NCBI RefSeq assembly: GCF_007747215.1
Contig: NZ_CP036273.1
Location: 3,456,322 to 3,520,321, forward strand
Direction of reading: 5' to 3'
DNA length: 64,000 nucleotides
Origin: Urbifossiella limnaea
GTDB taxonomy: Bacteria; Planctomycetota; Planctomycetia; Gemmatales; Gemmataceae
Part shown: positions 1 through 64,000 of the stretch, in pieces
How the letters are laid out: each line of letters opens with the position of its first letter
Position numbering within the stretch: position 1 is the stretch's first letter
Position numbers and translations under genes: made by a program
Notes under the pieces: model-generated
The model's database searches: none
What the model was told of the DNA's origin: nothing
Seen by the model: only the letters and a program-made list of their open reading frames with translations

Positions 1-75
1 ACGAGCACGGCGCTAACCGACCTCGGCGGCGGGGCGACGTTCTTCGACAACCTCGTGCAGGTGGAGAGAGTTTGA
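1..75 (+). CDS. C-terminal end of an unidentified protein
   Basis: An open frame enters from the left edge and ends at the TGA at 73-75. The last residues read TALTDLGGGATFFDNLVQVERV. The pattern resembles the end of a beta-sandwich (LamG- or DUF1583-like) domain, but 24 residues are too few for a call. The next gene starts within 100 bases on the same strand. Confidence 0.45.
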   Translation, partial: TSTALTDLGGGATFFDNLVQVERV

Positions 76-159
76 GCGGGACCGGGGTCGGGGTTGACGC
101 CGTCCCGCCGGCCGGAATACGCTCCGACCGGTTCCCACGCACCCGGGTCCGTGCGCCAA

Positions 160-1125
160 ATGATGCTCCACCGCCCGCCGGTCCCCGACGCGACCGACGC
201 CCCGCGGCCGGCCGTCGCGTGGGAGGACGCCGCGTGCCCCCTCTGCGGCCGTGAGGAGCACGCTCTTCTCCTCGAAGCCCCCGACCCTCTCCCGCCCAAC
301 GGAACCGGCCTGCGCTTCGCCGTCGTCCGCTGCGAGACGTGCGGCCTCACGTACACCAACCCCCGCCCGACGCCGCGCACCATCGCCCGGTTCTACCCGT
401 CGGACTACGCCCCGCACCGCCGGCCGCGAAAGATGCGTGAGTCTCGCCCCGCAAGGCCGCTGACCAGCCGCCTCCTCGGCCGGCCGTGCGGCGAGCGCCG
501 GGGCGACTTGCCTTGGCCCGGCACCGGCCGGCTCCTGGACTTCGGCTGCGGCGGCGGCGCTTTCCTGAAGCGCATGGCCGACCGCGGCTGGGACGTGACC
601 GGCCTCGACTCCGCCGTCGAGACCGGCCGGGCGGTTCAGGAGGAACTTGGGCTGCGCGTGCTGGCTGGCTCGCTGCCACACCCGGACCTGGCGCCGTGCT
701 CGTTCGAGGTGGTGACGATGTGGCACTCGCTCGAGCACGTCCACCGGCCGCTGGACGTGCTCCGCGAGGCGTTCCGGCTGCTCGTCCCGGGCGGCAAGCT
801 GGTCGTGGCCTGCCCGAACATTGAAAGCCTGCCGTTCTACTGGTTCGGCTCCGACTGGTTCGGCCTCGACCTGCCGCGACACCTGACCCACTTCACCCCC
901 AAGACGCTCCGCTCGGCGCTGGAAACGGCCGGCTATCGCGTCGAGCGCGTGCAGCAGTTGCGGCACTCCGATTGGCTCCGATCCAGCGCCCGGCTGGCGG
1001 CGCGGACCCGCGGCGGCTTCGCCGCGAAGGCACTGACGTGGAAGCCGGCCGCGCGCGCGGTGGCGTGGCTCTGCTACGCCGCCGGCATGAGCGACTGCAT
1101 GATGGCCGTGGCCGGGCGGCCGTAG
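160..1125 (+). CDS. Class I SAM-dependent methyltransferase with N-terminal Cys pairs
   Basis: About 321 residues. Two Cys pairs (CPLCG near residue 26 and CETCG near 58) suggest a small zinc-binding module ahead of a Rossmann methyltransferase fold. The SAM-binding motif LLDFGCGGGAFL lies near residues 125-136, and MWHSLEHVHRP near 190 fits the Methyltransf_23 type of motif found in UbiE/Coq5-like enzymes. This architecture is common in methyltransferases acting on sugars or cell-envelope intermediates; the substrate cannot be told here. The frame is open upstream to an ATG at 94, but the ATG pair at 160/163 gives a more usual N-terminus before the first Cys pair. The C-terminal part after residue 260 has no recognised motif. 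No neighbour indicates a pathway. Confidence 0.8.
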   Translation: MMLHRPPVPDATDAPRPAVAWEDAACPLCGREEHALLLEAPDPLPPNGTGLRFAVVRCETCGLTYTNPRPTPRTIARFYPSDYAPHRRPRKMRESRPARPLTSRLLGRPCGERRGDLPWPGTGRLLDFGCGGGAFLKRMADRGWDVTGLDSAVETGRAVQEELGLRVLAGSLPHPDLAPCSFEVVTMWHSLEHVHRPLDVLREAFRLLVPGGKLVVACPNIESLPFYWFGSDWFGLDLPRHLTHFTPKTLRSALETAGYRVERVQQLRHSDWLRSSARLAARTRGGFAAKALTWKPAARAVAWLCYAAGMSDCMMAVAGRP

Positions 1126-1214
1126 CCCGTTCCCTTGACTCCCTCCACCCTGCCGCCTACCGTGAGGGGGGTTGTACGGACCCTCTCCCCGAGTCAGCAG
1201 CAGGCGGTCCCCAG

Positions 1215-2507
1215 ATGCCGGGTACGTGCGTCGTCGGGTTACAGTGGGGCGACGAGGCCAAGGGGAAGATCGTCGACCTCCTCGGCGACGGCTTCGACTA
1301 CGTGGTCCGCTACAACGGCGGGGCCAACGCCGGGCACACGGTCGTTGTCCACGGCAAGACGTTCAAGCTGTCGCTGCTGCCCACCGGCGTCATACGGCCG
1401 AATGTCACGTCGGTCATCGGCAACGGCGTCGTCGTCTACCCGCCCAAGTTCATCGAGGAAGTCGGCACGCTTAAGGCCGGTGGCATCGACCTCGGCGACG
1501 CGCTGAAGCTGAGCGACCACGCCCACGTCATCTTCCCGTACCACATGGAAGAAGAACGGCTGGCCGAGAGCGGCGGCGAGGGGAAGATCGGCACCACCGG
1601 CCGCGGCATCGGGCCGTGCTATCAGGACAAGGTGGGCCGCCGCTTCGGCATCCGCGTCGGTGAGTTGCTGCGGCCCGACCACCTCCGCGAGAAACTGCGG
1701 TTCGTCGTCCCGTTCAAGAACCGGCTGATGAAGGTGTACGCCAACGGCCACGCCGACCAGCTCGCGCCGATGAGCGCGGACGCCATCGCCGACCAGTACC
1801 TCGGCTACGCCGACGCCCTCCGCCCGCACGTCACCGACACGGCCCGGCTGCTGCACGAGGCGTTCGCGGCCGGGAAGCACGTCCTGTTCGAGGCCGCACA
1901 AGGCAGCCTGCTCGACGTGGACCACGGCACCTACCCCTACGTCACGAGTTCGAGCAGCCTGCCAAGCGGCATCTGGGGCGGGACCGGCGTGCCGGCGAAA
2001 AACATCCAGCGGACCATCGGCGTGGTGAAGGCGTACACCACGCGCGTCGGCAAGGGCCCGTTCCCGACCGAGCTCGATGACGCCACCGGCGAGCGGATCC
2101 GCAAGATCGGCCGCGAGTACGGCACCGTCACCGGCCGCCCGCGGCGCGTCGGCTGGTTCGACGCCCTGTCCGTCCGCTACACCGCCGCCCTGGCCGGGGC
2201 CGACGAGATTACCGTGATGCTGCTCGACGTGCTGAGCGGCCTCCCCGAGCTGAAGCTCTGCACCGCGTACGACATCGACGGCGAGCGGACGACGCACTTT
2301 CCAAGCGACGCCTATCAGCTTGAGCGCTGCACGCCGGTGTACGAGACGACCCCCGGCTGGACCGACGACCTGACCGCGGCGCGGAAGCTCACTGACTTGC
2401 CGGCGGCGGCGCGGCGGTACATCGACCGCGTCGGCGAACTGGTGGGGCTGCCGGTGTCGGTCGTGTCGGTCGGTCCCGACCGGGCGCAGACGATCCTCAC
2501 CAAATGA
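1215..2507 (+). CDS. purA: Adenylosuccinate synthetase
   Basis: This 430-residue protein condenses IMP and aspartate using GTP, the first step from IMP to AMP, in the cytoplasm. The N-terminus VVGLQWGDEAKGKIVD is the enzyme's GTP-binding and catalytic loop. Most bacterial versions have GDEGKGK, so the alanine is a small deviation. Later family blocks are visible: YNGGANAGHTVV near residue 38, TTGRGIGPCYQDK near 129, FEAAQGSLLDVDHGTYPYVTSS near 224 and the GTP-recognition stretch VTGRPRRVGWFDA near 304. Length matches the family. The ATG at 1215 is chosen because family homology starts immediately after it. The stop overlaps the uppS start (ATGA at 2504-2507), so the two are translationally coupled. 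Confidence 0.96.
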   Translation: MPGTCVVGLQWGDEAKGKIVDLLGDGFDYVVRYNGGANAGHTVVVHGKTFKLSLLPTGVIRPNVTSVIGNGVVVYPPKFIEEVGTLKAGGIDLGDALKLSDHAHVIFPYHMEEERLAESGGEGKIGTTGRGIGPCYQDKVGRRFGIRVGELLRPDHLREKLRFVVPFKNRLMKVYANGHADQLAPMSADAIADQYLGYADALRPHVTDTARLLHEAFAAGKHVLFEAAQGSLLDVDHGTYPYVTSSSSLPSGIWGGTGVPAKNIQRTIGVVKAYTTRVGKGPFPTELDDATGERIRKIGREYGTVTGRPRRVGWFDALSVRYTAALAGADEITVMLLDVLSGLPELKLCTAYDIDGERTTHFPSDAYQLERCTPVYETTPGWTDDLTAARKLTDLPAAARRYIDRVGELVGLPVSVVSVGPDRAQTILTK

Positions 2508-3268
2508 TCCACGACCCAGCCGCTTACGCTCGGTCCGTCGGGCTCGACCCGGCGAAGCTGCCGCGGCACGTCGCCGTCATCATGGACGGCAACGGCCGCT
2601 GGGCCCGGACGCAAGGCAAGGAGCGTGTCGAGGGCCACGCCCGCGGCGCGAAGTCGGTGGACGACGTCACCGAGGAGTGCTGCCGCCTCGGCGTCGGGCA
2701 ACTCACGCTGTACTGCTTCAGCTCCGAAAACTGGAAGCGGCCGCAGCCCGAACTCGAATTTCTGATGGCGCTCCTCAAGCAGTACCTCCTCCAGGAGCGG
2801 GCGAAGATTCTGCGGCAGAACATCCGCTTCGCCGTCATCGGCCGCCGCGACGGGCTCTCCGCCGACGTGCTCGCCGAGATCGACGAGAACGTCCGCCTCA
2901 CCCGCGAGAATACCGGCCTGACGCTGTGCCTGGCGATCAACTACGGCTCGCGCGGCGAGATCGTGGACGCCGTGAAGGCCATCGCGGGGCGCGTGCGGCG
3001 CGGCGAACTGGACCCGGCGGCGATCGACGAGGACGCGATTTCCGCGAGCCTGTACACGGCCGGGATGCCCGACCCGGACCTGCTCATCCGCACGGCCGGC
3101 GAGATGCGCGTGAGCAACTACCTGCTGTGGCAGATCTCCTACGCCGAGCTGTGGGTGACGCCGCGGTTCTGGCCCGAGTTCGGCGTGGAACTCCTGCACG
3201 ACGCCCTCCGCGACTTCGCCCGCCGGGAGCGGCGGTTCGGCGGCCTCACGACCGCGGGATCGAACTGA
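2504..3268 (+). CDS. uppS: Isoprenyl (undecaprenyl) diphosphate synthase
   Basis: A 254-residue cis-prenyltransferase that elongates farnesyl diphosphate with isopentenyl diphosphate to make the C55 lipid carrier for cell-wall and glycan export. The diagnostic motif HVAVIMDGNGRWA at about residues 21-33 carries the catalytic Asp. The C-terminal block RTAGEMRVSNYLLWQISYAE near 197-216 is the family signature for substrate binding. Full length for the family. Its ATG overlaps the purA stop, and its TGA overlaps the cdsA ATG (TGATG at 3266-3270). Pairing with cdsA, another lipid-precursor enzyme, is classical in bacteria. Confidence 0.96.
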   Translation: MIHDPAAYARSVGLDPAKLPRHVAVIMDGNGRWARTQGKERVEGHARGAKSVDDVTEECCRLGVGQLTLYCFSSENWKRPQPELEFLMALLKQYLLQERAKILRQNIRFAVIGRRDGLSADVLAEIDENVRLTRENTGLTLCLAINYGSRGEIVDAVKAIAGRVRRGELDPAAIDEDAISASLYTAGMPDPDLLIRTAGEMRVSNYLLWQISYAELWVTPRFWPEFGVELLHDALRDFARRERRFGGLTTAGSN

Positions 3269-4131
3269 TGCGCACCCGCATCATCATCGGTAACCTCCTC
3301 GCCGCATTCACCATCGCGCTGCTCATCGGCGACCGCTACCTCGACCCGTGGTTCCCGATCCTGTTCGTCGCCCTCGGCTTCATCGGCGTCGTCGCCACCC
3401 GCGAGTTGCTGACGCTGTTCCCCGCAGTGATCCGGCCCGATTGGCGCCTCGCGGTCGGCGGCGTGCTGCTCGTCATGGTCGCGAACTGGGTGCCGCGCCT
3501 CACCGGCGCGGTGTCGTGGTCGGAGGCCGTGTTGGGGGCGTTCGTCGTCGTGCTGTTGGTGGCGATCCTGGTGGAAATGGCCCGCTTCCGCGAACCCGGC
3601 GGCATCGTGCCGCGTCTCGGCTTGGTCGTGTTCGCGGCGGCGTACCTGGGCCTCCTCGGGAGCGTGTTCGCGCAGCTCCGCTGGGTCACGCCCGACGCCT
3701 ACCGGTCGAGCTGGCTGCTGGCGCTGGCGATCTTCATCCCGAAGGGCGCGGACACGGGGGCGTACTTCGCCGGGCGGGCGTTCGGGCGGCACAAGATGTC
3801 GCCGGTGCTGAGCCCGAAGAAGACGTGGGAAGGCCTCGTCGGCGGGCTGGCGTGGTCGGCCGCGACCGCCGCCGGGTTCGACTACCTTGCCGGGGGGCTG
3901 TTCGGCGCGGGTATCATGGAAGCAGTCGCGTTCGGCATCGTCGTCGGCGCGGTGGGGGTGCTTGGCGACCTGGCCGAGTCGCTCATCAAGCGCGACGGCG
4001 GGGCGAAGGACGCGGCCAACCGCATCCCCGAGTTCGGCGGTCTGCTCGACGTGGTCGATTCTGTCCTGTTCGCCGCCCCGGTCGCGTACCTGTGGTTCGC
4101 CCTGTCGCAGCATCTGAACCCCGCCCGGTAA
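3268..4131 (+). CDS. cdsA: Phosphatidate cytidylyltransferase (CDP-diglyceride synthase)
   Basis: A 287-residue integral membrane enzyme that makes CDP-diacylglycerol from phosphatidate and CTP, the branch point of phospholipid synthesis. Several hydrophobic segments cover most of the chain. The C-terminal signature is visible at about residues 237-264: SLIKRDGGAKDAANRIPEFG followed by GLLDVVDS. Compared with the common form, the His of HGG is Phe and the Arg of DR is Val, while the Lys-Arg and Lys-Asp pairs are kept. The start ATG overlaps the uppS stop, and phoH follows after five bases. Confidence 0.92.
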   Translation: MRTRIIIGNLLAAFTIALLIGDRYLDPWFPILFVALGFIGVVATRELLTLFPAVIRPDWRLAVGGVLLVMVANWVPRLTGAVSWSEAVLGAFVVVLLVAILVEMARFREPGGIVPRLGLVVFAAAYLGLLGSVFAQLRWVTPDAYRSSWLLALAIFIPKGADTGAYFAGRAFGRHKMSPVLSPKKTWEGLVGGLAWSAATAAGFDYLAGGLFGAGIMEAVAFGIVVGAVGVLGDLAESLIKRDGGAKDAANRIPEFGGLLDVVDSVLFAAPVAYLWFALSQHLNPAR

Positions 4132-4136
4132 CCGTC

Positions 4137-5105
4137 ATGGCCGACACGGCAGTCACCCGCACCGTCACGCTGGACAGCCGCGAGGAGGCGGTGCTGCTGT
4201 TCGGCCCGCGCGACCAGTACCTCCGCACCGTCCGCGACGCGCTCAACGTCAAGGTCGTGGCCCGCGGCGACCTCATCCAGATCGAGGGCTCGACGACCGA
4301 GCCCGTGGAGCAGGCCGAGCGGGCGTTCCAACAGCTGCGCATCGTACTGCGCAAGCACGGCAAGCTGACCGCCGAGGACGTGCGGACGGTGGTCGAGGTG
4401 GTGCGCGGCCCGACCGACCGTGGTGCCGGCGCGGCCGTGACGGTGATGGAGAGCGGCCGGCACCTCCGTCCGCGTACCGACGGCCAGGGTCGCTACGTGC
4501 AGGCGATGAAGACGCACGACATGGTCATCTGCGTCGGCCCGGCCGGCACCGGCAAGACGTACCTCGCCGTCGGCATGGCGGTGAGCCTGCTACGGGCCGG
4601 GCAGGTCAAAAAGATCGTTCTGGTGCGGCCGGCGGTCGAGGCGGGCGAGCGGCTCGGCTTCCTCCCCGGCGACCTCGCGGCGAAGGTGAACCCCTACCTC
4701 CGACCGCTGTTCGACGCCCTGAACGACATCATGGAGCCCGAGCAGGTCCGCAAGTACATGGACAACGACGTGATCGAGATCGCCCCGCTGGCGTACATGC
4801 GCGGCCGGACGCTCAACAACTCCGTCATCATCATGGACGAAGCCCAGAACGCGACGGTGCCGCAGACCAAAATGTTTCTCACCCGTATGGGGAACAACTC
4901 GCGCGTGGTGGTGACCGGCGACCTGACGCAAACCGACTTGCCGAAGACCATTCCGAGCGGACTAGCGGACGCCGTGCAGCGGCTCCGCGACGTCGAAGGG
5001 CTGTCGATCGTGTACCTGGACGAGTCGGACATCGTTCGCAATCCGCTCGTGTCGCGGATCGTGAAGGCCTACGAGGACGAGACGCCGCGGGGGCGGCGGC
5101 AGTAG
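4137..5105 (+). CDS. phoH: PhoH family P-loop ATPase
   Basis: A 322-residue cytoplasmic ATPase of the PhoH/PhoL family, linked in other bacteria to RNA metabolism and stress responses. The N-terminal ~100 residues look like a KH-type RNA-binding region (DALNVKVVARGDLIQIEG). Walker A is GPAGTGKTYLAVG near residue 133 and Walker B is SVIIMDEAQNA near 230, followed by the sensor stretch RVVVTGDLTQTDLP. These blocks are characteristic of PhoH. The start at 4137 lies five bases after the cdsA stop, so it is probably the last gene of the purA-uppS-cdsA-phoH unit. A GC-rich inverted repeat follows its stop. Confidence 0.93.
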   Translation: MADTAVTRTVTLDSREEAVLLFGPRDQYLRTVRDALNVKVVARGDLIQIEGSTTEPVEQAERAFQQLRIVLRKHGKLTAEDVRTVVEVVRGPTDRGAGAAVTVMESGRHLRPRTDGQGRYVQAMKTHDMVICVGPAGTGKTYLAVGMAVSLLRAGQVKKIVLVRPAVEAGERLGFLPGDLAAKVNPYLRPLFDALNDIMEPEQVRKYMDNDVIEIAPLAYMRGRTLNNSVIIMDEAQNATVPQTKMFLTRMGNNSRVVVTGDLTQTDLPKTIPSGLADAVQRLRDVEGLSIVYLDESDIVRNPLVSRIVKAYEDETPRGRRQ

Positions 5106-5118
5106 TACCGCTTGCGAC

Positions 5119-5136
5119 GCAGCACCGCGGTGCTGC
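5119..5136. terminator. Inverted repeat between converging genes
   Basis: The 18-base perfect palindrome GCAGCACCGCGGTGCTGC lies between the phoH stop and the stop of the converging fasciclin gene. It could fold as a 7-bp stem with a CGCG loop on either strand. There is no T-run, so intrinsic termination is only possible, not shown. Confidence 0.4.
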
Positions 5137-5157
5137 GCCGCAGGCGGCGGGGGTTAA

Positions 5158-5640
5158 CTACTCCTTCGGGACCAGCACGGTGTCGATGACGTGGATGACG
5201 CCGTTGCTGGCCTTCAGGTCGGCCTTCGTCACCTTCGCGTCGCCGATCGACACGCCGCCGCTACCGGCCGCGATCTTGAACCCGTTCACCTCCTTGCCGT
5301 CCATCTTGACCACGTCGGCCGCGTACACGGCCTTCCCCTGAACGACGTGAGCCAGCAGAATTTTCGTCAGAAGCGCCTTGTTGCCCACCACCGCCTTGAG
5401 CTTCTCGTCGCCGAGCTTCTTGAACGCGGCGTCGGTCGGGGCGAAGACGGTGAACGGCCCCTTCCCCTTGAGCACGTCCACGAGCCCGGCCGCCTTCACC
5501 GCGGTGACGAGGATGGTGTGGTCCTTCGACCCGACGGCGATGTCGACGATGTCCTTGTCCTCGGCGGCGGGGGTTGGGGTGCCGACGGACAGGACGAGCA
5601 CGAGCGCGCAGGCTCCCGCGACGAACAGCTTCGCCTTCAT
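5158..5640 (-). CDS. Secreted fasciclin (FAS1) domain protein
   Basis: A 160-residue protein with an N-terminal signal peptide (MKAKLFVAGACALVLVLSV, cleavage likely after TPAAE near residue 26) and one FAS1 domain covering the rest. Typical FAS1 blocks are VDVLKGKGPFTVFAPTDAAF near residue 55 and NGVIHVIDTVLVPKE at the C-terminus. FAS1 domains mediate adhesion or extracellular matrix binding; the ligand is unknown. It is a single gene converging on phoH. The region 5641-5746 upstream should hold its promoter, but no clear -35/-10 pair was identified. Confidence 0.92.
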   Translation of the reverse strand: MKAKLFVAGACALVLVLSVGTPTPAAEDKDIVDIAVGSKDHTILVTAVKAAGLVDVLKGKGPFTVFAPTDAAFKKLGDEKLKAVVGNKALLTKILLAHVVQGKAVYAADVVKMDGKEVNGFKIAAGSGGVSIGDAKVTKADLKASNGVIHVIDTVLVPKE

Positions 5641-5746
5641 GAACGGACTCCGGTTGTGGTGCTGGGCGTGCCGCCCGGGTTAGTCCCAGACGCGGCGAAC
5701 CATTGGTAGCGGGCATCGTGCCGGCAATCCAACAAATTGGCGCGAA

Positions 5747-6633
5747 TCAATTCATTCGCGGGCGTTGATCCGCTGGGGCGCCGTAGGCCCGCCACAGTTC
5801 CGGGGGCGGGCTGGCCCCCGCCGCGACGCGGCGGTCGCTGTCCGGATGGTCGAACGCGAGCCGCCAGGCGTGCAGGCAGACGCGGCCGCCGGGGTCGTCC
5901 TTCGCCCCGTAGTCGCGGTCGCCGACGACGGGGCAGCCGAGGCCGGCGAGGTGGACGCGAATCTGATGCTTGCGACCGGTGAGCAATTCGACGGCCACCA
6001 GCGCGCGACCGGCGTGCTCGCCGAGTACGCGGAAGCGCGACGCCGCCCGCTTGGCGCCCGGCGCGTCGGCGGGAGTTGGGCGAACCCGCAGGTTCGCACC
6101 TTCCAACAGGTGGTTCTCGATCACGCCTTCGGCCGGCCGCGGCACCCCTTCGGTCACCGCCAGGTAAGTCTTCTCCACGGCCTCCCACCCGGCTTGCAAT
6201 CGATCGCGGACGGGTGCGGTTTTGGCGAATAGCAGTAGCCCCGACGTGCCGCGGTCGAGCCGGTGGACGACGAACGGCCGCCCGGCCTTGCGGCGCTCCA
6301 GCAGGGCGGCGAGTCGCGTGAATGCGGTGTCGTCCTTCTCCGCGTCGGTGGCGACGCTCAGGAGCCCAGCCGGCTTGTCGATCACGACGAGGGAGTCGTC
6401 CTCGTAGACGACCGTGAGCGACGGCGCGGTACGGGGCGCGGCCCCGTTAGCGGCGATGGAGACGCGGTCGGCGGGTGTCAGCGGGTGATCGTGGCGGGAG
6501 ACGGGTCGGCCGTTCACGAGGACGCGGCCGTGCTGGAGGAGTTGTTTGACGCGGGTGCGGTTTGTCGGCGCGAGAACGTTCAGTAGCCACGGCAAGAGCG
6601 GACCGGGGGTCGGCGGCGGCAGCTCGCGCATCG

Positions 6634-6637
<4 letters not shown>
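5747..6637 (-). CDS. RluA-family RNA pseudouridine synthase
   Basis: About 296 residues. An N-terminal S4-like RNA-binding segment (TRVKQLLQHGRVLVNGRPV, residues 28-46) precedes the RluA catalytic domain. The active-site motif HRLDRGTSGLLLFAK near residues 124-138 contains the catalytic Asp, and later family blocks GRKHQIRVHLAGLGCPVVGD are present. It isomerises specific uridines in rRNA or tRNA; the target cannot be assigned. The GTG at 6637 overlaps the ABC-F stop (GTGA). An ATG at 6631 is the alternative start and gives MRELPPPTPG. Confidence 0.9.
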
Positions 6638-8433
<1,796 letters not shown>

Positions 8434-8568
8434 GGGGCTATGGTATGGCCGCGACAGTGCTCCGGATTCGCGCTTGACAGCCGCCCCGTCGCACCGGAGT
8501 ATTTGGGTAGCTCACCGACCCGCCGGCGTGGTCCCGCCGACCGGGTGCTTCCCCCCGAGGACCGGTCC

Positions 8569-10155
8569 ATGCCCGCCCGCTCCGGCCCCGTGGCCGCGTT
8601 GTTGATACTCGCCTACGCGTCTTCCGCTGTCGCGGACGAGCCGCTCCACGCCCGCATCGACCGCCTCATCGCCGCCGGTCATCCGAACCACTCCAAACTC
8701 GCCGCCCCTGCTGCCGACGACGGCGAATTCCTCCGCCGCGTGACGCTCGACCTTTCGGGCACGATCCCCAGTACCGCAGAAGCCACGGCCTTCTTCGCCG
8801 ACACCGCCCCCGACAAGCGCGTCAAGCTGATCGACCGCCTTCTCGCGGCCCCCAGTTACGCTCGCCGGATGGCGCAGGCGTTCGACGTGATCCTGATGGA
8901 ACGCCGCAAGGACACGCGCGTCACGCGAGCAGCCTGGGAAACGTACCTCCGCGACACCTTTGCCGCGAACCGGCCCTACGACGCCTTCGCGCGCGAGCTG
9001 CTGTCCGCCGACGGGAGCGACGCCAAGTTGCGGCCGGCGGCCAAGTTCTTCCTCGACCGCGACCTCGAACCGAACCTGATCACGCGCGACCTCGGCCGCG
9101 TCTTCCTCGGCCGCAACATGGGCTGCGCGCAGTGCCACGACCACCCCACCGTCAACGACTACAAGCAGGCCGACTACTACGGCATCCAGGCGTTCATCAA
9201 CCGTACCTTTTTGTTCCCGAACGCCCAGGCACCGACCGCGGTCATCGCCGAGAAGGCCGACGGCGAGGTGAACTTCACCAGCGTGTTCGACAAGGCGAAG
9301 AAAACGAGCGGCACCGGCCCGCGGATGCCCGGCCTGAAGCCGCTCGACGAGCCGAAGGCGGAGAAGGGGAAGGAGTACGCCGTGGCCCCGGCGAAGGACG
9401 TGCGGCCCGTGCCGGCCTACAGCCGCCGCGAGCGGCTGGCGGCGGCCGTCACGTCTCCTGACAACCCGGCGTTCGCCCGCACGGCGGTGAACCGGCTGTG
9501 GGCGCTGTTGCTCGGCCGCGGCATCATCGACCCCGTGGACCAGGACCACGCCGACAACCCGCCGAGCCACCCCGAGCTGCTCGATACACTTGCCCGCGAC
9601 TTCGTCGCCCACAACTACGATGTGAAGCGGCTCGTCCGCGAGATCGTCTTGAGCCGCACCTACCAGCGGAGCAGCGAGGTGCCCGCGACGCTGACCGACG
9701 TTCCGGCCGACCGCTACCTCGTCGGCCCGCTCAAGCCGCTGGCCGCGGAGCAACTGGCCTACGCCCTCAGTGAGGCGACCGGTAACACCAGCGCCGACGC
9801 GAAGGCGGCCCCGTTGGTAGCGACGTTCCGCGGCATGTACGGAGGCGTGGCCGGCGAGCCCGACGACGGCACGACGCAGACCTTGAGCCAGACGCTGTTC
9901 CTTAAGAACGGTCCGGTCGTCCGCGGTTTGACGCAGCCGAAGGCGGGGAATCTAGCGGACCGGCTCGGCAAGCTGCCGCCGGATCGCATCGCCGACGAGC
10001 TGTTCCTCAGCGTGCTGACCCGCCGCCCGACTGCCGACGAAAAGACTGACGTGACCGCCGCCCTGACCCGCACGCCCGCCGCCGAGCGCCCCGTGTTCTG
10101 CGGCGAACTCGTGTGGGCGCTCGTGACCTCGGCCGAATTCCGCTTCAACCACTAA
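8569..10155 (+). CDS. DUF1549/DUF1553 domain secreted protein (PSD1 type)
   Basis: 528 residues with a signal peptide (SGPVAALLILAYASSAVADE). DUF1549 occupies roughly residues 30-230 and contains a CAQCHDHP motif near 186, a CxxCH that could bind haem c or metal. DUF1553 occupies the C-terminal half (about 280-525; FARTAVNRLWALLLGRGI). These pairs are greatly expanded in planctomycetes and have no proven biochemical role. The ATG at 8569 is chosen because a signal peptide follows directly, although the frame is open back to 8440. It heads an operon with the DUF1501 and WD40 genes. Confidence 0.9.
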   Translation: MPARSGPVAALLILAYASSAVADEPLHARIDRLIAAGHPNHSKLAAPAADDGEFLRRVTLDLSGTIPSTAEATAFFADTAPDKRVKLIDRLLAAPSYARRMAQAFDVILMERRKDTRVTRAAWETYLRDTFAANRPYDAFARELLSADGSDAKLRPAAKFFLDRDLEPNLITRDLGRVFLGRNMGCAQCHDHPTVNDYKQADYYGIQAFINRTFLFPNAQAPTAVIAEKADGEVNFTSVFDKAKKTSGTGPRMPGLKPLDEPKAEKGKEYAVAPAKDVRPVPAYSRRERLAAAVTSPDNPAFARTAVNRLWALLLGRGIIDPVDQDHADNPPSHPELLDTLARDFVAHNYDVKRLVREIVLSRTYQRSSEVPATLTDVPADRYLVGPLKPLAAEQLAYALSEATGNTSADAKAAPLVATFRGMYGGVAGEPDDGTTQTLSQTLFLKNGPVVRGLTQPKAGNLADRLGKLPPDRIADELFLSVLTRRPTADEKTDVTAALTRTPAAERPVFCGELVWALVTSAEFRFNH

Positions 10156-10170
10156 CCCGCCCGGTGCCCG

Positions 10171-11454
10171 ATGCCAAACGCGAAGTACGCCTGCGGGTCC
10201 GCCGCTCATGCCGTGTCGCGGCGCGGCTTCCTCGCCGCCGCGGGGGCGACCGCCGCGCTCGGCCCGGCCGGGTTCGCGGCGCCGGGCTCGACCGCGGAGC
10301 TGGCACGGAATCAGAAGCGGGTACTGGTCATCTTCCTGGCCGGCGGCGTCAGCCAGCTCGAGACGTGGGACCCGAAGCCCGGCACCGACACCGGCGGGCC
10401 GTTCCGCGCGATTCCCACCTCGGTCACCGGGACGCACATCTGCGAACTGCTGCCGCACACGGCGGCGCGGATGCACAAGCTGGCAGTGGTGCGGAGCCTG
10501 AACAGCACCACGCCCGACCACGCCCAGGGTGAAAAAATCATGCTCACCGGCCGGCGGCCGGAGGCCGGCATCGAGTACCCGCACATCGGGGCTGTGGCCG
10601 CCAAAATGCTCGGCGGCGAGCAGGCCGAGATGCCCGGCCACATACACATCCTGCCCGGCGGCGGGGGCGGCGGTCGTGCGGACGCGGCGTTCCTCGGGCC
10701 GCAGTTCGCGTCCGTGCCGGTGCCCGACGGCCGGCCGCCGACGAACCTCCTCCGCCCGGCCGGCCTCACCGCCGATGCCGACGCCGCCCGCGAGGCACTA
10801 CGCCAGTCGCTGACCGACCGCTTCTCGCGCTCGCGCCGCAGCGCCGCGAGTGAGGCCTACGCCGCGTCGTTCGCCCAGGCCGAGCGCGTGTTCCACCGGG
10901 CCGACGTGTTCGACGTGGAGCGCGAGAGCCTGAAGACGGCCGAGCGCTACGGCCGCCACGACTTCGGCCGCCACCTGCTGCTCGCCCGCCGGCTCCTGGA
11001 GGCGGGCGTGAGTTACGTGAAGGTGAGCCACTCGAACTACGACACGCACCACGAGAACTTCGACTTCCACATCGAGCAGCTCGGCGAGTTCGACCGCCCG
11101 TTCTCGGCCCTACTCGACGACCTCTCCGACCGCGGCATGCTGGAGAGCACGCTGGTGGTGGTGATGAGCGAGATGGGCCGCACGCCGCGGATCAACGACC
11201 GCTTCGGCCGCGACCACTGGTCGAACGGCTGGTCGGTCGTGATGGGCGGGGCCGGCATCAAGGGCGGGGCGGTGGTCGGCCGCACCAACGCGAACGGGTC
11301 AACGATCGCGGACCGCGAGGTGGGGCCGTGGCACCTGTTCCACACGTACCTGCGGGCGGTCGGCCTCGACCCGGAGCGGAACTTCCACCCGAACCAGCGG
11401 CCGGTGCCGGTGGCCGACCCGCGCGCGAGCGCGATCAGCGAAATCCTGGCGTGA
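10171..11454 (+). CDS. DUF1501 protein with Tat-type leader
   Basis: 427 residues. The leader has a twin-arginine motif (SRRGFLAAAGATAALG, residues 16-31), so export in folded form is likely. The rest is a DUF1501 domain of the alkaline-phosphatase/sulfatase-like fold, with recognisable blocks VIFLAGGVSQLETWDPKPG, RSLNSTTPDHAQGEKIMLTG and VVVMSEMGRTPRIN followed by GRDHW near 340. DUF1501 genes regularly follow DUF1549/DUF1553 genes in planctomycetes, as here (15-base gap). Substrate and activity are unknown. Confidence 0.9.
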   Translation: MPNAKYACGSAAHAVSRRGFLAAAGATAALGPAGFAAPGSTAELARNQKRVLVIFLAGGVSQLETWDPKPGTDTGGPFRAIPTSVTGTHICELLPHTAARMHKLAVVRSLNSTTPDHAQGEKIMLTGRRPEAGIEYPHIGAVAAKMLGGEQAEMPGHIHILPGGGGGGRADAAFLGPQFASVPVPDGRPPTNLLRPAGLTADADAAREALRQSLTDRFSRSRRSAASEAYAASFAQAERVFHRADVFDVERESLKTAERYGRHDFGRHLLLARRLLEAGVSYVKVSHSNYDTHHENFDFHIEQLGEFDRPFSALLDDLSDRGMLESTLVVVMSEMGRTPRINDRFGRDHWSNGWSVVMGGAGIKGGAVVGRTNANGSTIADREVGPWHLFHTYLRAVGLDPERNFHPNQRPVPVADPRASAISEILA

Positions 11455-11461
11455 GGCACCT

Positions 11462-12547
11462 ATGCCGCTCGACCCGACCGCGGCCCGCGTGCAGCGCGAG
11501 TTCCGGCACACGAGCCCGTTGCTCGGGTGCCGGTTCGACCCCGCGGGCCGCTTCCTGTTCGCCTCGGCACAGGACAACAGCGTCCAGCGCTTCGACCTCG
11601 TCTCCGGCGCACGGACGGCGCTGGTCGGCCACGCGGGTTGGGGGCGCGGCATGGCCGTGCGTGCCGTCGGTGCCGCAACCTCGTCTGTCGAGAAGGCTGC
11701 GGCTCTGCGCGCCGCTCGCGGCGGTGCGCTGGGGTCTGCCGCGGTAGCCATCCCCTCGCCACCCGCCGACCCGTTCGCGCTCGTCACCGCCGACTACCAC
11801 GGCAAGCTGATCTGGTGGAACGGACACGACGCCACACCGACGCCTGTCCGCACCGTCGAGGCGCACGCCGGCTGGTGCCGTGCCGTCGCCCTGAGCCCGG
11901 ACGGCGCCACGCTCGCCACCTGCGGCAACGACACCCTCGTGAAGCTGTGGGACGCTGCGACCGGCGCTCCCCGCCGCACGCTGACCGGGCACACGTCGCA
12001 CGTCTACAACGTGGCCTTTCACCCGTCCGGCACCCGGCTCGTGTCGGCCGACCTGCTCGGCACCGTGAAGGACTGGGACACCACGACCGGGGCGTGCGTC
12101 CGCGAGCTGGACGCGAAGCAGATGCACAAGTACGACCCGACGTTCCGCGCCGACATCGGCGGCGCCCGCGGCATGGCCGTGGCTCCGGACGGCAGGGTGG
12201 CGTGCGCCGGCATCACGAACGTGTCGAACGCCTTCGCCGGCGTCGGCAACCCGCTGGTGGTGCTGTTCGACTGGGCCGAGGGCAAGCCGAAGCCGCTGAA
12301 GCCCAAGGACGCCTTCCAGGGTACGGCGTGGGGCGTCGGGTTCCTGAGTGACGGCACCGTCGTCGCGGCCGGTGGTGGCAGCGGGGGCCGGGTTTGGTTC
12401 TGGACCGGAAGTGAGACGACGAGCACGCACACGCTAACGCACGCCGCCCACATCCGGGATTTGGCGATCCACCCGGCCGGCGACCGCTTCGCAGTCGCGT
12501 GTTCGACCGGGGCGGCGGTCGTGTACACGCTGCGCCGTCAATCGTAG
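11462..12547 (+). CDS. WD40-repeat protein
   Basis: 361 residues, no obvious signal peptide. WD40 blades are seen as repeated units such as LIWWNGHDATPTPVRTVEAH, LVKLWDAATGAPRRTLTGH and VKDWDTTTGACVRELD. Six or seven blades fit the length, consistent with one beta-propeller used for protein contacts. It begins seven bases after the DUF1501 stop and is probably the third gene of that operon. Its end overlaps by ten bases with the end of the converging MEMO-family gene. Confidence 0.88.
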   Translation: MPLDPTAARVQREFRHTSPLLGCRFDPAGRFLFASAQDNSVQRFDLVSGARTALVGHAGWGRGMAVRAVGAATSSVEKAAALRAARGGALGSAAVAIPSPPADPFALVTADYHGKLIWWNGHDATPTPVRTVEAHAGWCRAVALSPDGATLATCGNDTLVKLWDAATGAPRRTLTGHTSHVYNVAFHPSGTRLVSADLLGTVKDWDTTTGACVRELDAKQMHKYDPTFRADIGGARGMAVAPDGRVACAGITNVSNAFAGVGNPLVVLFDWAEGKPKPLKPKDAFQGTAWGVGFLSDGTVVAAGGGSGGRVWFWTGSETTSTHTLTHAAHIRDLAIHPAGDRFAVACSTGAAVVYTLRRQS

Positions 12548-13737
12548 AACGCCGCCGCCGCGAAGCTGACGCTCTCGCGGCCCTTCGGGTCCAAGAACTG
12601 CTGGTAGTGGAGCACCCGGCCCGAGGTCGGCCCCGCGGCCGCGAGCGTCAGATATGTCGGCGGCAGCCCGCAGATGCGACGCTCGTCCGCTTCAGCCGCG
12701 ATCACCCCAAAGTACGCCGCCGGGTCGGCCTTCTCCAGCGCCGTGAGAATCGTGCGGTCCTGCCCTTCACTCTGCTTCAGCCACGCCCCTTCGGCCTTCC
12801 GTCGGTCGCCGAACTTCGGGCCGATGTGCGCCAGGTCGCCGCTGATGACGTAGCACACCGGCTCGCCCGCGGCCGCTTCCGCGGCCCGCAGCGCGTTCAC
12901 CATCCGCGCCACGTCGGCGGCCGCTGCAGGGTCGGTGCCGTCGTCCACGCAATCGCCGAGCGAGCCGCACAGCAGCGGCACGATGCGGACACGCTCGCCA
13001 AGGAGGCGCTGCAGGACGACCACTTCCAGCTCGATCGAGTGTTCGGGGACGTGTGCGAGCGGGTCGTCGAACAGCCCGGGACCGTACACTGCGTCAAGGC
13101 GCTCCACGAACGACGAGTCGGTCTCGCACACGCCCAGCGGCGTCTCGAAGTGCTGGCGGCTCAGGGTGTACCGGTGTGGCGAGTAGTGCGACGTGGCCAC
13201 GACCACGAACAGCCGAGCGTCGGTGCGCTCGGCCAGCTCCTTGAAGCCCCAACCGTAGGTGACGTTGCCGCGGGCGTAGTCCATGTGCGGCACCAGCACG
13301 GCACGCAGGCGGCCGTGAGGCGACGGCGCGGGCTTACCGGGCAACCCCGGGCCGCCGGGGGCCGTGAACAGCGCATCGACCTGGGCACGCAGTCGCGCAG
13401 GGTCGCCGTCGTAGGCGCCGACGCACGACGGCAGCCGTACCGGTCCGCCGATCCGTGCCGCGAGTGCGGGCGAGTCGAGAAGCAGGGCGTCGTCGAGAGC
13501 CTTCACCAGCCCGTCGAGCGTGTCGAGTGGGAGGATCGTGCCGCCGGTGAGCGTCGTGAGCTCGGCCTGGATGTCGCTCAGTGTGCGGGTGCCGTCCAGG
13601 CGCTTCACCACCTCCAGCGCCAACGGGCTAAGCTGCACCGGGCTGCCGACGCGGTACGGGTCGGTTACGTGGAACGAGCCTTCGGCCCGTTCGGCGGCGA
13701 GGCGGTCGCGGAGCTTCGGCCGTGCGGAGGTGGTCAT
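12538..13737 (-). CDS. MEMO-like (AmmeMemoRadiSam system protein B) family protein
   Basis: 399 residues. Residues ~1-110 form an extra N-terminal region (LSPLALEVVKRLDGTRTLSDI) resembling a small PqqD-like or winged domain. The MEMO domain follows, with AVLVPHMDYARGN near 145, VVVATSHYSPHRY near 177 and CYVISGDLAHIGPKFGD near 295. These His, Asp and Ser blocks are the metal-binding pocket of the MEMO1/class III dioxygenase-like fold. In many genomes the family sits beside AMMECR1 and a radical SAM protein; neither is seen here. Function is unproven. Confidence 0.85.
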   Translation of the reverse strand: MTTSARPKLRDRLAAERAEGSFHVTDPYRVGSPVQLSPLALEVVKRLDGTRTLSDIQAELTTLTGGTILPLDTLDGLVKALDDALLLDSPALAARIGGPVRLPSCVGAYDGDPARLRAQVDALFTAPGGPGLPGKPAPSPHGRLRAVLVPHMDYARGNVTYGWGFKELAERTDARLFVVVATSHYSPHRYTLSRQHFETPLGVCETDSSFVERLDAVYGPGLFDDPLAHVPEHSIELEVVVLQRLLGERVRIVPLLCGSLGDCVDDGTDPAAAADVARMVNALRAAEAAAGEPVCYVISGDLAHIGPKFGDRRKAEGAWLKQSEGQDRTILTALEKADPAAYFGVIAAEADERRICGLPPTYLTLAAAGPTSGRVLHYQQFLDPKGRESVSFAAAAFYD

Positions 13738-13829
13738 CGCCGAATTGTCGGCGCCGCCCGGCGGAAGGTCAAGCAGTGTGTCCGCGCGGCGAATAGAGTA
13801 GCGGCACCGGACCGGCTGAGAGGGCGGGC

Positions 13830-15203
13830 ATGGGCATCCTGCGGGTGAAGACCACCGAGTGCCGAGTCGGCGTCGTCGGACTGTACAACGCCGGCAAGAC
13901 GGTGCTCCTCACGTCGCTCATCAACCACCTCCAGGACCACGACTCCGACCGCTTCCCGCTCGGCGGGCCGGGCACGCGGCTGCGAAAGTTCACCGTGCTG
14001 CCGCCGGACCCGGGGTGGGAGCCGTTCAACTACACCGGCTGCCGCGACGCGCTGGTCCACGGCGGCCGCTGGCCGGCGAAGACGCGCGACCGGGCGCAGT
14101 ACGTGTGCCGGTTCGAGCGGTCGGACTGGACGTTCAGCGACTGCCTGCTGAAGGTCTACGACCTGCCCGGCGAGCGGATCGCCGACGCCGCCATGCTCGG
14201 CCGGTCGTTCGCGGCGTGGTCCGAGCACCTCCTCACCGTCATCGCCAACGACACCGCCTACCGCACCGCCTGCGCCCCGTTCCTGGCCGCGGTCGCCGAG
14301 CCCGGCGTGAAGGAAGGCGACCTGCTGCGGGCGTACCGGCTGTCGCTGGCGAACCTCATCCTGAGTTTCAAGCCGCTGGTGAGCCCGTCCACATTCCTGC
14401 TCGACGTGAACGGCCAACCGGCGAAGCCCGACACGCCCGAGGCGCTGGCCGACTCGCGCTTCACCGGCCTCGCCGAAGGGTCACAGTTCTGCCCGCTCCC
14501 GGCAGCCGTCCGCGCCGCGCGCCCGGAGCTGGAAGTGGTCTTCGAGGGGCGGTTCGCCGAGTACGTCGATCGAGTCGTGCGGCCAGCGGTGGACGCACTG
14601 AAGTCTTGTACGTCGCTCGTCGTGCTGATCGACGTGACGATGCTGCTGGCCGGCGGCGTCGGCATGTACGACGACAACCGGCTCATCCTCCGCGACCTGC
14701 TCGACGTGCTGAACCCCGGCGAGCACCCGGTCTTCGGCCCGATCGCCCGCGGGCTCAGCAAGGTGTTCCTGCCGCACCAGCTGCGACCCGGCTGGATCAC
14801 GCGGCTGGCGTTCGTCGCCCCGAAGCTCGACCTGGTCCACCCGGCCGACCGCGACCGGATGCTGGGCCTGATGCGGCGGATGGTGGCCCGGTACGCCGAC
14901 AACCGCGACGGCCTCACGTTCGACTTCTTCAACCTGGCGTCGGTGGTGTCCACGAAGCCGCTGCCGGCCGAGGACGGCAAGCGCTTTCTGGTCGGCGTGC
15001 CGCTCCGCGGGGCGGACGGGAAGAAGTTGCCGCCCGGCCCCGAGCAGCGGTTCGGCGTGTCCGGCCTACCCGACGACTGGCCGAACGACTGGGCCGCGGG
15101 GGCGTTCTCGTTCCCCGAGGTGTACCCGCGGATGCCGGTGCGGAAGGACTATCCGCCGGAGCAGGTGAACCTCGATCGGCTGGCGACGTTCGTGATCGAC
15201 TAA
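13830..15203 (+). CDS. YcjX-like P-loop NTPase
   Basis: 457 residues. The N-terminal P-loop GLYNAGKTVLLTSLINHL (residues 17-34) and the following text match the YcjX/DUF463 family, nucleotide-binding proteins often linked to stress responses in proteobacteria. The stretch LLKVYDLPGERIAD near 110 would act as the G3/Walker B region. DVTMLLAGGVGMYDDNRL near 270 and LAFVAPKLDLV near 328 fit later family blocks. No membrane segment is seen. In gamma-proteobacteria ycjX pairs with a membrane protein gene (ycjF), absent here. Confidence 0.82.
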   Translation: MGILRVKTTECRVGVVGLYNAGKTVLLTSLINHLQDHDSDRFPLGGPGTRLRKFTVLPPDPGWEPFNYTGCRDALVHGGRWPAKTRDRAQYVCRFERSDWTFSDCLLKVYDLPGERIADAAMLGRSFAAWSEHLLTVIANDTAYRTACAPFLAAVAEPGVKEGDLLRAYRLSLANLILSFKPLVSPSTFLLDVNGQPAKPDTPEALADSRFTGLAEGSQFCPLPAAVRAARPELEVVFEGRFAEYVDRVVRPAVDALKSCTSLVVLIDVTMLLAGGVGMYDDNRLILRDLLDVLNPGEHPVFGPIARGLSKVFLPHQLRPGWITRLAFVAPKLDLVHPADRDRMLGLMRRMVARYADNRDGLTFDFFNLASVVSTKPLPAEDGKRFLVGVPLRGADGKKLPPGPEQRFGVSGLPDDWPNDWAAGAFSFPEVYPRMPVRKDYPPEQVNLDRLATFVID

Positions 15204-15307
15204 CGCCACCGATTATTTTCGCGGCCGTGTCCAAACCGCGAGCCGTCGCACGTCCTGGTTGTGAGCGGCGCCGACACGCGGCGCCGCACCCCGACGGAGA
15301 GCCTGCC

Positions 15308-15652
15308 ATGCCCAAGTTCCTGTTCATCTACCGCGGCCCGGCCGAGGACCCGAACGCCGCCCCGCCCGGCCCCGAGGACATGCAGAAGCTCCTCGCCGCG
15401 TGGGGCGCCTGGATCGACAAGTTCGCCAAGATCGGGCTCATCACCGACCCCGGCGACGGCCTCCAGCCGACCGGCCGCGTCGTCCGGACGACCGGCGTCA
15501 CCGACGGGCCATTCCTCGAAACGAAGGAAGTGCTCGGCGGCTACTCGATCATCACCGCCGACTCGTACGACGCGGCGGTGGCGGTGGCGAAGGAGTGCCC
15601 GGCGATTCTGCACGGGCCGGTGGAGGTGCGCGAACTGGCAGGGCTGTCGTGA
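15308..15652 (+). CDS. YCII-related domain protein
   Basis: 114 residues forming one YCII/DGPF-type alpha-beta barrel domain: KFLFIYRG at the start, VTDGPFLETKEVLGGYSII near residues 67-85 and GPVEVREL at the end. The DGPF motif is diagnostic. Such proteins are commonly encoded directly before a COG4941-type sigma factor, as here, where the stop overlaps the sigma GTG (GTGA at 15649-15652). A role as partner or sensor of that sigma factor is inferred only from this pairing. Confidence 0.9.
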   Translation: MPKFLFIYRGPAEDPNAAPPGPEDMQKLLAAWGAWIDKFAKIGLITDPGDGLQPTGRVVRTTGVTDGPFLETKEVLGGYSIITADSYDAAVAVAKECPAILHGPVEVRELAGLS

Positions 15653-16875
15653 CCCCGGTGGGGCTGGCCGACCATGCCTTCCGTCACGAGTACGGGCGGT
15701 TGGTCGCCGGCCTCGTCCGCCGGCTCGGCCCGGGTCGGTTGGACCTGGCCGAGGACGCGGTGCAATCGGCACTGCTGCGGGCGGTGCAGACGTGGCCGCG
15801 CCGCGGGGTCCCCGACGACCCCGCGGCCTGGCTGCGTCGTGCGGCGCGTAATGCCGCCGTGGACGCGCTGCGCCGCGAGGCGACAGCCACCGACCGACGG
15901 GCCGCCGTCGCTGTTTCGGCGGCGGTCGTGACCGAGCCGGACGATTCGCCCGTGGCAGACGAATCGCTGCGGCTCTTGTTCACCTGCTGCCACCCGGCAC
16001 TCACGCCGGAGTCGCGTGTGGCGCTGGCTCTCAAGGTGGTGTGCGGGTTCGGCGTCGCCGAGATCGCGCGCGCCCTCCTCACGACCGACGCCGCCGTTCT
16101 CAAGCGTGTGACCCGAGCCCGCGACGCGCTGGCGGCCGCGCGGCTGTCTGCCGACCCTGTGCCGCCCGGCGAGCTGGCCGCGCGGCGGCCGGCGGTGCTG
16201 GCGGTGCTCTACCTCGTCTTCAACGAGGGCTACCACGCTTCGCACGCCGACGCCCTCATCCGACACGATCTTTGCGCCGAGGCGCTGCGGCAGACCGACG
16301 CCCTGGCGCGCCACCCAGACCTGGGCGGCCCCGCGGCCGAGGCGCTGCTCGCGCTCATGCTCTTTCACGCCGCCCGCTTCCCCGCCCGAGAAGACGACCA
16401 CGGCCGGCTGGTGCTGCTCGAACAGCAGGATCGTTCGCTCTGGGACCGAGACCTTCTCCGCGCCGCGCGGACGTGGCTGGCCCGGTCCGCACGCGGCGAC
16501 GAACTGACGACGTTCCACCTGGAGGCGGCGATTGCTGCGGAGCACTGTGCGGCGGCGACGTTCGCGGCGACCGACTGGCGGCGGATCGTCGAACTGTACG
16601 ACCGACTCTGCGGCCGCGACCCGGGCTGGCTGCACGCGCTGAACCGGGCGATCGCGGTCGCCCACCTGCACGGCCCACAGGCCGGGTTGCGCGGGTTGCT
16701 GGCCGTTCGGTGCGACGGAGCGGAGCGGTACAGCCACTGGCACGCGGCGCTGGGCGAACTTCACCGCCGCTGTGGCGACGCCGCGGCCGCACGACTCCAC
16801 TTCGCCGAGGCGCTGGCGCTGGCCGGGAACGACCGCGAGCGGGAGTTCCTCCGCGCGAAGCGGGACGACTGCTGA
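15649..16875 (+). CDS. ECF-like RNA polymerase sigma factor with C-terminal extension (COG4941 type)
   Basis: About 408 residues from a GTG start overlapping the stop of the YCII gene. Residues ~10-75 match sigma region 2 (EDAVQSALLRAVQTWPRRGVP and WLRRAARNAAVDALRRE). Region 4 is near 125-165 (LALKVVCGFGVAEIARALLTTDAAVLKRVTRARDAL). The C-terminal ~240 residues (AVLYLVFNEGYHASHADAL onward) are the TPR-like extension typical of this class, thought to bind a ligand or regulate activity. No anti-sigma gene is adjacent. The DGPF-sigma pair is widespread; its regulon is unknown. Confidence 0.92.
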   Translation: MTPVGLADHAFRHEYGRLVAGLVRRLGPGRLDLAEDAVQSALLRAVQTWPRRGVPDDPAAWLRRAARNAAVDALRREATATDRRAAVAVSAAVVTEPDDSPVADESLRLLFTCCHPALTPESRVALALKVVCGFGVAEIARALLTTDAAVLKRVTRARDALAAARLSADPVPPGELAARRPAVLAVLYLVFNEGYHASHADALIRHDLCAEALRQTDALARHPDLGGPAAEALLALMLFHAARFPAREDDHGRLVLLEQQDRSLWDRDLLRAARTWLARSARGDELTTFHLEAAIAAEHCAAATFAATDWRRIVELYDRLCGRDPGWLHALNRAIAVAHLHGPQAGLRGLLAVRCDGAERYSHWHAALGELHRRCGDAAAARLHFAEALALAGNDREREFLRAKRDDC

Positions 16876-16881
16876 CCGCCG

Positions 16882-19119
16882 CTACGGGATGTGTACGAAC
16901 TCGTTCGTGTTGAACAGTACGACGCACAGGTCGGCCAGCGCCCGCACGTGTGCGGGGTCCGCCCCCGCGGGCAGCGCCACGTCGAGACCGACGGGCAGTC
17001 GGGCGCGAAGCCGGTCACGCACGGACGACGCCTGGTCGCGCAAGAACAATTCTGCCGCCGCCCGCTCCGCCACCTTGGGAGCGCGGCCGAGCATTCGCCG
17101 GTACAGCGCTTCCAACGGGTCCGCCTCGCCGGCCAACCGCACGGCGAGCGCCTTCCCCTGCTCCTGAACGAACGGGCCGTTCATCAGAATGAGCGCCTGC
17201 GGGGCGAACGTGCTCACGGGGCGCACCGCGCACGAGTTCAGGGTGTCCGGCTGGTCGAACGCCTCGAACACCGGGAGCCGGACGTTCCGCTTGTTGAACA
17301 GGTACAGGGACCGGCGCGTGTGCTGCGTCGCGTCCGGCGTCACCGGCCACAGGCCGTCCGGTTCGCCCTCGGTGAAGATCAGGTCGTACACCTCCGGCTC
17401 CAGAGGCACCTTCACCGACGGCCCGCCGACTTGCGGGTTCATCGTCCCGGCCGCGGCGAGCACGGAATCGCGCACGGCTTCCGCTTCGAGTCGGCGTCGC
17501 GGCATCCGCCCGAGGAGCTTATTGTCCGGGTCGGCCGGGTGCGGGGCCGCCTGGCACTGCTGATAGGTGGAGGACAGTACCATCAGTCGGTGGAGGTGCT
17601 TGAGCGACCAGCGGTTGGCGACCAACTCGGTCGCCAGCCAGTCGAGGAGTTCGGGGTGCGTCGGCCGCGCGCCCTTCAGGCCGAAGTCGTTCGGCGTGGC
17701 GACGAGGCCGCGGCCGAAGTGGTGCTGCCACAGCCGGTTCACAATCACCCGTGCCGTTAGCGGGTGGTCGGGTCGTGTCATCCATCGGGCCAGGTCGGCG
17801 CGCGTCTTTGGGGCATCGGGAGTGGCCATCACTCGCAGGTACGCCGGCGAAGCGATGTCGAGCTTGGTCTTCGGGCTGCCGCGCTTCAGGACGTGCGTCT
17901 TGGCGTCGGCGTCGGTCGTCTTGATGGCCCACGCCGCGGCCGCGGGCTCGGGCGCCCTCGCGGCGAGGGCGTGAATCTGCTCCCGGAGCGCCGCCCGCTT
18001 CGCGCGCTCGGCCGGCGGCATGGCGGCGAGTACCTCGTCCCACGAAACGCGAACCAGCGTGCCGGCGTCGGCCGCGAGTTTTTTCTGCTCCGCGGTACGC
18101 TTCTCGGCCGGTGTGTCCAGCGCGTCCTTGTAGCGCGGCTCGAGCGCGGCCCGCTTCTGGGCAGCAACCTTGGTGCGAACGGGAGCATCGAGGTCGGCAA
18201 CTTGCTTCTTCAGTGGCGCGGCCTCCTTCTCGAGCGCGTCGGCCTTCGACTTCCGCGCCGCCTTCTCGTCGGCGGTAGCGAGGTCCACGTCGGTGTACCG
18301 CGTGCCGCCGAAGAAGGCCTGGATGCGGTAGTAGTCGCCGAGCGAGACGGGGTCGAACTTGTGGTCGTGGCAGCGGGCGCAGGCCAGCGTCAGGCCGAGG
18401 AACGCGGCCCCGACGCCGTTCACCATCTCGGTCAGCACCTCCTGCCGCAGCACGTCGGCGTCGAGGTTGCCCCCGACCATGTGGACGGGGCCGCACCGGT
18501 GCATCCCGGTGGCGACCCACAGGTCGGCCGCCTCGCGGGCGTCCTTCCGGGCCGCGAGTTCGTCGCCGGCCAACTGCTCGGTGACGAACACGTCGTACGG
18601 CTTGTCGGCGTTCAGGCTGCGGACAACGTAGTCGCGGTAGCGCCAGGCGTGCGGCCGCTCGCCGTCCGCCTCGTACCCATTCGACTCGGCGAACCGCACC
18701 ACGTCGAGCCAGTGCGTCGCCCATCGCTCGCCGTACCGCGGCGACGCCAACAGCCGATCGACGAGCCTGGTGTAGGCGTCGGGCGTGTCGTCCCCGAGGA
18801 AGCTGGCGACTTCGGCCGGCGTCGGCGGTAGGCCGGTAAGGTCGAGTGTGACGCGCCGGACCAGAGTGAGCCGGTCGGCCACGGGTGTCGGCGGAATACC
18901 CGCGGCTTCCAACTTCGCCAGGATAAAGGCGTCCACCGGCGTACGAACTCGGAAGGTGAAGCTTCCCGTCGGGGGGACCGGGCGGACCGGGGCGCGGAAC
19001 GCCCAGTGCGCTTTATCGGCGGGAGTCAGGTCCGGGTCTTCGTAGCGCGGGTCGGCGCCACGGACCGGGGCGAGGAGAAGACCGAGCGGCAGGATCAAGA
19101 GTGGCGTCAGGCGGGGCAT
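16882..19119 (-). CDS. DUF1549/DUF1553 secreted protein
   Basis: 745 residues with a signal peptide (PLLILPLGLLLAPVRGADP). DUF1549 lies at about residues 55-270 and carries LACARCHDHKFDPVSLGDYY near 240-259 with a CxxCH. A charged, Ala/Lys-rich insertion (~285-400, possibly coiled coil) separates it from DUF1553 (~430-720; ARVIVNRLWQHHFGRGLV). Unlike many relatives it lacks an N-terminal planctomycete cytochrome C domain. No DUF1501 gene follows it on this strand. It converges with the sigma-factor gene, six bases apart. Function unknown. Confidence 0.9.
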   Translation of the reverse strand: MPRLTPLLILPLGLLLAPVRGADPRYEDPDLTPADKAHWAFRAPVRPVPPTGSFTFRVRTPVDAFILAKLEAAGIPPTPVADRLTLVRRVTLDLTGLPPTPAEVASFLGDDTPDAYTRLVDRLLASPRYGERWATHWLDVVRFAESNGYEADGERPHAWRYRDYVVRSLNADKPYDVFVTEQLAGDELAARKDAREAADLWVATGMHRCGPVHMVGGNLDADVLRQEVLTEMVNGVGAAFLGLTLACARCHDHKFDPVSLGDYYRIQAFFGGTRYTDVDLATADEKAARKSKADALEKEAAPLKKQVADLDAPVRTKVAAQKRAALEPRYKDALDTPAEKRTAEQKKLAADAGTLVRVSWDEVLAAMPPAERAKRAALREQIHALAARAPEPAAAAWAIKTTDADAKTHVLKRGSPKTKLDIASPAYLRVMATPDAPKTRADLARWMTRPDHPLTARVIVNRLWQHHFGRGLVATPNDFGLKGARPTHPELLDWLATELVANRWSLKHLHRLMVLSSTYQQCQAAPHPADPDNKLLGRMPRRRLEAEAVRDSVLAAAGTMNPQVGGPSVKVPLEPEVYDLIFTEGEPDGLWPVTPDATQHTRRSLYLFNKRNVRLPVFEAFDQPDTLNSCAVRPVSTFAPQALILMNGPFVQEQGKALAVRLAGEADPLEALYRRMLGRAPKVAERAAAELFLRDQASSVRDRLRARLPVGLDVALPAGADPAHVRALADLCVVLFNTNEFVHIP

Positions 19120-19202
19120 GGGTGCGGAACCACGGGCGGCGTGCGGGGCGGGTAGAAGAAGTGTACCCGGCCCGGCCCGTCGCCCGCAACCATCCGTCGC
19201 GC

Positions 19203-20978
19203 TCAGCCCACCAGGCCGACGGGTGCCGGGCTGGAGGACCAGTCGAACGGCGGCTCGACCAACTCCTCGTCCCCGCCGCGGTCGCGGAATACGTGCAGCA
19301 CCCGCACCCGGCTCAGGTCGTCGAACTTCGGCTCCGGGTACAAGTCCGAGCGGAACGGGTTACCCGGCTCGTAGTCGTGAATCATCACCCGCACCTTCGG
19401 CAGACCGCGGAAGTGGTGCTCCTCCGCGTACCGCGTTCCGCCGTGGACGTCGTACAGCTCCATCAGCACGCGGATCACCTTTTCCAACTTCCGGTAGCCG
19501 ACGCCGTCCTCGACGAAGAACATGTCCACCCGCGTGGCCCGCAGTACGGCGTGCAGGTGCTGTCGGCAGCGGACCGGGAGCACGCGCGCGTACGGCGGGC
19601 CGACCAGCGGCGGGGCCGCCTCTTCGCCGCTGTCGGCGTCGTCGCGGCCGAGGCACTCGATGAACCACCAGTGCGGTGCGAACCAGAACCCGCCGCCGCC
19701 CGGAGCCTTGAACGCACTCGCCCGCCGGAACAACTTGCCGACGCCGCGGAAGAAGTGCCGCCGCAGCTGAATCTCGTCGCGCCGCGCGAGCCGGTCGCGT
19801 ACAGCGTCGCCGTCCAGGTCGGCGGCGCACACGCGGAGCGGCCACTGCGGGTCGAACTCGGACGCCTCGGATTTCTCGGCCGGCACGAGTTGCAAACCCG
19901 CCGTCGCGCCGTCGCCGGTCGCAGCGCGGAAACCCCACTGCCGGACGCGACCCGCCGCCGCCTTCCGCTCCGCCGCGTTACCACCGACCAACGACACGGC
20001 CGGGCGTGTGCGGCGCGCCGGGTCGGAACGTGCCGCCGAGCCGAGCCAGTACACGCCGACGAGTACGAGGCCGGGGACGAGCCACGCGGTCATGGCGCCG
20101 AACAACGCGGTCACCGCCATCGCGTCTTCGCCGCCGGTGAGCCGGCCGCCGCACGCGGTAAGGAGCAAGTTGAACATCACAACAGCCGCGAGCCCGACGA
20201 CCATCGCCATGACGCGGTGCAGCGGCAGCGCGTAGACCGGCGTCCCCGGGGCGGAGCGCCACAAGATCGCCGCCCCGTCACCACCCGGAAGCGTGTAGGC
20301 GACCGCCGCCGCGGCCGCGACAGCGGCGCAGACGCCGAGCACGGCCGTCGGGGGCACGAGCCACGCCACGACCGAGGCCAGCACGGCGTAGCCGACGACG
20401 GCAGCGAGTTCGGCCCCGCGGCGGTCGGTCTCGCCGACCCACCCGCGAACCCAGCGGTCGATCACCGTCACGGGTACGAACACGCCGACGAGCGTGCAGA
20501 GGAGTAGCGATCCCCAGAGGAGCAACAACGCGGCGAGGTAGAGCACGTACGACGAGTACTGGCCGACGACGCGCCACCCGCTCGGGAAGAGTGCCCACGC
20601 CAGCCCGGCGAGCGCCCCCCACGCGGCGAGGGCGGCGAGGATCGTCCACACGAGCGGCGGCGTGCGGCGCGGGTACGGCGGGGTGCCGCGCAGGTCGAAT
20701 CCGTGGTCGTACCGGAAGCCGGCGGCGGACGCGCCGAGGCGGCGGCCCCAACCGAGAGCGGCCTGCACCCACGGGAGCGGCTCGCGGCGGTGTCGCACGG
20801 CCACCGCCGCGCCGAGCGCCAGCAGGGCGAACGCGGCGAACCCGTCGTGGGCGTCGTTGGATGCATGCCGGCCGGCGACTTCGAGCCCGGCCAGGCTCCC
20901 GACTACGACGAGGGTGAACCACCAGCCGGTCAGGGCGAGCTGGGAGTCTCGAAGGAGCGACGAGGCGAGGAGCTTCAT
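19203..20978 (-). CDS. Unknown polytopic membrane protein with soluble C-terminal domain
   Basis: 591 residues, not recognised. The first ~340 residues hold about eight hydrophobic segments, e.g. WWFTLVVVGSLAGLEVAG, VWTILAALAAWGALAGLAWA, LLLLWGSLLLCTLVGVFVPV and VMAMVVGLAAVVMFNLLLTA. The C-terminal ~250 residues are soluble and rich in His and aromatic residues (FWFAPHWWFIECLGRDD; MIHDYEPGNPFRSDLYPEP). No catalytic motif was identified. A planctomycete-restricted protein is likely. It lies alone between a DUF1549 gene and folC; the start could move slightly downstream. Confidence 0.7.
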   Translation of the reverse strand: MKLLASSLLRDSQLALTGWWFTLVVVGSLAGLEVAGRHASNDAHDGFAAFALLALGAAVAVRHRREPLPWVQAALGWGRRLGASAAGFRYDHGFDLRGTPPYPRRTPPLVWTILAALAAWGALAGLAWALFPSGWRVVGQYSSYVLYLAALLLLWGSLLLCTLVGVFVPVTVIDRWVRGWVGETDRRGAELAAVVGYAVLASVVAWLVPPTAVLGVCAAVAAAAAVAYTLPGGDGAAILWRSAPGTPVYALPLHRVMAMVVGLAAVVMFNLLLTACGGRLTGGEDAMAVTALFGAMTAWLVPGLVLVGVYWLGSAARSDPARRTRPAVSLVGGNAAERKAAAGRVRQWGFRAATGDGATAGLQLVPAEKSEASEFDPQWPLRVCAADLDGDAVRDRLARRDEIQLRRHFFRGVGKLFRRASAFKAPGGGGFWFAPHWWFIECLGRDDADSGEEAAPPLVGPPYARVLPVRCRQHLHAVLRATRVDMFFVEDGVGYRKLEKVIRVLMELYDVHGGTRYAEEHHFRGLPKVRVMIHDYEPGNPFRSDLYPEPKFDDLSRVRVLHVFRDRGGDEELVEPPFDWSSSPAPVGLVG

Positions 20979-21095
20979 GTCCGTATTTCACCACACCGCG
21001 GGCGGCTCGCCACCCTACCGGATAAATCCGCACCCCACGGACCGACGGGCGCACGTCATTCTACCCGCACGACCGGCACAGTTCAGCACCCCGGG

Positions 21096-22454
21096 TCAGG
21101 ATTTCGATCCTGTTCCGCTCAAGCCGCGGTCGGTCAGCACCAGAGGCCGCAGTTCCCCGGCAAGGAACACCGACCCGGTGACGCACACGAGGGCGTCATC
21201 CCCGGTGGCGGCTGTCCGGGCTTCTGCCCAGGCGTCCGCAGCCGTGGCGTGAAGCGCGAACGCCGCCGCCGGCGCGACCGAGGCGAGCAGTCGTGCCGAT
21301 TCTTCCGGCGGCAGGCACCGCGGGTTGTTCCCGTATCTCGTCAGGTGGAATCGGTCGAAATAGCGGGCTAGTACGCGCAGGATGTCTGCGACGGGTTTGT
21401 CCGACGAAACGGCGAACACGACCGCCCGGTGCCGCACCCGCGGGAACGACTCGGCCAGCGTTCGCACCAGCGCCTCGGCGCTCGGCACGTTATGGGCCGT
21501 ATCCAGAATGACGACCGGCGATCGGCGCACGACCTCCACGCGGCCCGGCCACACGACGCTCGCCAGCCCCGCGGCGACGGCGGCAGCGGGGACGTGGAGC
21601 CCGCCGTCGCGCAGCCGATCGACGACGGCCACGGCCAGCGCGGCGTTGTGCGCCTGGTGCTCGCCGAGAAGCGCGAGCGCCGTCGGGCCGTAAGTGCTCC
21701 GGGGAGTGGAGATCGTCACTACGGGCGGGCCTTCGGACTCACCCGGTCGGTAGTCGAAACCGAAATCCGCTCCGCGTTCCCACACTGGCGCCGCCAGTTC
21801 GGCCGCAACCTTTCGCACCACGTCCCGCGGCCCCGGCTCGGTCACGCCACTCACTACCGGCACGTTCGGCTTGATGATGCCGGCCTTCTGGAACGCCACC
21901 GCTTCGAGCGTGCCGCCGAGCTGGGCCGTATGGTCGAGCCCGACCGACGTGACCACCGACACCAACGGCCGGCACACGTTCGTGCTGTCGAACCGGCCGC
22001 CGAGGCCAACTTCGATCACGGCCAGGTCGCAGCGGCGGTACGCGAAGTGGAGGAAACCGAGGGCCGTGCCGATCTCGAAGAACGTCGGCGGCGGGAAGCC
22101 GTCGGCGTCCATCGCGGCGACCGCGGGGGCCAGCTCCGTCATCCGCGCCGCGAGTTCGCGTTCGGTGATGACGGCGTCGTCCACCTGGATGCGCTCGCGT
22201 ACGTCGGTGAGGTGCGGCGACGTGAACAGCCCGACGCGGTAGCCGGCCGCCCGCAGCACGGCCGCGAGCATCGCCGACGTGGAACCCTTCCCCTTCGTGC
22301 CGGTAACGTGGACGAGGCGGACGCGCTCGTGCGGGTCGCCGAGGCGGCGGAGCAGTGCGCGCATCCGCTCCAGCTTCAAATCGGTCGGGTGCGCCGCCCG
22401 GACCTCGTAGTTGACCCGGGCGTACCAGAACGCCAGAGCCTCGGGGTAGGTCAT
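21096..22454 (-). CDS. folC: Folylpolyglutamate synthase / dihydrofolate synthase
   Basis: About 452 residues from the ATG that gives MTYPEALAFWYARVNYE, the normal family N-terminus; the frame is open 25 codons further but that stretch overlaps a hairpin. It adds glutamate to dihydropteroate and/or folates using ATP. The Mur-ligase-type P-loop is VTGTKGKGSTSAML near residues 50-63, followed by GLFTSPHLTDVRERIQVD near 80 and VGLGGRFDSTNV near 148. The later block VVILDTAHNVPSAEAL near 311 is also typical. No other folate genes are adjacent. Confidence 0.93.
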   Translation of the reverse strand: MTYPEALAFWYARVNYEVRAAHPTDLKLERMRALLRRLGDPHERVRLVHVTGTKGKGSTSAMLAAVLRAAGYRVGLFTSPHLTDVRERIQVDDAVITERELAARMTELAPAVAAMDADGFPPPTFFEIGTALGFLHFAYRRCDLAVIEVGLGGRFDSTNVCRPLVSVVTSVGLDHTAQLGGTLEAVAFQKAGIIKPNVPVVSGVTEPGPRDVVRKVAAELAAPVWERGADFGFDYRPGESEGPPVVTISTPRSTYGPTALALLGEHQAHNAALAVAVVDRLRDGGLHVPAAAVAAGLASVVWPGRVEVVRRSPVVILDTAHNVPSAEALVRTLAESFPRVRHRAVVFAVSSDKPVADILRVLARYFDRFHLTRYGNNPRCLPPEESARLLASVAPAAAFALHATAADAWAEARTAATGDDALVCVTGSVFLAGELRPLVLTDRGLSGTGSKS

Positions 22455-22478
22455 GCGGCCGCGCGGGGGTGAACGACG

Positions 22479-22508
22479 AGAGCCCGAGGACGGCCGTCCC
22501 CGGGCTCT
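22479..22508 (-). terminator. Hairpin downstream of the three-gene ATPase block
   Basis: A 30-base inverted repeat (AGAGCCCGAGGACG paired with CGTCCCCGGGCTCT) lies 41 bases beyond the stop of the ATPase gene. On the minus-strand RNA the single mismatch becomes a G-U pair, so the fold suits that strand. There is no T-run. The core GGACGGCCGTCCCCGGGCT recurs at 40505-40534. Confidence 0.6.
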
Positions 22509-22549
22509 GGGGGGTGTTGTACCCACCACCTCATTCTAACGGCCCGGCG

Positions 22550-24868
22550 TCAGCCGACCACCGGCATGCACACCTGCTCCAGCAGCTTCTCGCACCGCTC
22601 CTGGATCACGTCGGCGAGGTTCGGTAGCGGCGCCCCGTCCGGCAGCGCCTCGCGGACCGCGGCGATCCACCGCGGGAAGCTGTACACCTGGGCCAGCCCG
22701 TCGAGCGCCGCCGGCTCCAGCCGGGCGTGCTTGCCCGCCCGCTCGGCCTCGGCCCACAGCGACTTGCTCTTTCCGGTCATGCCCAGGTCGTCCTCGGGCC
22801 GCAGCAGGATGAGGTGATCGACGACCGTCGGGCGGGTGTCCATCGCGCCGAGCTTCACCTCTAAATCCTTCGGCTTGCCGGCCCCGCGCGACAGGAACAG
22901 GCCGACGCCCACCTTCCACGGCTGGCCGTCCTTGCAGGCCCAGTGTGCAAGCGTGACCATGCCGTACGTCGGGTGGTCGCCGAAGCTCCACTCGGGTACG
23001 ACGTGCTGGAGCCGCCACGGGCCGACCTTTACGCCGTGCTCGTGGCACGCCGCCAGGAACGCCCCCAGCCCCGCCTGCAACTCGCGCGTCGCGCCGGTCA
23101 GGGCGCCGTCCGGTTCGAGCTTCCGCCGGGCCGCCCGCTGCTCCTGATCCCACAACTCGAGTAGAGCCGCGTGCGACAGGATGGACGACCGTGCCGGCGG
23201 CTCGACGATCGGGGCCGATTCGACCACGACGGGGACGGCCGGCTCCGGCGGCGGCAGCGCGGCCACCGGATCGGCGGGGACGTGGATGATGTCCACGGCA
23301 CCGACGCGGTAGTCGTCGTCGTCGTGCCCGAGGAGCTGGGCCAGCCGGTTGAGCGTGCCACGGTCGAGGCCGCCGTACGAGAGCGGGGCCGGCGCTGCGA
23401 GCGCCGGCGGCTCCGCGGCGGGAAGGCGGGTCACCGGCGTTACCGGCTCGTCGTACAGCTGCGAGACGCCGTTCGCGCGTGCGCCGCGCGGCCCGGTCTG
23501 CATGTCGTCCGGGCCGTACACCACGTGATCGAACAGGTGGCGGAACTGCTGTAGCATGTCGCGCAACGTCGGCTCGGTGGCCGCCACGCGGGCGATCTCC
23601 TCTTCCGCGAACGGCGTCACGTCCGAGTCCGCTTCGCCCTCCGGGAGCTCGTCCAGCACCGGCCGCAACCTCGCTTCGACGACGCGCCGCACGAGCCCGC
23701 CGTCCGGCGCTTCCAGGCGAATGGCCTTCACCGTGCCGTGCTTCGGGACGTGCACCGGGTTGTTGAGCCGGTCCTGAATGTAGCCGTCGAGGCTGGGGAC
23801 GAAGCGGTTCCACAGGCCGCGCTCGGCGAAGACCAGAAACAACAGCCCGTCCACCTGGTGCATCACCTGCACGATGCCGGCGAAGAACGCTTCCGCGGTC
23901 TTGTGGGCGTCGTCGCTCCGGCGTGCGAGGAGCAGGTCCTCGAGCTGGTCGAACGCGACCACGACCGGCGTCTTGAGGCTGCGGAACAGCTCGGCCAGCA
24001 CCTTGAACAACGCCAGAACCAAATCCTGCCGCGTGGGCCGGACCTGGAAGTCGAGTTCGGCGAATCCGTAGGTCAGGAAGTTCGCCAGCTCGGCCTCGTC
24101 TTTCAGGAGCGTGGCCTTGGCGAACCCGGTGAGGATGTGCCGCCGCATCAACCCGGCGGTGTTGTGCGCCTCGGTGCGGCCGGCGTGTGCGGCCAGCAGG
24201 TCAAAGGCACGCTGTGGCGTCAGCCCGGCGTCAGCCAACGCCTGAGGCAGCGGCGTCGGCATCCGCGCGAAGTTGGAGTAGCCACTGAGGTTCTCGGCGA
24301 GCCACTCCGAGCGTTCCTGCGCCTGCTGCCCTCCGAGCCCGAGCCGCCGCGCCCACCGGCCCAGGCCCGGCGGCGGGAACAGTTCCACCTTGTCGGCCGG
24401 GCTCAGGTCGCGAAGCGCGACCCCGAGCTGCCGGCGGACGAGGTTCTCGCCCACCTGGTCGAGCGGCCGCACGCCCTTCTGCTTCCCGCCGCCGAGGAGC
24501 GTGTCGATGATCTGGAACAGCAGGTATTCGAGGAAGTCGGTGTCCTTCTGGTACACGCCCGGGGTGACGAGCAGCTGCCACGCCCCGCCGACGCCGTGCT
24601 TGATGCTGTGGAGGAGGTGCGTCTTCCCGGCGCCCTTGTTGCCCAGCACCGGCACCACCTCGGAGTGGGCGGTGGGGTCGTAGCGGTACAGGTCGATGAT
24701 CGCGTGGAGCAGGTCGCGCTCGGGGGCGAACAGCTCGGGGACGTGGTAGCGGGCACAGACCTCGTCGTCCGGGTTGCGGGCGAAGTAGTTGCGGAACGGG
24801 TTGCCGGCCCGTTTCAACACGTCCCGGGCGCGGTCGGTGAGCGGGCGGTCGGCGGCGGCGGTCGTCAT
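22550..24868 (-). CDS. AAA-like P-loop ATPase with large unknown C-terminal region
   Basis: 772 residues from the ATG giving MTTAAADRPLTDRARD. Walker A is VLGNKGAGKTHLLHS near residues 73-87, and Walker B is TPVVVAFDQLEDLL near 297-310, followed by a possible sensor stretch LLFLVFAERGLW. This fits an AAA/STAND-like ATPase, close in style to DnaA/Orc/BrxC-type loaders, but no family is certain. After ~535 comes a Pro/Ala-rich linker, then a C-terminal domain (~620-770) with WKVGVGLFLSRG, PKDLEVKLGAM and VDHLILLRPEDDL. The D-x-EVK string could be nuclease-like, which is speculation. It starts 17 bases after the 239-residue gene, so they form an operon. Confidence 0.7.
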   Translation of the reverse strand: MTTAAADRPLTDRARDVLKRAGNPFRNYFARNPDDEVCARYHVPELFAPERDLLHAIIDLYRYDPTAHSEVVPVLGNKGAGKTHLLHSIKHGVGGAWQLLVTPGVYQKDTDFLEYLLFQIIDTLLGGGKQKGVRPLDQVGENLVRRQLGVALRDLSPADKVELFPPPGLGRWARRLGLGGQQAQERSEWLAENLSGYSNFARMPTPLPQALADAGLTPQRAFDLLAAHAGRTEAHNTAGLMRRHILTGFAKATLLKDEAELANFLTYGFAELDFQVRPTRQDLVLALFKVLAELFRSLKTPVVVAFDQLEDLLLARRSDDAHKTAEAFFAGIVQVMHQVDGLLFLVFAERGLWNRFVPSLDGYIQDRLNNPVHVPKHGTVKAIRLEAPDGGLVRRVVEARLRPVLDELPEGEADSDVTPFAEEEIARVAATEPTLRDMLQQFRHLFDHVVYGPDDMQTGPRGARANGVSQLYDEPVTPVTRLPAAEPPALAAPAPLSYGGLDRGTLNRLAQLLGHDDDDYRVGAVDIIHVPADPVAALPPPEPAVPVVVESAPIVEPPARSSILSHAALLELWDQEQRAARRKLEPDGALTGATRELQAGLGAFLAACHEHGVKVGPWRLQHVVPEWSFGDHPTYGMVTLAHWACKDGQPWKVGVGLFLSRGAGKPKDLEVKLGAMDTRPTVVDHLILLRPEDDLGMTGKSKSLWAEAERAGKHARLEPAALDGLAQVYSFPRWIAAVREALPDGAPLPNLADVIQERCEKLLEQVCMPVVG

Positions 24869-24885
24869 CCGGTTCCCTCCGGGGG

Positions 24886-25605
24886 TCAGACGGCGGCCGC
24901 GAGCCGGTCGGCCCGGCGCGACACCGTGTCCGTGCGGATCGAGGCGTAATACGCGATCCCGTGGCCGACGAGCAAGGCGAACGCCGGCTCGGGCAGGGCG
25001 TACAACGGGCCGGTCCACGGGTGGAGGTACACGGCCCCGCGGTCGTGCAGCGTACGGAGGGCGTCGTGGAAGGCGCCGACGCTCGGGGCGGCGCACCGCC
25101 GGTACAGATCGGGAAGGGGGCAGTCCTCGCCGGCAGTCGCGGCCCAGTCCGCAAGTTTCGCCAGAAGCACGTCCGCCAGATCGGTCGGCGGTGCGCCGGC
25201 TGTTTCAGACGCGACGCGGTTAGTCGTCACTTTCGGGAGCACGCGCGAAACCGCATCGCGCAGCCCGAAGAGGCTGTCGGCCATGCGGCGGGCCGCGGTG
25301 AGGAGGTCGTTCACCTCGGTCTGTCGGGCTTCGAGGACGCGGACGAAGTCTTCGAGCACCTGCTTCGGGTTCGCGGCCGCGAGCAGGTACGCCCACCCGG
25401 CGTCGGTGAGCGTGTAAAGCTTCTGACGGGCGTCGGTCGCCTTGAGGAGGCCGTCGGCCACGGCCTTCTGTGCCGCGGTCTTCCCGGCGGGGACGGCCGG
25501 GAACAACCCGGGCTCGGCCTTCGTCGCGACGAGCGCCACGCCGGCCGGCTCGGCCGCGGCACGGCTGAGTGCGTCGATGACGTGGTACGTGAGTTTGTCG
25601 GCCAC
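24886..25605 (-). CDS. Unknown protein, possible winged-helix
   Basis: About 239 residues from a GTG start giving VADKLTYHVIDALSRAA; the frame is open 20 codons upstream but that stretch looks non-coding. Residues ~35-75 (AAQKAVADGLLKATDARQKL with YTLTDAGWAYLL) read like the recognition helix and wing of a winged-helix domain. A helical, possibly coiled-coil stretch follows (VLEDFVRVLEARQTEVNDLL). A second winged-helix-like region (~165-215, LPDLYRRCAAPSVGAFHDAL) is possible. No enzyme motif. It sits between the 179-residue and the ATPase genes and probably works with the ATPase, perhaps as a DNA-binding partner (inference). Confidence 0.6.
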   Translation of the reverse strand: MADKLTYHVIDALSRAAAEPAGVALVATKAEPGLFPAVPAGKTAAQKAVADGLLKATDARQKLYTLTDAGWAYLLAAANPKQVLEDFVRVLEARQTEVNDLLTAARRMADSLFGLRDAVSRVLPKVTTNRVASETAGAPPTDLADVLLAKLADWAATAGEDCPLPDLYRRCAAPSVGAFHDALRTLHDRGAVYLHPWTGPLYALPEPAFALLVGHGIAYYASIRTDTVSRRADRLAAAV

Positions 25606-25675
25606 GGTCCGCTTCCGTGCGGGATTCGGGCCGGCATGGTACGCCAGCCCGCCCCGCCCGTGCAACCCCGGGCTT

Positions 25676-26215
25676 TTACCCGATCAGCGGCGTGCCCGGC
25701 GGCAGGTCCGGCCGGCGTTCCTCCCACTCGCGGCGCACCTCGCGCAACCCGACGGCACACACCTCGAACTGCTCGCTCAGCCGGCGGAACAAGTCGGCCT
25801 GGCCGGGGGCGCGGTCGGCGGCGATGCGGCTCGTCAGCAGGTAGCCGCGCTTCCCCTGGGCGGTGTAGTCCACGAGCGCGTCGCGGGGGCCGCGGGCGCG
25901 GCCGCGGTTCAGCGCCTCGGGGTAGACCCCCGTCCAGAACAGGGCGAAGTCGCCGACGTGGCGGTAGAACTCGCCCTGCGTCCGGCCGGCGGGCAGTTGG
26001 TCCGCCTCCAGCACCATGCCGACCAACTCGGTGAGCGGTCGGCCGTCGGAGCCGGGCAGGCGGTGGACGGCGTCGCAGTGGACGAACCGCGACAGGAGAG
26101 ACGACAGGTAATCGGTCAGGGGCGGGTCGGCGACGCCGAGGTGGGAGAAGAAGGCGTGCTCGGTCAGCCCGGCGAACAGCCGCCGGAGCGGGTGTTCCGC
26201 GGGAGGATCCCACAT
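25676..26215 (-). CDS. Unknown 179-residue protein
   Basis: Not recognised. The chain is mostly helical and soluble with no signal peptide (MWDPPAEHPLRRLFAGLTEH). Notable stretches are LTDYLSSLLSRFVHCDAVHR and EFYRHVGDFALFWTGVYPEAL. It is the first gene of a three-gene minus-strand block, 70 bases ahead of the GTG-started gene. The strict order with a putative winged-helix protein and an ATPase suggests a common function. Confidence 0.6.
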   Translation of the reverse strand: MWDPPAEHPLRRLFAGLTEHAFFSHLGVADPPLTDYLSSLLSRFVHCDAVHRLPGSDGRPLTELVGMVLEADQLPAGRTQGEFYRHVGDFALFWTGVYPEALNRGRARGPRDALVDYTAQGKRGYLLTSRIAADRAPGQADLFRRLSEQFEVCAVGLREVRREWEERRPDLPPGTPLIG

Positions 26216-26352
26216 GACAACGTGTCCTCGATAGGGCTCCGGGGAAGTGACCGGGGCGGGCGGCCACCGGTATTCTACGCACGCCGCATACGAACACGAC
26301 AGCCGTGCGTCCAGAGCAGAATCAATTTTTTTCGCCGAGATCGTCGCGTGGT

Positions 26353-26381
26353 GCCGGTCCGGCGGTGTGTGCCGGACCGGC
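26353..26381 (-). terminator. Perfect 11-bp stem downstream of the 517-residue gene
   Basis: GCCGGTCCGGC and GCCGGACCGGC flank a 7-base loop, ten bases beyond the stop at 26391. No T-run follows immediately on the minus strand, so it may be a transcript-end stabiliser rather than a classical intrinsic terminator. Confidence 0.5.
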
Positions 26382-26390
26382 TCGACGGGC

Positions 26391-27944
26391 TCAACCCTTT
26401 AGCAACTCTCGCGCCTGGGCGACGCCGGGGGCCGGGTAGCCGTGGGCACTCGCAGTCACGCGGGCCAGTGCCGTCAGCTGCCGCCACCGGAACGCCGGGC
26501 GGGCGGCGGCGAACTCCTCGGTCACGGTGCGGTAATACTTCTCGGCGTGCAGCGCCCCGTCCTCCGAGATCGCGTAGCCGCGGAGCAGCGCGAACACGTC
26601 ACGGGCCGCGCCCGGGTTTGCCTCGCCGATCCGGTGGGCCAGGGCCGCCGCGCGGGGTTGGTTCTTCTCGCGCACGGCGCCGTCGAGTTCGCGGAGCAGG
26701 GCGTCGGCCGCGACGCCGCGGACGGATTCGAGGTGCTCCGGCCGCGGGTAGGGGTTCCACGTCAGGAACTCGCTGCGGCCGCCGCGGTCGCGGGCGATCT
26801 GGTAGCCGGCGAGGATCAGACTCGTAACGGCGGTACGGCGGCCGCCGGCGCGGGCGATCGTCCGCCAGGCGTGCGTCGAGTCGCACGAGTGGACGCCGAC
26901 CGAATCGCCGTGACAGCTGCCGGCCGGCTTGTTCGCCTGCGCCCACTGCGGCGGACGCCCCGCGTCGCGCAGCACCAGCTGGTTCGACGCCAGCGCCAGC
27001 GCCTCGCCGACGGCCGAGGGGCTGAACCCTTCGGCGAGTGCGGCGGCGACGGCGTCCGCGGCCTGCGCCGGCGTGGCGCGGAAGACCGTGTCGGCGAAGT
27101 GCTCCACCCAGGCGTCGTCGGGGGCGCGGGTGCCGGGCGTCGCGCTCAGGAGGCGGTGCTGGTCGAGCACCTTCGGCAGTAGTGCCCGCACCTCCTGGTT
27201 GTGGACCGCGGTGTTCGGGTGCGTCTCGCTCTTGACGCAGTACCGCACCGACTGCCTCAGCAGCGTGTGCGCCCGCTCCCGGCCGACGAAGTCGAGCAGG
27301 TCGATGGCCCGCGACACGATTACCGTGCGGTGCACCTCGGTGCCGTCGTCCACGAGCATCATCAGCCCGTCCACGGCGTCCGGGACCGGCCCGGCAGCAA
27401 CGGCGGCGAACGCCCGCTCGGCCCCGGCCATGTCCTTCTGCCGGCCGAGTTCGCGAAGCCGCTCGCCGCTGGCCTCGCCGCCGGGGGTAACTGGCCGCAG
27501 CACCTCGGCGCGCGGCCCGCCCACCTCGCCGAGCCGCGCCGCGTTGCGGTACAGCACCTTCAGCACCGGCAGGGGCCGCTTCTTGGCGTCGGACTCCTCC
27601 GCGGCCATGTGGAAGGCCGGCGTGAGGGCCATCATCGTGTGGAAGCCGACGTAGTCCTCGCCGCCGAAGGCGCGGGCGTTGGCCAGGGCCGCGGCGGCGA
27701 CGAGCCGGCGCAGGTCGGTGCCGGTCCGCAGCTTCTCGACAGCCGCGGGGAGGATGCGGTCGGCGGGCGTTTCGTGGATGAAGTTCACGAGCGGGTCGAG
27801 GTCGCCGAACGTGAGGCGGGCCGGCTCGTCGTCGGCCCAGGCGGTGCCGAGGCCGAGGTCGCCGGCGACGCCGGTGCCGAGGGTCGCGACGAACATGCCG
27901 CGGCCGATGTCGGAAAGTGCGTCGCGGCGGCTGGGGCGGGACAT
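26391..27944 (-). CDS. Exported protein of unknown function
   Basis: 517 residues. The N-terminus MSRPSRRDALSDIGRGMFVA followed by a hydrophobic run and AWADDEP resembles a twin-arginine leader. The mature part is Ala-rich and helical (ILPAAVEKLRTGTDLRRLVA; FGGEDYVGFHTMMALTPAFH) with several conserved-looking His residues and the motif CHGDSVGVHSCDSTHAW near 345. No known catalytic signature was found. Similar proteins occur in planctomycete genomes as hypotheticals, to my knowledge. It stands alone between the three-gene ATPase block and the DUF1552 gene. Confidence 0.65.
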   Translation of the reverse strand: MSRPSRRDALSDIGRGMFVATLGTGVAGDLGLGTAWADDEPARLTFGDLDPLVNFIHETPADRILPAAVEKLRTGTDLRRLVAAAALANARAFGGEDYVGFHTMMALTPAFHMAAEESDAKKRPLPVLKVLYRNAARLGEVGGPRAEVLRPVTPGGEASGERLRELGRQKDMAGAERAFAAVAAGPVPDAVDGLMMLVDDGTEVHRTVIVSRAIDLLDFVGRERAHTLLRQSVRYCVKSETHPNTAVHNQEVRALLPKVLDQHRLLSATPGTRAPDDAWVEHFADTVFRATPAQAADAVAAALAEGFSPSAVGEALALASNQLVLRDAGRPPQWAQANKPAGSCHGDSVGVHSCDSTHAWRTIARAGGRRTAVTSLILAGYQIARDRGGRSEFLTWNPYPRPEHLESVRGVAADALLRELDGAVREKNQPRAAALAHRIGEANPGAARDVFALLRGYAISEDGALHAEKYYRTVTEEFAAARPAFRWRQLTALARVTASAHGYPAPGVAQARELLKG

Positions 27945-28024
27945 GGAACCCTCGAGGTGGGAGAGTGGAGGGCGAGTGACGAGTGAAGCGTACCCGCGCC
28001 CGGATCCGTGTGCAAGCGTTTATG

Positions 28025-29281
28025 TTACGCCGGGTCGAGGCCGCGGAGGGTGGCAGTGCCGGAGCCGAAGCGGTCGGCCGGGACGCCGAGCCGCTGCAGC
28101 ATCGACACGAAGAGGTTGCCGAGCGGCGGGCCATTCGACGGGTCGAACGCCAGGTGCTGGCCGTGGCGGAAGCCGCCGCCGGCGACGAGAACGGGCAGAT
28201 TCCGCACGCCGTGCGTGGCCGCGTTGCCGAGGTTGCTGCTGAAGAATACCGTGGTGCGGTCCAGGAGCGAGGCGCCGTCCTCGCGCGTGGCCTTCAGCTT
28301 CGTCAAGAAGTCGGCGAGCGCCTTCATCTTCTCCTGCTCGACGGTGCGGAGCTGGGCGATCTTTGCGGGGTCTTGGCCGTGGTGGGAGAGGTCGTGGTGG
28401 CCGAACGACACCCCGGCGATCGGCGGGACGAGGCTCGTGCCGAGCATCAGCATCGTGACCAGGCGCGTCGAGTCGGTTTGCAGCGCGAGGTGGATCAGGT
28501 CGAACAGCGAGCGCGTCTTGCCGACCAGGTCGGCGGGGTTGAGGACGTTCTGCGGCGGGCGGGCGTCCACCTTCGGCTTCGGCCGGCGCGACCACTCCTC
28601 GGCGCGGGCGAGGCGGCGCTCCAGCTCGCGGACGCTCGTGAAATACTCGTCCAGCTTGTCGCGGTCGGCGGTGCCGAGGGCCGGGCGCATGTCGGCGGCC
28701 TGGTCGCGGACGGCGTCCAGCACGCTGCGGCCGTCCCGGAGGCGGCGGGCCTGGTTCGCCACGTCCTCGGGCCGGCCGTCGAGGAACAACCGGGCGAACA
28801 CGGACGCCGGGAACAGGTCGGGCGGCACGAGCGCGCCGGTTCGCGTCCACGACAGTCCGAAGCCTTCGGCCGACAGCGGCAGGCTCGGGAAGCGCGTCTC
28901 GCCACCAACGTGCTCGGCCGCGAGTTGGTCCACGGAAACGGTGTTTCGGAAGCCGGCCCGCCGCTCCGGGTGTGGGGCACAGGTCAGGAAGCTGAAGATC
29001 GAGTCGTGCGACGGCCCCACGTCGGGGTGGGCGAGGCCGGACACGACGGTGAAGTCGTTCCGCAGGTCGCGGAGCGGTTCCAGGTACGGCGTGAGGGCGT
29101 AGTCGCGGCCGGCGGCCGTGGGGAAGAAGTACGGCGCGTGGAGGCCGAGCGGGGCACAGATGAAGACGGCCCGGCGCGGCACTGCGGCGGCGGGCTGGGC
29201 GAAGGCGTCGAGCCGCGGCAGCGCGAGGGCGACGCCGGCGGCCTTCAGAAACGTGCGGCGGGTGCGGCGGGCGGTGTGCAT
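28025..29281 (-). CDS. DUF1552 protein with Tat-type leader
   Basis: 418 residues. The leader has RTRRTFLKAAGVALALPRLD, a twin-arginine pattern. The body matches DUF1552: VFICAPLGLHAPYFFPTAAG, LRDLRNDFTVVSGLAHPDVG and DLIHLALQTDSTRLVTMLML. The family always travels with DUF1592-group genes. Here the ATG overlaps the stop of the upstream 788-residue gene (ATGA at 29278-29281 on the minus strand), showing coupling. Exported; function unknown, presumably acting with the cytochrome protein. Confidence 0.9.
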   Translation of the reverse strand: MHTARRTRRTFLKAAGVALALPRLDAFAQPAAAVPRRAVFICAPLGLHAPYFFPTAAGRDYALTPYLEPLRDLRNDFTVVSGLAHPDVGPSHDSIFSFLTCAPHPERRAGFRNTVSVDQLAAEHVGGETRFPSLPLSAEGFGLSWTRTGALVPPDLFPASVFARLFLDGRPEDVANQARRLRDGRSVLDAVRDQAADMRPALGTADRDKLDEYFTSVRELERRLARAEEWSRRPKPKVDARPPQNVLNPADLVGKTRSLFDLIHLALQTDSTRLVTMLMLGTSLVPPIAGVSFGHHDLSHHGQDPAKIAQLRTVEQEKMKALADFLTKLKATREDGASLLDRTTVFFSSNLGNAATHGVRNLPVLVAGGGFRHGQHLAFDPSNGPPLGNLFVSMLQRLGVPADRFGSGTATLRGLDPA

Positions 29282-31647
29282 CACTTCTCCCGGAACAGCG
29301 TGCTCTGAACGATCGCGTGAACGAGTGCCCGGAACCCGTAGCCCTGGTCGCGCACCCGGGCCACGACCGCGGCCAACTCGGCGCGGTCGGCCGGCTCGGG
29401 CGGGCCGCCGGTGCCGTAGGTGACGAGCTTCACCGCCAGTGCTCGCGTCAGAGCATCCTTGTCGCGGAGCAGCAGGTGCTTCAGCTCGTCGATGTCGGCG
29501 AAGCGGGCGCCGTCGGGCAGCACGTCGGCCGGGTCCACGCGCGGCCCGCGGAGGTACGGCATCCGCCGGCCGTCGAGCGTCACCGGCTGGCCGCGGCCGG
29601 TCGTGCGGTAGAACTCGCGGTATCCGCCGATCACGTCGAAGCTCTCCAGCGCGAACCCCGCCGGGTCGATCTTCGCGTGACACGCCGCACAACTCGCGAC
29701 GGAGCGGTGCTTCGCCAATTGCTCGCGGATCGTCGTCGCGCCGCGGATGTCCGGCTCCACGGCCGGGATGTCGGGCGGCGGCTTGGGCGGCGGCACGCCG
29801 AGGATGCGGTCGGCCACCCACGCCCCGCGGATCACGGGGCTCGTGCTGGTGCCGTTCGCCGTCACCTTCAGGACGGCGGCCATCGTCGGTACGCCGCCGC
29901 GGTGGCTGTCGGCCGGCAGGCGGACGCGGCGGAAGTCCCAGCCGTCCACGCCGGGGACGCCGTAGTGACGGGCGAGGCGGGAGTTCAGGATGGTGAACTC
30001 CGACGCCACGAAGTTCGTCAGCGGCAGGTCGTCGGCCAACACGGCGGCGAAGAACAACTCGGCCTCGCGCTGCATCGCCACGCGCAGGGCGTGGTCGTAC
30101 TCGGGGTAAAGGATGTGGCTCGGCTCGGTGGAGTCGAGGTCGCGCAGGCCGAGCCATTGGCCCACGAAACTCTCGACAAACGCCGCCGACTGGGGGCCGC
30201 GGACGAGCCGGTCGGTTTGCACGCGCAGGACCGCGGGGTCGTCGAGCTTGCCGGCCGCGGCGAGCGCGAGGAGTTCGGAGTCGGGGGTGCTGGTGGTGAG
30301 GAAGTAAGACAGCCGGGCGGCGAGGGCGTGGTCGTCGAGCCGGCCGGGTTGTTCGTGGAGGTAGAGGAACTTCGGCGAGCACAGCACGCCGGCGAACCCG
30401 GCCCGCACCGCCTGCTCGAACGACGCACCCTCCTGAAGCCGTCGCTTCGCCAGCGCCACGAACGCTCGCACGTCGGCGACGGCGATCGGCCGGCGGAACG
30501 CCCGCGCGGCGAAGTCGCGGACCAGCCGCTCGGCGTCGGCCTCGGGCGCCTTCGAGGTCACTTCCACGCGGTCGCGGCGTGTCGGCGTCGGCGCCTGGGG
30601 CAGGTCGCCGAACAGCCGGCGGTGGCTCGCCGGCGGCCAGGCGTCGTGCAGCGGTCCCGTCACCTCGACGTGATGGATTAACAATCCGGGGCCGTCGTAG
30701 GCGTCGGCGCCGACCTTGTGGACTGCCTGCGCCGACGCCAGCCCGTAGGGGAGAATGCGGATCGTGTTGCGTGCTTCGATCGCCTCGGTGAACTCGATCG
30801 TCACGGCCTTCCCCGGCGGGGCGTCGAAGTAGCCGACGTGACGGTTCTTCGTGCCCATGAGCATCGGGCCGGCGTCCACGCGGAATGACACCGGCTTGTC
30901 ACTCTGCACGGCGGAAGCCGTGATCCGGAAGCGGTAGCGGCCGCGGTCGGGTGGGTAGAACTGGCTCAGCGTGACGGCCTGCCACGCCGACGAGCTGAAC
31001 ATTACGAGCCCGTCGTCGGTGTGGCGGAACACCTTCTCGGTCGTCACCTTCACGTGCCGCTCGTCCGTCAGGCTGAGCCGCTTGTTCACGACCGGCGGCG
31101 CCTTCGGGCTGTTACTGACGGCGACCGCGAGCGCGGCCTCGGCGGCGTCGAGGTAGCGTTCCATCAGGAACGACGAGACGTGCTGCCCGCCGCTGTTCGT
31201 GTCGAAGCCGTTCGCCGCGGCGTCGGGCGGGAGGTACTCCCGCAGGTCGAGCTCGACGCCGAGCAGGTCGCAGACGGTGCGCTCGTACTCGAGGCGGTTT
31301 AGCCGCCTCAGCGGCACGCGCCCGGTGGCCGCGCGGCGGGCGGCGTCGGCCTTCTCGACTTGCGCGACGAATTCCGCACTCGCCGCGGCCGGCGGCTGCG
31401 GTCGGCCGGCTGGCGGCATTTCGCCACTACGGACGCGCTCGGTCGCATCGCGCCAGCGTTCGCGGTTGGAGGCGTCGTTCAGGTCGGCGGTGAGGCGGTC
31501 GGCGCGGAAGCCGCCCTTCGCCTTGTCGCCACTGTGGCAGCCGAGGCAGTGTGCCGACAGAAACGGACTCGCCGGGTCGGGCTGAGCGCGTGCCGCCGGG
31601 GCACTGAGGAGCAGCAGGAGAGCGGCGGCGCCGCGCGGGAGAGGCAT
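29281..31647 (-). CDS. DUF1587/DUF1592/DUF1588/DUF1585 secreted cytochrome-type protein
   Basis: 788 residues with a signal peptide (PRGAAALLLLLSAPAARAQ). A haem-binding CLGCH lies at residues 34-38 (planctomycete cytochrome C region). DUF1587 follows near 110-175 (RRLNRLEYERTVCDLLGVEL), then DUF1595/DUF1592 (~385-540; ARLSYFLTTSTPDSELLALA), DUF1588 (~600-690; PVIRGAWVADRILGVPPPKP, with CAACHAKIDPAG as a second CxxCH) and DUF1585 at the end (LVTYGTGGPPEPADRAEL). This multidomain order is typical of planctomycetes and some myxobacteria. Its stop overlaps the DUF1552 start. Confidence 0.92.
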   Translation of the reverse strand: MPLPRGAAALLLLLSAPAARAQPDPASPFLSAHCLGCHSGDKAKGGFRADRLTADLNDASNRERWRDATERVRSGEMPPAGRPQPPAAASAEFVAQVEKADAARRAATGRVPLRRLNRLEYERTVCDLLGVELDLREYLPPDAAANGFDTNSGGQHVSSFLMERYLDAAEAALAVAVSNSPKAPPVVNKRLSLTDERHVKVTTEKVFRHTDDGLVMFSSSAWQAVTLSQFYPPDRGRYRFRITASAVQSDKPVSFRVDAGPMLMGTKNRHVGYFDAPPGKAVTIEFTEAIEARNTIRILPYGLASAQAVHKVGADAYDGPGLLIHHVEVTGPLHDAWPPASHRRLFGDLPQAPTPTRRDRVEVTSKAPEADAERLVRDFAARAFRRPIAVADVRAFVALAKRRLQEGASFEQAVRAGFAGVLCSPKFLYLHEQPGRLDDHALAARLSYFLTTSTPDSELLALAAAGKLDDPAVLRVQTDRLVRGPQSAAFVESFVGQWLGLRDLDSTEPSHILYPEYDHALRVAMQREAELFFAAVLADDLPLTNFVASEFTILNSRLARHYGVPGVDGWDFRRVRLPADSHRGGVPTMAAVLKVTANGTSTSPVIRGAWVADRILGVPPPKPPPDIPAVEPDIRGATTIREQLAKHRSVASCAACHAKIDPAGFALESFDVIGGYREFYRTTGRGQPVTLDGRRMPYLRGPRVDPADVLPDGARFADIDELKHLLLRDKDALTRALAVKLVTYGTGGPPEPADRAELAAVVARVRDQGYGFRALVHAIVQSTLFREK

Positions 31648-31723
31648 CAGGCGTCCGGTTCGAGGGTGATTCGATTATCACACAGACCGCCCACCCGCCG
31701 CAACCGGTGGGCTTCGACCATTC

Positions 31724-33112
31724 TCACTTCCCCATCAGGTTGAGCACAGCGACGCTCATCGACCGCACGCCAGTGCGAATGCTCGGCTCCGGCAGCGGGG
31801 CGTAGGCGTCGGTGTGCATCCCCGGCAGCGGTGCGCCCCCTGGTTGCTGTGCGGCTGCGTGCTTCTCGGCGCCGATGGTACCGAGGAAGAACATGAAAAT
31901 CGGCGTGTTGCCTGTCGAGAGGCGACCGAAGTCTTCGGCCCCCATCATCGCCGGGCGCGGCTTCACGTTGGCGTCGCCGAGTGCGGCCCGGAATACCGCC
32001 CCCGTCCGCCGGGCGAGCGGCACGTCGTTGTACGTCGCCGGCGTGAACTCCTCCAGGTTCACGCGCACCTCCGGTTCGGGGGCGCGTGCTCCAACCGCCG
32101 CGGCGCGGGCGACTCGGTCGATGGCCTTCAGCACGTCGTCGCGGACCTGCGGCGTGGTCGTGCGCACCGTCAGCTGCAGGCGCACCTCGTTGGGGATGAT
32201 GTTGTGCTTCGTGCCGCCGTGGATCGAGCCGACGGTGATCACCACGGGGTCGAACGGGTTCCGCTCCCGGCTTACGATCGTCTGCAGATCCAGGATGATC
32301 CGCGCGGCCAGCACCACGGGGTCGATCGTGTTGTGCGGGGCCGCGCCGTGCCCGCCGCGGCCCTTCACCACGATGTCCACGCTGTCCGAATTGGCGAGCG
32401 CCAGCCCCTCCGCGTAGCTGACGACGCCGGCCGGTTGGTGCGGGTCGGAGTGCAGGGCGAGGCACACGTCCGGTTTCGGGAAGCGGCGGTACAGGCCGTC
32501 GTCGAGCATCATGCGGGCGCCGGCGACGATCTCTTCCGCGGGCTGGGCGATCATTACGAGGGTGCCGCTCCAGCGGTCCTTCATGGCGGTCAGGACGCGG
32601 GCGGCGCCGACCCAGCAACTCATGTGGATGTCGTGGCCGCAGGCGTGCATTACGCCGACTTCGGTGCCGCTGCGGTCCTTCATCCGTACGCGACTGGCGT
32701 AGGGGAGGCCGGTCTGCTCGGTGATCGGCAAGGCGTCTATGTCGGTGCGGACCAGAACAACCGGGCCGGGGCCGTTCTTCAGCACGGCCACCACGCCATT
32801 GCCTCCGACCTTCTCCGTCACGTCGAAGCCGAGCTTCCGCACCTCGTCGGCCATCCGGGCCGAGGTCTTCACTTCCATCAGCGACAGCTCGGGGTTCGCG
32901 TGTAAATGCTGGTACAGTGCGACGAGCTCCTTCGTCTCCGCGTCCAGCCGGGCGTCGATCGCCTTGAGGCGCTCCTGGACCCACGCGGCCGGGCGGTCGG
33001 GGGCCGGTTCGGTGGGCTGTTTCTGGCCGTCGGGGCGCGGACCAGGCTGCGAACCGGACACCGCGAGCGCCGACAGTAGCAGGGGAATCAGGGCGAGCCG
33101 GGGTGTGAACAT
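31724..33112 (-). CDS. Secreted M20-family metallopeptidase / amidohydrolase
   Basis: About 462 residues from an ATG giving MFTPRLALIPLLLSALAV, a signal peptide, with a GAAAGG ribosome-binding site upstream. The M20D/hippurate-hydrolase type is clear: VLVRTDIDALPITEQTGLPY near residue 115, MHACGHDIHMSCWVGAA near 152 with metal-binding His and Asp, and VKGRGGHGAAPHNTIDPV near 250 in the dimerisation domain. PAMMGAEDFGRLSTGNTPIF near 395 has a metal ligand. It hydrolyses N-acyl amino acids or related amides. It is larger than cytosolic relatives because of the leader and a 70-residue N-terminal helical segment. Confidence 0.92.
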   Translation of the reverse strand: MFTPRLALIPLLLSALAVSGSQPGPRPDGQKQPTEPAPDRPAAWVQERLKAIDARLDAETKELVALYQHLHANPELSLMEVKTSARMADEVRKLGFDVTEKVGGNGVVAVLKNGPGPVVLVRTDIDALPITEQTGLPYASRVRMKDRSGTEVGVMHACGHDIHMSCWVGAARVLTAMKDRWSGTLVMIAQPAEEIVAGARMMLDDGLYRRFPKPDVCLALHSDPHQPAGVVSYAEGLALANSDSVDIVVKGRGGHGAAPHNTIDPVVLAARIILDLQTIVSRERNPFDPVVITVGSIHGGTKHNIIPNEVRLQLTVRTTTPQVRDDVLKAIDRVARAAAVGARAPEPEVRVNLEEFTPATYNDVPLARRTGAVFRAALGDANVKPRPAMMGAEDFGRLSTGNTPIFMFFLGTIGAEKHAAAQQPGGAPLPGMHTDAYAPLPEPSIRTGVRSMSVAVLNLMGK

Positions 33113-33325
33113 GTCCGACCTTTCAGTGTGTGAGGGCGGGGCGGGCGGGACGGGGGGGCGGGAGAGAAGTCCGTGGATTTCGGCAGTTTTCGGCAAATGG
33201 ACCCGCTCGGCGGGCGTATAGTAAGGTAGTCGTTTCACCGCCTCTCGGCGTCGCCCCCGGCCGTGCATCGCCCTTTTGCCGGCCCGGTTTCGCAGCGAGA
33301 TTTCGGTCCGCGACCAATAACACCC

Positions 33326-33346
33326 GTGCCGGCCGAGCGCCGGCAC
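33326..33346 (+). promoter_or_regulatory. Hairpin in the leader of the 64-residue gene
   Basis: GTGCCGGC and GCCGGCAC form a perfect 8-bp stem around a 5-base loop. It ends 19 bases before the ATG at 33366 and just upstream of a GGAG ribosome-binding site at 33353. It may modulate translation or stabilise the transcript. Confidence 0.35.
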
Positions 33347-33365
33347 GCACCCGGAGTACGCACCC

Positions 33366-33560
33366 ATGGCTTCAAAGGGTCTGACCGTCCAACAGCGGAA
33401 GTCGATCTTCAGTGCCCTCGTCGCGGCCCAGGACCAGCAGCCGGGGAACGTCCCCGAATCGAAGAAGAAGGTCGCAGCCGAGTTCCACATTAGCCGCGAG
33501 CAACTCGACCTCATCGAGAAGGAAGGCGTCGACAAGGACTGGCCGCCGCTGGACAGCTGA
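33366..33560 (+). CDS. Small conserved-type protein of unknown function
   Basis: 64 residues, Lys/Glu-rich and soluble. The text VAAEFHISREQLDLIEKEG near residues 36-54 reads like a helix-turn-helix, so a small DNA-binding or partner role is possible. GGAG upstream at about 33353 supports this start. It lies between divergent and convergent neighbours as a single-gene unit, with its own leader of about 250 bases (33113-33365) that holds no other gene. Confidence 0.65.
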   Translation: MASKGLTVQQRKSIFSALVAAQDQQPGNVPESKKKVAAEFHISREQLDLIEKEGVDKDWPPLDS

Positions 33561-33565
33561 TACGA

Positions 33566-34675
33566 TCAGCGGCCGCGGAGCCACCCGACCACAAACAGGC
33601 CAAGCGCCGCCGCCAGGAACCACGCCGCCCGGTCCTTCGGCTGCGGCACCGAATCCTCGGACACCGTCCGGCTCGGGTTCGGCTCCACCGCCGCCCGGAA
33701 GAACTCCCCGAGCCTGGGAGTGTCCTTCCGGGCGGCGACGTATTTCCCTCCCGTCTCGGCCGCTATCTGCCTCAGAGGCTCCTCCTGCAGCCGCGTCCGC
33801 ACCCAGTCGGGCGGTAGGTCTTCGCGCGGCTGAAACTCGAGCGGCTCGCCGTCGAGAAAGAGCGGCACCCCGGCCTCGCTCGGGTCGCCGATGCCGACTG
33901 TGTGAACGGGTATTCTCAGGGCGCGGGCCGCGTCGGAGCCACGGCGCCACTCGAGGTCGGTCGTGCCGGCGGGGTCGTCGCCGTCGGATACGAGGATGAT
34001 GTCCTGCGCGCCGGGGAAGCGCGGGTCGTGCGTCGCCAGGGCCAGGAGTAGGGCGGCGCCAATGCGTGTGCCGGATGTCGCGTCCGGGGCGGGGCGGATG
34101 TCCGGCGGCAGGTGCCGGCCGTCGATCTCGTCCAGGACCGCGGCAGCGTGGTCGTAGTCGGTGGTGAGCGGCACCACCACCTTGGGTCGGGCCGCGAACA
34201 CGATCACGGCGACGCGGTGCCCGCCGCGGCGGCGGACGGCGTCGAGCAGGTCGTGCAGCCCGTTCCGGCCCGCCTCCCAGCGAGTAATGCCGGTCGAAAG
34301 ATCGGTCGCCAACATGCTGCGGCTCAGGTCGAGTACGAGCACCACGTCGCGGCCGACGGCGATGCCGGGCTCGTCGCTGCGCCCCCAGCGCGGCCCTGCC
34401 AGCCCGAGCACGAGAGCGACCCACGCCAGCGGGTACGCCAGCCCGACCCAGCGGCGGACGACGCGCGGCTTCGTCAGCAGGCCGGCCACGGCGGCGGGGC
34501 GGCCGACGGCGTCGGACTCCCGCCGGCGGCGACGCGCGGCGTGGGCGTTGAGTGCGGCGAACACCGGAAACACGAGCAACGCCAGGAGCAACTCGGGGTG
34601 CGCGAAGCGGATGCCGAGCAGGAACTCGCGGGCATCGGCGAGGAGGCCGGCGAGGCCGGTGGGTAGGGCGGTCAT
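33566..34675 (-). CDS. Von Willebrand factor A domain membrane protein (BatA-like)
   Basis: About 369 residues. The start is the ATG giving MTALPTGLAGLLADAREFLL, overlapping the stop of the upstream VWA gene (ATGA at 34672-34675). Two hydrophobic segments (PELLLALLVFPVFAALNA; LAYPLAWVALVLGLAG) precede a VWA domain with MIDAS motif LVLDLSRSM near residues 111-119, TRIGAALLLALA, and DIILVSDGDDPAG. A C-terminal membrane segment (AAWFLAAALGLFVVGWL) ends the protein. The topology matches Bacteroides aerotolerance BatA/BatB proteins. The MoxR ATPase and DUF58 genes that usually accompany them are absent here. Confidence 0.88.
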   Translation of the reverse strand: MTALPTGLAGLLADAREFLLGIRFAHPELLLALLVFPVFAALNAHAARRRRRESDAVGRPAAVAGLLTKPRVVRRWVGLAYPLAWVALVLGLAGPRWGRSDEPGIAVGRDVVLVLDLSRSMLATDLSTGITRWEAGRNGLHDLLDAVRRRGGHRVAVIVFAARPKVVVPLTTDYDHAAAVLDEIDGRHLPPDIRPAPDATSGTRIGAALLLALATHDPRFPGAQDIILVSDGDDPAGTTDLEWRRGSDAARALRIPVHTVGIGDPSEAGVPLFLDGEPLEFQPREDLPPDWVRTRLQEEPLRQIAAETGGKYVAARKDTPRLGEFFRAAVEPNPSRTVSEDSVPQPKDRAAWFLAAALGLFVVGWLRGR

Positions 34676-35706
34676 GGCAGCACCCGCCATCGCGTGCGGT
34701 CGAGGAGCTGAGCGACGGCCAGCAGCGCGGCCGCGAGGCCGGCAGCCCACGGCGTGTGGTCGAAGTAGCGGCGGTACTGGAAGGTCACGAACGCCGTCTT
34801 CTCCAGGGCACTGATCTCCCGGTACGCCGCGAGGAGGTCCGCCCCGCTCGACGCCGCGAACGACCGCCCGCCGGTCATCTCGGCGACCACCCTCAGAGCC
34901 TCCTTGCCGGCCGCTCGCTGCTCCGCGGCTTCCGGCGCGGCGTCCGGTGGTGGGGGCCCGCCGGCGTCGATGGTGTACACCTTCACCTGGAGGTTCGCGG
35001 CCAGCTGCGCTGCCTGCCGCGGAGTCAGCGGGTTGCGGTCGCCCTCCTTGCTCACGTTGTGCTCGCCGTCGCTGAGGAGGATCAGCACCTTCTTCCGGGT
35101 GCCGCCGCCACGGTCGAGCCGGATGACGCCCTCGGCCAAGGCGTCGCCCACGTTCGTGCCGGCGTCGAGGACGGACCGCGGCTCCTGCTCGGCGGCGACC
35201 TTGAGGAGCACGCTGTGGTTCAGTGTGAGCGGGCACACGGTTTGCGGAACGACAGCGAACGCGACGAGCCCGATGGCGTCCGACTCCCGCGGGTCGAACC
35301 GGGTGCCGTCCGGGGCGTCGCCGCCGGCCACGAACAGGCGGAAGGCCCGCTTGGCCGCTTCGAGCCGTGACAACGGTGGTTCGGCCGGCGACCACACGGC
35401 GTCCTTTTCCGTCATGCTGCCGCTGACGTCGAGGGCCAGCACGATGGCGATCCCCTCCGCCGGCAGACGGGTGCGTTCGTCCGTTGTCCGCGGCCCCGCG
35501 CAAGCCACGGCCAGCGACGCGAAGGCGAGACCGCGGAGGAGGGCACCGCCCCAGCGGGCGCGGGCGGGGCGGCTGCCCGGCAGAGCGGCGACGAGTCGGA
35601 GGTCCGAGTAGCGCACGGCGGTGCGGCGGCGCCGAGCCCACCACCACACGAGCGGCAGGGCCAGCGGTGCGAGCCAAAGGAATTCCGGCGCCGCAAACCC
35701 GGGCAT
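34672..35706 (-). CDS. Von Willebrand factor A domain membrane protein (BatA-like)
   Basis: 344 residues. N-terminal membrane segments (FLWLAPLALPLVWWWARRRR; LLRGLAFASLAVACAG) lead to a VWA domain with MIDAS motif LALDVSGSMTEKD near 89-101, TNVGDALAEGVIRLDRG near 182 and VLILLSDGEHNVS near 208. A final hydrophobic segment (PWAAGLAAALLAVAQLL) anchors the C-terminus. It is the first gene of a two-gene block with the following VWA gene. The pair probably forms a membrane-bound metal-dependent adhesion or chaperone complex; the partner is unknown. Confidence 0.9.
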   Translation of the reverse strand: MPGFAAPEFLWLAPLALPLVWWWARRRRTAVRYSDLRLVAALPGSRPARARWGGALLRGLAFASLAVACAGPRTTDERTRLPAEGIAIVLALDVSGSMTEKDAVWSPAEPPLSRLEAAKRAFRLFVAGGDAPDGTRFDPRESDAIGLVAFAVVPQTVCPLTLNHSVLLKVAAEQEPRSVLDAGTNVGDALAEGVIRLDRGGGTRKKVLILLSDGEHNVSKEGDRNPLTPRQAAQLAANLQVKVYTIDAGGPPPPDAAPEAAEQRAAGKEALRVVAEMTGGRSFAASSGADLLAAYREISALEKTAFVTFQYRRYFDHTPWAAGLAAALLAVAQLLDRTRWRVLP

Positions 35707-35750
35707 CCTGCCATGATAGCGGGCGGAGTAGTCCCCACGAGAGCGTGCGC

Positions 35751-37430
35751 ATGAAGCCGTCGGCCGGGCGTACCCGTCTACTGTTCAACCCCCGGGCCGG
35801 CACCGCCGCCCAACTCGCCGGGCTGCTCGACCGCCTCACCGAACTCGGCGTCGAGGTCCGCGAACTGGCGCAGGGGGAGGACCTGGCCGCACTCGTGCGC
35901 GCTGCCGCCGACGAGGGTTTCGACACCGTCGCGGTCGCCGGCGGCGACGGGTCCGTGCAGGCGGCCGCGAACGGGCTGGCGACCGCGAATCGCCGCGCGA
36001 CACTGGCCGTGCTCCCGCTCGGCACCGGCAACGACTTCTGCCGCACGATGGCGATTCCGCTCGACCCGCTAGCCGCGGCTGAACTCTTGCTCACCGGCAC
36101 GCCGCGGGACGTGGACGTGCTCCGCGTAGAGGGCGGGGACCGAGAATACCTCATCAACGCCGCGACGGGCGGCTTCAGCGGCCAGGTGGCGGCCGAAGTA
36201 ACTTCGGAGCTCAAGGCCGCGTGGGGGCCGCTGGCGTACCTCCGTGGGGCTCTCGGCCCCGTCACCGACCCGCCGACGTACCGCCTCACCGTGAGGTTCG
36301 ACGACGGCCCGCCGAAGTGGCACGACGTGCTAAACGTGGTCGTGGCCAACGCCCGGAGCGCGGCCGGCGGCTTCATCGTGGCACCGGGTGCGAACCCCGA
36401 GGACGGCCTGCTCGACGTAGTCTTTGTTCACGCCGCTGACACCCTCGACCTGTCCGTCGTCGCCGCCCGGCTCATGCACGGCGACTACACGCACGACGAG
36501 AACGTGACGCACCTCCGTGCGCGGTCGGTGGCGATCGAATCCGACCCGCCGATACCGATGAGTTTGGACGGCGAGAGGTGTGAGTGCGGGCGCGTACTCT
36601 TCACCGTAGTGCCGAAGGCGGTGCGCGTGCTCGCAGGCCCGGGCTACGAGCCGGAGCCGACGCGAGAATCGCCGGTGGAAGCGGACGGTACCGAGGAGTT
36701 GCCGGTGGCGGCGGACGGGCGCGTCGGCAATCGCCTGTTCGGCTTCCTCACGGCTGTGCTGTTGCTTACGAAGCGGACCCCGAGGTGGGCCGCCGCCGGG
36801 CTGGGCCTCGCGTCGCTGGCGGTCGTCGCGCTCGCCTGGCTGGCGCGGGGCGTCGGCAACAACGAACTGCGTGCCTGGGATGAGAGCGTCGCAAATTCCC
36901 TGCACGCGGGCGCGACTCCGGCGCTCGACCGGGTGGCCGTCGTAGCAACGTGGCCCGGCGACGCTTCCGGCACCGCTGTGCTCACGATCGGGTGCCTCGG
37001 CGGCTTCCTGTGGCGGAAACACTATCTGACCGCGGCCGCGTTCGGTGCCGTGCTCGGCGGTGTCGTCGTACTGGAACTCCTGTTGAAGCCGCTGTTCGGA
37101 ATTGCCCGCCCTGACCTGTTCCCGCGGACCGTCGAGGCGGACGGCTTCAGCTTCCCGAGCGGGCACGCGCTCCGCGGCGTCGGGCTGTTCGGCTTCCTTG
37201 CGGCGTTGTGTGTCATCCGGGGCTGGGAGCAGAAGCGGTTCGGCTGGTGGCTCGTCGCGGTTGCTTGTTCAGGAGTCGCGGTTGGCGTGTGCTGGAGCCG
37301 CGTCTATCTCGGCGTCCACTGGCCGACCGACGTGATCGCCGGGGCTCTCGCCGCGGCGGCCTGGGCGGCGGCTTGCCTGATGGCGCGTCGGTACGCGACC
37401 GACCGAACGAAGCGGCCGCGTGCCGCCTAG
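35751..37430 (+). CDS. Fusion of diacylglycerol/lipid kinase and PAP2 phosphatase
   Basis: 559 residues. Residues 1-~300 are a DAGK/sphingosine-kinase catalytic domain: RLLFNPRAG at the start, VAVAGGDGSVQAAANGL near 62 (nucleotide loop GGDGS) and AVLPLGTGNDFCRTMAIP near 86. After a ~40-residue linker, about six membrane segments from ~345 carry a complete PAP2 active site: KPLFGIARP near 446, FPSGHALRG near 468 and SRVYLGVHWPTD near 516. The enzyme would be able to phosphorylate a lipid and dephosphorylate a lipid phosphate or polyprenyl diphosphate. The ATG at 35751 precedes the kinase N-terminus directly. Confidence 0.88.
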   Translation: MKPSAGRTRLLFNPRAGTAAQLAGLLDRLTELGVEVRELAQGEDLAALVRAAADEGFDTVAVAGGDGSVQAAANGLATANRRATLAVLPLGTGNDFCRTMAIPLDPLAAAELLLTGTPRDVDVLRVEGGDREYLINAATGGFSGQVAAEVTSELKAAWGPLAYLRGALGPVTDPPTYRLTVRFDDGPPKWHDVLNVVVANARSAAGGFIVAPGANPEDGLLDVVFVHAADTLDLSVVAARLMHGDYTHDENVTHLRARSVAIESDPPIPMSLDGERCECGRVLFTVVPKAVRVLAGPGYEPEPTRESPVEADGTEELPVAADGRVGNRLFGFLTAVLLLTKRTPRWAAAGLGLASLAVVALAWLARGVGNNELRAWDESVANSLHAGATPALDRVAVVATWPGDASGTAVLTIGCLGGFLWRKHYLTAAAFGAVLGGVVVLELLLKPLFGIARPDLFPRTVEADGFSFPSGHALRGVGLFGFLAALCVIRGWEQKRFGWWLVAVACSGVAVGVCWSRVYLGVHWPTDVIAGALAAAAWAAACLMARRYATDRTKRPRAA

Positions 37431-37480
37431 CGTCCGTTGACGCCAAGCCGCACGCGGCCGCAGAACCGTTATGACCCGGC

Positions 37481-37603
37481 CTACCAGTTCGTACACCCGC
37501 CCCACAGCAGGGCGATGATGATGATCGGCAGCGGCAGCCCGAGCAGCCACGCGGCCAGGCCGTACTTGATCTTCCCGTCTCGCGTCTCGTCGTGCGGCGT
37601 CAT
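37481..37603 (-). CDS. 40-residue single-span membrane peptide
   Basis: The peptide starts MTPHDETRDGKIKYGLAAWL. A charged N-terminal 13 residues are followed by one hydrophobic segment (LAAWLLGLPLPIIIIALLW) and a short C-terminal tail GGCTNW. A perfect AGGAGG ribosome-binding site (37611-37616 on the complement) lies seven bases upstream, strong support that it is translated. It sits between the DAGK-PAP2 fusion and the PiT transporter as an independent gene. Role unknown; size and topology fit small membrane-complex subunits or modulators. The flanks 37431-37480 and 37604-37812 hold no other gene that I can see. Confidence 0.6.
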   Translation of the reverse strand: MTPHDETRDGKIKYGLAAWLLGLPLPIIIIALLWGGCTNW

Positions 37604-37812
37604 ATCGTTTCCTCCTGTGCGAGGGCTGCGGCTCGGCCCGCGATTCGGTCGCGGGTCGGATGCCGGTTAGAAATGCTAAGGGCGTGCCGAACCGGTCGCG
37701 CCGGCGACGTCCGCCGGGATTCGCGCGTGGCCGACCGATTCGAGGTACCCCCGACGGCAGTCCAGCCGTACCCTCAGTACCACCCCCCGCCCGCTACTTG
37801 GACGAGGTGCCG

Positions 37813-39210
37813 ATGTCCTTCTGGGACGCCGCCGCCGCCCTGCCGACGGTCCCCCTCCTGTGCCTGTGCGTCGCCCTGCTCGTGGCCTTCGGGTTCGAGT
37901 TCATCAACGGCTTCCACGACACCGCCAACGCCGTCACCACCGTCATCTACACGCGGACGATGCGGCCGACGCCGGCCGTGCTGTACTCCGGCGTCATGAA
38001 CTTCTTCGGCGCCGCCATGACCGTCGTGGTCGGCACGGCAGCGGTTGCGTTTAGTGTCGTCAATCTCTTGCCCGTGGACTTGCTCGCGGAGGCCAACTCG
38101 AACGCCGCGCTGGTGACCGTTCTGGCGCTGCTGCTGGCCGGCGTCGGCTGGAACCTCGGGACGTGGTACCTGGGCCTGCCGGTGAGCAGTTCGCACACGC
38201 TGATCGGCTCGATCCTCGGCGTCGGCATCGCCAACGGGTTGTGGAACGGGGCCGGCATCGGAGGCGTGAACTGGGGCAAGGCCGGCGAGGTCGGGCTCGG
38301 CTTGCTGCTGTCGCCGATGGTCGGGTTCTTCTGTGCCGGCGCCCTGTTGTTGGTGATGAAGCGCGTCTTCCGCGACCCGCGGCTGTACGCCCCGCCGGCC
38401 GACGGCGACGCCCCGCCGCGTTGGGTTCGCGGCGTGCTAATCCTCACCTGCGGCGGCGTCAGCTTCGCCCACGGCTCGAACGACGGGCAGAAGGGGATGG
38501 GCCTGCTGCTCCTCGTGCTTATCGGCTTCCTGCCGGCGCACTACGCCCTCGACACCAACAACCCCGGCGAGGCGAAGGACGTGGCCGCGGCCGTCGGGCC
38601 GATCCGCGCCGAGTTCGAGAAGCACAAGGCCGCGGTGCCGCCGGCGCTGGACCGCGACTTGACGTTTCTCAGCACGGTGCTGGACGGCAAGGACTCGTTC
38701 GAGCAGCTCAGCCGCGAAGCCGACGACCGCTGGGCGGTGCGACAGGCGATCTTCCGCTGCCGCCGCGCGGTGGCGGGCGCGGACCTGCCTCCGGAACTGC
38801 GGGCCGGCCTCGAGCCGCACCGCAAAACGCTGGCCGGGGCCATCGAGTTCGTGCCGATATGGGTGATCATCGGCACGGCTGTCGCACTGGGCGTCGGCAC
38901 GTGCGTCGGCTACAAGCGGATCGTGGTGACGGTGGCGGAGCGGATCGGCAAGTCGCACCTGACCTACGCCCAGGGCGCGGCCGCCGAGGCTGTGGCGGCC
39001 GCGACGATCTCGGTGGCCGACGTACTGAAGCTGCCGGTGAGTACGACTCAGGTACTGAGCAGCGGCGTGGCCGGCACGATGGCCGCGAACCGCTCCGGCA
39101 TCCAGGGCGCGACCGTGCGCCGCATCCTGATCGCGTGGGGCCTGACGCTGCCGGCCTGCATGACGCTATCGGGGCTCTTGCTGATTGTCGGCCGCGTCCT
39201 GATCGGCTGA
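37813..39210 (+). CDS. PiT-family inorganic phosphate transporter
   Basis: 465 residues with about ten membrane segments, an inner-membrane symporter for metal-phosphate. The inverted-repeat signature is visible twice: FINGFHDTANAVTTVIYT near residues 35-52 and SFAHGSNDGQKGMG near 217-230. PVSSSHTLIGSILGVGIANG near 124 and PVSTTQVLSSGVAGTMAANR near 408 are the matching repeat blocks. A ~110-residue soluble insertion lies between (about 250-360), as in the longer PiT group. No PhoU-like gene (DUF47) is adjacent. Confidence 0.93.
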   Translation: MSFWDAAAALPTVPLLCLCVALLVAFGFEFINGFHDTANAVTTVIYTRTMRPTPAVLYSGVMNFFGAAMTVVVGTAAVAFSVVNLLPVDLLAEANSNAALVTVLALLLAGVGWNLGTWYLGLPVSSSHTLIGSILGVGIANGLWNGAGIGGVNWGKAGEVGLGLLLSPMVGFFCAGALLLVMKRVFRDPRLYAPPADGDAPPRWVRGVLILTCGGVSFAHGSNDGQKGMGLLLLVLIGFLPAHYALDTNNPGEAKDVAAAVGPIRAEFEKHKAAVPPALDRDLTFLSTVLDGKDSFEQLSREADDRWAVRQAIFRCRRAVAGADLPPELRAGLEPHRKTLAGAIEFVPIWVIIGTAVALGVGTCVGYKRIVVTVAERIGKSHLTYAQGAAAEAVAAATISVADVLKLPVSTTQVLSSGVAGTMAANRSGIQGATVRRILIAWGLTLPACMTLSGLLLIVGRVLIG

Positions 39211-39230
39211 CGACGGTGGCCTCGGCGCCG

Positions 39231-40481
39231 TCACTTCAGCCACACGTCGGCGAAGTCCATGTACGTCTTCCAGTCCGGCGGCGTCATCGCGTGCTTGCCG
39301 GGGCGAATCCAGTAGCCGAGCCGCGACGCCACCAGCTGGTTGTGCCCCGGCATCGCTGCTGCCGTGATGCCGTCCACGCCGTACAGCTTGTACGCCGGGG
39401 TCGCCGCCCGCAGCACCTCGAACTGGCCCGACGGGTTCGCCCACAGGTCATCGGCCGCGTTCGTGAACAGCACCGGTCGCGGGGCGCACAGCGCCACCAA
39501 CCCGTTCTGGTCGAACGGCAGCTTCGACGGGTCGGAACCGAACTGCTTGAAGTGGCCGTTGAACCAGTGCGGGAACGCCTTGTTGATCCGCTCCACCGGC
39601 TCGGCCTTCGGGTCGCTGTGCCGGCTCGGTCCGCTCCCGCCGCAGCCGGCTTGATTCGGAATCACGACAGCCAGTCGCGGGTCGAACGCCCCCGCCAGTA
39701 GCGCCGTCTTGCCGAGCCGCGAGTGACCCACCACCGCAAGGCGCCGCGCGTCGATACCGGTCGCGGTCACTAGGTAGTCCACCGCCCGGCTCACGCCCCA
39801 CGCCCACCACATGATCGTCGCCGTGTCGGCGGGGCCGCCGGTGCCGGGGGCGACGGCGCGGACGCCCTCCTTCACGTCCGGCCGGTCGGGCTGGATGTCG
39901 CCGCAATAGAACGTCGCCACGGCGTACCCGCGAGCCACGATCTCACCGAGCGGCCACGTCTCGGCCTGCTTGCCGCGGCCGGCGGCGGTCGCCTTCTCGT
40001 TCACGACGCCGGGGTAGTTTTTCGGCACCCACGCCGACGGGATGCGGACGCGCTCGTCGGTGGTCAACAGGTGGTTGCCGCCGAAGTTGGGGCCGACGAA
40101 GCAGCCGACCGGGGCGCTCGTGTTCGGCCGGGCCACCAGCAGGTACACCTTCGGCCACTCCGGGCCGCCGACGGTCAACTCGACCTCGGTGAGCGTTCCC
40201 TTGCCGTCGAACGCCTTGTCGTCGCTGAACAGAACCTTCGCCGTCACCTTCGCCGGGTCGGCGGGGCGGCGACCGTACATGTAGTGCTCGAACAGCGCCT
40301 TCAGTTCCGGCCGCCGCTTCGCCTCCCAGTCGGCCTTCGAGCCGACGCGGGTGCCGTCGAGCATGACGGTCGGGTCGGGCAGGCCGGGGCGGGTGGGGAG
40401 CTGCGCCGGCGGGGGGAAGTCGGCACGGGTGCTGGGGAGAGTCACGACGAGGGCTCCGAGCGCGGCGAGGGGGAGGCGCAT
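39231..40481 (-). CDS. Secreted CE15-like (glucuronoyl) esterase
   Basis: 416 residues with a signal peptide (PLAALGALVVTLPSTRAD). The fold is an alpha/beta hydrolase: the catalytic-Ser motif is VVGHSRLGKTALLAG near residues 250-264, whose SRxGK form is the hallmark of CE15 glucuronoyl esterases. It is followed by AVVIPNQAGCGGSGPSR. A likely catalytic His is in the C-terminal MPGHNQL. CE15 enzymes cleave ester bonds between lignin or other groups and glucuronate in plant polysaccharides. It is annotated by many pipelines as acetylxylan esterase; the exact substrate is open. It follows the Gfo/Idh gene after a terminator. Confidence 0.85.
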   Translation of the reverse strand: MRLPLAALGALVVTLPSTRADFPPPAQLPTRPGLPDPTVMLDGTRVGSKADWEAKRRPELKALFEHYMYGRRPADPAKVTAKVLFSDDKAFDGKGTLTEVELTVGGPEWPKVYLLVARPNTSAPVGCFVGPNFGGNHLLTTDERVRIPSAWVPKNYPGVVNEKATAAGRGKQAETWPLGEIVARGYAVATFYCGDIQPDRPDVKEGVRAVAPGTGGPADTATIMWWAWGVSRAVDYLVTATGIDARRLAVVGHSRLGKTALLAGAFDPRLAVVIPNQAGCGGSGPSRHSDPKAEPVERINKAFPHWFNGHFKQFGSDPSKLPFDQNGLVALCAPRPVLFTNAADDLWANPSGQFEVLRAATPAYKLYGVDGITAAAMPGHNQLVASRLGYWIRPGKHAMTPPDWKTYMDFADVWLK

Positions 40482-40504
40482 GGGGAGGCTCCAGGAGAAA
40501 CGAA

Positions 40505-40534
40505 AAAGCCCGGGGACGGCCGTCCCCGGGCTTT
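40505..40534 (-). terminator. Intrinsic terminator after the Gfo/Idh gene
   Basis: AAAGCCCGGGGACG pairs perfectly with CGTCCCCGGGCTTT, a stem of about 13 bp with a short loop. On the minus strand it is followed by a T5 run, the standard intrinsic terminator form. It lies 22 bases after the stop of the oxidoreductase gene. The core repeats the hairpin at 22479-22508. Confidence 0.85.
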
Positions 40535-40555
40535 ATGGTAGCTACCGCGCCCGAA

Positions 40556-42313
40556 TCAGAGAGGCTTGCCGTACTTCGTCTCCGGCACGTCGGCGCTCTC
40601 GGGCTTGAACCAGTTGTCCTCGAACTCGATCCGCGTCCGCTTCTCCATCGCCATGTTCGCCGTGAGCGCGACGATCGCGTCGGCCATCGCCACCTCGCCG
40701 TGGCACCGCGGCAGCTTGTCGGCGTGCTTCAGCCCGTGGCCGTCGCTCGCCGCCTCGTAGCTCACCTTGTCGGTGCCCCACTGACGGATGCAGTAGGCGA
40801 AGTGCTCCATTTCGGTGCGGTAGCCGCGGACGGCGGTGTCCCACTCGTTGGTGCCGGCCGGGCCGCGGGTGAGCGTCGCGGTGCCGCCGCCGCCCCACGT
40901 GCTGCTCGCGTCGAGCGTCGGCTTGCCGCCGCCGGCCGCGCCGACCGTCAGCCGCATGTCCTTGCCGCCGCCGGCGTCGCCCTTCTTCGTCTTGTCCTTC
41001 TCCCGCCACAGGTAGACGCTCGCCTCCTTCTCCAGGAACATCGTCCCCTTGGAGCCCATCACCCACTCGCCGTAGCTCTCGAACTCGTTGGTGTTCATCG
41101 ACGAGTACGTCACCACCACGATGTCGTCGGGGTTGTTGCCGTGGTCGCGACCCTTCGGGTGGGTGCGGCCCGGAAACTCGTAGGTGACGAACACCGAGTC
41201 CATGCTCTCGCGGTCATTCTTGCCGGGGCCGTAGAACCACTTCCCGCCGACGCCCGTCACCGCTAACGGCCGGGCGTGGCCGAGGATGATGGACGAGGCG
41301 TCGAGCTGGTGGCTGCCGAGCTCGGCCATGAGGCCGCCGCCGGCCGACTCCGAGATGCGCCAGCGGATCAGCTCGGCCACGTCCTTGAAGCCGTACTTCT
41401 TGGGGTCGCCGAACGCCAGGGTGTCGAGCTTGCTCTTGGGGAGCGCCTCGGCGTCCTTTTTCAGCACCGGCTTGTACCAGCCGTCCACGTACTTCGGCAG
41501 GTCGAACCCGTCGGCGAACGCGGCCTTCTCGGCGGCGGTGTACTCGGCCGGCCACGAGTTGTTTCGGTGCCACAGGGCGCGGATGAACTTGATGTCGCCG
41601 AGCACGTCGCTGTTCAGCACCTCGAGCGCCTGTGCGTACAGCGTGCTGTAGTGCCGCTGGTGGCCGATCGACAGCACCCTCCCGTTGTCCTTCGCGGCCT
41701 TGATCATGGCCTTGCAGCGGCCGATGCTGCGGGCCATCAGCTTCTCGCACAGCACGTGCAGCCCGGCCTCCAGGCACTTCTTCGTGATCGGGTCGTGGGT
41801 GTTCAGCGGGGTGGCGATGATGACCGCCTCCAGCCCCAGCCGCGACTTCGCCGCCAGCAGGTCGTCCACGTTCTCGAACTTCTCGATCTTGGCGGCCGAC
41901 GCCTCGCCGTAAACCTTGTTCAGCCCCTTCCGCGGGCCGCTGTCGCCCTTGAAGATGCGCTCCAGGTTCGACGGCCGGATGTCGCACACGGCGACGATCT
42001 CGTTGAACTCCGGGTTGTGCTCGCCGACGAGGACGCCGCCCTCGTCGCCGCAGCCGATAAGGGCCGTTTTCACGGCCTTCCCGCGAAGCGACTCGTAGCC
42101 GAAGTACACGGCCGCGGACACCGGGATGACGGCCCCGGCAGCCAGGCCCGTACGGAGCACGTCGCGGCGGGTCGGGGTGGCCGGCGTGGTCTGCGGCGAG
42201 CCGCCGACGACCATCGTGCCGTTCATCTTCCCGCCGCGGGCCAGGTCGCCGACGGCCTGCTCGAAGTTGGCCTTGCCCGTGGCCTTCTGCTCGGGCGTGA
42301 GATCGAGGGACAT
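40556..42313 (-). CDS. Gfo/Idh/MocA family oxidoreductase with exported-type leader
   Basis: 585 residues. A ~45-residue N-terminal tail precedes TRRDVLRTGLAAGAVIPVS, a twin-arginine-like leader unusually far from the N-terminus. The Rossmann domain begins VKTALIGCGDEGGVLVG near residue 80, with a GxGxxG NAD(P) loop. VLCEKLMARSIGRCKAMIKA near 185 contains the conserved EK(P) region. The C-terminal Gfo/Idh domain (~230-480) includes GGGLMAELGSHQLDASSII. Such planctomycete proteins probably act on sugars or sugar acids outside the cytoplasm. It lies downstream of DoxX and ApbE on the same strand. Confidence 0.9.
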   Translation of the reverse strand: MSLDLTPEQKATGKANFEQAVGDLARGGKMNGTMVVGGSPQTTPATPTRRDVLRTGLAAGAVIPVSAAVYFGYESLRGKAVKTALIGCGDEGGVLVGEHNPEFNEIVAVCDIRPSNLERIFKGDSGPRKGLNKVYGEASAAKIEKFENVDDLLAAKSRLGLEAVIIATPLNTHDPITKKCLEAGLHVLCEKLMARSIGRCKAMIKAAKDNGRVLSIGHQRHYSTLYAQALEVLNSDVLGDIKFIRALWHRNNSWPAEYTAAEKAAFADGFDLPKYVDGWYKPVLKKDAEALPKSKLDTLAFGDPKKYGFKDVAELIRWRISESAGGGLMAELGSHQLDASSIILGHARPLAVTGVGGKWFYGPGKNDRESMDSVFVTYEFPGRTHPKGRDHGNNPDDIVVVTYSSMNTNEFESYGEWVMGSKGTMFLEKEASVYLWREKDKTKKGDAGGGKDMRLTVGAAGGGKPTLDASSTWGGGGTATLTRGPAGTNEWDTAVRGYRTEMEHFAYCIRQWGTDKVSYEAASDGHGLKHADKLPRCHGEVAMADAIVALTANMAMEKRTRIEFEDNWFKPESADVPETKYGKPL

Positions 42314-42376
42314 CGTGAACTCCGGGGAGTGAGTGTTTCACTGAACCGGCGGCGTCAGCCGTCGGGGTGGGGTTCG

Positions 42377-43663
42377 TCAGGCGACCGGCCGCTCGTCCGG
42401 CCGGGCGCGGCAGCACACGCGGCCGATCAGCGCGTCGAGCCCGAGCCAGCGGCCCGTGGGGAAGCTGGCGATCGTCAGCAGCGCGACCGCCTCGATGACA
42501 TTCTTGTTGATGAAGAGCGGGTTCCCCTCGGTGTTCGGCGGGAGCGGGTACCACGGGAACGGCGGGTGCGCCAGGTACGTCATCACCAGAAACCCGGCCG
42601 CCAGGACGCACGACAGCCGCGTGAGTAGCCCGCCCATGAGACACGCCCCGACGCCGACCAGGAACCACATCGTCACGCCGTCCATCGTCTTGCCGAGGCT
42701 CTTGACCGGTTCGTCCTTCGAGTCGTCGCCGAGCGCCTTGCGCAGGTCGGCGACGTAGTCGTCGGCGTCCTTCGCCAGCGCCGCCTCCGCCGCGATGATG
42801 TCCGACCGGATCTCGGCGATCCGTTTCGACTCGATGCCGTTCCCTTGACCCAGGTCGGCGCCGAGCTTGGCTTCCTCTTCTCGCAACATGTTGCGAAGGC
42901 GGTCGATGTGTGCCAGCCGCTCGGGTGCGCTTTGCGGGGCGGCGCCAGTGATGAACTTGACCGTCACGTCCCGCCGGTCGGCGCCGTGAACCCACGCCGC
43001 GTAGGCGGCCTTCGCCCCGACGACACGCTTCGGCGCCTCGGCGTCAGCAGACGCGGCCAGCTTGTCGGCGGCCTCACGCGCCTTCGCCGCCTTCTTCGTC
43101 ACCGCGTCCTTTTCGCCTTTGGCTTGCTTCTCCGCCATCTTGTACTGCTTGATCTCGGCCTCGGCGTCGGCCAGCCCCTTCTTCTCGGCGGCGTCCGCGG
43201 CCTTTTTGTCGGCCGCGGCCTCGGCCTTGATCGCCGCCACGACCTTCTCCAGCGGCACGTCGCCGAGCTTCTTCGCCACCGACGCCGGGCACGCCTCCGC
43301 CTGCTGCTCCACCGGCAGGGCGTCGAACGCCGCCGGAGTGATTTCCTTCGTCGGCCGAACCCGGTCGGCGAAGACGGCGCCGGGGTCGCTGAACGTCTGA
43401 CGCATCTTCTCGCCGAGCGGCCCGGGGGCGACCTTGAAGTACGGCTCACTACTGAACACGCGAACCGTCTCGCTCGGCCCGTGGTTCACGGAGTGGAGCT
43501 TGTGCAGCCCCTCGAACAGGAAGTGCCAGCCGATCGACAGCCTGAGCGCCAGGAGGAACAGGACGCGCGGCGACCACTGGTTTTGGGCGGTGGCGACGAT
43601 CAGCGCCAGGGCGGTGCCGGCGAGGCCGGCGTACATCAGGGCGGGGAGGTATTCGGTCGGCAT
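42377..43663 (-). CDS. DoxX-like membrane protein with large coiled-coil insertion
   Basis: 428 residues. Residues 30-60 (SPRVLFLLALRLSIGWHFLF) are the first DoxX membrane segment. The other segments come only after ~330 (VTMWFLVGVGACLMGGLLTR; LSCVLAAGFLVMTYLAHPPF; AVALLTIASFPTGRWLGLDA). Between them lies a ~260-residue hydrophilic, Ala/Lys/Glu-rich stretch that looks like coiled coil. Ordinary DoxX proteins are about 130-180 residues without it. Likely a quinone- or redox-linked membrane subunit with a periplasmic arm. The ApbE flavin transferase gene is 14 bases upstream, consistent with membrane redox chemistry. Confidence 0.8.
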   Translation of the reverse strand: MPTEYLPALMYAGLAGTALALIVATAQNQWSPRVLFLLALRLSIGWHFLFEGLHKLHSVNHGPSETVRVFSSEPYFKVAPGPLGEKMRQTFSDPGAVFADRVRPTKEITPAAFDALPVEQQAEACPASVAKKLGDVPLEKVVAAIKAEAAADKKAADAAEKKGLADAEAEIKQYKMAEKQAKGEKDAVTKKAAKAREAADKLAASADAEAPKRVVGAKAAYAAWVHGADRRDVTVKFITGAAPQSAPERLAHIDRLRNMLREEEAKLGADLGQGNGIESKRIAEIRSDIIAAEAALAKDADDYVADLRKALGDDSKDEPVKSLGKTMDGVTMWFLVGVGACLMGGLLTRLSCVLAAGFLVMTYLAHPPFPWYPLPPNTEGNPLFINKNVIEAVALLTIASFPTGRWLGLDALIGRVCCRARPDERPVA

Positions 43664-43677
43664 CGGGTTCGGCTCGG

Positions 43678-44655
43678 CTACGCGGGGTCGGGCGGGGCGT
43701 ACTCGTCCGGGGCGAGGTTGAACACCTGGGGCGTGTCCGCGTCGTCTTCCAGGACGACGAGCCCGAGCTGCGGGCGGGTGCGGCTGAGGCGGTCGGCGAG
43801 GGCGGGGCCGGCGACGAACGCCGCGGTGGACATCGCGTCGGCCTCGGCTGCGGTCGGGGCGGTGGCGCTGGCCGCGGCGGTGCCCTCAGCCGGGCGACCC
43901 GTGCGGGGGTCGAGCACGTGCCCGTATTTCCGCCCATTGTACTCGAAAAACTGGAACGTGGCCGCCGACGTTCCCAGCCCGCGGTCGTTCAGGTAGACCA
44001 CACCCAGCGACCGGTCTACGCTCGGGTGGCGAAGGCGAACCGGCCAGCCGCGCGGGTCGTCCGGTGGGGTGCCGAGCGCCAATACGCTGCTGCCGCCGCC
44101 GTGGAGCAGGGCGGAGTGGATGCCCCAGTCGCGCCGCAGCACCTCAGCCGCGCGGTCGAGGGCGTAGCCTTTGCCTACGGCGCCCATGTTGAGCTCCAGC
44201 CCCACGGCGCGGAACCGCACGGCGTTCTCGCTCAGCACGACGTGCCGCATGCCGGTGCGGCTCATGGCGTCGGCCTGTTCGCGCGCCGTGGGGACGCGCC
44301 CCTCGCGGCGGTAGAAGCCCCACGCCTTGATCAGCGCGCCGGCAGCGATGTCGAAGGCGCCGTCCGACTCGCGCGTCCACCCCGCGCAGCGGGACAGTAA
44401 CTCGAACAGTCGCGGTTCCACGTCCGCGATGCCGCTCGTGTTCAGGCGGCTGATCTCGCTGTGGTCGCGGTAGACGGTGAGCTGATCCTCCAACTCGTCG
44501 ATCACGTCGAGCGCCGCCTCGGCGGCGGGGACGGCGTAGCGGGTGCCGAACGGGAGGGCGACCTCGAACGTGGTGGCCATCGCCCGGCGGGACGCGCGGA
44601 GGAGCGCGAAGCCGCTCGGCGGGGCGGGGTCGTCGGGGAACAGCAGATCGAGCAT
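43678..44655 (-). CDS. apbE: ApbE-family FAD:protein FMN transferase
   Basis: About 325 residues from the ATG giving MLDLLFPDDPAPPSG. ApbE attaches FMN to Thr or Ser of exported flavoproteins. Family blocks seen are RAMATTFEVALPFGTRY near 25, SEISRLNTSG near 65, LNMGAVGKGYALDRAAEVLR near 172 and GHVLDPRTGRPAEG near 252, with the Mg-binding AAEADAMSTAAFV near 277. No signal peptide or lipobox is seen at this start. It precedes the DoxX gene by 14 bases; no obvious flavoprotein substrate is in the window. Confidence 0.92.
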   Translation of the reverse strand: MLDLLFPDDPAPPSGFALLRASRRAMATTFEVALPFGTRYAVPAAEAALDVIDELEDQLTVYRDHSEISRLNTSGIADVEPRLFELLSRCAGWTRESDGAFDIAAGALIKAWGFYRREGRVPTAREQADAMSRTGMRHVVLSENAVRFRAVGLELNMGAVGKGYALDRAAEVLRRDWGIHSALLHGGGSSVLALGTPPDDPRGWPVRLRHPSVDRSLGVVYLNDRGLGTSAATFQFFEYNGRKYGHVLDPRTGRPAEGTAAASATAPTAAEADAMSTAAFVAGPALADRLSRTRPQLGLVVLEDDADTPQVFNLAPDEYAPPDPA

Positions 44656-44708
44656 CGACCCGGCCGCGAGGGGAGGGCGGTCACCGCAAGTGTACAGAGC
44701 CAGGCCTA

Positions 44709-45881
44709 TCACTCCGCGCGCACGCGCCGCTGCGCGCGGTACTCGCCCGGGCTCATGCCGAGTTCGCGGCGGAACACCTCGTACAGCCGCTGGATGTTTC
44801 CGAAGCCAACGGCGCGGGCGATGGCGTCGAGCGTGCGGCCGCTCCGGGCCAGTTCCCGCTTCGCCCGCTCGATGCGGACTCGGCGGATTTCGGTGGCGAT
44901 CGGCCGCTGGATCGTCGCCCGGAAGTAGTTCTGCAGTGTCCGCGGTTCCGCGCCCACCGCCCGCGCCACGTCGGCCGGCCCGATGGGGCGGTGGCTGTTC
45001 GAAGAGATGTATGCCAGCGCCGCCGCGACCACCGGGTGGCCGACGGCAAAAAAGTCCGTGGACTCGCGCACCACCAGCCCTACCGGGGCGACGCGGACCG
45101 GCTCGGCCGGCGGGGCACCGCCGGTCATCAGGTGGTCGAGCAAGCCCGCAGCGGCGTAGCCGATACGGTCGTAGCCGACTTCCACACTCGTGAGCGACGG
45201 CCGCGGCTGCTCGCACAGCGTCTCCTCGTTCTTCCCGGCGACGATCGCCACGTCCTGCGGGATCCGCCACCCGCGGCGGTGCCCGGCCTGCACCACCAGG
45301 CGCCCGCACACCTCCTGCCCGACGTACACCCCGACCGGCGGCACCCACCCGGCCATCGCCCGGTCGATGCTCTGTACCGTTCGCCGCCAGTGTCTCAGGT
45401 CGCGGTGCGAGTCCTGCGGGACGAACGCCGACGCGCACTCGAACCCGGCGGCCCGCACGAGCGTGACGAACTCGGCGACTTCGAACTCGTTGTCCGCGTT
45501 CTGCCGCGAGGTGAGCGTCGCGAACGAGCGGAAGCCGCGCGCGAGGAGGTGTTCGGCGACGAGCCGGCCAGTCTCCATCGAGTCGGGGAATACCCCCGGG
45601 AGCAGGTGCCGCGCTGGCGAACTGGGCCACACGTTCACCACCGGCACACCCCGCGCGGCGGCCCGGCGGGCGAGCGGGTGGTTGGCCCGGGCGACGATGC
45701 CGTCGTACGGGGCCGGAGTGCCCCGGCCGCGGCGGAGCGTGTCGTGCGCGAACTCGTCGATGATCGACACCCAGCTGCGCTCCTCGGCGTACCTTTGGAT
45801 GCCGGCGAAGACCTCGGCGTGCCGCTTGTAGGGCCACTGGAGGTCGAGCATGAGGGCGACGCGGCGCGCCGAGCGGGTCAT
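44709..45881 (-). CDS. XylR-like AraC-family transcriptional regulator
   Basis: 390 residues. The N-terminal ~270 residues are a LacI-type periplasmic-binding-protein fold (RRVALMLDLQWPYKRHAEVF; VAIVAGKNEETLCEQPRPSL), as in E. coli XylR. The C-terminal ~100 residues are an AraC helix-turn-helix pair (TIQRPIATEIRRVRIERAKR; IARAVGFGNIQRLYEVFRRE). It should bind a sugar-type ligand and control the divergent SGNH/sulfatase gene run starting at 45998, plus perhaps the ApbE-DoxX-oxidoreductase genes. The shared intergenic region 45882-45997 would hold the operators; none was identified with confidence. Confidence 0.9.
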   Translation of the reverse strand: MTRSARRVALMLDLQWPYKRHAEVFAGIQRYAEERSWVSIIDEFAHDTLRRGRGTPAPYDGIVARANHPLARRAAARGVPVVNVWPSSPARHLLPGVFPDSMETGRLVAEHLLARGFRSFATLTSRQNADNEFEVAEFVTLVRAAGFECASAFVPQDSHRDLRHWRRTVQSIDRAMAGWVPPVGVYVGQEVCGRLVVQAGHRRGWRIPQDVAIVAGKNEETLCEQPRPSLTSVEVGYDRIGYAAAGLLDHLMTGGAPPAEPVRVAPVGLVVRESTDFFAVGHPVVAAALAYISSNSHRPIGPADVARAVGAEPRTLQNYFRATIQRPIATEIRRVRIERAKRELARSGRTLDAIARAVGFGNIQRLYEVFRRELGMSPGEYRAQRRVRAE

Positions 45882-45997
45882 GAGCAGGCTTCCCGGATTC
45901 GTGTGCTTTTTTCCCCGGAACGTGAGCGGCGGTGGTCATAATGTCCGACGGTAGCTCCGGCGTGGCCAGTGCCTCACCCCCCGACCGAGGAGTAGAC

Positions 45998-48067
45998 GTG
46001 AACCTGCGGCATTCCCACGTACGCCTCGCTCTCTGCCTCCTGGCGGCCACGTGGTCCCCACCCGCGCCGGCGGCCGACAAGCCGCTCAAGGTGTACCTCC
46101 TGGCTGGGCAGTCGAACATGCAGGGCCACGCCCGCGTCACAACACTCGACTCGATGGCGGACGACCCGAAGACCGCCGCATTGCTGAGGGACATGCGCGG
46201 CCCGGACGGCAAGCCGAAGGTGTGCGAGCGGGTGTGGATTTCGTCCGTCGGCTGCCTCGGCGACGCCTACTCCGACGTGCGCGAGAAGCACGGCAAGCTC
46301 ACCGCCGGCTACGGCCCCGGCACCGACAAGTTCGGCCCCGAGTTCACGTTCGGCCTCACGATGGAGAAGCTGCACGACGGGCCGATCCTCCTCATCAAAA
46401 CCGCGTGGGGCGGCCGCAACCTGCACACCGAGTTCCGCTCGCCGGGCGCCGGCCCCGAACAGATCAACGCCTTCACCCTCGACCAGTGGAAGAAGCGCGG
46501 CCTCGACCCCGAAAAGGAGTCGGCCAAGATTCGGCAGATCGGCGGCGTGTTCTACAAGCACATGATCGACCACACCCGGATGGTGCTGAAGGACATCAAG
46601 CGGGTGGTGCCCGACTACGACGCGAAGCAGGGCTACGAGCTGGCCGGGTTCGTGTGGTTCCAGGGATTCAACGACCTGGTCGACGGCTGGGCATACCCCG
46701 ACCAGAACAAGCCCGGCGGGTACGACCAGTACGCCGACCTGCTCGGCCACCTGATCCGCGACGTGCGGAAAGACCTGGCCGCCCCGAAGCTGCCGGTAGT
46801 GATCGGCGTCATGGGCATCGGCGGCGAGAAGGAGGGGGCGAAAGGTTCACAGAAGCACTTCCGTGAGGCCCAGGTGAAGCCGACGACCCTCGACGAGTTC
46901 AAGGGAAACGTGTTCGCCGTGCCCACTTCGCCGTTCTGGGCCGACGACCTGGAGGCGCTGGCCCAGCGTTGGGAGCGGGTGAACAGCAAGCTGGAACAGG
47001 AGTTCAAGAAGGGGCCGGCGTTGACCGGGCCGCAGAAGGAGGAGGCCCGGAAGAAGGCGGCCTCGGAAAACTTCACGCCGGCAGAGTGGGCCAGGTACAA
47101 GGGCGGCGTGTCGAACGGCGGCTACCACTACCTCGGCGCGGCGCGGGTCATGGCGCCGATCGGCAAGGCGTTCGCCGAAGCCCTGGTGCCACCGAAGCCC
47201 GTGAAGGTGTTCCTCCTCGCCGGGCAGTCGAACATGGAGGGGCACGGGTTCGTGCCGGCCGACCCGAAGCGGAACGGCGGCAGGGGGAGCCTCGAATTCC
47301 TGGTAAAGGACGCGGCCTCGGCCGACCGCTACAAGCACCTCGTGGGCCCGGACGGCAAGTGGACCGTCCGCGACGACGTGTGGGTCCACTACCTCGACCG
47401 CAGGGGAAAGTTGACCGCCGGCTTCGGCGTGAAAGAGGACCGCATCGGGCCGGAACTCGGGTTCGGCCACGTCGTCGGCGACGCCTACGCCGAGCCGGTG
47501 CTGCTCGTGAAACTGTGCTGGGGCGGCAAGAGCCTCGGACAGGACTTCCGCCCACCGAGTTCGGGCGGGCAGGTCGGGCCGTACTACACCGAGATCGTGA
47601 AGCGGAGCAAGGAGGTGCTCGGGAACCTCGGGAAGGAGTTCCCCGAGTTGGCGGGTCGCGGGTACGAGCTGGCCGGGTTCGGCTGGCACCAGGGGTGGAA
47701 CGACCGCGTCAACCAGGCCTTCAACGACGAGTACGAGAAGAACATGGCGAACTTCGTCCGCGACATCCGCAAGGATTTGGGGGTGAAGCACCTCCCGTTC
47801 GTGATCGCCGAGACGGGGATGAGCGGCCCGGAGGAGAAGCACCCGCGGGCGCTGTCGCTGATGAAGGCCCAGGCGGCCGCGGCCGAGCACCCGGAGTTCC
47901 GGGGAAACGTGGCGTTCGTGGGCACCAAGGCGTTCTGGCGCGACGCGGCCGTGTCGCCGACCGGGCAGGCGTACCACTGGAACACCAACGCCGAGACGTA
48001 CTACCTGATCGGCGACGCGATGGGCCGGGCGATGACGCGGCTGTGCGCGCCGCCGGCCGCCAAGTGA
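45998..48067 (+). CDS. Secreted protein with two tandem SGNH (sialate O-acetylesterase-like) domains
   Basis: About 689 residues from a GTG start preceded by GAGGAG at 45987-45992, followed by a signal peptide (VRLALCLLAATWSPPAPAAD). Two copies of the same domain are fused. Copy 1 (~28-395) has block I VYLLAGQSNMQGH, LIKTAWGGRNLH, FVWFQGFND and YHYLG. Copy 2 (~400-685) has VFLLAGQSNMEGH, LVKLCWGGKSLG, FGWHQGWND and YHWNTN. Ser in GQSNM and the late His are the catalytic pair of the carbohydrate esterase SASA family. Both active sites look intact. It probably deacetylates polysaccharides. It is first in the run with two sulfatases. Confidence 0.88.
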   Translation: MNLRHSHVRLALCLLAATWSPPAPAADKPLKVYLLAGQSNMQGHARVTTLDSMADDPKTAALLRDMRGPDGKPKVCERVWISSVGCLGDAYSDVREKHGKLTAGYGPGTDKFGPEFTFGLTMEKLHDGPILLIKTAWGGRNLHTEFRSPGAGPEQINAFTLDQWKKRGLDPEKESAKIRQIGGVFYKHMIDHTRMVLKDIKRVVPDYDAKQGYELAGFVWFQGFNDLVDGWAYPDQNKPGGYDQYADLLGHLIRDVRKDLAAPKLPVVIGVMGIGGEKEGAKGSQKHFREAQVKPTTLDEFKGNVFAVPTSPFWADDLEALAQRWERVNSKLEQEFKKGPALTGPQKEEARKKAASENFTPAEWARYKGGVSNGGYHYLGAARVMAPIGKAFAEALVPPKPVKVFLLAGQSNMEGHGFVPADPKRNGGRGSLEFLVKDAASADRYKHLVGPDGKWTVRDDVWVHYLDRRGKLTAGFGVKEDRIGPELGFGHVVGDAYAEPVLLVKLCWGGKSLGQDFRPPSSGGQVGPYYTEIVKRSKEVLGNLGKEFPELAGRGYELAGFGWHQGWNDRVNQAFNDEYEKNMANFVRDIRKDLGVKHLPFVIAETGMSGPEEKHPRALSLMKAQAAAAEHPEFRGNVAFVGTKAFWRDAAVSPTGQAYHWNTNAETYYLIGDAMGRAMTRLCAPPAAK

Positions 48068-48135
48068 CCGCGCGACAGCCTGCAATGCCCGACGTGCGGG
48101 CCGGCTACCCCGCAGACCGCGCAACGAGGCTCCCC

Positions 48136-49518
48136 ATGCGGTTCCACCTGCTCCTACTCGCGCTCGTCGCCGCAGGCACAGGCGCGCGTGTCGCCCGCGC
48201 GGCCGACGTGCCCCGGTACAACGTGCTGCTGATAACGGCGGACGACCTACGGCCCGCGATGGGCTGCTACGGCGACACGCGGGCGAAGACGCCCAACCTC
48301 GACCGCCTCGCCGAGCGCGGGGTTTGCTTCGACCGCGCGTACGTGCAGTACCCGGTGTGCAACCCGAGTCGCACCTCCCTGCTCACGGGCACGCGGCCGG
48401 AGACTAACGGCGTCACCGGCAACGACACCTTCTTCCGCGACAAGCTTCCGGACGTCGTGACGCTCCCGCAGTTGTTCCGCAGTCACGGGGCGGTGGCCAT
48501 ATCCTTCGGGAAGATCTTCCACGCGGCTCTTGCCGAGGGGGAGGCCGTGAACCGGTTCCTCGACGCGGGTAAGTCGTGGGACGAGGCGCGGCTGTTCCGC
48601 CCCACCAAGGAGGGCAACACCGGGCCGCGCCGGAACCTCACCGGCGGCATCCTCAAGTGGTGCGAGGTGGCCGCGCTTGAGGGCACCGACGACGACCAGT
48701 CCGACGGCCAGACCGCGAAACACACGATCGCCGCGATGGAGCGGCACACCGGCAAGCGGTGGTTCATCGGTGCGGGGTTCCTCCGCCCGCACGACCCGTT
48801 CGTGGTGGGGAAGAAGTACGTCGCCCAGTACCCCGCCGGCGCGCTCGAGGTGCACCGCGACCCCGCCGACGCCAGCCCGCTCTCGAAGCACGCGCTCGGC
48901 GGCGGTGCGGCCGCGGAGGCGTTCAAGAGGTTCGACGACCGCGACCGGATGGCGTTCCTCACCCACTACTACGCCGGCGTCACCCAGACCGACGCGCAGG
49001 TCGGTCGGTTGATGGCCGCGCTGGACCGCCTCAAACTCTGGGACACGACGGTGGTCGTTTTCGTCGGGGACCACGGGTACCATCTCGGCGAGCGCGGCTG
49101 GTGGAACAAGAACACGCTGTTCGAGCGATCGTGCCGCGCGCCGTTCCTGATCGTCGCGCCGGGGGTGAGGCCGGCCGTGTGCCGCGGCCTCGTGGAGTTC
49201 CTCGACATTTACCCGACGGTCGCCGAACTGTGCGGCCTCCCGGTACCGGACGCGGTGAAGGGGAAGAGCCTCCGACCGCTCCTCGCCGACCCGACCAGAA
49301 CCGTTCGCGACTCCGCGCTGACGCACGTCACCCGCGGCCCCAACGTGACCGGCTTCAGCCTGCGCACCGACCGCTGGCGCTACACCGAGTGGAGCGACGG
49401 CGGTGCCGAACTGTACGACCACCAAAACGACCCGGGCGAATGGCACGACCTGGCGCGCATGCCGGCCAACGCCGCCGTGCTCGCCGACCTCAAGAAGGTG
49501 CTCGCCGACCGCCGCTAG
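48136..49518 (+). CDS. Secreted formylglycine sulfatase (iduronate-2-sulfatase-like)
   Basis: 460 residues with signal peptide (FHLLLLALVAAGTGARVARA). N-terminal metal ligands are in LLITADDLRPAMGCYGD near residue 32. The modification motif CNPSRTSLLTG near 74 contains the Cys that a formylglycine-generating enzyme converts to the catalytic aldehyde. Later blocks VVVFVGDHGYHLGERGWWNK near 302 and ALTHVTRGPNVTGFSLRTDR near 395 fit the iduronate-sulfatase-type S1 group. It desulfates glycans. The gene follows the tandem esterase by 68 bases and lies in the same regulated run. Confidence 0.93.
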   Translation: MRFHLLLLALVAAGTGARVARAADVPRYNVLLITADDLRPAMGCYGDTRAKTPNLDRLAERGVCFDRAYVQYPVCNPSRTSLLTGTRPETNGVTGNDTFFRDKLPDVVTLPQLFRSHGAVAISFGKIFHAALAEGEAVNRFLDAGKSWDEARLFRPTKEGNTGPRRNLTGGILKWCEVAALEGTDDDQSDGQTAKHTIAAMERHTGKRWFIGAGFLRPHDPFVVGKKYVAQYPAGALEVHRDPADASPLSKHALGGGAAAEAFKRFDDRDRMAFLTHYYAGVTQTDAQVGRLMAALDRLKLWDTTVVVFVGDHGYHLGERGWWNKNTLFERSCRAPFLIVAPGVRPAVCRGLVEFLDIYPTVAELCGLPVPDAVKGKSLRPLLADPTRTVRDSALTHVTRGPNVTGFSLRTDRWRYTEWSDGGAELYDHQNDPGEWHDLARMPANAAVLADLKKVLADRR

Positions 49519-49563
49519 GCGCGCGACCCGGGACCGACCGATTACCCTCAAGTGCGACCTCAC

Positions 49564-51198
49564 ATGCCAACTGTTACCGCGCGACTCTGTTTCCCACTCG
49601 GCTTGTGCGCCCTGTGCCTTCTGCCCACGGTCGCGGCGGCGGCCGACCCGGCGCCGCCGCGGGCGGCGGAGATGGCCGGCTACCTCCTCGTCCCGCACGA
49701 GAAGGTCGCCCAGAGCTACGACGCCGGCTTCTCGATGTACGTCGCCGCCTGGCCGCTGCTGAAGAACTACCCGGGGAACCGCTTCCAGAGCGGCCTGTTC
49801 GGCACCTGGATGTTCGCCCGTAACGACGGCATCCCGCGCAAGGGCCACTACTCGGACATCGAAGGCGGCCTCGGTTGGTGGCGCGACACCCGCTTTGCCA
49901 CCGAGACGCCGAAGTTCATCATGGGCGGCGTCGCGCTGAACTTCAGCGAGTGGGCGAACGGCCCCGGCGCCGGCAAAGGCCGCGACTGGGCCAAGCCCGC
50001 CGGCCACTACGCCATCGCGCAACTCACCCCGTGGGTGATCTGGCCGCCGGACGGGCTGAACCTGAAGCAGGGCACGAACGGCGAGTTGTTCGGCTACGGC
50101 TACCTGCCGCTGCCGCTCACCGCGGCGAAGAAGACCACCGCCGGCAAGGACGTGCCGACCGGCGACCAGAGCTGGACGCTGTTCCTCAACAGCGGCAACT
50201 TCAAGGGGCCGGTCGCGTTCTTCGTGCCCTACTTCTGGTCGAAGCCGACCGTCGAGAAGACCGACTTCGCCGGCACGTTCCTCGACGCCCGGCCGTCCGA
50301 GCCGAACAAGGCGATCCAGATGGAGACGCAGCACATCCCCGCGTTCGTGGCGAAGGACGCGAAGGGCGAAACCTACGCCCGAGTCGCCCCGACGCAATTT
50401 CCGGTGAAGCCGGACGGCGACTCGGTACTGATCCACCGCGTCACCGCGTACAACCGGGCCGCGCTGTGGGACGGCGTGAAAGCGTGGTTCGACGGCGGGC
50501 CGGCGGCGACGGGCGCGATCGACCCGAAGGCGGCCGGCGTTCACACCTTCAAGGGCGGCGGCGGGGCGACGTGGCAGATTTACACCTCGGAAACGCCTAA
50601 GGACAAGAAGGCGCCGGTGGCGTGGAACTCGTTCGCCACGCCGACCGCAATTAACGCCGACACCTTCGGCTACAAATGGGCGAAGGACGCGGTGACGACG
50701 GACGCCGCGCTTGTGACCCTCCCCGAATACTACCGGCTGACGAAAGACGCCAAGGACAAGGAGCGCTGGACGGTGGTGAGCGCGAAGGACGTGCCCGCGG
50801 AAACGGGGCTGGCGAAGGTAGAGTTCCCGCGGAAACGCGACGCAGCCGCCAAGCCGTACATCACGCCCGATGAGTCGGCGAGCAGCTGGAAGCGGCCGGG
50901 GCCGGTGGCCGGCCCGTTCCAGGCGAAGCTCGGCGACGGCAGCGTGGCGACGTATTACTGGTACCGCTTCGCCGACCAACCCGCGCTGCTCAACGCCGAC
51001 CTGACCGCCGCCGAGCGCGAGACGGTTCAGAAGCGGGTCGAGCTCTTGCACCGCACCTGGACGAAGGAGCGCGAGTACCTGCCGCCGCCGACCACCGGTA
51101 AACTTGCCGACCTGGACCCGGCCGTCCTCGTGACGCCGCCGAAGGGGCTGGAGGTCGGCTACGTGCCGATCGTCACCCGTCAGGGACTTCCCGAGTAG
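49564..51198 (+). CDS. Secreted protein of unknown function
   Basis: 544 residues with signal peptide (FPLGLCALCLLPTVAAAADP). Trp and aromatic-rich, no membrane segment, no catalytic motif identified. Stretches GLFGTWMFARNDGIPRKGHY, WTLFLNSGNFKGPVAFFVPY and FGYKWAKDAVTTDAALVTLP suggest a beta-rich protein. It sits within the esterase/sulfatase run, so a carbohydrate-binding or unknown hydrolase role is reasonable by association only. It is worth testing as a new glycan-active family. The ATG at 49564 is preferred over the one at 49552, because a signal peptide follows. Confidence 0.7.
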   Translation: MPTVTARLCFPLGLCALCLLPTVAAAADPAPPRAAEMAGYLLVPHEKVAQSYDAGFSMYVAAWPLLKNYPGNRFQSGLFGTWMFARNDGIPRKGHYSDIEGGLGWWRDTRFATETPKFIMGGVALNFSEWANGPGAGKGRDWAKPAGHYAIAQLTPWVIWPPDGLNLKQGTNGELFGYGYLPLPLTAAKKTTAGKDVPTGDQSWTLFLNSGNFKGPVAFFVPYFWSKPTVEKTDFAGTFLDARPSEPNKAIQMETQHIPAFVAKDAKGETYARVAPTQFPVKPDGDSVLIHRVTAYNRAALWDGVKAWFDGGPAATGAIDPKAAGVHTFKGGGGATWQIYTSETPKDKKAPVAWNSFATPTAINADTFGYKWAKDAVTTDAALVTLPEYYRLTKDAKDKERWTVVSAKDVPAETGLAKVEFPRKRDAAAKPYITPDESASSWKRPGPVAGPFQAKLGDGSVATYYWYRFADQPALLNADLTAAERETVQKRVELLHRTWTKEREYLPPPTTGKLADLDPAVLVTPPKGLEVGYVPIVTRQGLPE

Positions 51199-51205
51199 CG
51201 AACCG

Positions 51206-52111
51206 ATGACGTGCGACGTGGCCCTCCTCACCGACCGCCGCTACACCGCGACCGCCGCGGCCGAAGGCGACTGGTACATGAGCAACATCCTCGCCGACGA
51301 CGGGCTGCTCCAGGCGGCGCTCGCCCGGCGTGGGCTCACGTCGGAGCGGGTCGACTGGGCCGACCCGGGTGTCGAGTGGTCGCGGTTCCGGTGCGCCCTG
51401 TTCCGCACCACGTGGGACTACTTCGACCGCTTTCCCGAGTTCTCCGCGTGGCTCGACCGCGTCGAGCGGCAGACGCGGTTGTGCAACCACAGCCCGACGG
51501 TGCGCTGGAACCTCGACAAGCACTACCTCGCCGACCTGGACGCCCGCGGCGTGCCGGTCGTGCCGGCGCGATTCCTCGAACGCGGCTCGGCGCAACCCCT
51601 TGCCGACGTGCTGACCGAAGCCGGGTGGGACGAGGCCGTTGTGAAGCCGTGCGTGTCCGGTGCGGCGCGACACACGTACCGCGTGAACCGCCGCACCGCC
51701 GCCGACCTACAACCGCTGCTCGACGGCTTGCTCGCGGCCGAAGCGATGCTGGTGCAGCCGTTCCAGGCCGACGTGGTGAGGACCGGCGAGGACACGCTGA
51801 TGGTGTTCGGCGGTCGCTTTTCGCACGCCGTGCGGAAGGTGCCGAAGGCCGGCGACTTCCGCGTGCAGGACGACCACGGCGGCACCGTCCACGACTACAC
51901 GCCGACGGCCGAGCAGGTGGAGTTGGCCGAGCGTGCGGTGTCCGCGTGCCACCCGCTCCCGGTCTACGGCCGGGTGGACCTGGTCCGCAACAACGCCGGC
52001 CAACTGGCCGTGATGGAACTGGAACTGATTGAACCGGAGTTGTGGCTCCGCCACCACCCGCCCGCCGCCGAGCACTTCGCCGCCGGTGTCGCCGCCTTCC
52101 TCACCCCGTGA
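51206..52111 (+). CDS. ATP-grasp family protein
   Basis: 301 residues, no signal peptide. The N-terminus VALLTDRRYTA and the PTVRWNLDKHYLADL stretch near 95 match the RimK/glutathione-synthetase-like ATP-grasp group. DEAVVKPCVSGAARHTYRV near 150 has the ATP-binding Lys, LVQPFQADV and the Glu-rich metal site VMELELIEPELWL near 270 complete it. ATP-grasp ligases join a carboxylate to an amine or thiol. A cytoplasmic ligase is out of place among secreted esterases; the substrate is unknown. Gap to the previous gene is only seven bases, so it is cotranscribed. Confidence 0.82.
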   Translation: MTCDVALLTDRRYTATAAAEGDWYMSNILADDGLLQAALARRGLTSERVDWADPGVEWSRFRCALFRTTWDYFDRFPEFSAWLDRVERQTRLCNHSPTVRWNLDKHYLADLDARGVPVVPARFLERGSAQPLADVLTEAGWDEAVVKPCVSGAARHTYRVNRRTAADLQPLLDGLLAAEAMLVQPFQADVVRTGEDTLMVFGGRFSHAVRKVPKAGDFRVQDDHGGTVHDYTPTAEQVELAERAVSACHPLPVYGRVDLVRNNAGQLAVMELELIEPELWLRHHPPAAEHFAAGVAAFLTP

Positions 52112-52122
52112 GCGAGTCCGAC

Positions 52123-53172
52123 ATGTCACGAACCCGTCCGCTCCTCGCCGGCGTGCTGCTGCTCGCCGCCGCGACCGCCGTCGCCCAGGACGCGCCGCCG
52201 CACCCGCTGCGGCCCGACGGCAAGCCGGCCGCCGCCGGGAAGCCGCTAAAGGTGTTCATCCTGATGGGCCAGTCGAACATGGTCGGCATGGGCGACATCG
52301 GCCCGGAAGCCACGAAGGGGACGCTGGAATACTTCACGAAGGGGCAGAAGAAGTACCCGTTCCTGCTCGACGCCGGTGGCAAGTGGACCGAGCGGAAGGA
52401 CGTGTACTATTACGACGCGCGCGTCAAGAAAGGCGCGTGGCTGAGCCCGGCCGCGAACGGCGGCAAGGCGTTCGGCCCCGAGGTCGGCTTCGGGTACGTC
52501 GTCGGGGCGGCGCTCGACGAGCCGGTGCTGGTGCTGAAGTCGTGCATCGGCAACCGCGCCCTGGGGTGGGACTTGCTCCCGCCGGGTAGCAAGCGGTACA
52601 CGTACGACGGGAAGACTTACGCCGGGTCCGGGGACAAGGCCGAGTGGTGGGTCGAGGGGCAGCCGAAGAAGGAAGTGAACTGGTACGCCGGCAAGCAGTA
52701 CGACGACGACATGGCCAACGCCAAGGCCGCGCTGGCGTCGCTCGGCAAGTGGTACCCCGGCTACAAGGACGAGGGCTACGAGATCGCCGGGTTCGTGTGG
52801 TGGCAGGGCCACCGCGACCACTTCAGCGCCGCCCACACGAGCAAGTACGAGGAGAACCTGGAGCGGCTGATCGGGAGCCTGCGGAAGGACTACGCCGCGC
52901 CCGCGGCCAAGTTCGTCCTCGCCACCGGCTGCGGCAACCCCGGCCGGGAGGGGAACGGCCTCAAGATCGCCGAGGCGCAGCTGGCCATCGGCGACGCCAA
53001 GAAGTACCCCGCGTTCGCCGGCAACGTGAAGGCCGTGGACGTCCGCGACCTGTGGCGGGAGGTGGACGTGTCGCCCAAGAACCAGGGCTTCCACTACAAC
53101 CGCAACGCCGAGACGTTCCTCGAAGTCGGCCTCCGCCTCGGCGGCGCGATGACGGACCTCCTGAAGAAGTAG
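52123..53172 (+). CDS. Secreted SGNH (sialate O-acetylesterase-like) hydrolase
   Basis: 349 residues with a signal peptide (PLLAGVLLLAAATAVAQDAP). A single SASA-type domain is seen: KVFILMGQSNMVGMGD near 42-57 with the catalytic Ser, LVLKSCIGNRALGWD, AGFVWWQGHRDHFS near 220 and GFHYNRNAETFLEVG with the His. It is clearly related to the two domains of the gene at 45998 and could have arisen from the same ancestor. The ATG overlaps none; it follows the ATP-grasp stop by eleven bases. Probable role: O-deacetylation of a polysaccharide. Confidence 0.9.
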   Translation: MSRTRPLLAGVLLLAAATAVAQDAPPHPLRPDGKPAAAGKPLKVFILMGQSNMVGMGDIGPEATKGTLEYFTKGQKKYPFLLDAGGKWTERKDVYYYDARVKKGAWLSPAANGGKAFGPEVGFGYVVGAALDEPVLVLKSCIGNRALGWDLLPPGSKRYTYDGKTYAGSGDKAEWWVEGQPKKEVNWYAGKQYDDDMANAKAALASLGKWYPGYKDEGYEIAGFVWWQGHRDHFSAAHTSKYEENLERLIGSLRKDYAAPAAKFVLATGCGNPGREGNGLKIAEAQLAIGDAKKYPAFAGNVKAVDVRDLWREVDVSPKNQGFHYNRNAETFLEVGLRLGGAMTDLLKK

Positions 53173-53181
53173 GGCACCCCG

Positions 53182-54711
53182 ATGACGACGCGACTCGCGG
53201 CGGCGCTGCTGGCGCTCGCCGCGCCCTCCACTCTGCGGGCCGCCGACCCGCCGAAGCCGAACATCGTTTACATCCTCGCTGACGACCTCGGCTACGGCGA
53301 CCCCGGGTGCTACAACCCGGCGTCGAAGATTCCGACGCCTCACATCGACCGGCTGGCGAAAGAGGGCGTTCGCTTCACCGACGCGCACTCGCCGTCGGCC
53401 GTGTGTACGCCCACACGCTACGCCCTGCTCACCGGCCGGTATGCTTGGCGGACGCGACTCCAGCGGAACGTCATCGGCCCGTTCTCGCCACCGCTCATCG
53501 ACGCGGGACGGCTCACCGTCGCCGAGTTGTTGCGCCGCCACGGCTACGCCACCGCTTGCGTCGGTAAGTGGCACCTCGGCTGGGGCTGGCCCGCGCCGGT
53601 CGGCGGCGCCCGCGACTTCACCCGCCCCATTCCCGACGGCCCGACCGCCCGCGGCTTCGACCTCTACTTCGGCACCGACGTGCCGAACTACCCGCCGTAC
53701 TGCTTCATCGACAACGACCGCACCGTCGGTATCCCGCGCGAACCGGCGCCCGTCGGCCGCGACTCGTTCAACATCGCCGGCCCGATGGTGCCCGGCTGGA
53801 AGCTCGTGGAGGTGCTGCCGGGGTTGGAGAAGCGCGCGGTCGAAACCATCGAGTCGGCCGCGAAGGGCGGCAAGCCGTTCTTTCTGTACCTGCCGCTCAC
53901 GTCACCGCACTTCCCGGTCGTGCCGACCGACGCCGTTCGCGGCCGGAGCGCGGCTGGCGCCTACGGCGACTTCGTAACGCAGACCGACAATTTCGTCGGC
54001 GCCGTGACGGACGCACTTCAGCGCAGCGGTGCGGCCGCGAACACGCTGGTGATCCTGACGAGTGACAACGGCCCGGAAATCACGGGTGAGGTGAGCCCGG
54101 GGGCGTATGACCGCCTGCGTCAGTTCGGCCACGCGAGTATGGGGGCGCTCCGCGGCGCGAAGCGCGACGCCTGTGAAGGCGGCCACCGCGTCCCGTTCGT
54201 CGCCCGTTGGCCGGGCCGAATCCGCGCCGGCGGCACGTGTGACGAGACCGTCTGCCACGTCGATCTGTTGGCGACCGTGGCCGCCCTGCTCGGCGTGCCG
54301 CTGCCCGCCGACGCCGGCGTGGACAGCGTGAACATCCTCCCCGCGCTACTCGGCGAGCCGCGCCGCGCCCCCCTGCGCGAGGCGACTGTCCACCACAGCG
54401 GGCAGGGGAAGTTCGCCATCCGCCGCGGCGACTGGGTGCTCATCCTCGCGCCGACCGGCGACGACAACGGCAAGCGCGGCGAGCCGCCGTGGTTCCAGGC
54501 CGAGCGCGGGTACACCCCGCACGCCGAGCCGGGCGAGTTGTTCAACCTCGCCACCGACCCGTCGCAGAAGCACAACCGGTACGCGGCCGAGCCGGCGAAG
54601 GTGAACGAACTCGCGGTGCTCATGGCTCGCTACGTGTCAGAAGGCCGGAGTACCCCCGGCCCGCGCCAGCGGAACGACGTGGACATCGTCTGGGACCGGC
54701 GTGGGAGATGA
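53182..54711 (+). CDS. Secreted formylglycine sulfatase (arylsulfatase type)
   Basis: 509 residues with signal peptide (TRLAAALLALAAPSTLRAAD). Metal ligands are in NIVYILADDLGYGDPGCYNP near 30. The formylglycine motif is CTPTRYALLTGRY near 75 with GKWHLGWG near 130. Later TSDNGPEITGE near 293 and KRDACEGGHRVPFVARWPG near 330 fit the S1 arylsulfatase group. It differs from the sulfatase at 48136, so the two probably attack different sulfate linkages of the same glycan. It is the last intact gene of the run; the Sel1 gene follows. Confidence 0.94.
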   Translation: MTTRLAAALLALAAPSTLRAADPPKPNIVYILADDLGYGDPGCYNPASKIPTPHIDRLAKEGVRFTDAHSPSAVCTPTRYALLTGRYAWRTRLQRNVIGPFSPPLIDAGRLTVAELLRRHGYATACVGKWHLGWGWPAPVGGARDFTRPIPDGPTARGFDLYFGTDVPNYPPYCFIDNDRTVGIPREPAPVGRDSFNIAGPMVPGWKLVEVLPGLEKRAVETIESAAKGGKPFFLYLPLTSPHFPVVPTDAVRGRSAAGAYGDFVTQTDNFVGAVTDALQRSGAAANTLVILTSDNGPEITGEVSPGAYDRLRQFGHASMGALRGAKRDACEGGHRVPFVARWPGRIRAGGTCDETVCHVDLLATVAALLGVPLPADAGVDSVNILPALLGEPRRAPLREATVHHSGQGKFAIRRGDWVLILAPTGDDNGKRGEPPWFQAERGYTPHAEPGELFNLATDPSQKHNRYAAEPAKVNELAVLMARYVSEGRSTPGPRQRNDVDIVWDRRGR

Positions 54712-54734
54712 TTCGAGCACGCGGAGCGACGCCG

Positions 54735-55073
54735 ATGAAGCACCTGAGCCTTCTCCTGCGCGTCGGCGCGCTGGCGGTGCGGGCCGACGCCGAGCCACCG
54801 GCCGAGCTGCTCGACCGTGCCACGACGGGCGACATCCGCGCGCAGTTGTCGCTGGCCTACGCTTACCGCGACGGAAAGGGTGTTAGCCGCGACTACGCAG
54901 CGGCCCTGCTCTGGGCCCGACTGGCGGCCGACCGCGGCGACCCAGCCGCGCAGGACTTCGTCGGTTGGATGTTTTTTCAGGGGCTCGGCGTCCGCCACAA
55001 CCCGGAGGTGGCGGCCGGGTACTTCCGCGCTGCGGCCGGTAAGTCGGCGGCCGCCGCTTGGAACCTCGGCTAG
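54735..55073 (+). pseudogene. 5' part of a Sel1-repeat protein gene, interrupted by IS elements
   Basis: 112 codons with a short signal-like N-terminus (MKHLSLLLRVGALAVRADAE). Two Sel1 repeats are complete (AQLSLAYAYRDGKGVSRDYA and AAQDFVGWMFFQGLGVRHNP starts) and a third begins KSAAAAWNLG. The frame stops at TAG 55071-55073, which lies within the CTAG target duplication of the first IS701 copy. The rest of repeat 3 resumes at 58894 in the same frame. Sel1 proteins scaffold protein complexes; this copy is presumably inactive. Confidence 0.85.
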
Positions 55074-55099
55074 TCCTACAGCCGTAGTTGCTACAACAG

Positions 55100-55124
55100 C
55101 CCTCGCCAGGACTTGTGGCGAGGG
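55100..55124 (+). promoter_or_regulatory. Hairpin covering the transposase ribosome-binding site (IS701 copy 1)
   Basis: CCCTCGCC and GGCGAGGG form an 8-bp stem with a 9-base loop, ending six bases before the ATG at 55131. The 3' arm contains the only purine-rich ribosome-binding candidate (GAGGG), so transcripts reading in from outside would have it paired. The same hairpin is at 56498-56522 in copy 2. Confidence 0.55.
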
Positions 55125-55130
55125 TGGGCG

Positions 55131-56449
55131 ATGTCAGGACGACCGACGGCGGCCCAGGTGCGGGCCTGGGCGGACGAGGTGACGGCGGTCGGCGACCGGA
55201 TCGGCCGGCACTTCGCCCGGTCCGAGCCCCGCGCCCGGGCCGTCGGGTACATCCGCGGGCTGCTGGGCGACGCCGACCGGAAGAACGGGTGGCAACTCGC
55301 CGAGGCGCTCGGCGACCCGACCCCGGACGGGGTCCAGCACCTGCTCGCCCGGGCCGACTGGGACGCCGACGCCGTCCGCGACGACCTCATGGGGTACGTC
55401 CACGAGCACCTCGGCGACCCGGCCGCGGTTCTGGTCGTGGACGAGACCGGGTTCCTGAAGAAGGGGACCAAGTCGTGCGGGGTGGCCCGCCAGTACACCG
55501 GCACCGCCGGGCGGATCGAGAACGCCCAGGTCGGGGTCTTCCTGGCGTACGCGGGGCCGAAGGGGCACGCCCTGATCGACCGGGCGTTGTACCTGCCGAA
55601 GGAGTGGACGGACGACCGGCCGCGGTGTGACGCGGCCGGGGTGCCGGCGGCCGTCGGGTTCGCCACCAAGCCGCGGCTGGCCGAGCGGATGCTGGCGCGG
55701 GCGTGGGCGCGGGGGGTGACGGCCGGGTGGGTGACGGGGGACACGGTGTACGGGCACGACGGGGCGTTCCGCCGGTTCCTGGAGGGGCACCGGCAGGCGT
55801 ACCTGCTGGCGGTCCCGGCCAACCAGCCGCTGTTCGACGGGGAGCAGCGCTCGACCGTGAAGGCCGTCGCCGAGGGGTTCCCGGTTGCCGCGTGGGAGCA
55901 GGCCAGTGCGGGGGACGGGTCGAAGGGGCCGCGGGAGTACGACTGGGCGGTCCGGGCGTTCGGCCCGGTGGACGAGCGGGGGTGGCAGTTGTGGCTGGTG
56001 GTCCGGCGGCACCGGGACCGGCCGGACGAGCGGGCCTACTACTTCGCCCGCGGGCCGGCGGCGACGGCCCCGGCCGAGCTCGTCCGCGTGGCGGGGAGCC
56101 GGTGGCGGGTGGAGGAGTGCCTGGAACTGGCGAAGGGCGACTGCGGCCTCGACGAGTACGAGGTGCGGTCGTGGGTCGGGTGGCACCGACACGTCACCCT
56201 GAGCCTGCTCGCCCTGGCGGTGGTGGCGGCGATCCGGGTGGCGGCCGGGCCGTCGGGTCGGCCGAAAAAGGGGGCGCGGGGCTGGTCCGGGTGAGCGTCC
56301 CGGAGGTGCGGAGGCTGCTGCTCCGACTCGTGTGGGCGGTGGTGCCGGACGCCGAGAAGGTGTTGGCCTGGTCAGCGTGGCGGCGGGCGCACCAGCACCG
56401 CGCCCGCTGCTACCACTACCGGAAGCGGGGGGCCAAGCCGCCCGACTGA
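55131..56449 (+). CDS. IS701-family transposase, copy 1 (probably -1 frameshifted)
   Basis: The zero frame runs from ATG 55131 (MSGRPTAAQVRAW) to TGA at 56294. DDE motifs are visible: VLVVDETGFLKKG near 103, VTGDTVYGHDGAF near 204 and WRVEECLELAKGDCGLDEYE near 327-346. Typical family members extend about 50 residues further, and that tail (VSVPEVRRLLLRLVW to RKRGAKPPD) is present in the -1 frame ending at 56449. The crossing point is likely GAAAAAG at 56264-56270. Whether it is programmed slippage or a fixed defect is unknown. A start at 55113 is also open. Confidence 0.85.
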
Positions 56450-56471
56450 CCAACTACGGCTGTAGGACTAG

Positions 56472-57865
56472 TCCTACAGCCGTAGTTGCTACAACAGCCC
56501 TCGCCAGGACTTGTGGCGAGGGTGGGCGATGTCAGGACGACCGACGGCGGCCCAGGTGCGGGCCTGGGCGGACGAGGTGACGGCGGTCGGCGACCGGATC
56601 GGCCGGCACTTCGCCCGGTCCGAGCCCCGCGCCCGGGCCGTCGGGTACATCCGCGGGCTGCTGGGCGACGCCGACCGGAAGAACGGGTGGCAACTCGCCG
56701 AGGCGCTCGGCGACCCGACCCCGGACGGGGTCCAGCACCTGCTCGCCCGGGCCGACTGGGACGCCGACGCCGTCCGCGACGACCTCATGGGGTACGTCCA
56801 CGAGCACCTCGGCGACCCGGCCGCGGTTCTGGTCGTGGACGAGACCGGGTTCCTGAAGAAGGGGACCAAGTCGTGCGGGGTGGCCCGCCAGTACACCGGC
56901 ACCGCCGGGCGGATCGAGAACGCCCAGGTCGGGGTCTTCCTGGCGTACGCGGGGCCGAAGGGGCACGCCCTGATCGACCGGGCGTTGTACCTGCCGAAGG
57001 AGTGGACGGACGACCGGCCGCGGTGTGACGCGGCCGGGGTGCCGGCGGCCGTCGGGTTCGCCACCAAGCCGCGGCTGGCCGAGCGGATGCTGGCGCGGGC
57101 GTGGGCGCGGGGGGTGACGGCCGGGTGGGTGACGGGGGACACGGTGTACGGGCACGACGGGGCGTTCCGCCGGTTCCTGGAGGGGCACCGGCAGGCGTAC
57201 CTGCTGGCGGTCCCGGCCAACCAGCCGCTGTTCGACGGGGAGCAGCGCTCGACCGTGAAGGCCGTCGCCGAGGGGTTCCCGGTTGCCGCGTGGGAGCGGG
57301 CCAGTGCGGGGGACGGGTCGAAGGGGCCGCGGGAGTACGACTGGGCGGTCCGGGCGTTCGGCCCGGTGGACGAGCGGGGGTGGCAGTTGTGGCTGGTGGT
57401 CCGGCGGCACCGGGACCGGCCGGACGAGCGGGCCTACTACTTCGCCCGCGGGCCGGCGGCGACGGCCCCGGCCGAGCTCGTCCGCGTGGCGGGGAGCCGG
57501 TGGCGGGTGGAGGAGTGCCTGGAACTGGCGAAGGGCGACTGCGGCCTCGACGAGTACGAGGTGCGGTCGTGGGTCGGGTGGCACCGACACGTCACCCTGA
57601 GCCTGCTCGCCCTGGCGGTGGTGGCGGCGATCCGGGTGGCGGCCGGGCCGTCGGGTCGGCCGAAAAAGGGGGCGCGGGGCTGGTCCGGGTGAGCGTCCCG
57701 GAGGTGCGGAGGCTGCTGCTCCGACTCGTGTGGGCGGTGGTGCCGGACGCCGAGAAGGTGTTGGCCTGGTCAGCGTGGCGGCGGGCGCACCAGCACCGCG
57801 CCCGCTGCTACCACTACCGGAAGCGGGGGGCCAAGCCGCCCGACTGACCAACTACGGCTGTAGGA
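56472..57865 (+). mobile_element. IS701-family insertion sequence, copy 2 (tandem)
   Basis: 1394 bp, same orientation as copy 1, separated from it by one CTAG and followed by CTAG at 57866-57869. The one difference found from copy 1 is A at 55900 versus G at 57298. The second CTAG is split by the IS630 insertion. Confidence 0.93.
56529..57847 (+). CDS. IS701-family transposase, copy 2 (probably -1 frameshifted)
   Basis: Same protein as copy 1 except Gln to Arg (WEQASAGDG becomes WERASAGDG). The zero frame stops at 57692; the C-terminal tail continues in the -1 frame to 57847 after GAAAAAG at 57662-57668. Because both copies share the frame break, it predates their duplication. The RBS-occluding hairpin at 56498-56522 is also conserved. 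DDE residues are intact, so the copy could be active if frameshifting occurs. Confidence 0.85.
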
Positions 57866-57868
57866 CTA

Positions 57869-58890
57869 GAGCAGTTCCAGTTTCAGTCTGGCGGGTATCC
57901 GGCGTGAGCGAAGTAGTTCCGGGCGTCGGTCGGGGTGATCCAGTCGAGGCTCTGCCCGAACGCATCCTCCACCTCGGGTACCGTCCGCAGTTCCCGCCGC
58001 CGGAGTTCGTTCTTGACCTTCGAGAACACCTGCTCGATCGGGTTCCGGTCCGGGCTGTACGCCGGCAGGTACACCAGTCCGGCGTCCCGCCCGCGGATCG
58101 CCTCGGCCACCCCGGCCACCTTGTGCGTCGCCAGGTTGTCCATCACCACCACGTCCCCGGGCCGCAACCGCGGGGCCAACTCCTGCCGGACGTACGCGCG
58201 GAACAGGTCGCCGTTGAGCGCCCCGTCGATGACCAGCGGGGCGAACAGCCCGTCGAGCCGGAACGCCGCCAGGAAGGTGGTCGTCTTCCAGTGCCCGAAC
58301 GGGACCACCCCGGGCACCCGCTCGGCCGTCGGCCCCCACCCGTAGAGGCGGGTCATCTTGGTCGTCCCGAACGTCTCGTCGAGGAAGACGAGCCGGCGGG
58401 GGTCGAGGCCGGCGGCGGCGACCGCCCACTCGGCCCGGGCGGTGACGACATCGGGCCGGTCCCGCTCGGCCGCCCGGACCGACTTTTTTTGAGCGACAGG
58501 CCGAGCGCCCGGAGGGCGTTCCAGAGGTTGGCGATCGAGGTCGTCAGCCCGAGGTCGCGGCGGAGGTCGGCCAGGGTGGTGCCCGGCTTCTCCCGGACCC
58601 GGGCGCGGATCCGGTCGCCCTCCCGGTCGGCGAGTGACCGCCGGTGGTTGGCCTTGGACTTCGGGGCGAGGGGCTCCCCCGCCCGGTGCAGGGCCTTGAT
58701 CGACCGGACCCAGGACGGGCTGACCCCGAGCGCCTCGACCACCTCGGCCGTGGAGGCGCCCTCCTCGGTGAGTTGGACGACGCGGAGTCGGTACTCGACG
58801 GGCAGGGTCTTCATCGGCGACGCCCTCCTGGGTCGCCGCCGAGGGTACGCGACCCAAGAGCTCAGCGCCAGACTGAAACTGGAACTGCTC
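57869..58890 (-). mobile_element. IS630-family insertion sequence
   Basis: 1022 bp with near-perfect 24-bp terminal inverted repeats (GAGCAGTTCCAGTTTCAGTC and complement) flanked by TA on each side (57867-57868, 58891-58892). TA duplication is the Tc1/IS630 rule. It lies inside the CTAG duplication of IS701 copy 2, so it arrived later. Confidence 0.93.
57883..58814 (-). CDS. IS630-family transposase in two overlapping frames
   Basis: The first frame starts at 58814 (MKTLPVEYRLRVVQLTEEGA) and encodes a helix-turn-helix part (VVEALGVSPSWVRSIK). It runs through an A7 tract (58484-58490 on the complement), where a -1 shift enters the second frame holding the DDE domain: LVFLDETFGTTKMTRLYGW, VVMDNLATHKV and DRNPIEQVFSKVKN, ending at 57883. 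The fused protein is about 310 residues, normal for the family. A-tract slippage is the usual expression mode in such IS630 elements, so this copy may be functional. Confidence 0.85.
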
Positions 58891-58893
58891 TAG

Positions 58894-59136
58894 TGCTACG
58901 CCGCCACCCAGGGCGTCGATCACGACATCCCCAAAGCCCTCGACTGTTGGAAGCAGGCCGCCGCGATGGGCCACGGCCGGTCGGCCGCGGTCGCCGTTAT
59001 GGTGTACCTCGCCGGTGACGGCGTTCGCGCCGACCCGAAGGCGGCGCAGGTACTGGCCGAACGCGCGGCCGAGTTGGACGACCCGTCCGGCCTCATCTTG
59101 ATGGGCGAGATGCATTTTCGAGCCGGCGAACTCGAC
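58894..59136 (+). pseudogene. 3' part of the Sel1-repeat gene
   Basis: Continues the frame of 54735-55073: CYAATQGVDHDIPKALDCWK completes repeat 3, then repeat 4 (GRSAAVAVMVYLAGDGVRAD) and the start of repeat 5 (PSGLILMGEMHFRAGELD). It ends where the IS21 left end begins at about 59137, so the native C-terminus is lost from this window. No further Sel1 sequence was found downstream. Confidence 0.8.
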
Positions 59137-59483
59137 TGTAAACGCCGACCGAGAAGTGCAGCGCCTGTCGGCGGCCGGGCCGCCGATCGAGAAGTGTAGC
59201 GCTCCTGTTCAGCCTCCGCCCTACGGTGGGGATCACGCCCGTGGTTCACCCCCGAACGGCTGGAGGCAGGAGTGCTCAAGAACATGGAGATCTGGGTCGA
59301 GATTCGCCGCCGGGTACTGACCGGCGAGATCAGCAAGCGGCAGGCGTGCGTCGAGTACGAGATCCACTGGCAGACGCTCAAGAAGATCCTGGCCCACGAG
59401 GAGCCGCCGGGGTTTCAAGGCAAGGCCGCGCGGGCGAAGCCCGAGCTCGGGCCGTTCCTGCCGATCATCCACCAGATCCTAGT
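59137..59483 (+). mobile_element. IS21-family left end with truncated istA
   Basis: The start TGTAAACGCC and two 19-base repeats, CGACCGAGAAGTGCAGCGC at 59146-59164 and CGATCGAGAAGTGTAGCGC at 59184-59202, are the multiple terminal repeats typical of IS21 ends. An istA gene begins 70 bases later and is cut at about 59483. The rest of the element is absent. Confidence 0.75.
59272..59483 (+). pseudogene. IstA (IS21 transposase) N-terminal fragment
   Basis: From a GTG start with GGAGGCAGGA upstream. The text MLKNMEIWVEIRRRV, ISKRQACVEYEIHWQTLKKI and GPFLPIIHQIL matches the IstA helix-turn-helix N-terminus. After IHQIL the homology stops; the frame runs on to 59535 in foreign sequence. The catalytic domain and istB are missing. 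Confidence 0.8.
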
Positions 59484-59785
59484 GCCGGATCAGGTCGCTG
59501 GCTTTGCCAACAGCGGATGGGGCTTGCACCCGTAGTAGTCGCACGCCCGCTGCCGAACCTCGTCCGCCGTCAACCTCCGATCCGGCTCGACGATGGCCCG
59601 CTTGCCGTGGACCCACTTCGGCTCGATCGGGTTGAGCCACGGGCCCTTGACCGGCAGCCGGCAGACCCGGATCCGACACCCGGTCTTGCTCCGCCGCACC
59701 CGCCGGTTGTGTCGCTCGACCCACCCCCGCACCCGCTTGCTGACGTGCCACGCGGCGTTGTCCCAGACGAGGACGAACACTTCTT
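59484..59785 (-). pseudogene. C-terminal fragment of an IS630-family transposase
   Basis: Minus-strand text VFVLVWDNAAWHVSKRVRGW and GPWLNPIEPKWVHGKRAIVE is the DDE_3 domain second Asp and Glu region. The gene stops at 59490. The 5' half is missing: at 59785 the IS3 left end starts. The right edge abuts istA at a TA (59485-59486), consistent with insertion of the original IS630 into the IS21 element. Confidence 0.8.
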
Positions 59786-59852
59786 TGAAGTTCCCCACTG
59801 ATCGTGGACAGCGGGAAAGCGGTGTAAGCTCTCATCACGAGGAGACACACCG

Positions 59853-60143
59853 ATGGCCGGTTCCCGCAAGGTCTACACGCCGGAGTTCCAGCTCCAGGCC
59901 GTGAGGATGATCACCGAGCAGAAGCTGTCCGTGGCCGAGGTCGCCCGCCGCCTCGGGGTCACCGAGAACCGGCTCCACGACTGGAAGAAGGCGGTCCTCC
60001 AGAAGGGGGCCGACGCCTTCCCGGGGTCGGGACACCTCACCCCCGTCGAGGAGGAACTCCGCCGCCTCCGGGCCGATGTCAAGCGACTGGAGATGGAGCG
60101 CGACATCCTAAAAAAGCCACGGCGTTCTTCGTCACCCAGATGA
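59853..60143 (+). CDS. IS3-family OrfA, frameshifted near its end
   Basis: 96 residues: helix-turn-helix (YTPEFQLQAVRMITEQKLSV; VARRLGVTENRLHDWKK) and a leucine-zipper-like segment (VEEELRRLRADVKRLEMERD). The signal A AAA AAG is at 60110-60116. Normal family members read DILKKA(T/A)AFF after it; here the zero frame reads PRRSSSPR, while ATAFFVTQMK is in the -1 frame. One G appears to be missing after the A6G run (compare AAAAAAGGCC at 63666-63675). The defect would block the OrfAB fusion. Confidence 0.85.
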   Translation: MAGSRKVYTPEFQLQAVRMITEQKLSVAEVARRLGVTENRLHDWKKAVLQKGADAFPGSGHLTPVEEELRRLRADVKRLEMERDILKKPRRSSSPR

Positions 60144-60144
60144 A

Positions 60145-60880
60145 GTGACCTTCGCCTGGATCGAGGAACGCCGCGAGCAGTGGCCGGTCGCGGTGCAGTG
60201 CCGCGTCCTGGGGGTGTCCCGCTCGGGCTTCTACGCCTGGCGGTCGCGGGAGCCGAGTGCCGCCGAGAAGAAGCGCGCGGAGCTGGCCGAGCAGGTCGCG
60301 GCCATCCACGCCGAGGTGAAGGGCCGGTACGGCAGCCCGCGGGTCCATGCCGAGCTGGTCGCGCGAGGTACGCCGTGCTGCGTGAACACGGTCGCCCGGG
60401 TCATGCGCGAGGCCGGGATCGCCGCGAAGACGAAGCGGCAGTTCCGCCAGACGACGGACTCCAACCACGCGCTGCCGGTGGCCGGGAACGTGTTGGACCG
60501 GGCGTTCGACCCGGACGAGCCGAACGCCGCGTGGGTCGCGGACGTGACGTACATCCCGACCCGGGAGGGGTGGTTGTACCTGGCCGTGGTCGAGGACTTG
60601 TTCAGCCGCGCGGTGGTCGGCTGGTCGATGGACGCGACGATGACCAGCCGGTTGGTCGTGGACGCGCTGGAGATGGCGGTGGCCGACCGTCTCCCGGGGT
60701 CTTCGGTCTCGGCCCCGGTGGCCCACTCGGACCGCGGCAGTCAGTACGCCAGCGAGCACTACCGGCGTCGGCTCTCGGAGGGGCGGATCACGTGCAGCAT
60801 GAGCCGGCGGGGGAACTGCTGGGACAACGCGCCGATGGAGAGCTTCTTCGCGAGCGTGAAGACGGAGCGGACAACGACCG
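60145..60880 (+). pseudogene. IS3-family OrfB (DDE transposase), C-terminally truncated
   Basis: From GTG at 60145 (VTFAWIEERREQWPVAVQCR). The DDE/rve core is present: AWVADVTYIPTREGWLYLAV (first Asp), APVAHSDRGSQYASEHY (second Asp) and RGNCWDNAPMESFFASVKTE (Glu). After KTER the usual end (YxNxxRxHSALGYxSP) is missing; the frame runs to 61038 in unrelated sequence. The element cannot make an intact transposase. Confidence 0.82.
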
Positions 60881-61034
60881 GCGCTCGACACACCCGTTGT
60901 CAGGCCGGATACAACAGCGGTGATCGCGTGCCCGTGGGCCTTGCTCGAGTTGGCCCGCTTCTGCCAGGAGTACCGCGCCCGCACCGGAGGAGCCGCACCA
61001 TGTTCGACCGCCCCGCCCCCACACCCCCCCGCGC

Positions 61035-61178
61035 TTGACGCCCCCGTCACCAGCCGAGCCCCGGTGGCAGGATCTGCCGACCCACCAGCAGGAGGAGTTG
61101 CTCCGGCACCTCGGCCGGATGCTCGCCGAGCGGATCGCCGTCGCCGACTCGCCCCAGGAGGGGACGCATGAGCGGCGG
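61035..61178 (+). CDS. Possible small ORF ahead of the serine recombinase
   Basis: In this frame the text PRWQDLPTHQQEELLRHLGR then MLAERIAVADSPQEG reads like a real small helical protein. Its TAA at 61176-61178 overlaps the recombinase ATG at 61168, suggesting coupling. The only start is a weak TTG (61035). An ATG at 61000 lies in another frame and would join it if a C7 run at 61024-61030 had one more C. It may be a decayed partner gene. Confidence 0.35.
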
Positions 61179-63348
61179 TAACCCTCCGGCCTCCCCGTTC
61201 GGCCACAAGCTCCGCCCCCGGCACCTCGACCGGCTGGCCGTCGTCTACGTCCGCCAGTCCAGCCCGCAACAGGTCGCCTGCAACCGCGAGTCGACCGACT
61301 TGCAGTACCAACTGCGACAGCGGGCTGTCACCCTGGGTTTGGGCGAGGACCGCGTGCTGGTGATCGACGACGATCAGGGGATCAGCGGCTCCTCCGTCGA
61401 GAACCGGCCGGGGTTCCAGCGGCTACTGGCCGAGGTGTCGCTCGGCCACGTCGGGGTCGTGTTCGGCCGGGAGGTGAGCCGGCTGTCCCGGTCGTGCCGG
61501 GACTGGCACCAGTTGCTGGAGCTGTGCGCCCTGTTCCAGGTGCTGATCGCCGACGCCGACGGGGTGTACGACCCGACCGACCCGTCGGACCGCCTCCTGC
61601 TCGGGCTGCGCGGCATGATGTCCGAGGCCGAACTTCATGTCCTCAAGGCCCGGATGCATCAGGGCAAGCTGAACAAGGCCCGCCGGGGCGAGCTGTTCAC
61701 CTGCGTGCCGGTCGGGTACGTGCGGTCGCCCGACGGCGGCATCGCCCTGGACCCGGATGAGCAGGTCCGCGGGGTGGTGTCGCTGGTGTTCGCTAAGTAC
61801 GCCGAACTCGGGTCGCTGACGAAGACGCACGCGTACCTCGTGGCGAACAACATCCAGCTCGGGCTGCGGGTGTACAAGGGACCGGGCAAGGGGCGGCTGG
61901 TGTGGCACCGGCCCCGGCGCAGCGCCCTCTACGAGATGCTCCGGCACCCGTTCTACGCGGGAGCCTACGCCTACGGTCGCAGCCCGCTCGACCCGACCCG
62001 GCGCGGGCCGACCCGGCCGAAGGGCGGACGCCGCAACGCCCCGCCCGAGGAGTGGGTGTGCCTGCTCCGGGACAAGGTGCCGGCGTACATCTCGTGGGAG
62101 CAGTACGAGGAGACCCGGCGTCGGTCGTCGGCGAACGATCGCGGGGGTGGGTCGAAGCAGGCCACGGGTCGGGCGCCGACGCTCCTCAACGGGATCGTGC
62201 GGTGCGGCCGGTGCGGCCGGGCGATGGGGGCGCGGAACGCGCGGGCGTCGGCCAACCCGCGGTACGCCTGCGACTGGGAGTTCCGGGAGTACGGCGGGCC
62301 GCGGTGCCAGAGCCTGGTGGCCGCGTACCCGGACCGGCTGGTCGAGTCGGTCCTCAAGGCGGTCGAGCCGGCGTCGCTGGAGCTGAGCCTGCGGGCGACC
62401 GAGCGGGCCGAGCAGGACCGGGAGCGGCTGCACGCCCACTGGAAGCAGCGGCTGGAGCGGGCCGGGTACGAGGCGGACCGGGCGCGGCGGCAGTACGACG
62501 CGGTGGACCCGGAGAACCGGCTGGTGGCCCGGGCGCTGGAGCGGCAGTGGGAGGCAAAGCTGGTCGAGCAGCAACGGCTGGCGGAGGACTACGCCCGGTT
62601 CCAGGCCGAGCGGCCGCGGCACCTCAGCGCCGCCGACCGGGAGCGGATCGTGGCGCTGGCGGCCGACCTGCCGGGGCTGTGGCACAGCCGAACGACGACC
62701 GGGGGCGACCGGCGGGCCGTCGTCCGGCTCCTGATCGAGCGTGTAGAGTTGGCGCGGCACGGCGAGACGGAACGGGCCGATGTGACGGTCCACTGGCGTG
62801 GCGGGTTGGTGACGCGACACGAGATCCGCCAAGGGCTGCGGGCCTACCGAGCGCTCGGCGGGTTGGCGCAGCTCCGCGAGCGCATCCTGGAGCTGCGGGG
62901 CGACGGTCATACCGCGGATGCAATCGCCGAGGTGCTCAACCGCGAGGGGCACCGGGTGGCGCGCGGTGACGGGTTCACCGGTGACCGGGTGCGTCAGTTG
63001 TTGGCCCGGTTCGGGCAGACGGGCGTCCCACCGGGAGTGCGGGACGCGAGCGACCTGCCGGGGGTCGACGAGTGCTGGCTGCCGGAGTTGGCGAAGCGTC
63101 TGGGTGTGAAGCCGATCGTGGTGCACCGGTGGCGGTGGTCGGGGTGGCTACACGCGCGACAGTTGCGGGGCGAGAATGGGAGGTGGATCGTGTGGGCCGA
63201 CGCGGCGGAACTCAAGCGACTCCGCCGACTGCGTGCGTTCGAGATCAAGCACCACGGCCGGCGGACGCCCTCGCCAGATCTGACCGTACCGGCGAGGCGA
63301 CCGGGTCCGAGGGGTGCGACAACGCATTCGCAGAGTGGAGGGAACTGA
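61168..63348 (+). CDS. Large serine recombinase
   Basis: 726 residues. The resolvase domain (~18-165) has the catalytic Ser in LAVVYVRQSSPQQV near 27 and Arg in GREVSRLSRSCRDWHQ near 95. A Recombinase domain (~185-300) is followed by a Cys4 zinc ribbon (RCGRCGRAMGARNARA to CQSL, ~348-385), then a coiled-coil/helical region (~400-480). The C-terminal ~130 residues hold two helix-turn-helix-like segments (HTADAIAEVLNREGHRVARG; LAKRLGVKPIVVHRWRWSGW). The family moves IS-like units in many phyla. The TGA at 63346-63348 coincides with the first bases of the next IS3, so the native C-terminus may be longer. Confidence 0.88.
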   Translation: MSGGNPPASPFGHKLRPRHLDRLAVVYVRQSSPQQVACNRESTDLQYQLRQRAVTLGLGEDRVLVIDDDQGISGSSVENRPGFQRLLAEVSLGHVGVVFGREVSRLSRSCRDWHQLLELCALFQVLIADADGVYDPTDPSDRLLLGLRGMMSEAELHVLKARMHQGKLNKARRGELFTCVPVGYVRSPDGGIALDPDEQVRGVVSLVFAKYAELGSLTKTHAYLVANNIQLGLRVYKGPGKGRLVWHRPRRSALYEMLRHPFYAGAYAYGRSPLDPTRRGPTRPKGGRRNAPPEEWVCLLRDKVPAYISWEQYEETRRRSSANDRGGGSKQATGRAPTLLNGIVRCGRCGRAMGARNARASANPRYACDWEFREYGGPRCQSLVAAYPDRLVESVLKAVEPASLELSLRATERAEQDRERLHAHWKQRLERAGYEADRARRQYDAVDPENRLVARALERQWEAKLVEQQRLAEDYARFQAERPRHLSAADRERIVALAADLPGLWHSRTTTGGDRRAVVRLLIERVELARHGETERADVTVHWRGGLVTRHEIRQGLRAYRALGGLAQLRERILELRGDGHTADAIAEVLNREGHRVARGDGFTGDRVRQLLARFGQTGVPPGVRDASDLPGVDECWLPELAKRLGVKPIVVHRWRWSGWLHARQLRGENGRWIVWADAAELKRLRRLRAFEIKHHGRRTPSPDLTVPARRPGPRGATTHSQSGGN

Positions 63349-63408
63349 CCCTCCCCAAGTTTCGTGGAGTCGAAGTTAACGGTGTATGCTCCGAGGAGGA
63401 GTACACCG

Positions 63409-63705
63409 ATGGCCCGACTGCGTGCGACGTACACCGCCGAGTTCAAGCTCCGCGCGGTAAAGATGATCACCGACCAGAAGCTCTCCGTCGCCGAGGCCGC
63501 ACGCCGCCTCGGGGTCAGCGAGAACGTCCTCCACGAGTGGCGGAAGGCCCACCGGGGTCGCGGCGACGCCGCCTTCCCGGGGCACGGCAACCCGTCCCCG
63601 GCCGACGAGGAGCTCCGCCAACTCCGCGCCGAGAACGCACGACTTCGTGCCGAGCGGGACTTGTTAAAAAAGGCCGCCGCGTACTTCGCCAACCCGCCGA
63701 CCTGA
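63409..63705 (+). CDS. IS3-family OrfA
   Basis: 98 residues from ATG 63409 with GAGGAGGAG upstream. Helix-turn-helix (YTAEFKLRAVKMITDQKLSV; ARRLGVSENVLHEW) and a leucine-zipper-like stretch (DEELRQLRAENARLRAERDL) are followed by LLKKAAAYFANPPT and stop. Compared with the copy at 59853 it is intact and about 60 percent alike by eye, so the two are different IS3 elements, not a duplication. Confidence 0.9.
   Translation: MARLRATYTAEFKLRAVKMITDQKLSVAEAARRLGVSENVLHEWRKAHRGRGDAAFPGHGNPSPADEELRQLRAENARLRAERDLLKKAAAYFANPPT
63666..63672 (+). other. Programmed -1 frameshift signal of the IS3 element
   Basis: A AAA AAG in frame (TTA AAA AAG) is the canonical slippery heptamer of IS3. The -1 frame then reads KKGRRVLRQPADLTFRFV and leads into the orfB domain, giving the OrfAB transposase. 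Confidence 0.8.
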
Positions 63706-64000
63706 CGTTCCGGTTCGTCGCCGACCACGCCGCCGAGTGGCCGGTCGGGTGGATGTGCGACGCCCTGGAGGTGTCGGCCAGCGGGTACTACGCCTGGGCG
63801 TCACGGGCCGACAGCGCGGCCGAGCAGCGGCGGCGGGAGCTGGTCGCGGCGATCCGGGAGGTCCACGCCGAGGTGAGGGAGCGGTACGGCAGCCCGCGCA
63901 TGACCGCCGAGTTGAACGCCCGGGGTCAGGCGTGCTCGGAGAACACCGTGGCCAAGCTCATGACGGCCCACGAAATCCGGGCGAGAACGCCGCGTCGGTT
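63672..64000 (+). CDS. IS3-family OrfB, N-terminal part
   Basis: Read in the -1 frame after the slippery heptamer. VADHAAEWPVGWMCDALEVS, GYYAWASRADSAAEQRRREL and VRERYGSPRMTAELNARGQA match the HTH_21-containing N-terminus of IS3 transposases. The catalytic domain lies beyond 64000. No good separate start codon is seen, fitting expression as OrfAB. Confidence 0.85.

Follow-up and report, generated by a model that had tools for sequence, protein, structure and literature searches.

The window analysed here, a 64,000-nucleotide stretch of the Urbifossiella limnaea genome, carries three open reading frames on the minus strand in a single block, separated by gaps of 17 and 70 bp as the preliminary description had stated (Table 1). 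All three have strong coding potential alike under a self-trained codon model, and their dN/dS values against the nearest relative are 0.16 for the ATPase gene, 0.34 for the fast-evolving winged-helix (wHTH) gene and 0.18 for gene A; both results mark them as genuine genes that purifying selection maintains. No model in Pfam, NCBIfam, PADLOC or PHROG matches P0001-P0003 above cut-off, and a PDB sequence search returned only P-loop-type or coiled-coil matches. The conserved unit at this locus is a two-gene operon, in which a double-wHTH gene is followed by the gene of an ORC/Cdc6-type AAA+ ATPase. No model in these four collections covers the pair, and the earlier suggestion that the block holds something undescribed thus holds for the wHTH-ATPase pair.

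Table 1. Genes, protein domains and non-coding signals of the locus.
Feature	Position	Strand	Details
ATPase gene (P0001)	22550..24868	-	772 aa, ATG start
Double winged-helix (wHTH) gene (P0002)	24886..25605	-	239 aa, GTG start
Gene A (P0003)	25676..26215	-	179 aa, ATG start; class-wide planctomycete family, outside the unit
Sigma-70-like promoter TTGCAC-N18-TACCAT	25636..25665	-	between gene A and the wHTH gene
Hairpin, 13-bp stem, 4-nt loop	22479..22508	-	after the ATPase gene, before folC
NPF box and AAA+	ATPase residues 12-455	-	N-terminal to the linker
Walker A GNKGAGKT	24620..24643, residues 76-83	-	sequence, orthologue alignment
Walker B region PVVVAFDQLED	23936..23968, residues 301-311	-	sequence, orthologue alignment
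Linker	ATPase residues 456-565	-	pLDDT mostly < 50
C-terminal alpha/beta domain	22559..23173, residues 566-770	-	order H-H-E-E-E-H-E-H-E-H
N-wHTH; 52-residue helix; C-wHTH	P0002 residues 1-78; 80-131; 143-224	-	structure model

The extent of the unit is evident from gene order in related genomes. The wHTH gene lies directly upstream of the ATPase gene in 72 of 76 testable loci (79 loci in all, 76 with sufficient contig), and in the relatives' loci the two genes are likewise side by side, save on one cut contig. Gene A adjoins the pair in the source genome and one congener only (G001/L074); elsewhere, where both are found, it lies on a different contig or at a distance of megabases from the pair (4.0 Mb in G006, 1.4 Mb in G013). 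Moreover, 12 of 15 genomes from families without the ATPase carry gene A. This lack of linkage in almost every genome and the occurrence in ATPase-less families mark gene A as a chance neighbour outside the unit, and its distribution rules it out as a partner of the pair.

The sigma-70-like promoter separates gene A from the pair, and its equivalent was found in 53 of 69 loci, against a mean of 4.2 and a maximum of 12 in shuffles. A standard promoter scan missed it, the hexamers being off consensus. Words enriched ahead of the wHTH gene were considered as an operator motif and rejected, as they correspond to the promoter itself (TTGCA-N16-19-TAnnAT) and to Shine-Dalgarno-like sequences. The strong hairpin previously placed at the end of the block is real, but it lacks a T-run and accordingly received no score as an intrinsic terminator. 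No RNA families were found in the region.

The modelled wHTH protein consists of a winged helix, a long helix and a second winged helix (mean pLDDT 91.6), which bears out its earlier description as a possible winged-helix protein. Its winged-helix folds resemble those of many transcription factors, the matches being generic (Z about 8-9).

The features read in the ATPase from the outset, namely Walker A, Walker B (VVVAFDQLEDLL), a long linker and a PKDLEVKLG segment, are all present. Across 57 orthologues, G76, G79, G81, K82 and T83 of Walker A are invariant, as are D307, Q308 and E310 of the Walker B region. The latter motif reads FDQLE, with Gln308 at the position of the usual catalytic Glu and the invariant Glu310 two residues further; ATPases of the cousin cassettes described below likewise have DQxE at Walker B. 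Mean column identity among the orthologues is 52%, and the C-terminal domain is conserved like the AAA+ core (66% versus 65% mean pairwise identity). In the structure model, residues 12-462 adopt an ORC/Cdc6-like AAA+ fold with a helical lid (VIA Z 13.2-12.0 against ORC/Cdc6 chains). The best structural match is Drosophila ORC/Cdc6 (VIA Z 13.2, rmsd 4.2, 241 residues), followed by Cdc6 (13.1), TnsC (12.6), BrxC (11.8) and RdrA (11.5). Judged by its modelled fold, which resembles those of replication initiators and phage-defence ATPases, the ATPase is an ORC/Cdc6-type AAA+ protein; the best weak matches in Pfam are AAA_16 and a STAND NTPase. Similarity to the Sll1717-family P-loop ATPase NF047389 is confined to the surroundings of Walker A and scores 18 bits against a curated cut-off of 75 bits.

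No winged helix was found at the C-terminus of the ATPase, where the model shows the linker and then an alpha/beta domain ending in short helices. This domain is a putative inactive restriction endonuclease (REase)-like domain, as suggested by strand order, a weak Foldseek match and cassette homology. Its strand order fits the restriction-endonuclease fold, and the third strand is devoid of D/E-x-K; the Foldseek match is to ASFV RPB5 at E 0.14-0.21, with the aligned region not given.

The pair is characteristic of one order. The ATPase occurs in 42 of the 44 nearest Gemmatales genomes, and a profile search placed the wHTH-ATPase pair in 48 of the 51 Gemmatales genomes that were sampled. The profile search gave no full-length match in 147 other Planctomycetia genomes; the phylum sample held none beyond the source genome, and no match was found on plasmids or phages. 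In the ATPase tree (62 rows), 11 groups are separated by 10 label changes, which is the minimum (shuffled mean 27.6), and all genera and families tested stay together; the distances of the wHTH protein and the ATPase correlate at 0.865. By the genus and family labels of the tree, the pair is inherited vertically in the order Gemmatales. A comparison with RecA distances, intended as an independent check, was uninformative (Mantel 0.05, p 0.30), and the claim of vertical inheritance is founded on the group labels. Losses do occur: genus g14 has lost the wHTH gene (G158, G194, L093-L095, L118), and the ATPase is absent from two genomes of this genus and from G038 (MAGs). The pair is therefore not strictly essential in Gemmatales. 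It often adjoins folC or other ordinary genes among the 79 loci, which include those of the named isolates Zavarzinella formosa, Limnoglobus roseus and Gemmata sp. The patchy distribution near defence genes that had been envisaged is thus contradicted by a vertically inherited pair, present in nearly all Gemmatales genomes sampled and often sitting beside ordinary genes. Confidence in this identity and distribution is high.

Elsewhere in Planctomycetia, cousin cassettes with the layout wHTH-ATPase-nuclease/FtsK occur patchily, and the ATPase is a remote full-length homologue of their ATPases (hhalign E 4e-13, 512 columns), the aligned region including its C-terminal domain and stopping at cousin position 543 of 659, short of the cousins' own C-terminal region. 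The wHTH proteins are linked through an intermediate, L262, which matches both families (2e-4 and 1.5e-20); direct profile comparison of the two is weak (probability 8%). Remote homologues also include fused forms beside DISARM DrmD, and paralogous copies occur on island-like loci. The combination of Orc/CDC6 AAA+, inactive REase, wHTH and HerA/FtsK has been described as a single class among predicted defence operons, the Orc/CDC6-HerA/FtsK capture systems (Rakesh, Aravind, Krishnan 2024; PMC10853773), and the cousin cassettes are of this published type. Like these systems, the pair has an ORC/Cdc6-type AAA+ domain and a multi-wHTH partner, and the domain behind its AAA+ part is a candidate for an inactive REase. 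Unlike them, it is without HerA/FtsK, an active REase and a C-terminal wHTH on the ATPase, and it is fixed in one order, whereas capture systems are patchy and mobile. No linked HerA/FtsK translocase is present among the window neighbours or recurs in the 79 loci, and no linked active nuclease recurs beside the pair there. An unlinked SspH-like FtsK was rejected as a general Gemmatales partner, as nearly all matches cover the FtsK half only and are perhaps ordinary FtsK; the few stronger matches (G001, G002, G017, G020) lie in frames of 1010-1124 aa.

Other known systems resemble the pair in part. BrxC, assigned to the ORC/Cdc6 clade (PMC12839542), shares the AAA+ fold (PDB 9zdx, 9zll; VIA Z 11.8, rmsd 4.6, 271 residues), but BrxC measures about 1200-1300 aa, contains wHTH, alpha+beta, wHTH and coiled-coil domains and sits alongside PglZ and BrxX, all absent here. 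Membership in BREX was rejected for the 772-aa protein, with no PADLOC match to BREX at E<=1 and no PglZ or BrxX neighbours. From the proposed kinship with ORC-like loaders and BREX parts, the fold relation to ORC-like loaders and BrxC survives, together with the cassette homology, and the picture of a three-gene, patchy defence system does not. The suggested MksBEF/Wadjet identity also fails, as the ATPase is an AAA+ protein without a long coiled coil rather than an SMC-type ABC ATPase, and PADLOC gave no match. In the cousin cassettes, the third gene shows a match to the FtsK part of SspH (SspFGH; PMC8092258), but P0001-P0003 match no Ssp model and no phosphorothioation genes were seen nearby. 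Tn7 TnsC and archaeal/eukaryotic ORC/Cdc6 share the AAA+ fold and a likely DNA-loading mode (VIA Z 12.6-13.2); unlike them, the pair has no transposase or MCM partner, a different C-terminal domain and a Walker B of DQxE instead of DE.

The pair is best read as related to the Orc/CDC6-(inactive REase)-wHTH core that capture cassettes carry, but standing alone, with neither motor nor nuclease. We give about an even chance to the whole account, function included, in which the pair is a decoupled and probably domesticated core of capture machinery and works as a DNA-bound switch dependent on ATP. The following outline of its cellular function, DNA loading, oligomerisation and partner is inferred. 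The wHTH protein would bind DNA, probably dimerising through a coiled coil, with a shared task for the conserved C-wHTH and fine adjustment of it by the variable N-wHTH, and would recruit the AAA+ ATPase to the bound DNA. In its ATP state, the ATPase may use its AAA+ and C-terminal domains to form a ring or filament on this DNA, with ATP hydrolysis resetting it. Once loaded, the ATPase would mark or license its site so that a partner can act there in trans. Among the cousins, this partner would be the linked FtsK-type translocase with its PD-(D/E)XK-like nuclease, and in Gemmatales it would have to be an unlinked and probably chromosomal factor. The pair may now serve in chromosome maintenance and not in mobile defence. 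It is possible, if doubtful, that a capture-related module, having lost its motor and nuclease in the Gemmatales ancestor or having always lacked them, turned into a factor that handles chromosomal DNA in this order, an ORC-like loader with a wHTH recruiter working with the cell's FtsK or replication machinery.

A rather unlikely alternative is a core-genome system, fixed and vertical, that still protects against invading phage or plasmid DNA and draws in trans on the FtsK and nucleases of the cell. The remote homology to nuclease/FtsK cassettes and to the fused forms beside DrmD speaks for it, as do the island-borne paralogues and the possible dispensability implied by loss in one genus. Fast evolution of the wHTH protein points the same way and would count against the domesticated core, since defence sensors behave so. 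An anti-invader role fits poorly with near-universal vertical inheritance in the order, with the strong conservation of the ATPase, and with loci where no linked effector recurs and the neighbours are folC and ordinary genes. The pair might instead regulate transcription, the wHTH protein being a MarR/PadR-like DNA-binding factor and the ATPase a STAND-like, signal-dependent co-regulator. The transcription factor-like folds, Pfam's weak AAA_16 and STAND matches and a promoter-associated position natural for autoregulation agree with this; it is nonetheless improbable, given that the wHTH matches are generic, that the ATPase has no repeat-rich STAND sensor domain, that its closest AAA+ structures are DNA loaders and that its homologues accompany DNA translocases and nucleases. 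The three-gene defence or chromosome-handling system of the preliminary description, with gene A as a member, has in its favour the order and spacing seen in the source genome and its congener; the intervening promoter and the behaviour of gene A elsewhere, which is what that description had named as refuting it, leave it very improbable.

Replication initiators, transposons and immune systems all draw on ORC/Cdc6-type AAA+ proteins, and which of them recruited from which is an open question. With their own fixed motor- and nuclease-free pair on one side and patchy nuclease-bearing cousins in sister groups on the other, Gemmatales offer a tractable case for asking whether domestication took place or the plain pair came first. 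Its vertical transmission in nearly all of Gemmatales suggests that a component akin to mobile defence systems became an ordinary chromosomal gene pair in this order.

The conserved unit at this locus is a pair of genes, encoding a wHTH (winged-helix) protein and an ATPase, without the neighboring gene A. The preliminary description had joined all three in one candidate defense or chromosome-handling system. The positions of the three open reading frames (ORFs) hold, the intervals between them being 17 and 70 bp, and self-trained codon scoring accepts each as coding (dN/dS versus the nearest relative: ATPase 0.16, wHTH protein 0.34, gene A 0.18). However, gene A adjoins the pair only in the U. 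limnaea genome and in its congener G001 (locus L074). The wHTH gene lies immediately upstream of the ATPase gene wherever testable in a set of 44 genomes from two Gemmatales families. When 84,980 species were scanned by pattern, 79 ATPase loci emerged, under planctomycete names except for a few doubtful records, many of them Gemmata, Fimbriiglobus, Limnoglobus or Zavarzinella. At 72 of these the wHTH gene is directly upstream, three begin at a contig end, and four (L093, L094, L095 and L118) have no wHTH gene, an opposite-strand gene being too near to leave room. Gene A was found in 47 of 59 genomes and extends to families that lack the ATPase (12 of their 15 genomes); in complete genomes it is separated from the pair by 4.0 Mb (G006) or 1.4 Mb (G013). 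The correction to a two-gene pair is well supported. The gene A family, conserved across Planctomycetia with 42-51% identity outside Gemmatales, matches no family model.

The window spans positions 3,456,322-3,520,321 of a genome assembled as a single 7.8-Mb contig. The gap between gene A and the wHTH gene contains a sigma-70-like promoter, and an equivalent arrangement precedes the wHTH gene at 53 of 69 loci (shuffles: mean 4.2, maximum 12), an excess that overstates independence, as these loci share descent. The spacing is kept despite highly divergent sequences (TTGCAT..TATGAT, TTGCAC..GATAAT). Past the ATPase gene, the strong hairpin described earlier proved to be a 13-bp stem with no T-run; the next same-strand gene is folC (TIGR01499, E 1.5e-108). 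Elsewhere in the window are two 387-aa IS701-family transposase ORFs in direct orientation about 1.4 kb apart, equal in length, start and coding score, with more transposase-like ORFs beyond them up to 64000.

Coordinates of the pair, its surroundings and related loci
Feature	Location	Coordinates	Strand
ATPase (P0001, 772 aa)	window	22550-24868	-
wHTH protein (P0002)	window	24886-25605	-
Gene A (P0003, 179 aa)	window	25676-26215	-
Promoter TTGCAC-N18-TACCAT	window	25665-25636	-
Hairpin stem	window	22479-22508	
IS701-family ORFs	window	55131-56294; 56529-57692	
ATPase-HerA fusion and helicase	L166	7172-14008	
ATPase-FtsK fusion	L261 (G001)	2968-6048	
Paralogous cassette	L039	5620-9213 (G000:C1:2374281-2377188)	
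Paralogous cassette	L169	5200-8748	
Paralogous cassette	L170	5749-9386	
Paralogous cassette	L171	5214-9170	
Lone wHTH paralogue	L042	7452-8195	
Lone wHTH paralogue	L043	5725-6474	
Lone wHTH paralogue	L044	4782-5507	
Lone wHTH paralogue	L048	7000-7761	
Lone wHTH paralogue	own genome	C1:3159371-3160087	

The ATPase model (pLDDT 83) comprises an AAA+ core (residues about 12-455) and a C-terminal domain (566-770), joined by a disordered linker (456-565); mean pairwise identity is 65% in the core, 66% in the C-terminal domain and 20% in the linker. In VIA-align, ORC/Cdc6 chains rank top (Z 13.2, rmsd 4.2, 241 residues), and TnsC (Z 12.6), BrxC (11.8) and RdrA (11.5) also match. The modeled fold places the ATPase among ORC/Cdc6-type AAA+ proteins, the closest of which VIA-align cannot pick. 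The predicted C-terminal domain, ordered a-bbb-a-b-a-b-a, would be compatible with a restriction-endonuclease-like core. ASFV RPB5, a weak hit in Foldseek (probability 0.96-0.97, E 0.14-0.21; aligned region not reported), also fits, because the N-terminal domain of RPB5 has such a fold. The third strand (WKVGVGL) carries no D/E-x-K, so the domain, if of this fold, would be inactive. In the wHTH protein's model (pLDDT 91.6), a 52-residue helix lies between two winged helices, and its structural matches are generic winged helices; conservation is 53% in the C-terminal winged helix versus 40% in the other. Lone double-wHTH paralogues without an ATPase also occur, adjoining an apparent tryptophanyl-tRNA synthetase gene at several Gemmatales loci examined.

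The ATPase is present in 42 of 44 genomes of its own and a second Gemmatales family and absent from all 15 genomes of other families in the same sample. In a class-wide draw, a profile search found it in 48 of the 51 genomes from Gemmatales; among the 147 from the rest of the class, as in the phylum draw, matches were at best partial and weak, and the plasmids and phages searched gave none. In a tree of 59 orthologues and three paralogues, all 11 groups tested (nine genera with at least two members, the second family and the paralogues) each occupy one side of a branch, the 10 changes being the minimum (shuffles 27.6). Distances for the wHTH protein and the ATPase are correlated (Mantel 0.865, p 0.0001). 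RecA distances give no signal against either, which is not read as transfer because they are nearly flat among these genomes. One Gemmatales genus, g14, to which loci L093, L094, L095 and L118 belong, forms a natural decay series in which the wHTH gene is lost and, in two genomes, the ATPase also: G158 and G194 keep only the ATPase of the pair, both genes are missing from G018 and G190, and the sole remaining wHTH match in each is of the lone paralogue kind. As these genomes are MAGs, the absences are probable, not certain.

In other parts of the class, a multi-wHTH protein is the neighbor of ATPases about 660 aa long (L160, L162, L163, L164 and others). A profile-profile alignment of 512 columns, which takes in the C-terminal domain, links the Gemmatales ATPase to this family (probability 97.9, E 4e-13). 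The same method gives no direct join between the wHTH proteins, but that of L262, an intermediate pair from a genome in the family of U. limnaea, matches both wHTH profiles. At L160, L164, L265, L266 and L267 there is a third protein of 630-660 aa, with a Cas4-like stretch (GIADAI...CAIELK) in its first half and FtsK as its second (Pfam E about 1e-30; PADLOC SspH up to 4e-46). These cassettes are distributed patchily across other families in the class. At L166, a related ATPase and a HerA-like motor form one fusion protein (1159 aa), followed by a DISARM DrmD-type helicase (PADLOC E 1.6e-197); L261 carries an ORC-type ATPase-FtsK fusion of 1026 aa that is a distant relative of P0001 and lies near an apparent serine recombinase. 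A paralogous cassette of wHTH protein, ATPase and a protein of about 200 aa without a Pfam match occupies island-like loci in a few Gemmatales genomes, some with an integrase, primase or DinB nearby, and is closer to the idea of a three-gene system than the block first reported.

A published class of HerA/FtsK capture systems, predicted to act against invaders, combines an Orc/CDC6 AAA+ protein with an inactive restriction endonuclease, a wHTH protein, an active restriction endonuclease and HerA/FtsK (PMC10853773); BrxC has been placed in the ORC/Cdc6 clade (PMC12839542). The main texts of both papers do not mention planctomycetes. The Cas4-like/FtsK cassettes share the capture layout and are apparently uncatalogued planctomycete members of this type. 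In contrast, tests of the Gemmatales pair found no linked motor or nuclease, no C-terminal winged helix on the ATPase and no mobility, and it is therefore not a capture system by membership. Descent may have run from capture system to plain pair or the other way, the ATPase tree having no root among these cousins. The main rival reading is a defense role for the pair within a fixed genome. Its fixation and vertical inheritance across a single order favor a putative resident role on the chromosome. The pair may work like the DNA-finding half of a capture system, the wHTH protein serving as recruiter for the ORC-type ATPase. A gene pair that spans the order and had no annotation is now clearly placed.
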